From: Syntrophobacterales bacterium
GTDB taxonomy: Bacteria > Desulfobacterota > Desulfobaccia > Desulfobaccales > 0-14-0-80-60-11
Direction of reading: 5' to 3'
Length of the DNA stretch: 40,464 nucleotides
Assembly: GCA_023512475.1 (NCBI GenBank)
Contig: JAILZL010000029.1
Coordinates: 1-40,464 of the forward strand
Shown: positions 1-40,464 of the stretch, piece after piece
Numbering within the stretch: the stretch's first letter is position 1
Layout of the letters: the number at the start of each line of letters is the position of its first letter
Position numbers and translations under genes: made by a program
The notes under the pieces: model-generated
Seen by the model: the letters and a program-made list of their open reading frames with translations, nothing else
Told to the model about the DNA's origin: nothing
Databases searched by the model: none

Positions 1-6
1 GGGTAA

Positions 7-34
7 GGGCCCACCGGCCCTTAGCCCCCTCCCC
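7..34 (+). repeat. GC-rich intergenic repeat, copy 1
   Basis: A GC-rich segment just before the first gene that contains CCCTTAGCCCC. It matches 29930..29957 over about 28 bases with only a few differences. It belongs to a set of imperfect dyads (purine-rich half, then pyrimidine-rich half) found between genes in this window. The function is unknown. Confidence 0.45.
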
Positions 35-50
35 AACACTCGCTCATACC

Positions 51-2009
51 ATGACACCCAAGCGACCGGTTTATCCTTTTGCCGCTCTGGTGGGTCAGGA
101 TCTTTTGAAGCTGGCCCTCATCCTCAATGCTGTCAATCCCCGGCTGGGGGGCGTCCTTATCCGGGGGGAGAAGGGCACTGCCAAGTCCACGGCGGCCCGG
201 GGGCTGGCGGAGCTCCTGCCCCGGCTGCCGGTGGTGGCGGGGTGTCCCTTCCATTGCGATCCGGCGGATCCGGCGGAGATGTGCGATGACTGCCGCAAGC
301 GCCATGCCGCGGGGGAAACCCTGCCGGTGCGCCAGCGCCCCATGCCGGTGGTGGACCTGCCCCTGGGCACCACCGAGGACCGCCTGCTGGGTACCATTGA
401 TCTGGAGAAGGCCCTGAAGACCGGCCAGCGCCACTTTGAGCCCGGGATTCTGGCCGCGGCCCACCGGGGCATCCTCTATGTGGATGAAGTGAACCTGTTG
501 GACGACCACCTGGTGGACGTGCTCCTGGATGCCGCCGCCATGGGGGTGAATGTGGTGGAGCGGGAGGGCATCTCCTTTGCCCACCCGGCCCGCTTCATCC
601 TCATCGGCACCATGAACCCGGAGGAGGGGGAGCTTAGGCCCCAGCTCCTGGACCGCTTCGGGCTGTGCGTGGAGGTGAGCGGCCTTAAGGACTATGCCGC
701 CCGCATGACCGTAGTGGAGCGCCGCCTGGCCTTCGAGGCCGACCCCGAGGCCTTCGCCGCCGCCTGGGAGGAGGAGCAGGAGCGCTTGCGCCTGAAGATC
801 CTGGCAGCCCGGGAGCGTCTCCCCCGGGTGGGGTACTCCCGGGACATGCTCCGCCTCATCACCGTCATCTGCCTGGACCAGGGGGTGGACGGCCACCGGG
901 CCGACATCTTCATGCTCAAGTGCGCCCAGACCCTGGCGGCCTGGCACGGTCGGGAAACCGTCCATCCCGAGGACGTCCGGGAGGCGGCCCTTTTGGTGCT
1001 GCCCCACCGCCTGCGCAAGAAACCCCTGGGCGAAGTGAAGCTGGACCGGGAGAAGCTGGCGGAGACCTTCCGGAAGTTCCAGGAGGAGCAGGAAAAGGCC
1101 CCGCCGCCCCCCGGTCCCGGCCCGGACTATGAGCCCGGCGCGCCGGAGGCCGGGGGCCTGGCCGTGAGCGAGGTGGTCACCCCGCCGGGGGAGACCTTCC
1201 CGGTAAAGCCCCTGGAGCTCACCCCTGACCGGGAGGCTGAGCAGGCGCCGGGCCGGCGCACCCGGGCCCAGAGCAAAGACGGCCGGGGCCGCTATGTCCG
1301 GGCGGGCCTGAGCCCCGTGGGCCCCCCGGATCTGGCCCTGGACGCCACGCTCCGGGCCGCGGCCCCCCACCAGATCTTCCGGGAGGCGGGCAACCTGGCG
1401 GTGGCGGTGGCCGCGCCGGATTTGCGCTTCAAGCTCCGGGAGCGCCGCGTCGGCCGCCACCTCCTTTTCGTGGTGGACGCCTCCGGCTCCATGGGCGCAG
1501 ACGAGCGCATGGCCGAGACCAAGGCCGCCATCCTGTCCCTGCTGGTGGACGCCTACCAGCGCCGGGAGCGGGTGGGCCTCATCACCTTCCGGGGCGAGAG
1601 CGCCACCCTGGCCCTGCCCTTCACCAACAGCATCGACCTGGCGGAAAAGCACCTCACGGCCCTCCCCACCGGCGGCAAGACGCCGCTCCCCGCCGCCCTG
1701 GCTTTGGCCTATGACCTCATCCGGCGGGAGCAGGCCAGACACCCCGGGGACGCCTTCTTCCTCATCCTCATCAGCGACGGCAAGGCCAACATCCCCCTTG
1801 CCGGGGGCAACCCGGTGGCCGAGGCCAAGGAGCTGGCCGCCCGGATCCGGGAGCTGGGGGTGCAGGCCCTCATTCTGGATACGGAGCGCTACTGGCACGA
1901 GGAGGGGTGTCTGGTGGCCCTGAGCCGGATTCTGGGCTGCCGGCGCCATTCCCTCACCAGCCTCCGGGCCGCGGAGGTGCTGGCCCGGGTGGGCCGGGCC
2001 TGGGGCTGA
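51..2009 (+). CDS. Fused ChlI/ChlD-type metal chelatase subunit (AAA+ ATPase plus VWA domain)
   Basis: This 652-residue protein joins the ATPase (BchI/ChlI-like) and integrin-I-like (BchD/ChlD-like) parts of a class I magnesium- or cobalt-chelatase. Walker A is GEKGTAKS at residues 39-46 and Walker B is near 139-146 (ILYVDEVN). A Pro- and Glu-rich linker lies around 345-370. A VWA domain begins near residue 470 with the MIDAS motif DASGS. A short Cys/His segment (CPFHCD, then CDDC, about residues 67-84) is typical of the anaerobe versions and may bind metal. With a large CobN/ChlH-type subunit, such proteins insert Mg, Co or Ni into a tetrapyrrole. No such subunit is in the window, and no photosynthesis gene is seen, so a corrinoid or other non-chlorophyll role is more likely. 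It starts at ATG 51, directly after a GC-rich repeat. Confidence 0.88.
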
Positions 2010-2086
2010 TGGGCGCTGGCCCCGCGAAGGGCGGGCCGGGGGATTCAACCCCCTCCCTTCCCCCATGCAACCCTCCCCACCCGCGG

Positions 2087-2117
2087 AAAAAAAGCCAGGG
2101 CCGTTTGGCCCTGGCTT
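2087..2117 (-). terminator. Rho-independent terminator of the PxKF gene
   Basis: A perfect 11-bp stem (AAGCCAGGGCC / GGCCCTGGCTT, 2092..2102 and 2107..2117) with a 4-base loop. On the minus strand it is followed by seven T (2093..2087). It lies 33 bases past the stop of the secreted PxKF protein. Confidence 0.9.
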
Positions 2118-2150
2118 GGTCGTTATCTGGTGGGCCTTACCCACCTTACA

Positions 2151-3434
2151 TTACTTCTTAAATTTAAAGTTCACTGTCGGGGAGGTAGTTTCGCCCTTGA
2201 ACTCCAGATACATGGCCCGGCATTGATTGGCATAGTCTTTGAGGGTTTTCCAGTTAAATTGCCAGTAGCCGTCCCCCAGGTATTGGAGGCCTGAGCCCCC
2301 GGCGGCATACTCTTCCACCGCATCTTCAGGGTTCCCGGCTAAGGTATCGCATTTAATTGAGTAGGAGTAAAGCCCCACAAAGCTCCGGGGGTCGTCAATG
2401 GGATCGTCATTGGCGTCAGTCAGCCGCCATTTGACCGGTACGGCCTGTCCAGCTTTGGCATAATTAATGGCATTGTTTTCTACAGGAGGGAAGAAGCCTG
2501 TAAATTTATAGGTAACCATAAAGTCGGCACAAGCCGGGTCTCCTACATTTCCTAGCGCATCCTTGCCCCTTACGCATACGGTATTTTTCCCGAGTTGTGT
2601 GGCAGTAAACGTGGCCTGAACTCCCTCACTCACTGAATCAAAAGTCCCATCCTGAGGATCCATTGGTGTCCAGGGTCCACCGTTCAAACTGTATTCCGCC
2701 GAGGCAATTTTTGATCCGCCGGTGGTGCTGTCATCAACAAATGCTTTTACGGTCGTTTCGGCATTCAGGTAAACGGGAAGAGGGGTAACATTGACATTAG
2801 ATGTGATTGGACCTTCATTATCCGGAGGGGTGTAGTAGCCTACGGAAATAAGCACCCATGACGAATCGCCACTATCTCCTGGAGCCGTTAGATTAGCCGT
2901 CATGGTAAAACCATCGGATAAATCAACCCCTTTTATATTCCATTCTTTTTTAGAGTCTGCAGCCGCAGGTCCAGCCGATAATGTCCCTGCAACTGGCGTT
3001 CCATTTATATTTATGTCGCCAATTGTAACAGTGGACCCATTTTTTGCCTTGATGTCGATCCGGATATAGTTTAAATTGCCCAAGTTTCCGGAAGCAAAGG
3101 TAGCAGACCTGGTTGTTTGTCCAGTCGGTTCTACCTGGGTAAAGAGTTGGGTTTTATCGTATTGAAAAGTGATTTTGTTAGGTGACCCCCACGTCAAATT
3201 AGCAATTCCAGCAAAACCAGCGACTAATATTGGGGGATCAAGGATGGGGGTATTAGGTACACCTAAGCGAACTTCATCCCCTCCGCCACTGTTGAAATTT
3301 CTAAAATTCACTGCACCTTTGAGGGTTGCAGCAGGCTCAAAACCCGGAGATAACACAGGGGCCGCGTTCACGATAGCCACCAGGCCCAGGACCAGCAGTC
3401 CGGCCACCAACAACACCATGCCTTTGGTTTTCAT
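2151..3434 (-). CDS. Secreted PxKF-domain protein
   Basis: A 427-residue exported protein. The start at 3434 is set by an AAGGAGA ribosome site and by a clear Sec signal peptide (MKTKGMVLLVAGLLVLGLVA...). An in-frame extension up to 3596 lacks a comparable site. The C-terminal 110 residues resemble the PxKF domain: a FTGFFPPV segment, an AGQAVPVKW segment where the usual PxKF reads PVKW, and a Tyr/Trp-rich end. The middle looks like extracellular beta-sandwich modules, including an Ig/chitobiase-like part (DNEGPITSNVNV, AEYSLNGGPWT, CVRGKDALGN). No sorting signal or LPxTG motif is seen at the C terminus. The gene is visibly AT-richer than its neighbours, which suggests acquisition by transfer. 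A sigma-54-like promoter with a dyad lies upstream and a strong terminator downstream, so it is probably a single-gene transcript. Confidence 0.8.
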   Translation of the reverse strand: MKTKGMVLLVAGLLVLGLVAIVNAAPVLSPGFEPAATLKGAVNFRNFNSGGGDEVRLGVPNTPILDPPILVAGFAGIANLTWGSPNKITFQYDKTQLFTQVEPTGQTTRSATFASGNLGNLNYIRIDIKAKNGSTVTIGDININGTPVAGTLSAGPAAADSKKEWNIKGVDLSDGFTMTANLTAPGDSGDSSWVLISVGYYTPPDNEGPITSNVNVTPLPVYLNAETTVKAFVDDSTTGGSKIASAEYSLNGGPWTPMDPQDGTFDSVSEGVQATFTATQLGKNTVCVRGKDALGNVGDPACADFMVTYKFTGFFPPVENNAINYAKAGQAVPVKWRLTDANDDPIDDPRSFVGLYSYSIKCDTLAGNPEDAVEEYAAGGSGLQYLGDGYWQFNWKTLKDYANQCRAMYLEFKGETTSPTVNFKFKK

Positions 3435-3560
3435 ACAGTGTTCTCCTTGCAAATGGTTTGTGGGCCCCGCGCCTTCCGGGCGGGGCGGCTTTCCCAGACC
3501 CGGTTGCGCTGCCGCCGGGGGCGGGAAGATTCCCCTCAGTCCTATTCCCCTTATTGTTGA

Positions 3561-3576
3561 TACATTTACCGTGCCA
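3561..3576 (-). promoter_or_regulatory. Sigma-54-like promoter of the PxKF gene
   Basis: On the minus strand it reads TGGCACG-GTAA-ATGTA. The -24 element is perfect. The -12 element has GT where GC is expected, at the correct N10 spacing. The leader to the start codon at 3434 would be about 115 bases. The weak -12 box lowers confidence; the same layout at two other genes raises it. Confidence 0.5.
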
Positions 3577-3634
3577 AAGCGCCGCTCTGATATCACCCTG
3601 ATTTTCCTGGTAATTTTTTCCGAGGTCCTCCTTT

Positions 3635-3686
3635 TTGTTTCAATTTCCTGACATTGTGGCCGCTATTTGTTCCATATTCTGAACAA
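3635..3686. promoter_or_regulatory. Tandem dyad, candidate enhancer site (TGTTC-N8-GAACA)
   Basis: A strong site, TTGTTCCATATTCTGAACAA, lies at 3667..3686. A degenerate copy (TTGTTT-N8-TGACAT) lies at 3635..3654, exactly 32 bp away start to start. The strong site is centred about 114 bp upstream of the -12 box at 3561..3565, a normal place for a sigma-54 activator site. The same motif occurs at 4967 and at 39430/39506. Confidence 0.55.
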
Positions 3687-3689
3687 TTA

Positions 3690-3999
3690 GCCTGAGGTCT
3701 CCCCCGGAAGGGAGGTTCCTCCGGCCCTCCTGCCCCCCGGCGGCCCCGGCGCCGAGGGCCGGGCTGCCGGTCCGCCCCGGGAAGTGGTCCCGCCTCGGGC
3801 AAGGCCAGGCCCCAGGGCCCCCTCCACCGCCCCGGAGGACCGGTGAAAAGGGAATTGCCTTCAGGGAAAAATATTTCGTGTAAAAGAATATTAACCATAG
3901 GAGAAATTTTTCCATCGGGGAAACCCGGATTTTGCCGGTCCGGAAGCGCCTGAGGCGGGCGGGCCCTTTCCCTGGGGTGGGGCCGGGCCCCTTTAAGCC
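3690..3999. other. Intergenic stretch without a supported gene
   Basis: GC-rich sequence with one AT-rich patch near 3866..3915 (AATATTTCGTGTAAAAGAATATT region). Short minus-strand open frames run through it but have no ribosome site or recognisable protein features. It separates two minus-strand genes and may hold the 3' end of the Ig-like gene transcript. Confidence 0.4.
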
Positions 4000-4836
4000 T
4001 CACAGCTCTTCCGGGGCCGGAGGGTCGTCGCCCGCCGGCGGCCGCGGCGCCAGACCCTCGGGGAGGAGGAGCCCCACCCCCGGGGCCGGGTCACTGTGGA
4101 TCAGGCCGCCCTGGGCGCCCCGGGCGGAGGCCCGCCACTCGCCGGTGAGGGGGGCCACCCCCGGGTCCCGGGCCTCCGGGGGGTTTGCCTCCGCCAGCTT
4201 CAGGGTGAGGACCTGCGCCTCCCCCACCGCCGGGCCGGAAAGGCGCCAGCGCCGGGCCGCGCCGGCCAGGGCCTCGGGGGCGGGCGCCTGGAAGACCGAC
4301 AGCTCCGTCACCTCCCAGAGCACCCGGACCGCCAGGGTCAGCTCCCAGGTTCCCAGGCCGTGGGCCCCCACCTCGCCGTCGCCCGCGGCATGGATGACCC
4401 CCAGCTCCACCGGCGGCCCGGCATAGTCCTTCACCACCAGGGGCAGGGCGGGGCTCACCGCCTCGCCATAGGTGATCCCCTCAGTCTGGTGGCCGGCATA
4501 GCGGGTCCGGAACCAGACCAGCCCGGGGGTGAGGGGGCTCACCCGGTCCAGCAGCTGGAAGCTTCCCGCCTCATCCGGCGCCTCCTCCGCCAGGAGCACC
4601 CAGGGGCCTTCCGGGGCCTCGGCCCGCTCCAGGGCCAGCACCCCGGCCGACACCGGCCTGCCGCTGCCCCGCTCCCGGACGCTGGCGGTGAGGGTGACGG
4701 CCTCCCCCAGGGCCACCGGGTTGGCGGAGACGCTCACCGCGGCCACCGTGGGCACATACAGATGTATCTCCCCCGCCGCCGGGCCCGGCAGGACCAGGGC
4801 GGCCAGCAGGATGAAAGGGGCGGATGCACGGGACAT
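4000..4836 (-). CDS. Secreted Ig-like protein of unknown function
   Basis: A 278-residue exported protein. The signal peptide is MSRASAPFILLAALVLPGPAAG, with likely cleavage before EIHLY. A GGAGGGA ribosome site precedes ATG 4836. Residues 30-110 look like a bacterial Ig-like module (SVSANPVALGEAVTLTASV... then a YAG and strand-rich repeat). The remainder has no family that I recognise. The C terminus is a Pro/Asp/Glu-rich tail (PPAGDDPPAPEEL) without a membrane anchor. Its promoter is a good sigma-54 match with the shared dyad upstream, so it is probably coregulated with the neighbouring PxKF gene. Confidence 0.7.
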   Translation of the reverse strand: MSRASAPFILLAALVLPGPAAGEIHLYVPTVAAVSVSANPVALGEAVTLTASVRERGSGRPVSAGVLALERAEAPEGPWVLLAEEAPDEAGSFQLLDRVSPLTPGLVWFRTRYAGHQTEGITYGEAVSPALPLVVKDYAGPPVELGVIHAAGDGEVGAHGLGTWELTLAVRVLWEVTELSVFQAPAPEALAGAARRWRLSGPAVGEAQVLTLKLAEANPPEARDPGVAPLTGEWRASARGAQGGLIHSDPAPGVGLLLPEGLAPRPPAGDDPPAPEEL

Positions 4837-4896
4837 GGCTCCCTCCGGGGACGGACTGGGAGGAGGGAAACCGGCGCTCCTCCTGCCCGGGGAGAG

Positions 4897-4912
4897 AGCG
4901 AGAGATGTGCCA
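4897..4912 (-). promoter_or_regulatory. Sigma-54 promoter of the Ig-like gene
   Basis: On the minus strand it reads TGGCACA-TCTC-TCGCT. It has the required GG-N10-GC spacing, a full TGGCAC at -24, and TCGCT for TTGCT at -12. The predicted leader to ATG 4836 is about 50 bases. Confidence 0.7.
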
Positions 4913-4966
4913 TTTTGGATAATATGTTGATATTATTGACGAATTATTGCTGACGGACCGGGGGCG

Positions 4967-5018
4967 GTGTTCACCCTATGGAACATGAAACCGAAGAAAT
5001 GTTCCGGAGAAACAACGG
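4967..5018. promoter_or_regulatory. Dyad pair, candidate enhancer site (TGTTC-N8-GAACA)
   Basis: The strong site GTGTTCACCCTATGGAACAT is at 4967..4986, centred about 78 bp upstream of the -12 box of the sigma-54 promoter at 4897..4912. A weaker copy with an intact TGTTC half (ATGTTC-N8-CAACGG) starts at 4999. The two starts are 32 bp apart, the same spacing as at the PxKF gene. Confidence 0.6.
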
Positions 5019-5046
5019 TCCAGGTTCCGGCCGGGAAGGGCACCAT

Positions 5047-5071
5047 AAAAAAACCCGGACCGAAGTCCGGG
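5047..5071 (-). terminator. Rho-independent terminator of folD
   Basis: Stem CCCGGAC / GTCCGGG (5054..5060 and 5065..5071) with a CGAA loop. On the minus strand it is followed by seven T (5053..5047). It lies just past the folD stop. Confidence 0.88.
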
Positions 5072-5124
5072 GGAGGGGGACAGAAGGGGGAGGACCGCCC
5101 AAGCGGCCTCCCCGGGAGGGGATT

Positions 5125-6027
5125 TTAAATCTTGATGATCCCGGCGGCCACCTTGGCGGCCATGACGGTGTTCTTCATGAGCATGGTGATGGTCATGGGG
5201 CCCACCCCGCCGGGCACCGGGGTGATGAAAGAGGCCTTTTCCTTCACCGCATCGAAGTCCACATCGCCGCAGAGGATGGCCTTGCCGGTCTTTTCGCTGA
5301 CGCCGATGCGGTTGACGCCTACGTCGATGACGCAGGCCCCTTCCTTGACCCAGTCGCCCTGGACGTATTTGGGCACGCCCGCGGCCACCACCAGGATGTC
5401 GGCCCGGCGGCAGTGCTCAATGAGCTTGTCTTTGGGGGTGCCGGTGTGGACGCAGGTGACGGTGGCGTTGGCGCCGGCCTTCTTCTGGATCATGATGGCC
5501 ACCATAGGCTTGCCCACGATGTTGGAGCGGCCCACCACCACGCACTCCTTGCCTTTGGGGTCGCCGTAGGAGCGCACGATGAGCTCCTGGCAGCCCGCGG
5601 GGGTGCAGGGCAGGAAGGCGTAGTTGCCGATGAGGATGCGGCCCACATTCACCGGATGGAAGGCGTCCACGTCCTTGTTGGGGTCGATGGCGTAGAGCAC
5701 CTTGTTGGTGTCGATGTGCTTGGGCAGCGGCAGCTGCACCAGAATGCCATGGATCTTGGGGTCCTTGTTGTATTTGTCCAAGAGCTTCAGCAGGGCCTCT
5801 TCGGTGATGTCCGGGGGCTGGTTGTCCTGGACGGAGTAGAACTCCAGCTCGTGGGCGGTCTTCTGCTTGGCGGTGACGTAACTCACCGAGGCCGGGTCTT
5901 CGCCCACCAGGATGGTAACCAGGCCGGGGGTGATGCCGTGCTTTTCCTTGAGCTCCTTGACTTCCTCCTTCAGCTCTTCCCGGATCTGGGCCGCAACTTC
6001 GGCCCCTTTGATCAGTGTGGCGGCCAT
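5125..6027 (-). CDS. folD: Bifunctional methylene-THF dehydrogenase / methenyl-THF cyclohydrolase
   Basis: FolD interconverts 5,10-methylene-THF and 10-formyl-THF in the cytosol with NAD(P)+. The 300-residue length is normal for the family. Active-site residues Tyr50 and Lys54 sit in the first signature (EDPASVSYVTAKQKTA). The second signature, PGGVGPMTI, is near the C terminus. The Rossmann segment GRSNIVGKP is near residue 165. ATG 6027 has an AAGGAGA ribosome site. The gene stands alone, between its own promoter and terminator. In an anaerobe with MetV-MetF (about 33-34 kb here), FolD supplies the previous step of the methyl branch of C1 metabolism as well as purine and Met precursors. Confidence 0.97.
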   Translation of the reverse strand: MAATLIKGAEVAAQIREELKEEVKELKEKHGITPGLVTILVGEDPASVSYVTAKQKTAHELEFYSVQDNQPPDITEEALLKLLDKYNKDPKIHGILVQLPLPKHIDTNKVLYAIDPNKDVDAFHPVNVGRILIGNYAFLPCTPAGCQELIVRSYGDPKGKECVVVGRSNIVGKPMVAIMIQKKAGANATVTCVHTGTPKDKLIEHCRRADILVVAAGVPKYVQGDWVKEGACVIDVGVNRIGVSEKTGKAILCGDVDFDAVKEKASFITPVPGGVGPMTITMLMKNTVMAAKVAAGIIKI

Positions 6028-6066
6028 GGATGGGTCTCCTTCTTTGTGATTTTTTTCGCGTAATCC

Positions 6067-6095
6067 CTTTTACCTCAGAGCCGCGGGCAGGTCAA
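6067..6095 (-). promoter_or_regulatory. Sigma-70-type promoter of folD
   Basis: On the minus strand: TTGACC, 17-base spacer, TAAAAG. The predicted leader before ATG 6027 is about 33 bases. On the opposite strand a TTGACA at 6136..6141 may serve the PilZ gene, but its -10 box (GAAAGT, 18-base spacer) is poor. Confidence 0.5.
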
Positions 6096-6233
6096 CGAAA
6101 AAAGGCATGCCAAAGGCGGAAAATGGCGTGGGTTCTTGACAGAGGGCGGGTCCCTGTGGGAAAGTGGCGTAACAGGCCGAGGCCGGCATCCTTCTGCCCC
6201 GGGCCGATCTCCGGTAAACCCGAGCCCTAAAGC

Positions 6234-6563
6234 ATGAAGAAGCACTTTCAACGGAGGGTGAAGCGCCACCCGGTGCAACTGCCGGTGGCGGAGCTCAACG
6301 GCCAGCCCGTGCAGGACACCCTGGTGGTGGATATCAGCTCCCTGGGTGCCCGGCTGGAGACCACCACCCCCTTGGCCCCCCGGAACCCGGTGGAGTTTGT
6401 CCTCTCCCTGCCCGGCCGCCCTGGTTCCCTGAGGCTGACGGGCACGGTGGTCTGGATGCGGCCCCGCCTGGACCAGCCGGGCCGCTTCCAGATGGGGGTG
6501 CAGTTTTACACCCCCCACTGGGAGCTGGAGAGCCTGGTGGCGCAGTCCGGCCTGACCCCATAA
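6234..6563 (+). CDS. PilZ-domain protein
   Basis: A 109-residue, single-domain PilZ protein. It carries the cyclic-di-GMP binding signature: an Arg-rich RRVKRHPV near the N terminus (RxxxR) and DISSLGARL (DxSxxG) at residues 33-41. The rest is the short beta barrel (LTGTVVWMRP, FQMGVQFY). Such proteins bind c-di-GMP and pass the signal to motility, secretion or polysaccharide machinery. No partner is adjacent, and the next gene is aspartate kinase on the same strand 119 bases away. The ribosome site is weak. Confidence 0.88.
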   Translation: MKKHFQRRVKRHPVQLPVAELNGQPVQDTLVVDISSLGARLETTTPLAPRNPVEFVLSLPGRPGSLRLTGTVVWMRPRLDQPGRFQMGVQFYTPHWELESLVAQSGLTP

Positions 6564-6613
6564 TCTCCCCTGCCCGCCTTTGAACGCCTTTTCCTCCACC
6601 CGGTCAGGAAAGG

Positions 6614-6643
6614 GTGGCATTTTTCTTCCGCTCCCGGTATAAT
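6614..6643 (+). promoter_or_regulatory. Sigma-70-type promoter of lysC
   Basis: GTGGCA, 18-base spacer, and a perfect TATAAT at 6638..6643. The leader to GTG 6683 is about 33 bases. Confidence 0.5.
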
Positions 6644-6682
6644 GAAAATTTACTGAATAATTTCTTGTGGGGTTGAGGACTT

Positions 6683-7903
6683 GTGGCCCTGATCGTCCAG
6701 AAATACGGCGGCACTTCGGTGGCCGACCCCGACCGCATCGCCAATGTGGCCAACCGGGTGCTCAAGAGTTACACCGAAGGCCATCGCATGGTGGTGGTCC
6801 TCTCGGCCATGGCGGGGGAGACCGACCGCCTCATCAATCTGGCCAAGGAGATGTGCGATCCCCCGGACCCCCGGGAGCTGGATGTGCTTTTGGCCACCGG
6901 CGAGCAGGTCACCGTGTCTCTGTTCAGCATGTTCCTGCGCTCCCAGGGGGTGCCGGCGGCCTCTCTTCTGGGACACCAGGCCTGCATCTACACTGACCGC
7001 TCTTACGGCCGGGCCCGCATCATCGGCATCGACACCACCCGCATCCGGGAGGAGCTGAAAAAGGGACGCATCGTCACGGTGGCGGGCTTCCAGGGCGTGG
7101 ATGAAGTGGGGAACATCACCACTCTGGGCCGGGGCGGCTCGGACACCACCGCGGTGGCGGTGGCCGCCGCCCTGAAAGCCGACCTGTGCGAGATCTACAC
7201 CGACGTGGAGGGGGTGTACACCACCGACCCCCGCATCTATCATAAGGCCCGGCTGCTGCCCAAGATCTCCTACGACGAGATGCTGGAGATGGCCTCCCTG
7301 GGGGCCAAGGTCCTGGAGATCCGCTCCGTGGGGTTCGCCAAGCAGTATCAGGTGCCCCTGAGGGTGCGCTCCACCTTCAGTGAGCACCCCGGGACCCTGG
7401 TATGCAAAGAGGATGAGAGTATGGAAGCGATTCCGGTATCCGGCGTCACTTACAGCCGCAACGACGCCCGGGTGAGCATTCTGGGGGTGCCCGACCGGCC
7501 GGGCATCGCGGTGAAATTCTTCAAGCCGGTGGCCGACGCCAATATTGTGGTGGACCTCATCATCCAGAACAGCAGCGTGGACGGGCGGGCGGATATCACC
7601 TTCACCGTGCCCAAGGGCGATCTGCGCCAGACCCTGGAGATCGTCCGGGAGGTGGGGAAGGAGGTGGGCGCCCGGGACATCCTCAGCGACGAGAATATCG
7701 CCAAGGTCTCCATCGTGGGGGTGGGCATGCGCAACAACGCCGGCATCGCCGCCCGTATGTTTGAGGCCCTGGCCGCCGCCGGCATCAATATTCTCATGAT
7801 CAGCACCTCGGAGATCAAGATCTCCTGCGTCATTGAAGACAAATTCACCGAGCTGGCGGTGCGGGTTCTCCACGACGCCTTCCAGCTGGATCAGCCCCGG
7901 TGA
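6683..7903 (+). CDS. lysC: Aspartate kinase
   Basis: Aspartate kinase phosphorylates L-aspartate, the first step to Lys, Met, Thr and Ile. At 406 residues it is the usual monofunctional form. The kinase domain begins with the signature KYGGTSVADPDR (residues 7-18) and includes GRGGSDTTA for substrate and ATP binding. Two C-terminal ACT domains follow (VSILGVPDRPGIA near 270 and VSIVGVGMRNNAGIA near 350); these normally bind the Lys or Thr feedback inhibitor. The GTG start at 6683 has a GAGG site upstream. The next gene, citramalate synthase, feeds isoleucine synthesis, so the two may be related in function. Confidence 0.96.
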   Translation: MALIVQKYGGTSVADPDRIANVANRVLKSYTEGHRMVVVLSAMAGETDRLINLAKEMCDPPDPRELDVLLATGEQVTVSLFSMFLRSQGVPAASLLGHQACIYTDRSYGRARIIGIDTTRIREELKKGRIVTVAGFQGVDEVGNITTLGRGGSDTTAVAVAAALKADLCEIYTDVEGVYTTDPRIYHKARLLPKISYDEMLEMASLGAKVLEIRSVGFAKQYQVPLRVRSTFSEHPGTLVCKEDESMEAIPVSGVTYSRNDARVSILGVPDRPGIAVKFFKPVADANIVVDLIIQNSSVDGRADITFTVPKGDLRQTLEIVREVGKEVGARDILSDENIAKVSIVGVGMRNNAGIAARMFEALAAAGINILMISTSEIKISCVIEDKFTELAVRVLHDAFQLDQPR

Positions 7904-7920
7904 GCATGAGTCGGGGGGAA

Positions 7921-7954
7921 GGGCCGGGAGCCGGCAGGCCCTCACCCCTGCCCC
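7921..7954 (+). repeat. GC-rich intergenic repeat (GGGCCGGGA type)
   Basis: Begins GGGCCGGGAGCCGGCAGGCC and ends in a C-rich tract. It matches 18176..18214 and 29828..29860. It lies just after lysC. A related dyad (GGGAACCGGGTTCCC) follows near 7995, before the citramalate synthase start. None has a T tract, so a simple terminator role is doubtful. Confidence 0.45.
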
Positions 7955-8048
7955 GACCCCATAAAGGGTGAGGAGAGGTGCCGGGGGAGGGCAGGGAACC
8001 GGGTTCCCGGGCCCGCCTCTGTCAGCACTCCCTCATACAGGGACAACC

Positions 8049-9731
8049 ATGCGGATGGTGAAGATCTACGACACGACCCTGCGGGATGGGACCCAGGCGG
8101 AGGAATTCACCCTGTCGGTGGCGGACAAGATTCGGGTGGCCCGCAAACTGGCGCAGTTGGGGGTGCATTACATTGAAGGGGGCTGGCCGGGGTCCAACCC
8201 CAAGGACAAGGAGTTTTTCACCGAGATCCGCCACTACGAGCTGGGAGAGACCCGTATTGCCGCCTTCGGGTCCACCCACCACAAGGACAGCGCCCCGGAG
8301 CAGGATTTCAATCTCCAGGAGCTGGTGAAAAGCCGGGCCCCGGTGGTCACCATCTTCGGCAAGTCCTCCCTCTTCCAGGTGCGGGAGATTCTCCAGACCA
8401 CGCCGGAGCGCAATCTGGAGCTCATCACCAACTCCCTGGCCTATCTCAAGCCCCGGGTGGAGGAGCTGTTTTACGACGCCGAGCATTTCTTTGACGGCTT
8501 CAAGGAGGACCGGGAGTATGCCCTCCGGACCTTGGAGGCGGCGCTGGCCGGCGGGGCGGACTGTCTGGTGCTGTGCGACACCAACGGCGGCACCCTGACC
8601 TCGGAGCTGGTGGGCATCATCAAGGCGGTGAAGAAGCGCTTCCCCCAGGCGCCCCTGGGGATCCACGCCCACAACGACTCGGAGCTGGCGGTGGCCAATT
8701 CCCTGGCCGCCGTGGAGTTGGGGTGCAGCCAGGTGCAGGGCACCATCAACGGGGTGGGGGAGCGCTGCGGCAACGCCAATCTCATCTCCATTATCGCCAA
8801 CCTGAAGCTGAAGATGGGGGTGGACTGCATCAGTGACGACAACCTCCGCAAGCTCAAGGAGGTGTCCACCTTCATCTATGAGCTGGCCAATATGCGCCCC
8901 AACCGCTACCAGCCCTTCGTGGGGCGGAGCGCCTTCGCCCACAAGGGCGGGGTCCATGCCGCGGCGGTGAAGCGCAACCCCCGGGCCTATGAGCACATCG
9001 ACCCGGAGAAGGTGGGCAATGTGCGGCGCATCCCGGTGTCGGACCTCTCCGGCCGGGGCAACATCCTTCTTAAGGCCCAGGAGCTGGGGCTGGAGCCCGC
9101 GGCCCACGACGCCCTGGTGCGGGAGGCCTACCAGAAGCTGCGGCCCCTTCTGGGTCTGGCGGACAAGGATCTGCCGCCCCATGACACCAATGTGAAGTTC
9201 ATCCTGGACCGGGTGAAGGAACTGGAGGCCCAGGGTTATCAGTTTGAGGCCGCAGAGGCCTCCCTGGAGCTGTTGGTGCGGGCGGCGTTGGGGCACCACA
9301 AGGAATTCTTCCGCCTGCAGAGCTACCGGGTCATTGACCAGAAGGGCGGCCAGGATGAGCCGCCCCTGCCGGAGGCCACCATCCGGGTGCATGTGGGCCT
9401 GCATGAGGTGCACACCGCGGCGGTGGGCAACGGCCCGGTGGACGCCCTGTACAACGCCCTCCTCAAGGCCCTGGTGCGCTTCTACCCCCGGCTGATGGAG
9501 GTGACCCTGGAGGACTACAAGGTGCGGGTGCTGCCGGGCATGCACGGCACCAGCGCCAAGGTCAGGGTCTTTGTGGAGTCCCGGGACGCCACCGACTGGT
9601 GGAGCACCATCGGGGTGTCCCATGACATCATCGAGGCTTCCTGGCAGGCCCTGGTGGACAGCATCACCTACAAGCTCTTCAAGGACGAGGAGCGGGCCAA
9701 ACGGGCGGCCTTGGAGGGTCAGAAGAGCTGA
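8049..9731 (+). CDS. cimA: (R)-citramalate synthase
   Basis: CimA condenses pyruvate with acetyl-CoA to citramalate, the threonine-independent entry to isoleucine. The 560 residues carry a DRE-TIM barrel beginning VKIYDTTLRDGTQAEEF, with the metal-binding HAHND near residue 207, GTINGVGERCGNANL near 231-245, and AHKGGVHAAAV near 298. The C-terminal LeuA-type allosteric domain covers about residues 430-550. The sequence and length fit the long CimA subfamily rather than 2-isopropylmalate or homocitrate synthase; this is judged from recall of the family. ATG 8049 is chosen because the barrel starts there; an in-frame GTG at 7968 would add 27 low-complexity residues. Confidence 0.9.
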   Translation: MRMVKIYDTTLRDGTQAEEFTLSVADKIRVARKLAQLGVHYIEGGWPGSNPKDKEFFTEIRHYELGETRIAAFGSTHHKDSAPEQDFNLQELVKSRAPVVTIFGKSSLFQVREILQTTPERNLELITNSLAYLKPRVEELFYDAEHFFDGFKEDREYALRTLEAALAGGADCLVLCDTNGGTLTSELVGIIKAVKKRFPQAPLGIHAHNDSELAVANSLAAVELGCSQVQGTINGVGERCGNANLISIIANLKLKMGVDCISDDNLRKLKEVSTFIYELANMRPNRYQPFVGRSAFAHKGGVHAAAVKRNPRAYEHIDPEKVGNVRRIPVSDLSGRGNILLKAQELGLEPAAHDALVREAYQKLRPLLGLADKDLPPHDTNVKFILDRVKELEAQGYQFEAAEASLELLVRAALGHHKEFFRLQSYRVIDQKGGQDEPPLPEATIRVHVGLHEVHTAAVGNGPVDALYNALLKALVRFYPRLMEVTLEDYKVRVLPGMHGTSAKVRVFVESRDATDWWSTIGVSHDIIEASWQALVDSITYKLFKDEERAKRAALEGQKS

Positions 9732-9750
9732 CGGTGGGGGTGCCGTCGGG

Positions 9751-10293
9751 GTGAGGCTGCGGACCTTCCGCTGGGAACAGACCGGCATCCTGGTGCTGCT
9801 GGCCGCGGCTCTGCTGAGCCTGTATCTGTATCGGGAATATTCCCCGGCCCGGCCCAAGCCGCCGCTGCCCCCGGCCGTCTTCGTGGAAGTGGTGGGGGAA
9901 GGCGTGCCCCGCCCCGGGGTCTATGCCTTTCCTGCTCCTCCCCGCCTCCCGGAGGCTTTGGCCCGGGCGGGGGCGGACGGCCTGAATCCCGGGGAGGAGC
10001 GGCCCCTGGCGTCCGGCAGCCGGGTGGAGGTGGACGGTCAGGGACGGGTGCGGGTGGGCCGTATGGCGGGGGCCCGCCTCCTTACCCTGGGCCTGCCCTT
10101 GGAGCTGAACACCGCCAGCGCCGAGGACCTGGAGCGCCTCCCCGGCCTGGGCCCGGAGCTGGCCCGGCGCATCGTGGCCCACCGCCAGGAACACGGCCCT
10201 TTCCGCCGGCTGGAGGACCTGGAGGCGGTGCAGGGTATCGGCCCCCGGAAACTGGCCCGCCTTAAACCATACCTGACCTGTACCCGACCCTGA
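9751..10293 (+). CDS. ComEA-like helix-hairpin-helix DNA-binding protein
   Basis: A 180-residue protein with one N-terminal membrane helix (TGILVLLAAALLSLYLY), so the rest is probably periplasmic. An SLBB-like module follows (VFVEVVGEGVPRPGVYAFP...). A double helix-hairpin-helix forms the end: LELNTASAEDLERLPGLG and LEDLEAVQGIGPRKLARL. This is the layout of ComEA-type receptors, which bind incoming double-stranded DNA. No other competence gene is nearby. The start is taken as GTG 9751, 19 bases after the cimA stop; the open frame continues upstream inside cimA without meaning. Confidence 0.8.
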   Translation: MRLRTFRWEQTGILVLLAAALLSLYLYREYSPARPKPPLPPAVFVEVVGEGVPRPGVYAFPAPPRLPEALARAGADGLNPGEERPLASGSRVEVDGQGRVRVGRMAGARLLTLGLPLELNTASAEDLERLPGLGPELARRIVAHRQEHGPFRRLEDLEAVQGIGPRKLARLKPYLTCTRP

Positions 10294-10333
10294 CAAGGAG
10301 ACCACCCTTCCCGGAAGGCGGTAAGCCGGTTTT

Positions 10334-10368
10334 CCGTCGCCCCTCCGGGCAGGCGACGGCACCCTTTT
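10334..10368 (+). terminator. Hairpin terminator after the ComEA-like gene
   Basis: Stem CCGTCGCC / GGCGACGG (10334..10341 and 10352..10359) with a 10-base loop, then CACCC and TTTT. It lies 24 bases upstream of the CpXC gene start and could also be a leader structure for it. Confidence 0.5.
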
Positions 10369-10392
10369 CCCCGGGGATGAGGGAGGTGGTGC

Positions 10393-10794
10393 ATGACCAT
10401 CATAAAAACCAGAACCCACAACTGTCCCGAGTGCGGCCACGATCAGGGATACCTGCTCTATGAATCCCTGAACGTCACCCTGGATCCCTCCCTCCGGGAT
10501 AAGCTGTTTCAGGGCCTCATCAACGTGTTCCACTGCGACGAATGTGATTTCACTGCTTTTATTGATCACCCTTTGCTTTATCATGATATGAATAAGGCTT
10601 TCTCCGTTCAGTATTATCCTGTATCCTACCTGGATGATGATGAATTTTTCAGAATTTTCCGGAAAGATGGCTCCATTTTCTTTGAAGGTTACACTGATCA
10701 TTACTTGACAAAGCCGCACGTGGTTTTTGATGTTCACGAAATGCTCAGATACATTGTCTTCCGGGAGAAAGTTTTTGAGCAGGGGCAGGAGTGA
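10393..10794 (+). CDS. CpXC-domain protein
   Basis: A 133-residue soluble protein with two Cys pairs, CPEC (residues 11-14) and CDEC (48-51), spaced as in the CpXC domain, a putative zinc-binding module of unknown function. A good GGAGGTG site precedes ATG 10393. From about 10530 on, the gene is clearly AT-richer than its neighbours and uses codons such as TTT, GAT and ATT freely, which suggests a recent arrival. Its stop overlaps the alternative GTG start of tsaD (GTGA at 10791..10794), so translation may be coupled. No known partner is adjacent. Confidence 0.75.
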   Translation: MTIIKTRTHNCPECGHDQGYLLYESLNVTLDPSLRDKLFQGLINVFHCDECDFTAFIDHPLLYHDMNKAFSVQYYPVSYLDDDEFFRIFRKDGSIFFEGYTDHYLTKPHVVFDVHEMLRYIVFREKVFEQGQE

Positions 10795-10820
10795 AACCTG
10801 CCTCGCTCCTCCAAGAAGTC

Positions 10821-11819
10821 ATGCTGGTATTGGGCGTCGAGACTTCCTGCGACGAGACCGCGGCGGCGGTGGTGGCGGACGGCCGGCGGGTGCTGGCCAG
10901 CGTGGTGGCCACGCAGTTTGAGCTCCATGCCCGCTACGGCGGGGTGGTCCCGGAGCTGGCCGCCCGCCGCCATCTGGAAAATCTCCTCCCCGTCATCCAG
11001 GGGGCCCTGGACCAGGCCGGGGTGACCCTCCGGGACCTGGGCGGGGTGGCCGTCACCCAGGGGCCGGGGCTCATCGGCGCCCTGGTCATCGGCATGGCGG
11101 CGGCCAAGAGCCTGGCTTGGGCCCTGAAGCTCCCCCTGGCCGGGGTGCATCACCTGGAGGCCCACATCGCCGCCATCCTTCTCACCGAGGAGGTGCCGGA
11201 ATTCCCCCTGGTGGCCCTGGTGGTCTCCGGCGGGCACACCAACCTCTACCAGGTCCGCAATCTGACGGAGATGACCCTCTTGGGCCGCACCCGGGACGAC
11301 GCCGCCGGGGAAGCCTTCGACAAGGTGGCCAAGCTCATGGGCCTGGGCTATCCCGGCGGGGTGGTGCTGGAGGGCCTGGCCCGGGCCGGCGACCCCACCG
11401 CCTTTCCCCTGCCCCGGCCCCGCATTCCGGAAGAACCCCTCACCTTCAGTTTCAGCGGCCTCAAGACCGCGGTGGCCACCCTGCTGAAAAAGGACCCGGC
11501 CATCCTCAGGGAGACCCACAGCCGGGCGGACCTGGCGGCCAGCTTCCAGGAGGCGGTGGTGGAATGTCTGACCAGCCGCTGTGGGGAGGCCCTGCGCCAG
11601 ACCGGCTGCCGCCGCCTGCTGGTCTGCGGCGGGGTGGCGGCCAACGGGCGGCTGCGCCAGGCCCTGGCCGAGCTCTCCCAGACCGAGGGCTTCCAGCTTT
11701 TTTTACCCCCACTGGCCCTCTGTACCGACAACGCCGCCATGGTGGCCGCCCTGGGCTGGCACCATCTTAAGGCGGGCCGCACCTTGTCTTTGGATGCCGA
11801 CGTCTTTGCCCGGGGCTGA
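10821..11819 (+). CDS. tsaD: tRNA N6-adenosine threonylcarbamoyltransferase
   Basis: TsaD transfers the threonylcarbamoyl group to A37 of ANN-decoding tRNAs as part of the TsaB-TsaD-TsaE complex. From ATG 10821 it has 332 residues. The N terminus MLVLGVETSCDETAAAVV is the family signature. The metal ligands H111 and H115 lie in HHLEAH. The C terminus carries GGVAANGRLR and the CTDNAAMVA segment. The start at 10821 matches the family; GTG 10791, overlapping the CpXC stop, has a better AGGGG site and would add ten residues (MKPASLLQEV). Confidence 0.96.
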   Translation: MLVLGVETSCDETAAAVVADGRRVLASVVATQFELHARYGGVVPELAARRHLENLLPVIQGALDQAGVTLRDLGGVAVTQGPGLIGALVIGMAAAKSLAWALKLPLAGVHHLEAHIAAILLTEEVPEFPLVALVVSGGHTNLYQVRNLTEMTLLGRTRDDAAGEAFDKVAKLMGLGYPGGVVLEGLARAGDPTAFPLPRPRIPEEPLTFSFSGLKTAVATLLKKDPAILRETHSRADLAASFQEAVVECLTSRCGEALRQTGCRRLLVCGGVAANGRLRQALAELSQTEGFQLFLPPLALCTDNAAMVAALGWHHLKAGRTLSLDADVFARG

Positions 11820-11829
11820 GGGATTCCTG

Positions 11830-11858
11830 CTGGCAGGGAGCGGTTTTTGGGGCATAAT
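11830..11858 (+). promoter_or_regulatory. Sigma-70-type promoter of pncB
   Basis: CTGGCA, 17-base spacer, CATAAT. It overlaps a small hairpin plus TTTTT (11824..11848) that may be a weak tsaD terminator. The leader to ATG 11954 is about 90 bases. Confidence 0.35.
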
Positions 11859-11953
11859 GGGAGCACAGGGTGAGGAGGGCCGCCTCCGGAGACCCGCGGT
11901 CCCGGGGCGGCTTCCCTCCTTATTGACACATCCGTTGCACCAAGGAGGCGGCC

Positions 11954-13357
11954 ATGTCGGATCAGCCCTTGGGGGTCCGTTTTGCCCTGCTCACCGACCT
12001 CTACCAGCTCACCATGGCAGCCTGCTATCTGGCCGAAGGCATGGCGGAGAAGGCCACCTTCAGTCTCTTCATCCGCAAGTATCCGGAAAACCGGGGCTAT
12101 TTCGTGGCCGCGGGGCTGGCCGAAGCCCTGGATTATCTGGAGAGCCTGGAATTCACGGAAGGCGATCTGGCCTACCTGGACTCCACCGGTCTGTTTCCCC
12201 CGGAATTCCTGCACTATCTCAAGGGGGTGCGCTTCACCGGGGAGGTGCACGCCCTGCCGGAGGGCACGGTGTTCTTCAAGGATGAGCCCCTCCTGGAGGT
12301 GACCGCGCCCATCATCGAGGCCCAGTTGGTGGAGACCTTTCTCCTCAATGCGGTGAGTCTGCAGACCCTCATTGCCTCCAAGGCGGCCCGCTCCATCCAT
12401 GCCGCTGCCGGTCGTCCGGTCATTGATTTTTCCCTGCGGCGCACCCAGGGGACGGATGCCGGCCTGAAGGTGGCCCGGGCCTCGTATCTGGTGGGCTTCA
12501 TAGGCACCAGCAATGTCCTGGCGGGCAAGCTCTACGGCATCCCCATCTTCGGCACCATGGCCCACTCCTACATCACCAGCTTCCCCCACGAAATCGATGC
12601 CTTTCGGGTCTTTGCCCGCACCTTTCCGGGGATTGTCACCCTGCTCATTGACACCTACGACAATCTGGCCGGGGCCCGCAAGGCGGCCCAGGTGGCCCGG
12701 GAGCTGGCCGCCCGGGGCCAGAAGCTGCGCTTTGTGCGGCTGGACAGCGGCGATATCGCCGCCATCAGCCGGGAGGTCAGGGCCATCCTGGATGAGGAGG
12801 GCTTCCCGGAGGTGCGCATCCTGGCCAGCGGCGGTTTCGACGAATTCAAGATCGCCAAGGTGCTGGAGGCCGGCGGCCAGGTGGACGCCTTTGCAGTGGG
12901 CACCAAAATGGGGGTGGCCGCGGATGCGCCGTATTTTGATATCGCCTACAAACTGGTAAAATACGGGGAGCGCCCCATCATGAAGCTCTCCACCGGCAAG
13001 GTGACGCTGGTGGACCAAAAGCAGGTGTGGCGCTTTTTTGATGCCGGGGGCCGCATGGTGCGGGATGTCATCAGCCTGAGGGGGGAGCAGATTCCCGGGG
13101 GCGAACCGCTCCTTAAGCCGGTGATGGCCGGCGGGCGCCGGCTGGCGCCCCTTCCCAGCCTGGCGGAAAGCCGGGACTACTGCCGGGAGCAGCTGGCCCG
13201 GCTGCCCGAGGAGTACAAGGCCATCGTCGCGCCCGCCCGCTATCCGGTGGAGTTGAGCCCGGGGCTGGCCGCCCTGCAGGCCAGGGTGCAGGAGGAGCTG
13301 CGCCACCGAGAGATCGAAGAGGCAGCGTATCACCACCACGAATTGGGGGAATCCTGA
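11954..13357 (+). CDS. pncB: Nicotinate phosphoribosyltransferase
   Basis: NAPRTase makes nicotinate mononucleotide from nicotinate and PRPP with ATP, the salvage route to NAD. The 467 residues match the longer bacterial form. Landmarks are LLTDLYQLTMAACYL at the N terminus (substrate loop), FSLRRTQGTDAG near 160, the GTMAHSYI segment that carries the phosphorylated His, and FVRLDSGD near 260. An AAGGAGG ribosome site precedes ATG 11954. The DedA gene starts on the base after its stop, so the two are likely cotranscribed, though a functional link is not apparent. Confidence 0.95.
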   Translation: MSDQPLGVRFALLTDLYQLTMAACYLAEGMAEKATFSLFIRKYPENRGYFVAAGLAEALDYLESLEFTEGDLAYLDSTGLFPPEFLHYLKGVRFTGEVHALPEGTVFFKDEPLLEVTAPIIEAQLVETFLLNAVSLQTLIASKAARSIHAAAGRPVIDFSLRRTQGTDAGLKVARASYLVGFIGTSNVLAGKLYGIPIFGTMAHSYITSFPHEIDAFRVFARTFPGIVTLLIDTYDNLAGARKAAQVARELAARGQKLRFVRLDSGDIAAISREVRAILDEEGFPEVRILASGGFDEFKIAKVLEAGGQVDAFAVGTKMGVAADAPYFDIAYKLVKYGERPIMKLSTGKVTLVDQKQVWRFFDAGGRMVRDVISLRGEQIPGGEPLLKPVMAGGRRLAPLPSLAESRDYCREQLARLPEEYKAIVAPARYPVELSPGLAALQARVQEELRHREIEEAAYHHHELGES

Positions 13358-13969
13358 GTGGGACTCACTGAAACCCTGTGCCATTACAACACCCTCCTTA
13401 TCCATCAATGCAGCTATGTGGGGGTGTTTGTCCTGATGACCCTGGAGAGCATGATCGCGCCGGTGCCCAGCGAACTGGTGATGCCCTTTGCCGGCTTTCT
13501 CATTTACACCGGGCACTTTGATCCCTTCTGGGTCATGGCGGCCAGCAGCCTGGGCTCCATCACCGGCTCACTCCTCTCTTATGGCATGGGCACCCTGGGG
13601 GAGCCGGTGGTGCTGCGCTACGGGCGCTATTTGCTCCTCAACCCCCATCATCTGGAGTGGACCAAGAACTTTTTTGCCCGCCATGGCGGCAAGACCATTT
13701 TCATCTCCCGGTTCATTCCGGTGGTGCGGCATCTCATTTCCATCCCCGCCGGCACCGCCCGCATGCCCCTGGCTCCCTTTATCCTGTACACCTTTGTGGG
13801 CGCCACCCTGTGGAACGGCTTCCTTACCTATGCCGGGGTGCGCCTGAAGGAGAACTGGCGGCTCATCCAGCAATACACCCACGTGCTGGATGTGCTGGTG
13901 GTGGCGGGCCTGGTGCTGGGAGGCCTGTGGTTCCTGTGGAAGCTGAAAAACTCCCGGGCGGCGGCGTAA
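13358..13969 (+). CDS. DedA-family inner membrane protein
   Basis: A 203-residue polytopic protein of the DedA/VTT (SNARE-associated) family, implicated in lipid flipping and membrane potential. It shows the family motifs ESMIAPVPSELVMPFAGFL near the N terminus and FISRFIPVVRHLISIPAG, which holds the conserved Arg and Gly-rich loop. Hydrophobic helices cover most of the chain, ending in one near 177-195. The start is GTG 13358, immediately after the pncB stop. Confidence 0.92.
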   Translation: MGLTETLCHYNTLLIHQCSYVGVFVLMTLESMIAPVPSELVMPFAGFLIYTGHFDPFWVMAASSLGSITGSLLSYGMGTLGEPVVLRYGRYLLLNPHHLEWTKNFFARHGGKTIFISRFIPVVRHLISIPAGTARMPLAPFILYTFVGATLWNGFLTYAGVRLKENWRLIQQYTHVLDVLVVAGLVLGGLWFLWKLKNSRAAA

Positions 13970-14055
13970 GCGAGCCCTGTCTCCGGGCCCCGGGGGGAAG
14001 GGCGGCCGGGGAAGAGGAGGCCTCCCGCCCTCCGGAGCCGGCCCTCATTGAGCCC

Positions 14056-14772
14056 GTGCGCCTCCCCCACGAGGCCGAGGTGCCCGCCCGGGTGCTGCTC
14101 GTCTGCACCGCCCCGGACGTCAAGCTTGTGGGCGCCCTGGTGGACCCGGGCGAGGGGTCGCGACGGCTGTGGCTGAGTGAGTTAGTCCGGGGCCGCTGGC
14201 AGGGACGGGAGCTGCTGGTGGCCGGGCCCCTCCTGGGCGGGCCCCAGGCCGCCATGGTGCTGGAGAAGCTCATTGCCCTGGGGGCCCGGGCGGTGATGAT
14301 GGTCGGCTGGTGCGGGTCGCTTATCCCGACGCTCCCGGCCGGCTCCCTGGTGGTGCCTCCCCTGGCCCATCCGGGGGATGGCACCTCCCCCCATTATCTG
14401 GCCCCCGGCGCCCTGCCGCAGGCGGACCCGGGCCTGATGTCCCGGCTGGGGCGGCCTCTGCCGGGCCTGAGGGAGGCGGATATGCCCTGGCAGACCGGGC
14501 CGGTCTGGAGCACCGACGCGGTTTATCGGGAGACGCCCTCCCTGCTGGCCAAGGCGCGGGCGGCGGGGGCGGTGGCCGTGGACATGGAGCTGGCCGCCCT
14601 CTTGGCGGTGGCCGCCTTCCGGGGGGTGGCCGCCGCCGGGGTGTTGGTGGTGAGCGACGAGCTCTCTGGCGGCACCTGGCGCAATGCCAGCCGCAGCCCC
14701 GAGGTGCGCCGGGCCCGGGAGGTGGCGGCCCGCCTGGCCCTGGAGGCCCTGACCGCCTGGGAGGGGGACTGA
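14056..14772 (+). CDS. Nucleoside phosphorylase (PNP/UDP family)
   Basis: A protein of about 238 residues with the PNP_UDP_1 fold. It has the central GARAVMMVGWCGSLIPTLPAGSLVV pattern (family GxxGG...GD), a VDMELAALLAVA helix with the catalytic-site Glu, and VLVVSDELSGG with the conserved Asp. It could act on a purine or pyrimidine nucleoside, MTA/SAH, or futalosine; the sequence does not settle which. The exact start is uncertain: no ATG exists in frame, and GTG codons at 14056, 14080 and 14092 are possible. Its TGA overlaps the ATG of the DUF1786 gene, which suggests translational coupling. Confidence 0.75.
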   Translation: MRLPHEAEVPARVLLVCTAPDVKLVGALVDPGEGSRRLWLSELVRGRWQGRELLVAGPLLGGPQAAMVLEKLIALGARAVMMVGWCGSLIPTLPAGSLVVPPLAHPGDGTSPHYLAPGALPQADPGLMSRLGRPLPGLREADMPWQTGPVWSTDAVYRETPSLLAKARAAGAVAVDMELAALLAVAAFRGVAAAGVLVVSDELSGGTWRNASRSPEVRRAREVAARLALEALTAWEGD

Positions 14773-15842
14773 TGCTGGAGGGGGCCCTCTTCGCCCTGGA
14801 TGTGGGCGGCGGCACCCAGGACCTCCTCATCTGGGAGCCGGGGGAACTGGTGGAGAATGCCGTCAAGCTGGTGCTTCCCTCCCCCACCCGCATCCTGGCC
14901 CGGCGCCTGGCGGAGCTCACCGAGGCGGGCCGGGCGGTCTATCTCTGCGGCCGGCAGATGGGCGGCGGTCCCCTGACCCAGGCGGTGCGCCGCCATCTGG
15001 CCCGGGGCCTCCCGGTCTATGCCCACCCTGAGGCGGCGTTGACGCTGCATGACAATCGGGAGAAAGTGGTCCAGTGGGGGGTGGTGCTGACCGCGGAGCC
15101 GCCTTCGGGAGCCGTGCCCCTGACGTTGGGGGATGTGGACCTGGAGGCCTGGCGGGAGGTGTGCCGGCGCTTTGCCATCCCCTGGCCCCGGCACTTTGCG
15201 GTGGCGGTGCAGGACCACGGTTTTAACCCCCAGGGGAGCAACCGGCGCTTCCGCTTCCAGCATTGGGAGGCCTTTCTGGCCGGCGGCGGCCGACTGGCGG
15301 ATCTGGCCACCCGCGAGCCGCCGGCCTATCTCACCCGCATGCGCACGGTGGCGGAGGTGCTTCCCGGGGCGCTGCTGATGGACACCTGCGCCGCGGGGGT
15401 GCGGGGGGCGCTTTTGGATCCCCGGGCCCGGGAGCAGGTGGATCAGGGCCTGACCGTGGTCAATCTGGGGAACGCCCATACCTTTGCGGCCCTGGTGCAG
15501 GGAGGGCGGATCTTTGGCCTCTATGAACACCACACCGGGCTTTTGAGCGCCGCCAGGCTGCTGGACCACCTGCGGCGCTTCCAGCGGCGGCAGCTCACTA
15601 ACGAGGAAGTCTTTGCCGACGAGGGGCATGGCTGCGCCTATGCCCCGGATTATCCCCCGGGGCGGGAGTTCACCTTCACCGTCATCACCGGGCCCAGGCG
15701 GCGGCTGCTTGGGGGCTGGCAGGACGGGGTGATGGCCGCGCCCTTCGGGGATATGATGCTCACCGGGGCCTTCGGTTTGGCGGAGGCCTTCCTGGAGCGG
15801 CGGAATCTGAGCCTGACCCGGGATACCTGCCGGGGCGGCTGA
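14772..15842 (+). CDS. DUF1786 family protein, ASKHA-fold
   Basis: A 356-residue protein with an N-terminal phosphate-binding motif of the actin/hexokinase type (ALDVGGGTQDLLIW, residues 7-20). Other conserved-looking parts are VAVQDHGFNP, a MDTCAAGVRGAL segment near 200, and VVNLGNAHTFAA, a second Gly-rich nucleotide-type loop. It resembles DUF1786, sometimes labelled pyruvate-formate-lyase-activating-like without evidence. The role is unknown; the fold predicts ATP binding. The ATG overlaps the stop of the nucleoside phosphorylase by one base, so the two probably work in one process, perhaps nucleoside or cofactor salvage. Confidence 0.75.
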   Translation: MLEGALFALDVGGGTQDLLIWEPGELVENAVKLVLPSPTRILARRLAELTEAGRAVYLCGRQMGGGPLTQAVRRHLARGLPVYAHPEAALTLHDNREKVVQWGVVLTAEPPSGAVPLTLGDVDLEAWREVCRRFAIPWPRHFAVAVQDHGFNPQGSNRRFRFQHWEAFLAGGGRLADLATREPPAYLTRMRTVAEVLPGALLMDTCAAGVRGALLDPRAREQVDQGLTVVNLGNAHTFAALVQGGRIFGLYEHHTGLLSAARLLDHLRRFQRRQLTNEEVFADEGHGCAYAPDYPPGREFTFTVITGPRRRLLGGWQDGVMAAPFGDMMLTGAFGLAEAFLERRNLSLTRDTCRGG

Positions 15843-15970
15843 CAGCCTCTCAGGGCCGGGCACCCGGGCCCGGGAGGGCCGCGCCTGACCCTGGCGGGGC
15901 GGTTCACTCCAGTCCCTGCCCGGGGAAAAAGAGGTCAGGAGCCAGGCCCGGAGTCAAAGGGGGCGAGCTG

Positions 15971-16807
15971 ATGGAGGTCCGTTTTTGGGGTACCCGGGGA
16001 TCCATTCCGGCCCCGGGACCCGAGACCCTGGAATTCGGCGGCAACACCACCTGCGTGGAGGTCACGCTGGCCTCCGGCCGCCGGGTGATCATCGATGCCG
16101 GCACCGGGCTGAGGCTTTTGGGGAACGAGTTGCAGGCCAGGGGCGAACCGGTGCACCTCCACTTGCTTCTCACCCACAACCACTGGGATCACCTTCTGGG
16201 GCTCCCCTTTTTCCAGCCCTTGTATCGGGAGGACACCGAAATCCTGGTGGACGGCTGGCCCCTGGCTTTCCAGGCCATGACCCGGGTCTTCGACGATCAC
16301 ATGGGGGACGGCTTCTTTCCGGTGGCCTTCGACCAGCTCCAGGCCCGCATCACCTTCATCAACCGGGTGGCCCGGGGCCCCCTGGTGCTGGACGGGGTGC
16401 ACATCCAGGCCCTGCCCCTCAATCACCCCCAGGGCTGCCTGGGCTTCCGCTTCCGGGAAAACGGCCGCGGTCTGGTCTTCATCACCGACAACGAGCTGGG
16501 GCAGAAAGGCGGGCGGCCTTGGCAGGATTTCGTCCACTTCGTCCAGGGGGCGGACCTCCTGATTCACGACGCCCAGTATCTGCCGGAGGAGATTGAGGGG
16601 CATCGGGGCTGGGGGCACTCCACCTTTGCGGAAGTGGTGCAGTTGGCCCGGGACGCCGGGGTGCGCCGGGTACTCCTCACCCACCACGACCCCGGCCGCA
16701 GCGACGCCCAGGTGCAACACCTGGTGGCCCGGGCCCGGGAGCTGGCCGCCGGCACCGCCCCCGAGCTTCTCGATGCCGCCCGGGAAGGGGCCGTATACCC
16801 GGTGTAA
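15971..16807 (+). CDS. Metallo-beta-lactamase-fold hydrolase
   Basis: A 278-residue MBL-fold protein of the RNase Z/PhnP-like branch. It starts MEVRFWGTRGSIPAPGP and FGGNTTCVEV. The metal motif THNHWDH (H69, H71, D73, H74) is intact, with further ligands in NHPQG, ITDNE and LTHHDP. The GTRGS...GGNT...DAGTG order is typical of proteins related to cAMP phosphodiesterases and PhnP. The substrate is unknown. A GGGGG purine run sits upstream of ATG 15971. Confidence 0.88.
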   Translation: MEVRFWGTRGSIPAPGPETLEFGGNTTCVEVTLASGRRVIIDAGTGLRLLGNELQARGEPVHLHLLLTHNHWDHLLGLPFFQPLYREDTEILVDGWPLAFQAMTRVFDDHMGDGFFPVAFDQLQARITFINRVARGPLVLDGVHIQALPLNHPQGCLGFRFRENGRGLVFITDNELGQKGGRPWQDFVHFVQGADLLIHDAQYLPEEIEGHRGWGHSTFAEVVQLARDAGVRRVLLTHHDPGRSDAQVQHLVARARELAAGTAPELLDAAREGAVYPV

Positions 16808-17130
16808 GGCGCAGGCGCCCGGGAGGATACGCCCCCTGCCCGGATGGGGGCCCATCTTACCCCACAGGTCGCAGGGGAGGTGCACGCGCCCCACAACCGG
16901 AAGGATGGGGGACATCCCCGATCTATGGGCTTCCGGGATATGACAGCCTGCGGGGAGAGGGGCGGGGAGCGGAGTCCCTGCCTTTCTTTCTGCCCCACCA
17001 TCTCTCTCCCCCTACCCCACCAAAATCCGAGGGGGGCCGCGCTGCCTTGGCTTTCCGGAGGGCGGGAGGGGGACGTGACGAAAGGGGGGCGACTGGTCCT
17101 CCCGAAAAATCCTTTTATTCAGGTTCCGAG
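16808..17130. other. Intergenic stretch before the UPF0016 gene
   Basis: About 320 bases of GC-rich sequence with GGGGAGAGGGGCGGGGAGCG (16956..16975) and CT-rich runs. A short plus-strand open frame (16844..17134) has no support as a gene. I looked for a manganese (yybP-ykoY) riboswitch, which often precedes this transporter class, and could not find its conserved loops. The length still allows an untranslated leader. Confidence 0.35.
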
Positions 17131-17403
17131 ATGAAATGGCAGATTTTCTGGCTGACCTTCGGCACCGTTTTTCTGGCGGAACTGGGCGACAAGACCCAGC
17201 TGGCCGCTTTGAGCATGACGGCGGACACCAAAGCCCCCGTGGCGGTCTTCCTGGGCGCCTGTTCGGCCCTGATTCTGGCCACCCTCCTCGGAGTGACCGT
17301 GGGCAGCCTGCTCACCCAGTATGTCCCGGAGCATCTCATCAAAAAGGCCGCCGGGATCGCCTTCGTGGCCATCGGTGTCCTGATTCTGCTGGGACGCTGG
17401 TAA
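17131..17403 (+). CDS. Half-size UPF0016 (GDT1/TMEM165-type) cation transporter
   Basis: A 90-residue membrane protein with a single UPF0016 repeat. The diagnostic E-x-G-D-K-T motif is in FLAELGDKTQLAAL (about residues 15-28), with helices around 30-50 and 68-88. Full-size members hold two such repeats and export Mn2+ or Ca2+; one-repeat versions must pair. No second repeat is adjacent here, so this one should form homodimers or pair with a distant subunit. The start at ATG 17131 has a poor ribosome site. Confidence 0.85.
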   Translation: MKWQIFWLTFGTVFLAELGDKTQLAALSMTADTKAPVAVFLGACSALILATLLGVTVGSLLTQYVPEHLIKKAAGIAFVAIGVLILLGRW

Positions 17404-17473
17404 GGAGACGCCCCGCCCGGGGTCCCCAGAGGGACGGTTTCCGGGGTTGGGGGAGGGGTTTGCCGGCGGCGCC

Positions 17474-17502
17474 TTGGCCTCTTGGGGAATTTCTGTTAAA
17501 AT
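17474..17502 (+). promoter_or_regulatory. Sigma-70-type promoter of aroK
   Basis: TTGGCC, 17-base spacer, TAAAAT, preceded by TG (extended -10). The leader to ATG 17549 would be about 40 bases. It could drive the run aroK-aroC-tyrA. Confidence 0.45.
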
Positions 17503-17548
17503 GGGCCTGATTTTGACTTGTTGCGTCCGGAGTCCCGCCCGTCCGGCC

Positions 17549-18106
17549 ATGGCGAAAATTCCTGAGGCCTTGTCCCACCGGAATCTGGTGCTCATCGGCT
17601 ACCGGGGGGCGGGAAAGACCGCGGTGGGCCGGCAGCTCTCCCAGGCCCTGGGGTGGCCCCTGGTGGACCTGGACGAGGAGCTGGTCCGGGAAGCCGGCCG
17701 CACCATCGCCGGGATCGTGGCGGAGGAAGGCTGGCCCGGGTTCCGGCGGCGGGAAAAGGAGCTGGTGCGCCGCTTCGCCGGCCGCCCCGGGCTGGTGCTG
17801 GCCACCGGGGGCGGGGTGGTGCTGGACCCGGAGAATGTGGCCCGCCTGAAGGAGCAGGGCATCCTGGTCTGGCTCAGGGCCCCGGCGTCGGTGCTCCGGG
17901 AGCGCCTGGCCCGGGATGCCGGGACCGCCGTCAGCCGCCCCGGGTTGCAGGGCTCCGATCCCCTGGCGGAAGTGGAGGAGATCCTGGCTCAGCGGGAGCC
18001 CCTCTACCGGGCCGCGGCGGATGTGATCCTTGACACGACGGACCTGACGCCGGCGGAAGTGGCGGCAAAGATCCTGGCGGCGCTCAAGGAGGCTGGGGAG
18101 GCCTGA
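17549..18106 (+). CDS. aroK: Shikimate kinase
   Basis: Shikimate kinase uses ATP to make shikimate 3-phosphate. The 185 residues include Walker A GYRGAGKTAVG, the shikimate-binding DLDEELV (DxD-type), GGGVV, and a lid with RDAGTAVSRPGL. The start ATG 17549 lies just before the fold begins (MAKIPEALSHRNLVLIG); the frame is open for 34 more codons upstream, but that part overlaps the predicted promoter. It precedes aroC on the same strand; the 255-base gap between them holds a repeat copy. Confidence 0.93.
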   Translation: MAKIPEALSHRNLVLIGYRGAGKTAVGRQLSQALGWPLVDLDEELVREAGRTIAGIVAEEGWPGFRRREKELVRRFAGRPGLVLATGGGVVLDPENVARLKEQGILVWLRAPASVLRERLARDAGTAVSRPGLQGSDPLAEVEEILAQREPLYRAAADVILDTTDLTPAEVAAKILAALKEAGEA

Positions 18107-18175
18107 CCTTCCCAGGCCGGGTGGCCGGCGGGCCTGGGGCCAAACCGGCCCGAGATGCATTTTGCGGGAGGGGAA

Positions 18176-18214
18176 GGGCCGGGAAACCGGAGGCCCCTGG
18201 CCCCTGCACTCCCC
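18176..18214 (+). repeat. GC-rich intergenic repeat (GGGCCGGGA type)
   Basis: Begins GGGCCGGGAAACCGGAGGCC and runs into a C-rich tract; matches 7921..7954 and 29828..29860. It lies between aroK and aroC. An AT-rich spot, GAGGGGTTTTTTCAG (18246..18260), follows. Confidence 0.45.
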
Positions 18215-18361
18215 GTGCCGCGGTGGGGATGCAAAGATAAGGATTGAGGGGTTTTTTCAGATAATTTCCCGGGCGGACGGGAAGCGGGTCGGAAAGAGGA
18301 GGCGGGGCCATGGCCCCCCTTCCCTCCTGACTCTCCGGAAAAAATCCCGCAAGGGCGGCTC

Positions 18362-19417
18362 ATGGCGGGGAACACCTTCGGCCGGCTGTTTCGGGTGACC
18401 ACCTGGGGGGAGTCCCACGGGCCGGCCATCGGCGCGGTGATTGACGGCTGCCCGCCGGGGCTGGAGCTTTCTGCGCCGGATATCGAGGCGGAGCTGGCCC
18501 GGCGCCGCCCGGGGGTGCAGGCCCATGCCAGCGCCCGCCGGGAGGCGGACCGGGTGGAGATCCTCTCCGGGGTCTTCGAGGGCCGCACCACCGGCACCCC
18601 CATCAGCCTGCTCATCGCCAACCGGGATGTGCGCAGCCGGGACTATGACGAGCTCCGGGAGGTCTTCCGCCCCGGGCACGGCGATGTCACCTATCAGGCC
18701 AAATACGGGATCCGGGATCACCGGGGCGGCGGCCGGGCCTCGGCCCGGGAGACCGCGGCCCGGGTGGCCGCCGGCGCGGTGGCCCAGAAAGTCCTGGCCC
18801 GGGAGGGCATCACCGTTTTGGCCTACACCGTGGAGCTGGGGGGCGTCCCCGCCGCCTTCCGGGAGGAGAAATTCATCTGGGAGAACCCCTTCTTTTGTGC
18901 CGACCCTGAGGCGGTGGCGCCCATGGCCGCCCGGGTGGAGGAGGTGCGCCGCTTGGGGGACTCCCTGGGCGGGATTGTGGAGGTTCGGGTGCGAAACTGC
19001 CCGGCGGGTCTGGGGGAGCCGGTCTTCGACAAGCTGGACGCGGTCCTGGCCCAGGCGGTGATGAGCGTGGGTGCGGTGAAGGGGGTGGAGATCGGGGCCG
19101 GTTTCGCCGCCGCCCGCATGCTGGGCTCGGAGCACAACGACCCCCTCCTCCCCGGGGGCGGCTTTGCCAGCAACCATGCCGGGGGCATCCTGGCGGGCAT
19201 CTCCAGCGGCCAGGAGATTATCCTGAGGGCCGCGGTGAAGCCCATCCCCTCTATCGCCCGGGAACAGGAGACCGTGGATGTGCACGGCCGGCCCCGGCGG
19301 CTGAGCATCCGGGGGCGCCACGATATCAGCGCCATTCCCCGCATCGTGCCGGTGCTTCTGGCCATGGTGCGTCTCACCCTGGCCGACTTTCTCCTGCAGC
19401 AGAAGGCCCTGAGATGA
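18362..19417 (+). CDS. aroC: Chorismate synthase
   Basis: AroC converts EPSP to chorismate and needs reduced FMN. The 351-residue protein begins [19 protein letters not shown], the first family signature. It contains the central [25 protein letters not shown] region (FMN and substrate binding), and [15 protein letters not shown] near the C terminus as the third. The stop overlaps the ATG of tyrA by four bases (ATGA), so the two are translated together. This is part of a short aromatic amino acid cluster. Confidence 0.97.
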
Positions 19418-20172
19418 CCCCCACCATCGCACTCATCGGCGGGGCCGGTCAGATGGGCCGCTGGCTGGAGCGCTTTTTCCGTTCCCGGGGTTATCCGGTG
19501 CTCATCGCCGACGTGGAGACCGGCCTCAGCGCTTCGGAGGCCGCCTCCCGGGCCGAGGTGGTCATCCTCTGCGTCCCCATCCCGGTGGTGGCCGAGGTGG
19601 CCCGGGAGGTGGGCCCGCACCTGAAACCCGGGGCCGCCCTGATGGACATCGCCTCGGTGAAGCAGCGGCCCCTGGCGGCCATGCTGGACGCCTTCCCCGG
19701 GGAGGTGGTGGGCACCCATCCCCTCTTCGGCCCCGGGGAACCGGATATCCGGGGACTCACCGTGGTCCTCTGCCCCGGCCGGGGCGAACGCTGGTTCAAG
19801 TGGCTGAAGACCCTCCTGGAGGAGGCCGGCGCCCGGGTGCGGGTGACCACCGCCACGGAGCACGACCGCCTCATGAGCGTGGTGCAGGGGCTGGCCCATT
19901 TCATCCTCATCGCCCTGGGGGCCACCATGCGGCAGATGGGGGTGACGGAGGAGGACGTGCAGGACTTTTCCACCCCCACCTTCGGCACCCTCCTCAGCCT
20001 GACCCGGAAGCTCCTGAGCCAGGATGCCAAGCTGTATGCCTGCATCCAGGTACAGAACCCGGCCAACCGCCTGGCCCTCCGGGCCTTCAACGAGGCGGTG
20101 GGCGACATTCTTTACTACATTCAGCGCCAGGATGTGGCGGGGCTGGTCCGGCTCCTGGAGGAAATCAAATAG
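19414..20172 (+). CDS. tyrA: Prephenate dehydrogenase-type TyrA
   Basis: A 252-residue TyrA dehydrogenase. The NAD(P)-binding loop is GGAGQMGRW (residues 9-17). The catalytic-site segments SVKQ and GTHPLFGP (His) are present. There is no ACT or chorismate mutase domain, so feedback control must differ from the long forms. The family oxidises prephenate or arogenate on the way to tyrosine; the sequence does not settle which substrate. It overlaps aroC by four bases and is followed by serS 78 bases later. Confidence 0.9.
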
Positions 20173-21534
<1,362 letters not shown>

Positions 21535-21944
21535 GGGGAGGGGGGCTGGAGAAAAGCAGGGCCAAAACCGGGGGTTTCTGACTTTTCCGGGCTGTCTGGT
21601 CAGGCAGATCCGGCAGGGTGGGGGCGAGCCTGAGGGACCCGGCCCCTCCGGAGGATACCCGGCGGACGGGGGGAGCAACCGGGCGGGAGACGGCGGCAGG
21701 TCGGTCAATGGCTTATCCGGGCCCGGCCGGATAGGTCTCTGAAAAGGGTGAGGCAGTCCACCGGAAGAACCCGGCCCCGCACCTCCCTCCCCCGATTCCC
21801 CTCCTCCACCCCGGCCCGGGAAGCGGCTTGCGCCCCCGGACTGAGGGATTCCCGGTGGCCCCCTGTCCGGTTTTGCGCCCCTCAGGATGTCCTGCCGGGG
21901 GAAAGAGGGGTCCGGGCCCACGACCCCTCACCTGGTCGCCAGAC
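21535..21944. other. Intergenic stretch, convergent region
   Basis: Lies between plus-strand serS and the minus-strand lipoprotein gene. It is GC-rich and holds no supported gene; several overlapping short open frames lack ribosome sites and family features. No clear terminator for serS was found. Confidence 0.4.
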
Positions 21945-21969
21945 AAAAAGGCGGGACTTTCGCCCCGCC
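21945..21969 (-). terminator. Rho-independent terminator of the lipoprotein gene
   Basis: Stem GGCGGG / CCCGCC (21950..21955 and 21964..21969) with an 8-base loop, followed on the minus strand by five T (21949..21945). Confidence 0.7.
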
Positions 21970-21998
21970 CTGTTTCGCCAAATCCCTGTCCCTTTGCC

Positions 21999-23141
21999 CT
22001 ACTGGACCGCCTTCACCTTGTCATTGGGCTTGAAGGGGCCGCCTTTGAGGGCGGTGGCCACCGCGCCGGTGGTCCCCAAAAGCTCCGTCACCTTGAGCTC
22101 GCCTTGGGTTTCATCCGCGGTGTAGCCCAGGACCGCGCCGGTCTGGGGGTTCACCACTTCCTTCCCCGGGGTGACCACCCGCAGGCGGTCCCCCACCTTG
22201 AGCCCGGCGTTCTGGCCCAGGTTGAGGTAAACCTTGCCCTCCCGGATGAACTCCACCCGGCCGAACCAGTCCACCTCCAGCAGGGCGGCGCTGGTGCGCA
22301 GGGTGTGCTCCCGGACGAACCTGGCGGCGCCCTCCGGCCGCAGTCCCTCGCTTCCCGCCGGGCCCACCACGGAGTCCACCTTGTTCCCCAGAAAGGCGTC
22401 ATAGATCTCCACCGCATAGAAGCCGGTGGTGCCCTTCTCCGGCGGCACCACCCCGGCCAGCACCACCGCCTGCACCCCCAGAGCATCCCCCAGGGCCTGG
22501 ATGTTGCGGCGCAGGCTGAGCTTGCCGTGCACCCCGGCCTTGGCCAGGGCCTCCCGCACCTTGTCTGCCGGCACCACCTTGATGTCCTTCTGGCGGCCCA
22601 GGGCGTCCGCCAGGGTGGTGGCCAAAGTCAGGCTTAGACCCTGATAGGAGGCGGGGGCGTCGGGGTTGGCGAGCACCGCCACCGCCCGGCCGCTGTAGGG
22701 GGCCTTGTCCCTCGTGCGGGAGACGTAGCCGCCCAGCCCCTGCTCCCGGAGGATGCGGTCCACCTCAGCCCGTACCATCTCCTGGAGCTTGTCCGGGGGG
22801 ATGGTCCTGCCGGCGGCCTTCTGCTGCTGGGCCGCCACCCGCTTGGCCAGGGCGTCCATGATATAGGACTGCATGCCCTTGAACTCCCGGCCCTTCTCCA
22901 CATAGATATATTCCGGCTGGTCCGGGTAGGTGAGCCAGTAGGGGTTTTTGCTGCGCACGTAGGGCTTGCCGTCCACCATGACGGTCTCCTCCTGGGCCTC
23001 CGGGGGGACCGTCTCTTCCTCCACGTCCTCCGCCTTGCCGTAACCGGCCCAGCTCTTCAGGCGCTCCCAGGTGCCGCAGCCGGCAGCCGCAAGAAGCATA
23101 ACTGCCACAATGATGAAGGGAAAAAACCGCTTGCTGATCAT
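21999..23141 (-). CDS. Lipoprotein with FlgT/CsgG-like domains
   Basis: A 380-residue predicted lipoprotein. The signal sequence ends in LLAAAGC with lipidation at Cys22. A linker follows, then YIMDALAKRVAAQ and a CsgG/FlgT-like middle (RAVAVLANPDAPASYQGLSLTLATTLADAL..., residues about 155-300). The C terminus is a short beta barrel seen in FlgT C-terminal modules (GKVYLNLGQNAGLKVGDRLRVV, ending KPNDKVKAV). Proteins with this set of domains act in the periplasm or outer membrane in assembly of envelope structures. No flagellar gene is adjacent. Downstream of a porin with a terminator between them, so it is expressed separately. Confidence 0.7.
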   Translation of the reverse strand: MISKRFFPFIIVAVMLLAAAGCGTWERLKSWAGYGKAEDVEEETVPPEAQEETVMVDGKPYVRSKNPYWLTYPDQPEYIYVEKGREFKGMQSYIMDALAKRVAAQQQKAAGRTIPPDKLQEMVRAEVDRILREQGLGGYVSRTRDKAPYSGRAVAVLANPDAPASYQGLSLTLATTLADALGRQKDIKVVPADKVREALAKAGVHGKLSLRRNIQALGDALGVQAVVLAGVVPPEKGTTGFYAVEIYDAFLGNKVDSVVGPAGSEGLRPEGAARFVREHTLRTSAALLEVDWFGRVEFIREGKVYLNLGQNAGLKVGDRLRVVTPGKEVVNPQTGAVLGYTADETQGELKVTELLGTTGAVATALKGGPFKPNDKVKAVQ

Positions 23142-23283
23142 GAAGACTCCCGTACGGTGTGTGTTTGCCGTTTGCCTGCCCCCGGGCCTGGAGGCGGGCG
23201 GATGCTTTTCTCTGGGCGCCTTTCGGCTTGGCAGGGAAAAAACCGCCGGTGGGCCGGGGCCGGAAATTGCCGTCGTCCCAAAT

Positions 23284-23315
23284 TAAAAAGCCCACGGGGA
23301 TGATACCCCGTGGGC
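23284..23315 (-). terminator. Rho-independent terminator of the porin gene
   Basis: Perfect 10-bp stem GCCCACGGGG / CCCCGTGGGC (23290..23299 and 23306..23315), 6-base loop, then five T on the minus strand. Confidence 0.9.
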
Positions 23316-23342
23316 CGCGGTCATGTCAACCGGTTAGCCGGC

Positions 23343-24659
23343 TTAGAAGAAGAACCAGGCGCCGAAGCGGACGGAGTGGGCGTCACCCCAGTTGGTCGGG
23401 GGGTTAAACTCACTAATTGCGCCGGTAGCCGGGTTATAAGTCGACATACGGTAGTAATTCGCCCGGGTGTAGGTGTACTGCAGGCCGAATTTGACCGCAG
23501 AAATGGGCCGGTAGTAGAGGGCGGGGGAGACTTCCCACCAATGATGCACCGGCCGGGTGGAGGCGGCCACATCGGTATAGGTGTCCACATCATAATTGGA
23601 GCCCAGACCGGCGGCCACATTCAGGAACCACTGGTTGCTGAAGTAGTAGTTGGCCTGCACGTAACCGCCCCAGGTCTTGACCAGGTGCCGATCCACCCGA
23701 TTGGGATGGAAATGGAGGATGTGGTTCATGCCGGTGCCATTGCCGATGAAATCCAGCCCCTGGCCCACATAGGCCTGTACCGTCAGGGCGGAGGTGCCCG
23801 CCAGGTTGGCGGTGGTGGTGGGGATCACCGGAATGAACAGGGTACCCTGAATCACCCAGTTATTGAGATACTCTTGCTGGTCGGTAAGCGGCCCTATCCG
23901 GTCATCTGTGCGATAACGGCTGCGCTGCCAGCCACCGGCCACCTGGGCCACAAAGCCCCGGGGCCGCCCGTAGAACCCGGCCTTGCCCCACAGGTCCGCC
24001 TCATACTGGATTTTGGCCTGGAGCTGCGGGGTCTCCGAGGTCTGGCCCTCCAGAGGCGAGTTGCTGATGGGGTAATTCAGGTTGCCAGAATCGTTGGTGT
24101 CGGTGGGCTTGCCGATCAAGCCGGAGAGGGTGAGCTTGCCCGGCCCCATGCCAAACTCCTGGGTCACCCGGATCTGGGGCAGCCGATGGGTGGCGCAGCC
24201 ATGGCCCTGGAAGGGACCATCCTGCACCAGCTCCGGATAGAATTCGCTGAAGAAGCTCCAGTACTGGCCGAAGAGGAGCTCGGTCCCGGGCCAGTTCATG
24301 CGGAAGAAGGCATGGCGCAGCCGGGGCTGATAGGCGTGGGAGGCGGACTGCCGGTCGTCACCCTGGACGTCGAAGTCCACTTCCAGGAAGCCGGTGATGG
24401 TGGCGCCCCAGAGCTTGGGCCCCTTGATGGTGAAGTTGAACCGGGAGGACTGGGCCGTCATGTTGAAACGGCCGTGAGTTGCATTCCGATCCCCCAGGAC
24501 GGCGGGCGGTAAATTGATATTTTTGGGAATCGCCTTGGAATCCCAGAAGGATTCCAGCTTGAGGTAGCCGCCCAGGGAGAACTCGGTCTGGGCCAGACCC
24601 ATGGCGGGCAGGGCCAGCAGAGCCACCAGGACCACCGCGAAAAATGCGTGCTTTTTCAT
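23343..24659 (-). CDS. Outer membrane porin, DcaP-like
   Basis: A 438-residue beta-barrel protein. The start at 24659 is set by an AAGGGGGG site and the signal peptide MKKHAFFAVVLVALLALPAMGLAQ. The first strand is FSLGGYLKLESFWDS, followed by many alternating amphipathic strands (TITGFLEVDFDVQG, LLFGQYWSFFSEF). The chain ends in aromatic residues (RFGAWFFF), as outer membrane barrels do for BamA recognition. It resembles the DcaP/porin group found in many Proteobacteria; the substrate is unknown. A strong consensus promoter and terminator fit abundant expression. Confidence 0.85.
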   Translation of the reverse strand: MKKHAFFAVVLVALLALPAMGLAQTEFSLGGYLKLESFWDSKAIPKNINLPPAVLGDRNATHGRFNMTAQSSRFNFTIKGPKLWGATITGFLEVDFDVQGDDRQSASHAYQPRLRHAFFRMNWPGTELLFGQYWSFFSEFYPELVQDGPFQGHGCATHRLPQIRVTQEFGMGPGKLTLSGLIGKPTDTNDSGNLNYPISNSPLEGQTSETPQLQAKIQYEADLWGKAGFYGRPRGFVAQVAGGWQRSRYRTDDRIGPLTDQQEYLNNWVIQGTLFIPVIPTTTANLAGTSALTVQAYVGQGLDFIGNGTGMNHILHFHPNRVDRHLVKTWGGYVQANYYFSNQWFLNVAAGLGSNYDVDTYTDVAASTRPVHHWWEVSPALYYRPISAVKFGLQYTYTRANYYRMSTYNPATGAISEFNPPTNWGDAHSVRFGAWFFF

Positions 24660-24771
24660 CTTTCCCCCCTTAGGTGATGAGATAGTACCCATTTCTCCTT
24701 TCGTATTGCCTAACCTTTTGCTTTTCCTGTGTTTTCCTCACCCCCTTTCCCAGTTTCCTTAACCCAGGGCC

Positions 24772-24800
24772 ATCTTAAAGCCGCCCGGGGCCTTTGTCAA
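24772..24800 (-). promoter_or_regulatory. Sigma-70-type promoter of the porin gene
   Basis: On the minus strand: a perfect TTGACA (24800..24795), 17-base spacer, TAAGAT. An AT-rich block (AATTTTTTA, AAAAATTTTT) lies directly upstream like an UP element. The leader to the start at 24659 is about 105 bases. Nothing gene-like is seen in 24801..25001. Confidence 0.6.
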
Positions 24801-25001
24801 TAAAAAATTGTGAAAAATTTTTCCCTAGGACGCGGATTTCCCCTCCCCCCTTGTCGGGCGAGGCAGGGAAAACTTGAGTCCCCACCCGCATTTTTCCCGG
24901 GGCGGCCAGACTGAAAGCCGCATGCAGAGGGGGTGGAGGTCCGGAACTCCCTTGGGTGGGAAACCGTGAAGTCCCTACCGGCACGTCCGATGGGGCTTAC
25001 C

Positions 25002-26738
25002 TCAGGCCAGGAGGTGGCGGCCCTCCCAGACAAAGGCCAGCAGCCCCGCCAGCACCAGGTTCCCCTCCACCAGGGACTCCAGGATCAGGCCCGACTCCAT
25101 CACCCCCCGGCGATACAGGGTGAGATAGCCCAGGGCGTAGAGGCCGCAGAGGCTCAGGACATAGCCCAGGGTGGGCACCAGGCCCAGGGCGGCGGCGGTC
25201 ACGAGGGCGGCGGCAAAAAGCACACATCCCAGGGAGAGGAGGTTCAGGGTGCGGGTGCGCCCCAGGGCGATGGCCAGGGTCTCCTTGCCCACCACCCGGT
25301 CCCCCTCGATGGCCAGGATCTCAAAGAGGCCGGAGCGGATGAAGACCAGGCCGAAGACAAAGAGGAAGGCCGCCACCGTAGCCCAGGTGAGGGGGCGCTC
25401 GGAGCAGACCACCGGGATGAGGGCCGCCAGCACCCCCCAGGCCAGGGAGGTGAAGACCGTCTTGGAGCCGGGGATTTCTTTCAGGGCGGCGATGCGGGTG
25501 AGAGTCGCCAGGCGCAGGGGCACGATTTTCAGGTTGTAGAGCAGCCCCAGGGCGCTCATGGCCAGGATAAAGGCGAAGGGCACCGGGCCCAGAATCAGCC
25601 CCAGCACCAGCGCCGCCAAGGCGGAGAGCGCCCCGCTCACCAGCAGGAAGGTGCGGTGCCGGCCATAGAACATGGTCTGCACCGGGTCATTGAGCTTGCT
25701 CGCCGCATCGGTGAAGTGGTTGAGGATGTGCATGGCGTAGATATAGAAAAAGGCCACGAAGAAGTACTTCCACTGGGGCTCCACCTGCTGGAGCAGGGAG
25801 GAGGTGTAGCTCAGGCAGCCGGCCCCCAGGGCCACATAGAGATTGGACTTGAGAAAGAAGCGCCAGACGCGGTAGAGATAGTTGGCCAGGGAACCGGGGC
25901 GGAAGGCCCAGGCATGCTTCAGGGTGCTCACCACGTTGCTGATGAGCCAGTGGGGGGTGGAGGCCCCGGCGGTGACCCCCACCACCTGGTAGCGGCTCAT
26001 CTCCGCCAGGTCCAGCTCCTGCTCGGTCTCCACGTGGTAGGTGGGCACGCCTGTGGCCCGGGAGATCTCCACCAGGCGCTGGGTGTTGCCGCTGTTTCTC
26101 CCCCCCACCACCACGATGGCCTCCACCTGGCGGGCCAGGCTCTGGATCTCCCCCTGGCGGCTGGCGGTGGCGTCGCAGATGGTGTTGAAGACCTTGACCT
26201 CCGGGAAGCGGCGGCGGATTTCCGCCACCAGGGCGTTGAACTGGGCCTCGCTCTGGGTGGTCTGGGCCACCACGATGACCCGGGAAAGCTCCGGCAGGGC
26301 GGCCACCTCCTCGGGGCGGGAGACCACGAAGCCCCGGCCGTCGGTGTGGCCCAGAAGCCCCCGCACCTCGGGGTGGTCGGCGTCCCCCACGATGAGGGTG
26401 GCGTAGTTCTGGCTGGCCCAACGGCGGATGATGGCCTGCACCTTGGCCACCCGGGGGCAGGTGGCGTCGATGATGCGCACCCCGGCCGCCTCCAGCTCCT
26501 GGCGCTCCTGGGGGGGGATGCCGTGGGCCCGGATGACCACCAGGCCCCGGGGGGTCTGGCCCCGCTCCAGCACCTTGATGCCCCGCTCCCGCAGCAGCTC
26601 CAGCACCTGGGGGTTGTGGATGAGGGGGCCGTGGGTGTAAATTTCCCCCTGATTCTGGTTGATGGCCTGCAGAACCAGCTCCAGGGCGCGTTTGACGCCC
26701 ATGCAGAAGCCGGAGGTTTTGGCGAGGATGACTTTCAT
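25002..26738 (-). CDS. IspH - UbiA-type prenyltransferase fusion
   Basis: A 578-residue two-part protein. Residues 1 to about 275 are IspH (LytB), which reduces HMBPP to IPP and DMAPP using a [4Fe-4S] cluster. Cluster ligands C12, C94 and C188 are present, as are active-site H36/H41, H72, H122, E124 and the TT near 160, plus SGNT (216-219). Residues about 284-578 form a UbiA-type membrane domain with some eight helices. Its first Asp-rich motif is altered, NHFTD...ND (N340, D344, N350, D351), and the second reads IEGDRVVGKET (D480). UbiA enzymes attach prenyl groups to aromatic or isoprenoid acceptors. A divergent CruF-like gene starts 123 bases away. The fusion is unusual and may channel isoprenoid units, but both parts may simply share regulation. 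Confidence 0.88.
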   Translation of the reverse strand: MKVILAKTSGFCMGVKRALELVLQAINQNQGEIYTHGPLIHNPQVLELLRERGIKVLERGQTPRGLVVIRAHGIPPQERQELEAAGVRIIDATCPRVAKVQAIIRRWASQNYATLIVGDADHPEVRGLLGHTDGRGFVVSRPEEVAALPELSRVIVVAQTTQSEAQFNALVAEIRRRFPEVKVFNTICDATASRQGEIQSLARQVEAIVVVGGRNSGNTQRLVEISRATGVPTYHVETEQELDLAEMSRYQVVGVTAGASTPHWLISNVVSTLKHAWAFRPGSLANYLYRVWRFFLKSNLYVALGAGCLSYTSSLLQQVEPQWKYFFVAFFYIYAMHILNHFTDAASKLNDPVQTMFYGRHRTFLLVSGALSALAALVLGLILGPVPFAFILAMSALGLLYNLKIVPLRLATLTRIAALKEIPGSKTVFTSLAWGVLAALIPVVCSERPLTWATVAAFLFVFGLVFIRSGLFEILAIEGDRVVGKETLAIALGRTRTLNLLSLGCVLFAAALVTAAALGLVPTLGYVLSLCGLYALGYLTLYRRGVMESGLILESLVEGNLVLAGLLAFVWEGRHLLA

Positions 26739-26861
26739 GCAGGTTCCGTCCGTTTTCGGCAGTGCCCCGGGCCTGGTCAGACCGGCGGGAAGGGCTGCCC
26801 CTCCATTACTTTATCCCCAAACCCTGACTCCGAAAACCCCAAACCTTCCCAGAGCGCCTGA

Positions 26862-27641
26862 ATGGACTTCCTGAACCTTCTTTGGGGCACTCTCACCCTC
26901 AGGCCCTATGTCTTCGCCTTCCTGGCCTGCTACCTGGTGATGGGGACGTTGGATTTCGGCCTGGGCCGGGCTCTGGTCTTTCTGGTCCTGGGCTACCTCC
27001 TGGCGTGGACCGCGGAGTTCAGCTCCATCCATACCGGTTTCCCCTTCGGGCTGTATCTTTACATTCCCGCCACGCTGGACCGGGAGCTCTGGGTCTTCGG
27101 GGTGCCGTTTATGGACTCCCTCTCCTATGTCTTTCTCACGTACGCCGGCTTAGCCACCGCCCGTCTGGCGCTGGAGGGGCTGGACCCCGGCCCGGGGTGG
27201 CCGCGCTCCTGGGGGCTGACGCTTTTGTCCGCCACCTTCATCATGACCCTGGATGTGATTATTGACCCGGTGGCGCTGCGGGGCTACCGCTGGTTTTTGG
27301 GGCAGATCTACGGCTATCCCGAGCCCGGCGTCTATTTCGGGGTGCCCCTGAGCAATTTCGCCGGCTGGTGGCTTATGGGCGCGGTCCTCACCCGCCTGCT
27401 GCAAAGCCTGAGCCATCTCCTTCCCCCCCGCCCCCCCTGGAATCTGGGACAGCGCCGGCTGCGGCTGCAGCCCCTGCTGGGCCCGGCATTGTATCTGGGC
27501 ATCCTGGCCTTCAACCTGGCGGTGACCTTCGCCATCGGCGAGGATCTCCTGGGCTGGGCGGGGATTTTCATCTGCACGCCCTTCCTCAGCTGGCTGGCCA
27601 TCCAGACCATCCGGGAGCTCAGGAAAGCCGGGAGCCCTTAA
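26862..27641 (+). CDS. CruF-like carotenoid biosynthesis membrane protein
   Basis: A 259-residue polytopic protein of the Caroten_synth family (DUF422/CruF). Landmarks are TAEFSSIHTGFPFGLYLY near 50-67 and MTLDVIIDPVALRGYRWF followed by GVYFGVPLSNFAGW, both family signatures. Six to eight helices cover the chain. CruF hydrates acyclic carotenoid ends in some bacteria and archaea. In some C50 pathways the partner that elongates lycopene is a UbiA-family enzyme, so the IspH-UbiA fusion next door is a plausible partner. No phytoene synthase or desaturase is in the window, so the substrate is uncertain. Confidence 0.82.
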   Translation: MDFLNLLWGTLTLRPYVFAFLACYLVMGTLDFGLGRALVFLVLGYLLAWTAEFSSIHTGFPFGLYLYIPATLDRELWVFGVPFMDSLSYVFLTYAGLATARLALEGLDPGPGWPRSWGLTLLSATFIMTLDVIIDPVALRGYRWFLGQIYGYPEPGVYFGVPLSNFAGWWLMGAVLTRLLQSLSHLLPPRPPWNLGQRRLRLQPLLGPALYLGILAFNLAVTFAIGEDLLGWAGIFICTPFLSWLAIQTIRELRKAGSP

Positions 27642-27654
27642 GGGGCCCGCACCT

Positions 27655-28422
27655 TCAGGCGGCTGCCATCTCCAAAGCCACCGCCAGCCCCCGGGCCAGG
27701 TGCCGGGCCGCCCGGAAACTCTGGCGCCACAGGCGCACCAGCACGGGCAGGCGGCGGGGGTCTTCCTGCAGCCAGCCCAGGGCGTCCCGGAAGGTGGGAG
27801 GGCGGCTTTGCTCCACGGCGTGGGCGATGAAGGGGGGGATCTCCTCCCCGGCAGCATCGCTGACGGCCCTCAGGGCCAGAAAGGGGAGGCCCCGGGCCGC
27901 GGCCAGCTCCGCCAGGGCGGCGCTTTCCAGGTCCAGGATGGGGCACGGAAGCCGGGCGGCATGGGGACGGAGGAGTTTCTTGGGAGTGAGGCCCGCAGGG
28001 GAAAGGCAGGCGCCCATTCGGGCAGGGACACCGGCGGCCATCAGCCGGGCCAGCAGGGATCCAACGGCTACAAAGGGGACCGGAGCCGCGCTTTCCCGGA
28101 GTTCGCCGGCAGGTCCCACCCGGTAAAAGGCTTCGCCGATGACCAGGTCACCCACCGCCGCGGCCGGGCTCAGCGCGCCGGCAAAGCCTACGGACCAGAG
28201 GGCGGTGAGGGACTGGCGCTCCAGGAGCGCGGCGCTCACCGCCAAGGCCCCCCTCGCCCCCATGCCCGCCAGGGCCACGATCCCCCGGACAGCTCCGGTG
28301 CGAAACTCCCAGGCCGGAAAGGGGAGGCCCGGAAGTCGCCGGGCCCGGATCCGCCGCACCAGGGGGCCCACCTCCTGGGGCAGGGAGGCGATCAGGGCGA
28401 GGACAGGGAGGTTGCGGGGCAT
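27655..28422 (-). CDS. Nucleoside phosphorylase/nucleosidase (MTAN-like)
   Basis: A protein of about 255 residues with the PNP/UDP fold. It has a GMGARGALAVSAALLE segment, SVGFAGALSPAAAVGDLVIG (the family GxAG...GDlV), and LDLESAALAELAAARGLPFLALRAVSD with the conserved E and D. It resembles MTA/SAH nucleosidases and the hopanoid-associated phosphorylase HpnG; the lack of any hpn or squalene gene here makes HpnG a guess. The C-terminal helix (RQSFRAARHLARGLAVAL) is unlike MTAN. The start is taken as ATG 28422; no strong ribosome site is seen. It converges with the CruF-like gene, 13 bases apart. Confidence 0.72.
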   Translation of the reverse strand: MPRNLPVLALIASLPQEVGPLVRRIRARRLPGLPFPAWEFRTGAVRGIVALAGMGARGALAVSAALLERQSLTALWSVGFAGALSPAAAVGDLVIGEAFYRVGPAGELRESAAPVPFVAVGSLLARLMAAGVPARMGACLSPAGLTPKKLLRPHAARLPCPILDLESAALAELAAARGLPFLALRAVSDAAGEEIPPFIAHAVEQSRPPTFRDALGWLQEDPRRLPVLVRLWRQSFRAARHLARGLAVALEMAAA

Positions 28423-28578
28423 GTGTCTGGTGCCGGGGCCGGAACACTGGGGGACATCAGCCCCCGGAAATGGGCGGTGGCTTCGCCAGACCGGCACAAG
28501 CGGCCCGTCTCATCCCCGGATTCCGGGGAGGGTGTTTTTCAACCGCCTGATGGAGCTTTCCGGGAGGTATGGACCGCC

Positions 28579-29319
28579 TCAACGGGGTTTGGGCACCGGG
28601 TAGGAGGAGGGGTGCCCTCCGGCTTCCGGGGGCGGCGGCAGCTCCGGCTCGGTGGGCAGGGGCTCCCCCACCTGGCGGGGCCGGCCGAAGCGGGCCCCCT
28701 GCACCAGGAGATTGCCGCTTTTATGGATGACGGTGCGGTCGTCCAGGATGATGAGCCCGTGCCGCTCCGAAATCTCGGTATAATATTGATATTTCATCTG
28801 TTTCTGGTTGAGGCGGTATTTGAAGAACAGGAAAAAGAGCATGTAGACGGTGACGATGACCCCCAGTCCCGCCAGGATCCAGCTCAGGAGGATGAAGGTG
28901 TTGTGGCCCAGGGAGGCCAGCCAGGACATGATGTAGTCCAGGTGGTAGATGGCAAAGACCGTCACCAGCAAAAGAAAAAGGATGGCCAGAAAGGGCAGCC
29001 GCCGCACCTGGCGCACCACCGCATCCAGCTGGTTTTCCGCCTCCCCCTCCAGGGTGTCGCTCTGCTCCTCCCCCAGGAAGTAATTGAAGCCGGTGATGAT
29101 CACCCCCATGAGGAAGGTGACCACGATGGGAAAGGCGAAGGCCACGAAGAGATATTCCTTCCAGGGGAAGGGGGTATAGACCCGGTGGTATTTATCGTCC
29201 GCGGACCACAGGGCCACCACGATGAAAATGACAATCTCCAGGATGCCCAGGAGCTTGAGGTAGTCAAAGAAGAGCTTCTTGCGGTCGGCCTTGGTGAAAT
29301 ACGAGGCAAGCTTGGACAT
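28579..29319 (-). CDS. Four-helix membrane protein of unknown function
   Basis: A 246-residue protein. ATG 29319 has a GAGGGA site. Four predicted membrane helices lie near residues 18-35, 52-80, 110-140 and 145-178 (ILEIVIFIVVALW; VAFAFPIVVTFLMGVIITGF; ILFLLLVTVFAIY; WILAGLGVIVTVYMLFFLFF). The C-terminal part is soluble, with LIILDDRTVIHKSGNLLVQG and a Pro-rich tail. There are no Cys, heme or known catalytic motifs. The family is not recognised. It lies downstream of dsrE on the same strand, and its own weak promoter is possible. Confidence 0.7.
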   Translation of the reverse strand: MSKLASYFTKADRKKLFFDYLKLLGILEIVIFIVVALWSADDKYHRVYTPFPWKEYLFVAFAFPIVVTFLMGVIITGFNYFLGEEQSDTLEGEAENQLDAVVRQVRRLPFLAILFLLLVTVFAIYHLDYIMSWLASLGHNTFILLSWILAGLGVIVTVYMLFFLFFKYRLNQKQMKYQYYTEISERHGLIILDDRTVIHKSGNLLVQGARFGRPRQVGEPLPTEPELPPPPEAGGHPSSYPVPKPR

Positions 29320-29351
29320 GGGGATCCCTCGGGGGCAGATCTGCCAGATAC

Positions 29352-29380
29352 TAGATATCAAAGCCCCCGGGAGGGGTCAA
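29352..29380 (-). promoter_or_regulatory. Possible sigma-70 promoter of the four-helix protein gene
   Basis: On the minus strand: TTGACC, 17-base spacer, TATCTA. The -35 box is good and the -10 box is poor. The leader to ATG 29319 would be about 26 bases. Confidence 0.3.
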
Positions 29381-29431
29381 TGCTTTTCTGCGGCCGCACC
29401 GCCCCACCGGGGAGGGCGGCGCGGCCGGGGC

Positions 29432-29797
29432 TCAGAAGGTGAAGACCTTGTAGGCGGGGTCGGCCATGAGTTCCACCAGCTTGGTGGCCGGGGAGATGAC
29501 CGCGCCCTCGATGAGGTCGTCGGGACCGATGAGGCGCTTGTCAGCGCAGGCCTTGCAGACGTGGATGGGGGCCTTGGCGGCCAGCAGGCCGTCCAGCATC
29601 TCCTTCATGTGCTCGCCGGTGGCGGCCCGGATGCCCTCGGCCACCCCGATCTGGGCCCAGTGGATGGAGTCGTCGATGAGGAAGATCTCCACCGGGTGCC
29701 CGGCCTGGGCCATGAGGTTGGCCAGCTGCATGGCCCGCACCGCCCCCCCGGCCTTTTCGAATCCTTTGGACATGATGAACAGAAACTTCTGCGCCAT
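29432..29797 (-). CDS. DsrE/DsrF-like sulfur-carrier family protein
   Basis: A 121-residue DsrE-fold protein. The N terminus is FLFIMSKGFEKAGGAVRAMQLANLM. Two Cys, C81 and C84, sit in HVCKACADKR, the position of the active-site Cys in DsrE and YchN-type proteins. The end reads ELMADPAYKVFTF. Members relay persulfide sulfur or act as redox or small-molecule-binding proteins. Here it is 171 bases downstream of the multiheme cytochrome gene on the same strand, with two GC-rich repeats between. An AGGAGG site precedes ATG 29797. The exact reaction is unknown. Confidence 0.82.
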   Translation of the reverse strand: MAQKFLFIMSKGFEKAGGAVRAMQLANLMAQAGHPVEIFLIDDSIHWAQIGVAEGIRAATGEHMKEMLDGLLAAKAPIHVCKACADKRLIGPDDLIEGAVISPATKLVELMADPAYKVFTF

Positions 29798-29827
29798 GGC
29801 GTCCTCCTGGGCAGCAGGTCAGGGGAG

Positions 29828-29860
29828 GGGCCGGGAACCCGGGGGTCCCTGCCCCCCTCC
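29828..29860 (+). repeat. GC-rich intergenic repeat (GGGCCGGGA type)
   Basis: Begins GGGCCGGGAACCCGGGGGTC with a C-rich end; matches 7921..7954 and 18176..18214. It is read here on the plus strand, against the genes around it. Confidence 0.45.
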
Positions 29861-29929
29861 AGGTCTCCTGCTGGATGGCCACTGAGGCGAAAGCCGCAAT
29901 GACCAATCCTGGGTGCAGGGGGACGGGCC

Positions 29930-29957
29930 GGGGCCACCGCCCCTTAGCCCCTCCCCC
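29930..29957 (+). repeat. GC-rich intergenic repeat, copy 2
   Basis: Second copy of the 7..34 element, with CCCTTAGCCCC conserved. It lies within 100 bases of a GGGCCGGGA-type copy, between the cytochrome and dsrE genes. Confidence 0.45.
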
Positions 29958-29968
29958 GGTGACACATG

Positions 29969-32554
29969 TCAGGCTTTCTCCTCCGGCGGCGCGGCGCCTT
30001 TTTCCTGCTCCTCCCGGGCGACGATCTCTTTGTACCACTCGGAGTGGTGCTTCCTGGCCCAGGAGCGGCTCACCTTGCCGTCCACCAGGGCCCGCCAGGT
30101 GCCGGGGTTGGCGATGGTGCCCAGATAGGCGTGGGCGATGACCGCGGCCACGAACACCACCGCGAAGAAGCCGTGGATGGTGGAGAGGAGACAGCTCAGG
30201 CTCAGCGGCAAGCTGGTCTTGAAGATGAGCAGGATGCCGGTGAGGCCCATGATGAGGGTCAGGATGGCGGTGAACCAGAGGAAGATCTTCTGGCCGGCGT
30301 TCAGCCGCCCGGCGGGCACTTCCACCTCCTTGCCACCCAGGTAGCCGCCCCGCTTGGCCAGCCACTCCCGGTCATAGGGGGCGAAGCGGGCGTCCTTGGC
30401 CCACAGCGCCACCGCCACGATGCCCGCGGCCACGAAGATGAGCCCCGCCACCCAATGCACCACCACCGCGACCGCAGGAGAGCTGAAGAACATCCGGAGC
30501 ATGGTGACGTTGTTGAAGAAGAAGATGTAGCCGGTGAAGGCGAGCACCAGGAAGGACAGCATGCGGATGAGGTGGGTCCAGCGCTCGGTGAGGTTGAAGC
30601 GCTCGATCGTCGCCGGCTCATAGGTGAAGTCCGCGCCCTTGGGGCCCTGGCCGGTGTAGTGCAGGGTGAGGCCGAAGACCAGCAGCAGGAGCAGGATGCT
30701 CACGTAGGGGGTGAGATAGGTCTGGTGGAACTGGTTGACATAGAAGACCCAGGGCTGGCAGCCGAAGAGGCGGCCGGAGCTGATGGTGACGGGTTTGCCG
30801 TCGGGCCCGAACATGTCGGTGACAATCTGGCCCTTGAACATGTGGGCTTCGGTGGAATGGCAGTCGCCGCACCCCCGGGCGCCCAGGGCCAGGCTGGCCG
30901 GGGCGACATTGTGGTTGATGTTGAAGCCCTCGGAGTGGCCGGCCCAGGTGGTGTCCGGGCCGCTCACCAGCTCGCCCTTGTCATCCAGGTAATACATCAT
31001 GCCCCCCTTGTGGAAGAAGGGCTTGACCTGCTGGAAGCGCTTGTTCCCCTGCAGGGTCTCCTGAAAGGCCAGGAGGGCGATCCTGATCTGCTCCGGGGTG
31101 TGGAGCTCGGGTTTCTGGGGGTTTTTGGGCTGGAGCCGCTCTTTGGCCTTGTCATAGCCCTTCTTCAGCTCCCGGGCGAAGAGGGGGTAGTTGATGCCGT
31201 CCTTGTCCTGATTGGTGAAAAAGACGCTCTTGAACCGGTTCACCGGCCAGAGTTTGCCCTTCTCATCCCGCTGGTAGGAAGGCCGCCAGGTGAACTCCTC
31301 CCCGATTTTCTTGGCTCCGGGCGGGGGCACCATGGTGGGGTAATTCACCATGGCGCCGGTGGTGACATCGAAGCCCTCAAAGCCCGCCCGGTGCACCGCC
31401 GGAATGTGGCAGACCTCGCAGGCCAGCTTCTCCAGGTGGTTGGGGCGGATGGAAAGGTGCTGGGGCCGGGGCGCGCCCATGTAGCCCTGTTCGTGGCAGG
31501 CCTGGCAGTTCCGGAAGCCCACGTGATCCAGGTCATCCCGCACCGTGGAGACGTTTTCATCCCCCTTGGCGAACTGGTGCTGCAGTTTGGTGATCTTGCG
31601 GGCCGGGTCCTCGATGGCGGGGTGGCAATGGGCGCAGTTCATGCCCTGGGCGTTGTGCACGTCGTGATTGACCCGGTCGTTCCAGGAGAAGCCCCGCTTC
31701 TTGACATCGGAGATGCCGTGGCAGAAGACGCAGTTCTCCGCCGGGGGCGGGTAGGACAGATCCAGGACGATCTTGCCGTCGTCGTTGAACAGCCGGCGGT
31801 TGTAGGTGACCTTGGGCTGCTGGCCCTCCCGGACAAAGCCGCTCACCTGACCGATGCCGGAGGCGGCGGTGCCGGCCCACTTGTAATTCAGCATCTTGAG
31901 CTGCCGGGTGCGCTCGTTGAAGTTGTAGCCCGGCAGGTGGCACAGGAGGCAGTCGGCCTCCACCACGCCGGTCTTGTCCCACTGGCTCTGGTAATAGTCG
32001 CCGTCCAGGGTCTGGGCCAGCTGGGGCTCGGCCTTGAGGCGGGTATCATAGCGCCGGCCGTCCCGGTCGAATTCCAGGCCGCCGCCGCCGGGATGGCAGG
32101 AGCCGCAAGTGGGCAGGTTCATCCCCTGGGGATCCCGGGGGCCGACGCTGATCCATTCAAAGGTGGTGAGGTCAATCTGATCCGGATGCTCGTTTTTCTT
32201 TTTCGCCAACTGGCGAAACGAGGGCGGTCAGAACTTCCCCAGCATGCCGTCGGACAGCACCCAGGGCTTGGTTTTGCTGAAGTCGTCCCGGATGCGGTCC
32301 CAGCCCTGCTGGAAATGGAACCCCTTGGTGATTTCGTCATAGTTGTGGCAGGCGCCGCAGGTCTGCCGGGGACTGTAGGGCTGGTCGGCATTCTCTCCGG
32401 TTAAGGGGTTGATGATTTTCCCGTCCTCGGTCTTCAGGTGAAAGGGCACGCAGGCCCGCTCCCGGGCTCCGAGCTCGGGGGGCAGGAGCACCAGCCAGGC
32501 CGCAATGACGGCCAGGCCGCCTCCCAGGGTGAAAAGGAATCTTCTCCGGTTCAT
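29969..32554 (-). CDS. Octaheme cytochrome c / cytochrome b fusion, probable selenoprotein (Sec109)
   Basis: Read as one frame of 861 residues across a single in-frame TGA (32230..32228, residue 109). The N terminus MNRRRFLFTLGGGLAV is an RR-type signal with a membrane helix; an AGGAGG site lies upstream. Eight CXXCH motifs start at residues 66, 150, 202, 275, 307, 350, 379 and 562. From about residue 610 there is a membrane part like the FdnI/FdhI cytochrome b, with His-bearing helices (RWTHLIRML, VVHWVAGL, STIHGFFAVVF...IAHAYLG) and the end WARKHHSEWYKE. The protein can move electrons between menaquinone and extracytoplasmic partners; direction and partner are unknown. If TGA were a real stop, the second part (from TTG 32209) would have no export signal and no ATG, though it carries seven c hemes. 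Sec insertion is inferred, not proven. Confidence 0.8.
32189..32230 (-). promoter_or_regulatory. UGA codon with candidate bacterial SECIS hairpin
   Basis: After TGA (32230..32228) come nine bases. Then a perfect 7-bp stem follows: TTTCGCC (32218..32212), loop AGTT (32211..32208), GGCGAAA (32207..32201). An outer CTCG/CGAG pair (32222..32219 with 32192..32189) may extend it. The apical loop begins 16 bases past the codon and has G at its second position. Both fit the published bSECIS rules, from memory: distance 16-37, and a G among the first two loop bases. Confidence 0.65.
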
Positions 32555-32808
32555 GGCCCGAATCCTCCTGGGGAAGGGATGGGTAGCTGCCATTCTTCGG
32601 TTCTGGCGGGGGGCTCCGGCCTGCGACGGCGGGCCGGCCCCCAGCCTCCCCGTCTTCATTGCGCCCGTGGCGGATCTTCCCGCTTCCCGGGCTGCATCCC
32701 CCGGGTCCTTACGGGTCTGCGGTCCCCGATGGTCCGGAGGGGAAGGTTCTCCGGGGAGGGACCCGGCCCCCTCCCCTCCCTCCAAGGTTTTGGTGTCGCC
32801 GGACCGGC

Positions 32809-33711
32809 TCAGGCCAGCCCCGCTTTCCTCAGCTCCGTGACCACCGGCGGGATGAGGTCCGACCAGCCCAGGGGCATGAAGTGGATGCCCTGGACCATGG
32901 GGGCCATCTCTTTGGCCAGGCGCAGGGTGATCTCCAGGGCTTTTTCCTTGCGGCCCTCGGGAGGCACGGCCTCCAGCTCCCGGGTGAGCCATCTGGGCAC
33001 GGTGATGCCGGAGATGTTCTCGTTGATATAGCGGGCCATCTCCGGGGATTTGACGATGAGGAGCCCGTACATGACGGGCACTCCGAACCGCTCCGCCTTC
33101 CTGATGAAGCTTTCAAAGATGACCGGGTCAAAGACCGCCTGGGTCTGGAAGAACTGGGCCCCCTGCTCCACCTTCTTTTCCATCTTCAGGAGCTGCAAAT
33201 CCAGGGGCTCGAAGCCGGGGTTGACCACCGCGCCCAGGGCCAGGTCGGTGGGCTGGGTGAGGGGATTGCCCATCATGTCCCGGCCTTCGTTCAGCCCCCG
33301 GGCGATCTTCAGGAGCTGCACCGAGTCCACGTCAAAGACGGGCTTGGCGGAGGTGTGGTCGCCCAGGCGGATATGGTCGCCGGTGAGGCAGAGGACGTTG
33401 TCGATCCCCAGGGTGCAGGCGCTCATGAGGTCGCTCTGCAGGGCGATGCGGTTGCGGTCCCGGCAGGTGAGCTGGAAGATGGGCTCCACCCCGGCCTGTT
33501 TCAGCAGCACGCTGGCGGCCAGGGAGCCCAGGCGCATGAGGGCGCTCTGGTTGTCGGCCACGTTCACCGCGTGGACATAATCCTTGATGGCGGCGGCCTC
33601 CCGCACGAAATCCGGGAGCGGCCCGCCGTTGGTCCGGCAGCAGCCTTTGACCGGCCCCACCTCGCCGGTGAACACAAAGACACCTTTCTGGAAGAGTTCC
33701 GTGAGCTTCAT
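32809..33711 (-). CDS. metF: Methylenetetrahydrofolate reductase, catalytic subunit
   Basis: MetF reduces methylene-THF to methyl-THF, or runs in reverse during methyl oxidation, on a flavin TIM barrel. The 300 residues begin with an ELFQKGVFVFTGEVGP segment, where the family carries a catalytic Glu, and continue with VNVADNQSALMRL, FQLTCRDRNRIALQSDL, NVLCLTGDH and FFQTQAVFD. The start ATG 33711 overlaps the metV stop by one base. The MetV-MetF pair, rather than a lone NADH-type MetF, is the anaerobe form and implies another electron donor or acceptor. The octaheme cytochrome lies 254 bases downstream, but on the other side of the membrane. Confidence 0.95.
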   Translation of the reverse strand: MKLTELFQKGVFVFTGEVGPVKGCCRTNGGPLPDFVREAAAIKDYVHAVNVADNQSALMRLGSLAASVLLKQAGVEPIFQLTCRDRNRIALQSDLMSACTLGIDNVLCLTGDHIRLGDHTSAKPVFDVDSVQLLKIARGLNEGRDMMGNPLTQPTDLALGAVVNPGFEPLDLQLLKMEKKVEQGAQFFQTQAVFDPVIFESFIRKAERFGVPVMYGLLIVKSPEMARYINENISGITVPRWLTRELEAVPPEGRKEKALEITLRLAKEMAPMVQGIHFMPLGWSDLIPPVVTELRKAGLA

Positions 33712-34388
33712 CAGGCCACCCTCCCTTCCTTGATGTAGAGGGTCCGGGGTTTGGCCATCCGGCTGTAATCCTTGGGCTCCATGAAGCGCTTCAGCCTGTC
33801 CGACTCCCCCAGGGCCTTCAAGCGCTCATAGATGAGGATCCAGGCGCAGTCCCGGCTGTGATCCACCTCGCACTTGCCGGCTTCGGCGCCGCCGCAGGGG
33901 CCGTTGAGCAGGCTCTTGGCGCAGCGGGTCACCGGGCAGATGCCGCCGGTGTCGTTGAGGACGCAGTCGCCGCAGTCGGAGCACTCCTCTGTGGCCACGG
34001 CGCCGGGCACCACAGTGTCCAGATGGCCCACGGAGTTGAGGCCCACCTTCACCGGTTTGGTGAGGCCGTAGGTTTCGGTGAGGTGGCGGGTGATCTGCAC
34101 CGCGCCGCCGCAGCCCAGGACCAGAAGGGCGTCGGCCTCTTCGATCTTCTCCTTCAGGGGCTGTAAGACCGGGTCGGATTTGGCCACGTTGCAGGTGCGC
34201 TCCGGGGTGGCCTGGAAGACGATCTCCTTGCCGTGGGCCTCCAGGGTCTGGGCCAGCTGGGCCACTTCGTCCACCCCGCCGGTCTGGCAGATCTTGGCGC
34301 AGCCGTCGCAGCCCACCAGGGCCACCTTACGATGGGGCGCCAGGGCCGCCAGGACCTCCTCCAGGGGTTTCTTGGTCGTACCGATCAT
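33711..34388 (-). CDS. metV: MetV, Zn/FeS partner of MetF
   Basis: A 225-residue protein of the MTHFR C-terminal (MetV) family. It carries 13 Cys, including CDGCAKIC (C27, C30, C34), C66, C93, the CSDCGDC cluster (C136, C139, C142) and the signature CPVTRC...LLNGPCGG. MetV forms a complex with MetF and is thought to bring Zn or Fe-S centres that pass electrons to the flavin. It is the first gene of the metV-metF operon; ATG 34388 has an AGGAG site. The sigma-54 promoter at 34581..34597 and a divergent activator gene imply specific control. Confidence 0.92.
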   Translation of the reverse strand: MIGTTKKPLEEVLAALAPHRKVALVGCDGCAKICQTGGVDEVAQLAQTLEAHGKEIVFQATPERTCNVAKSDPVLQPLKEKIEEADALLVLGCGGAVQITRHLTETYGLTKPVKVGLNSVGHLDTVVPGAVATEECSDCGDCVLNDTGGICPVTRCAKSLLNGPCGGAEAGKCEVDHSRDCAWILIYERLKALGESDRLKRFMEPKDYSRMAKPRTLYIKEGRVA

Positions 34389-34580
34389 GGAATTCTCCTC
34401 ATGCCATAAATATGTCGGGCTTGGCCTTTAGGGGCCAGGTGCCTCAGAGGTTCGGAAGACCGGGGGCCTCCGCCCTCCCCCGCATTATAACAAAAGTTCA
34501 TATACGCGATGACTGTCCCTTTATTTTCCGGAAGAGCAATTCCGGTGACCCGGTGGCCGCAGGACTCCTGCCTGACCGGA

Positions 34581-34597
34581 AGCAAAAAGCCTGCCAG
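34581..34597 (-). promoter_or_regulatory. Sigma-54 promoter of metV-metF
   Basis: On the minus strand it reads CTGGCAGG-CTTT-TTGCT. The GG-N10-GC spacing is exact and the -12 box is perfect. The predicted leader to ATG 34388 is about 180 bases. No better sigma-70 promoter was found for this operon. Confidence 0.75.
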
Positions 34598-34674
34598 GGG
34601 AAACGGCGGGCCACAGCCAAAATCTGACTGCAATTTCAAGGACTTGTCCCGGAGAAGGAACGGGGGCTTGCTGA

Positions 34675-34705
34675 AGGTAAAGTTAACCGTTAACATTAGG
34701 TAAAG
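34675..34705. promoter_or_regulatory. Dyad GTTAACCGTTAAC, candidate activator site
   Basis: GTTAAC-C-GTTAAC at 34682..34694 is a perfect dyad. It is flanked by AGGTAAAG direct repeats (34675..34682 and 34698..34705). It lies about 115-120 bp upstream of the predicted start of the metV-metF message, in the gap shared with the divergent sigma-54 activator gene. It differs from the TGTTC-N8-GAACA sites. The rest of 34706..34901 is GC-rich and shows nothing else. Confidence 0.6.
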
Positions 34706-34901
34706 CAAGGGAAACAGGTGTATCCCGTGAGGGTCGAAGGGGGCGGTCAGGCCCCCTCCGCCACCCCATGGGGGGCGCAAAAATCGCGGCCAGGGTCCCC
34801 AGAGCGGGGGAGGGGAAGGCGGGGACCCCGCCGGCCAGGCGGCTGCTCCCGCCCAATAATTCCAGTAATGGCGTCAGGATTCTTACCCCCAGGCAGCGCC
34901 C

Positions 34902-36299
34902 ATGAAACGCCCCATGTCCGTGCCGCATCTCGATGATTACTGGGCCACCGTCCTCAATACCATGACGGACGGGCTGATGATCGTGGATCCCCAGGGCACC
35001 ATTCTGGCGGTCAACCGGGCCATGGAGAGTTTGACCGGCTACCCGGCGGCGGAACTGGTGGGGCAGCCCTGCTCCATCCTCGAGTGCGACGCCTGCAAGG
35101 ACCTGAAGCCCCAGGGGCCCGGCCAGCAGTGCAATCTCTTCCGGCTGGGGCAGGTGACCCGCATCCGCTGTACCCTGCGCAAAAAGGACGGCACCCCCCT
35201 CATCTTTCTCAAGAACGCCGCGGTGCTGCGGAATCAAGGAGGGCGGGTCATCGGCGGGGTGGAGACCCTCACCGACCTCACCGAGATCCTCAGCCGGGAT
35301 GAGGTCATCTGCCGGCTGCGCCGGGAGCTGGCCCGGGAGGATACGTTTCAGGGGCTCATCGGCCGCACCCCGGTGATGCGGCAGCTGTTTCAACTCCTCA
35401 GAAGCGCCGCCGCCTCCGAGGCCCCGGTCCTCCTCACCGGAGAGTCCGGCACCGGCAAGGAACTGGCGGCCGCCGCCCTGCACCACTTAAGTCCCCGGGC
35501 CCGGGGCCCCTTCATCCGGGTGAACAGCGCCGCCCTGACCGAATCCCTGCTGGAAAGCGAGCTCTTCGGGCATGTGAAGGGGGCCTTCACCGGCGCCGAC
35601 CGTACCCGGGTGGGGCGCTTTGAGGCGGCCCACGGGGGGTCCATCTTCCTGGATGAGATCGGGGATCTGCCCCTCACCACCCAGGCCAAGCTGCTGAGGG
35701 TGCTGCAAGAGAAGACCATCGAGCGGGTGGGGGACCACACGCCCATCCCGGTGGATGCGCGCATCATCACCGCCACCAACCAGGATCTGGCCCGGCTCAT
35801 GGCCCAGGGGCGCTTCCGGGAGGACCTCTTCTACCGCATCGGCGTCATCCCCATCCACCTGCCGCCCTTGCGGGAGCGCCGGGAGGACATCCCCCTGCTG
35901 GCCGAAACCTTCATCCAGCGGGCGGCCCTGAAAAGCGGCAAGGCCATCACCGGCCTGAGCAAGCCGGCCCTGGACCGGCTGTTGGCCTATGAGTGGCCGG
36001 GGAATGTCCGGGAACTCATGAACGTCATTGACTACGCCTTTGTGTTGTGCCCCCAGGGCCTCATCGAGCCGGAGCACCTGCCGGCTTCCTTGGCCGGCGG
36101 CACCGCCGCCCTCCCCCCGCCCTGGCAGCCCCGAGGCGGCCAAAACCGGGCGGAGCGCCGGGAACTCCTGCTCCAGGCCCTCATCCGGGCCGGCGGCAGA
36201 AAGGCGGAAGCGGCGCGGCTGTTGGGAATCAGCCGGGTCACTTTGTGGAAATGGCTGAAGGAATGCGACCTGACGGGGGAGACCGGGGGGCGGAACTGA
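34902..36299 (+). CDS. PAS-type sigma-54-dependent activator with Cys cluster
   Basis: A 465-residue enhancer-binding protein. Residues 10-130 form a PAS domain that contains Cys57, Cys62, Cys65, Cys77 and Cys90; C62-x2-C65 could hold a metal or Fe-S cluster or form a thiol switch. The AAA+ domain runs from about 150 to 390, with Walker A GESGTGKE (180-187), the sigma-54 contact loop GAFTGA (227-232), Walker B SIFLDEIG (247-254) and the R-finger region [12 protein letters not shown] Fis-type helix-turn-helix ends the chain ([20 protein letters not shown]). There is no receiver domain, so the PAS domain itself should sense the signal. It is divergent from metV-metF and is the best candidate activator of that operon. 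Confidence 0.93.
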
Positions 36300-36416
36300 C
36301 AAGAGCTGTGGGGCTCGGGACCAGGGCTCAGAGCCCCCTGCCCCCCTTCCCTGCCCTGGAGCCGCCAGGAAACCCGGGAGAGCAGCCGGAGGCGGAAAAT
36401 CTGCCGCCTGCCAGGT

Positions 36417-37157
36417 TTACGGCGTTTTTTTCGGCTGGCCCGCGGGGGCGGTCTGCCTGGCTTTGGCGGAGGCGCTGGATGGGCCGGCGTCCCTGGCCGG
36501 GGTGGAACGCATCACGGCATAATAGACGCCCTTCTGATCCCGGCCTTCCTGCAGGGTCACTTTCTGGCCCTGTTGCTGGAGTTCCGCCACCTTGGCCTGG
36601 GCCGCCTTCTTGTCCCGGAAGCGGGCCACGGTTACCGGGGCCGGGGAACTCTGCTGGGCCATGGACTTATCCCTTTCCTTCCCTTTCCCCTTGCCGGATT
36701 TGGCGGTGGCCCGGGACTGTTCCTGACTGTTCTGGAACTTCATGTTGCGGGCCAGCTGTTCCCGCAGTCTGCGCAGCTCCTCTTCCTTCTGCTTCTGGAG
36801 GGCCAGGGGGGATTTGGCGGCGGGTTTCTTGGCCGGGGGGGCCGCCGCCGGCGCGGGAGCGGCCGGAGCAGGGTTGCCGGAGGGGGGAACGGGCACGGCC
36901 GCGGGCGGGGCGACGGCCGCCACCTGGGGGGGCACCGCCGGCAGCGGCGGCGCCTGGGCCACCCTGGCGGCCTCCGGTCCCATGAGCCCCCAACGATGGG
37001 CCAGGACAAAAATATCGCCCCGGCCGGCCAAAGCCCCCAGGGCGAAGCTCATCATCATCAGCCCGGCCAGGCCCAGGCCGGTAAAGACCAACTCCCGGAC
37101 ACCCAGGCTCACCTGCCAGGCGCTCTTTTTCCCCCGCTTCCCCCGTGCGTCCGCCAT
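36417..37157 (-). CDS. SPOR-domain inner membrane protein
   Basis: A 246-residue protein with a cytosolic Arg/Lys-rich N terminus, one membrane helix (about residues 26-48), a Pro/Ala-rich linker (70-112), a charged helical stretch (QKQKEEELRRLREQLAR) and a C-terminal SPOR domain (VTVARFRDKKAAQAKVAELQ... then GVYYAVMRS). SPOR domains bind denuded septal peptidoglycan, so a role in cell division or envelope trimming is likely. The domain is short of the usual 70 residues at its end. ATG 37157 is preferred over GTG 37163. It follows argS by 88 bases. Confidence 0.8.
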   Translation of the reverse strand: MADARGKRGKKSAWQVSLGVRELVFTGLGLAGLMMMSFALGALAGRGDIFVLAHRWGLMGPEAARVAQAPPLPAVPPQVAAVAPPAAVPVPPSGNPAPAAPAPAAAPPAKKPAAKSPLALQKQKEEELRRLREQLARNMKFQNSQEQSRATAKSGKGKGKERDKSMAQQSSPAPVTVARFRDKKAAQAKVAELQQQGQKVTLQEGRDQKGVYYAVMRSTPARDAGPSSASAKARQTAPAGQPKKTP

Positions 37158-37245
37158 CTCCACCCCCCCGGCGGATGGTCATCGGACCGGCAGGCCGACC
37201 CGGTCCGCGCGACGGTACCGGCTTCGACCTCCCCCCGCCGGCCCG

Positions 37246-38913
37246 CTACATGCTCTCCGGTGCGGTCACCCCCAACAGTCCCAGGCCTCGGGCCAGCACG
37301 GTCTTTACCGCCGCCACCAGCCACAGGCGGGCCCGGGAGAGCTCCCGATCCTCGGAAATAAAGCGGTGTTTATAGTAGTAACTATGCAACTGTCCGGCCA
37401 GCTCCGTCAAGTAATAAGTGAGGCGGTGGGGCTCCAGCAGCCGGGCGGCGGCCGCCACCGTTTCCGGGAAGGCGGCCAGTTTTTTGGCCAGCTCCAGCTC
37501 CTCGGGTTCCTTCAGAAGCGGCCACAGGGAGGCCTCCGGCCCCGGACCCAGCAGCTCCGGCGCCTCGGGCTGCCGGAAGACGGAGGCCAGCCGGGCGTGG
37601 GCATACTGCACGTAATACACCGGGTTTTCAGCGTTCTGCTGTTTGGCCACCTCCAGATCAAAATCCAGGTGGGCATCGGCCCGCCGGGTGAGGAAGAGAA
37701 ACCGGGCCGCGTCCTTGCCCACCTCCTCCAGGACCTCCCGCAGGGTGACGAAGGTGCCCCCCCGGGTGGTCATGGCCACCGGTTCCCCGTGCCGGAGCAG
37801 ACTCACCAGCTGCACCAGGAGGATGCGCAGGCGGTCGGAAAAACCCAGGGCCTGGGCCGCGGCGGTGAGGCGCGGCACATAGCCGTGGTGATCGGCGCCC
37901 CACAGATCCACCATGAGGTCAAAGCCCCGGGCCGCCTTGTGGAGGTGGTAGGCGATGTCCGAGGCAAAGTAGGTGGTGGCCCCGGTGCGCCGGCGCACCA
38001 CCCGGTCCTTGTCGTCCCCGAAGCGGCTGGCGGCAAACCACAGGGCGCCATCCTTTTCATAGAGATAGCCCGCCTCCTTCAGGGCGGCGAAGGCCCGCTC
38101 CACCCAGCCCTGTTCATAGAGGGAGGTCTCGCTGAACCAGGTGTCGAAGTGCACCCCGAAGTCATCCAGATCCTGGCGGATGCACGCCAGGATGGCGTCC
38201 GCGGCCCAGCGCCCCAGGGCCAGGAGGTCCTCCTCCTCCGCCTCCGGCCCGGGGACGGGGTGGCCCGCCTGCCGGTACTGCCGGGCCAGATCAATGAGAT
38301 ATTCGCCCCGGTAGCCGTCCTCGGGGAATTCCAGGTCCTCCCCCAGAAGCTGGCGCAGGCGGACATACAGGGAGCGCCCCAGGGTCTGGATCTGGTTGCC
38401 CACGTCGTTGATATAGTATTCCCGCTCCACCCGGTAGCCCACCGCGGCCAGAAGGTTGGCCAGGACATCCCCCAGGGCCGCGCCCCGGCCGTGGCCGATG
38501 TGCAGAGGCCCGGTGGGGTTGGCGCTGACGAACTCCACCTGCACCCGGCGGCCGGCCCCCCAGTCGGCCCGGCCGTAGGCCGCCCCCTGCCGGTGAATCT
38601 CCTCAATCACCTGAAACCACCAGGCATCCCGGATGAAAAAGTTGATGAACCCCGGGCCGGCGATCTCCACCTTAGACAGGAGTTCCGCCGGGGCCTCCAG
38701 GTGGTCCACCAGGTTCCGGGCGATCTCCCGGGGGGGCTTTTTCGCCCGGGAGGCCAAGACCAGGGCCAGATTGGCGGCCACATCACCGTGCTCCGGAAGC
38801 TTGGGGGTCTCCAGTTCAAAGGGGGGCAGCTCCGAAAAATCCAGAGCCCCCGCAGCCTTGGCCCGATCAGCCGCCTCAGTGAGCAGACGGCGCATTATCT
38901 CCTTCACCTGCAT
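37246..38913 (-). CDS. argS: Arginine--tRNA ligase
   Basis: ArgRS charges tRNA-Arg. The 555 residues show the N-terminal ArgRS domain (LPEHGDVAANLALVLASRAKK), the class I HIGH motif in ANPTGPLHIGHGRG, the YINDVGNQ segment, and a C-terminal DALR-type anticodon domain with VQYAHARLASV. No canonical KMSKS is apparent; the region VAMTTRGGTFVTL takes its place, as is common in ArgRS. ATG 38913 has an AAGGTG site; GTG 38919 is an alternative two codons upstream. A SPOR-domain gene follows in the same direction. Confidence 0.96.
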   Translation of the reverse strand: MQVKEIMRRLLTEAADRAKAAGALDFSELPPFELETPKLPEHGDVAANLALVLASRAKKPPREIARNLVDHLEAPAELLSKVEIAGPGFINFFIRDAWWFQVIEEIHRQGAAYGRADWGAGRRVQVEFVSANPTGPLHIGHGRGAALGDVLANLLAAVGYRVEREYYINDVGNQIQTLGRSLYVRLRQLLGEDLEFPEDGYRGEYLIDLARQYRQAGHPVPGPEAEEEDLLALGRWAADAILACIRQDLDDFGVHFDTWFSETSLYEQGWVERAFAALKEAGYLYEKDGALWFAASRFGDDKDRVVRRRTGATTYFASDIAYHLHKAARGFDLMVDLWGADHHGYVPRLTAAAQALGFSDRLRILLVQLVSLLRHGEPVAMTTRGGTFVTLREVLEEVGKDAARFLFLTRRADAHLDFDLEVAKQQNAENPVYYVQYAHARLASVFRQPEAPELLGPGPEASLWPLLKEPEELELAKKLAAFPETVAAAARLLEPHRLTYYLTELAGQLHSYYYKHRFISEDRELSRARLWLVAAVKTVLARGLGLLGVTAPESM

Positions 38914-39134
38914 GGGCACACCTTAAAAGGGAGTTGCGAAAGGATGCCGATGGGAGGGCCGGCCTGCAGACCCGCCCTTCCTTCACACCCTCCCCCCTGA
39001 AAGCCAGGGGATGAGAGATCAGGAGCAGGGGCAGGGTTCTGCGACCCCAGCCGCCTCTCTTCCCAAGTTACCTGCAAATGTCTTAATCTACCCGAAGCCG
39101 GGAAAATGGGAAGGGCACAGGGGGAAATTTTGCC

Positions 39135-39314
39135 TCAGGGCGCGGCCTTTTTCGGGGGGCGCTCCGCCTCACCCTCCTCCTGGGGCTTGAGGGTGAGGTC
39201 CCGGGTGAACTCCAGGCACTTCTGGCCGTGGGCCAGGGAGTATTTCTTCTGGCAGTCCTGGCGCCAGGCGCAGATGACACAGATATTCTTCTCTTCCACC
39301 GGGGTGGCGGGCAT
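39135..39314 (-). CDS. Small Cys-rich protein of unknown function
   Basis: A 59-residue soluble protein with a conserved-looking core: ICVICAWRQDC, then KKYSLAHGQKCLEFTRDL. The four Cys (C-x2-C-x6-C and one more) could bind a metal or Fe-S centre. I recall similar small proteins in Desulfobacterota but cannot name a family. ATG 39314 has a strong AAGGAGA site. ATG 39362, also with a GGAGGG site, would add 16 residues (MQTPAGGVPPPLKET...). The first TGTTC-N8-GAACA site lies about 100 bases upstream. Confidence 0.65.
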   Translation of the reverse strand: MPATPVEEKNICVICAWRQDCQKKYSLAHGQKCLEFTRDLTLKPQEEGEAERPPKKAAP

Positions 39315-39429
39315 GGGAGTCTCCTTCAGCGGCGGGGGGACGCCCCCGGCCGGGGTTTGCATTATTGTACCCTCCCCCACCGTCAGCCACAAGGGAGGGC
39401 ATCTGCGCAGGAGGCCGGAGCGGAGGAAT

Positions 39430-39525
39430 TTGTTCAAAATCATGAACACGGTTCCGGCGCGCCAGTGGCGGGTTTCCGGCAAAATGCCCCGGAGACCGGG
39501 GGTTGATGTTCACGATTTGAAACAT
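39430..39525. promoter_or_regulatory. Two dyads, candidate enhancer sites (TGTTC-N8-GAACA)
   Basis: Site 1, TTGTTCAAAATCATGAACAC, is at 39430..39449. Site 2, ATGTTCACGATTTGAAACAT, is at 39506..39525, with one changed base in the right arm. They start 76 bp apart and lie about 160 and 84 bp upstream of the -12 box at 39597..39601. The nearby small Cys-rich gene on the other strand could also be affected. Confidence 0.6.
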
Positions 39526-39585
39526 GAGGCCGAGAACCGGCCCGGGGAGCCGGTCCCGGGAGTGGATCTGTCCCCCGGATGGAAA

Positions 39586-39601
39586 TGGTGCGGCCCTTGC
39601 A
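39586..39601 (+). promoter_or_regulatory. Sigma-54 promoter of the membrane protein gene
   Basis: Reads TGGTGCG-GCCC-TTGCA: exact GG-N10-GC spacing and a perfect -12 box; the -24 box has two changes. The leader to ATG 39635 is about 23 bases and includes the AAGGAGA site. Confidence 0.65.
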
Positions 39602-39634
39602 TAAGCTGCGCCGCAGCCGGAAAGGAGATCAGGT

Positions 39635-40464
39635 ATGTCCGGAAGTGAACACGTCCTCCATCCCTCGCCCGCTGCGGCCCCCGGCGCTACGGGGAGCCTG
39701 CGCCCGGCGGCTCTGTGGCTGAAAGCCGCCCTGGCCGCCGCCTTCCTCGCCTACGTGCTCAACTGTCTCGCCGGCACCACCGCCGACCCGGACCTGTGGG
39801 GCTTTCTCGCCTTCGGCCGCCTCTTCTGGCACAGCCCCAGCTTTCCCTACGAGGATGTCTTCTCCTTCACCCCCACCCTCAAGCCCTGGATCTACCACGA
39901 GTGGCTGAGCGGGGTGATCTTTTACCCCCTGTACACTGCCTTCGGGGCCCCGGGGCTGCAGACCCTGAAGTACCTCCTGGGGCTGGCCACCGTGGGCCTG
40001 CTTTATGCCGCCGCCCGCCTCCGGGGCGCCCACCCCCTGGCGGTGCTGGTGACCTTTCTCCCCCTTCTGCCTCAATTTATTAATTTTTACCATCCCTTGC
40101 GGCCCCAGGTATTCACCTTTTTCTTTTTGGCGCTCCTTCTCTTGGTGCTGGAGCGGGCCCGGCTGACCGGCCGGTTCCGCCCCTTATTTTTGTTCCCGCT
40201 GGTGATGGTGGCCTGGGCCAATCTGCACGGCGGCTTTCTGGCCGGCCTGGGGGTGCTCCTGCTCTATGGGGTAGGGGAAGCCCTGAGCCGCCGCCCTGCC
40301 TGGCCTTATTTCCTGACCCTGGCTCTCGGCACTCTGGCCACCCTCATCAACCCCTACGGGCTGGCTTATTGGAAATTCATGGCCTACGTGGCGGACGCCG
40401 GCACCTGGCTGGACCCTTACTATTTGCGCCTCATGCAGGAGGCGGACCTGGTGCTGATGCTCAC
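39635..40464 (+). CDS. Polytopic membrane protein, C terminus beyond window
   Basis: An open frame from ATG 39635 (AAAGGAG site, seven-base spacing) to the last base, at least 276 residues, no stop in the window. After a short soluble start come many hydrophobic helices. A conserved-looking block follows the first helix: TTADPDLWGFLAFGRLFWHS, then YEDVFSFTPTLKPWIYHEWLSG. A DPDLW-type, acidic-loop block after helix 1 is typical of large GT-C-like membrane proteins and related polysaccharide or glycan proteins, but the family is not certain. NLHGGFLAGL and INPYGLAYWKF occur later. It has a sigma-54 promoter with upstream dyads, so it likely belongs to the same regulon as the secreted proteins at 2-5 kb. 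Confidence 0.75.
   Translation, partial: MSGSEHVLHPSPAAAPGATGSLRPAALWLKAALAAAFLAYVLNCLAGTTADPDLWGFLAFGRLFWHSPSFPYEDVFSFTPTLKPWIYHEWLSGVIFYPLYTAFGAPGLQTLKYLLGLATVGLLYAAARLRGAHPLAVLVTFLPLLPQFINFYHPLRPQVFTFFFLALLLLVLERARLTGRFRPLFLFPLVMVAWANLHGGFLAGLGVLLLYGVGEALSRRPAWPYFLTLALGTLATLINPYGLAYWKFMAYVADAGTWLDPYYLRLMQEADLVLML

Follow-up and report, generated by a model that had tools for sequence, protein, structure and literature searches.

Does the in-frame TGA that divides a multiheme cytochrome gene of a Syntrophobacterales bacterium mark a broken gene, or is it read as selenocysteine (Sec)? The gene lies on the minus strand of the window, i.e., the whole analysed stretch of 40,464 nucleotides (contig JAILZL010000029.1, assembly GCA_023512475.1), in a 2.78 Mb draft genome of 73 contigs that is 99.99% complete. 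Two minus-strand frames of 108 and 746 codons lie in the same frame, separated by the TGA at 32230..32228 and six sense codons beyond it, exactly as stated in a preliminary description made from the sequence alone, and translation of 29969-32554 yields 861 residues, with codon 109 as the only internal TGA and a terminator TGA at codon 862. The same description assigned an export signal and one c-heme motif to the first half, and seven heme motifs and a cytochrome b to the second; both claims held, the signal being seen as a hydrophobic N-terminus. Its claim that the downstream frame has no ATG is to be qualified, as a TTG start candidate exists at 32209. The features are as follows.

29969..32554, minus strand: proposed complete selenoprotein gene of 861 residues, octaheme c cytochrome plus cytochrome b, with Sec very likely at 109 (translation; homologues colinear across both halves)
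32564..32569, minus strand: ribosome-binding site AGGAGG, 9 bases before ATG 32554 (sequence)
32465..32554, minus strand: N-terminal signal or membrane anchor, about residues 1-30 (read from the sequence; cleavage site not predicted)
32345..32359, minus strand: heme motif 1, CGACH, residues 66-70 (C66, C69, and H70 invariant in the homologue alignment)
32228..32230, minus strand: UGA, very likely read as Sec, codon 109, context GKF-U-PPSFRQLAKK (Sec or Cys in most homologues)
32201..32218, minus strand: bSECIS stem-loop with the sequence TTTCGCC-AGTT-GGCGAAA; its apical loop lies 16 nt past the UGA and has G as its second base (sequence, conservation)
32093..32107, minus strand: heme motif 2, CGSCH, residues 150-154 (invariant in homologues; aligns with heme 2 of octaheme tetrathionate reductase, OTR)
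30857..32107, minus strand: heme motifs 2 to 8, starting at residues 150, 202, 275, 307, 350, 379, and 562 (translation, homologue alignment)
29999..30607, minus strand: cytochrome b domain of the formate dehydrogenase gamma type, residues 650-852 (PF01292; TIGR01583, 135.5 bits vs a cut-off of 115.85)
29432..29797, minus strand: DsrE/DsrF-like protein, linked gene behind the cytochrome gene (PF02635)

An 812-codon antisense frame (29966..32404, plus strand) overlaps the cytochrome gene; it is probably a GC-rich shadow frame, and there is no evidence that it is a gene.

It is very likely that residue 109 is Sec, although neither selenium nor protein has been measured. This reading is strongly supported by the recurring TGA, the Cys homologues, the stem-loop, and the Sec machinery; the conservation, the stem-loop, and the machinery, together with the domain content, are shown by computation.

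The homologue search took in 59 related genomes and found colinear homologues with one internal TGA. In each of the 16 near genomes that extend to the site, the TGA aligns with residue 109 (identity of 69-94% over the aligned stretches, on both sides of the TGA) and is flanked by GKF-U-PPSFRQLAKK or, in one of them, GKF-U-SPSFRQLAKK. Distant homologues carry Sec in the contexts GGRW-U-TPAP, GGRY-U-SAAP, GKW-U-PPSARQLA, and GAW-U-PPSYRQLA, and others are uninterrupted with Cys at the site (GGNW-C-SPAP, GGKW-C-PTAP). The exchange of Sec and Cys in a matching context is seen in GGRW-U-TPAPVFRQLAKK vs GGNW-C-SPAPLYRQLAPK. Within a tree of 40 sequences, Sec occupies two clades and Cys two, and well-supported branches force at least two switches. 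Three members of the tree, from two of its clades, have neither residue at the site (L035, L088, and L053; Ser, Thr, or other), and Sec/Cys is therefore not indispensable in every member. The preliminary description had proposed Sec insertion at residue 109 (GKF-U-PPSFRQ), to be supported by Cys or Sec in homologues and refuted by an unrelated residue; with those three exceptions the outcome is favourable, and the claim is supported at the level of computation.

The stem-loop directly behind the UGA provides further support. The perfect hairpin had been described beforehand with its loop 16 bases from the TGA and a G at loop position 2, which held exactly, and the bSECIS criterion, i.e., a stem-loop that closely follows the UGA and carries a G early in its apical loop, is fulfilled. 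The Gln-Leu-Ala codons behind the UGA are CAG-TTG-GCG, forming the hairpin, in every one of the 27 distinct Sec loci, whereas elsewhere in these genes TTG accounts for 10.5% of the Leu codons (127 of 1208). The 27 loci cover many genera and families; they are not independent, and hence no p-value is given. In the five Cys loci tested, the codons are CAA-CTG-GCC or the residues differ, and the hairpin is absent. Furthermore, a clade with a two-codon insertion after the UGA retains the element intact with the loop at 22 nt instead of 16, and in a clade where Pro replaces Arg the stem forms again around a loop of five bases. Where the loop has four bases, the fifth stem pair is T-A in 19 cases, C-G in two, and G-C in one, and is unpaired in one. 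Mean folding z against synonymous shuffles is -1.8 for Sec loci and -0.6 for Cys loci, the latter mean being dominated by one outlier; the z-scores of individual sequences are modest, and an Rfam scan of the window gave no match at gathering thresholds. Being conserved with compensatory changes in Sec loci and lost in the Cys forms tested, the hairpin favours the Sec reading.

The source genome is equipped for Sec insertion. It encodes tRNA-Sec (selC, 73.8 bits), SelB (361.5), SelA (620), and SelD (364.5), all above curated cut-offs, and a lack of sel genes, named beforehand as refuting the proposal, is thus not the case. The selD gene itself carries one internal UGA (L136), and three formate dehydrogenase-like matches (L140-L142) carry one TGA each, so that Sec use in this organism is wider than the cytochrome. 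TGA terminates nine of the ten window frames checked, the cytochrome gene included, and is therefore a normal stop in this genome. Matches to selB were found in 59 of 59 relatives, 55 of them above the cut-off; consequently, the presence of SelB cannot separate Sec carriers from Cys carriers.

Other readings of the TGA fare poorly. Decoding of UGA as a standard amino acid (Trp, Cys) through a variant code or leaky read-through, without Sec, has no specific support and is practically excluded by the use of TGA as terminator in nine of ten frames, the Sec machinery and the UGA-containing fdhA and selD genes, the conserved SECIS-like stem-loop, and the homologues with Cys, not Trp, at the site. 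In a second reading, two proteins are made, a monoheme of 108 residues and a heptaheme of 746 residues started at TTG 32209, which lies 18 bases behind the UGA and opens the second frame. Against this, the second part has no export signal, the Cys homologues are continuous, and TTG 32209 is a Leu codon locked inside the hairpin. Covalent attachment of c hemes requires an export signal. The reading of the second part as a protein of its own is rejected, in agreement with the earlier view that this half would not function alone, and hardly any room is left for it. Finally, the TGA could be accidental, i.e., a nonsense mutation, a pseudogene, or a sequencing error, which the preliminary description had named as the main alternative; it stands alone in a frame that is open everywhere else, in a draft of 73 contigs. 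However, the same TGA is found in dozens of genomes from independent assemblies across genera and families, the protein is conserved on both sides, and the synonymous codons behind the TGA are locked. Recurrence at one codon in dozens of genomes rules this alternative out as nearly as computation can.

With the Sec reading preferred, the protein can be compared with known cytochromes. Its nearest characterised relative, a distant one, is octaheme tetrathionate reductase, OTR (TIGR04315; PDB 1sp3), a reductase whose second heme is catalytic and Lys-ligated (PMC11024163). Both proteins have eight c hemes, and a profile of the window family (19 homologues) aligned by hhalign with an OTR profile (14 proteins) gives 99.2% probability and an E of 7e-20, with hemes 2-7 in order; hemes 1 and 8 pair with those of OTR only in a forced full-length alignment. 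By contrast, the window protein reaches only 29.4 bits with TIGR04315, far under the cut-off of 375, has a fused cytochrome b, and carries Sec in the context GKF-U-PPSFRQLA vs NNF-U-I, 41 residues from heme 2 vs 10 in OTR. None of the NCBIfam models tested covers the family (29 bits with TIGR04315 and 43 bits with TIGR04314, other members being similar).

In both families the Sec/Cys site falls in the interval from heme 1 to heme 2; counted from the first heme Cys, the distance is 43 residues in the window protein and 42 in 1sp3. OTR proteins of the same phylum often contain one TGA, which in the five mapped (L103, L106, L107, L111, and L113) gives NNF-U or NSF-U at the position of NNF-C in others; this Cys is Cys64 of Shewanella oneidensis 1sp3, by counting along the alignment, and is reported to line the OTR catalytic site (Mowat et al., 2004). 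Many further TIGR04315 matches also have one TGA, at a site that is unmapped. The equivalence of Sec109 and Cys64 is possible and remains a hypothesis only, because the spacing is similar but the sites are not superposed by hhalign. Forced alignment was considered as a proof of this equivalence and rejected: the full-length hhalign alignment places Cys64 opposite E133, not U109, and the claim was lowered to an inference. Furthermore, hhalign pairs K285 with Lys153 of 1sp3, the sixth ligand of heme 2, whereas it is the adjacent K286 that is invariant in the family. Outside the heme motifs, the homologue alignment contains six invariant His for eight hemes, in addition to K286. At least two hemes are thus without a conserved distal His, and it may be inferred, tentatively and on sequence grounds only, that at least two are not bis-His.

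The other known systems are more distant. MmcA of Methanosarcina (TIGR04314), an OTR-related heptaheme cytochrome, is matched weakly (43 bits vs a cut-off of 250); it is without heme 2 (PMC11024163), the motif of which is present in the window protein. ExtKL, the Sec pentaheme cytochrome of Geobacter (NF040886), is likewise a multiheme c cytochrome with one UGA-encoded Sec; however, it has five hemes, its Sec lies behind all of them in the motif IPDG-U, and the window protein gave no match to the NF040886 model. The C-terminal domain resembles FdnI/cytochrome b561 (TIGR01583, PF01292), exceeding the curated cut-off and matching 1kqf chain C, although FdnI serves a molybdenum enzyme and in the window protein the cytochrome b is fused to the octaheme part. 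In a PDB profile search the cytochrome b part matched FdnI alone and the hemes gave only weak hits to nitrite reductase, and an AlphaFold2 model built with 12 homologues was unusable (mean pLDDT 41, pTM 0.29). Separately, larger multiheme cytochromes of the phylum, with frames of approximately 1000 to 1380 codons, were observed at three loci (L039, L040, and L041, in genomes G048, G056, and G035); they have the same W-U-PPSxRQLA site and the CAG-TTG-GCG stem-loop of the window gene, and the two that were scanned gave no NCBIfam match.

A function may be proposed for the selenoprotein. SelB and tRNA-Sec would decode UGA 109 as Sec, guided by the stem-loop directly behind it, and the 861-residue product would be exported and would acquire eight c hemes, its N-terminus and the C-terminal cytochrome b membrane domain serving as anchors. 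The cytochrome b part would most likely oxidise menaquinol and hand electrons down the heme chain to a putative catalytic heme near the N-terminal end, with Sec109 (Cys in some relatives) at or near it and taking part in the reduction of a small oxidised sulfur or metalloid compound. The direction of electron flow, the location of the catalytic heme, and the role of Sec are all inferred. The explanation as a whole, one exported 861-residue selenoprotein acting as a menaquinol-linked periplasmic reductase, is very likely, its reductase function being inferred; when activity is considered separately, the balance tips only modestly toward a quinol-linked reductase. A bolder reading, in which Sec109 ligates a c-type heme or bonds substrate onto it as a natural selenolate-heme enzyme, is unlikely; under it, Sec/Cys could serve, in most members, one of the at least two hemes that have no conserved distal His.

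The gene neighbourhood bears on the substrate. In six related loci a DsrE-family homologue adjoins the cytochrome gene or lies one gene away from it, on either flank; TauE/SafE sulfite-exporter-type permeases occur nearby in other clades; and ArsR, ArsP, ACR3, low-molecular-weight phosphatase-like (LMWPc), thioredoxin, and DsbD-type genes occur near members of distant clades. Inferred from gene context, sulfur or metalloid oxyanion chemistry is thereby likely favoured; the neighbours differ by clade, with arsenic genes in the distant ones, and hence the substrate is not fixed. A 260-codon membrane protein without a Pfam match (28579..29361, minus strand) is also conserved near the cytochrome gene in several relatives. 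At one locus (L117; G044:C10:58000-72000), a Sec octaheme cytochrome gene of the window family adjoins a gene for Sec ExtKL, which owes its name to a selenite/tellurite operon of Geobacter (PMC5877670); two Sec cytochromes thus lie in a single arsenic-type cluster, which also holds ArsR, ArsP, ACR3, ArsE-like thioredoxin, porin, and DsbD-type genes.

The alternative that survives best accepts the selenoprotein and disputes its function, taking it for a quinone-reducing dehydrogenase or an arsenic/selenium oxyanion enzyme, not a sulfur oxyanion reductase. The arsenic-type genes (ArsR, ArsP, ACR3, LMWPc) beside distant members and the adjacency to ExtKL in genome G044 speak for it. On the other side, the linked gene in the window's own clade is DsrE, TauE/SafE occurs in other clades, and OTR is a reductase. 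This alternative is judged less likely than not, without being dismissed.

ExtKL and a TIGR04315 octaheme cytochrome, the latter on the strength of GenBank annotation alone, appear as selenoproteins in a 2026 review (PMC13188914), and Sec multiheme cytochromes as such were therefore already known. The preliminary remark that no described selenoprotein of this architecture was known is refined on this basis: Sec-containing OTR and ExtKL are already listed, whereas the window family and its fusion are absent from that list. The literature searched, which left subscription journals mostly outside, yielded no report of Sec in an octaheme cytochrome with a fused cytochrome b. What is new is a family of octaheme cytochromes, related to OTR and with a Sec/Cys site, that spans the phylum; it adds to the selenoproteome a multiheme cytochrome group covered by no NCBIfam model tested and extends Sec in octaheme cytochromes beyond the OTR family proper. 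As had been anticipated, gene callers would report two broken genes here, and standard gene calling would cut such enzymes into signal-bearing and leaderless fragments. There is a hint that selenium chemistry beside c hemes may be recurrent in the sulfur and metalloid metabolism of these bacteria, and the clade-wise exchange of Sec and Cys provides matched pairs for testing the role of selenium at a heme site.
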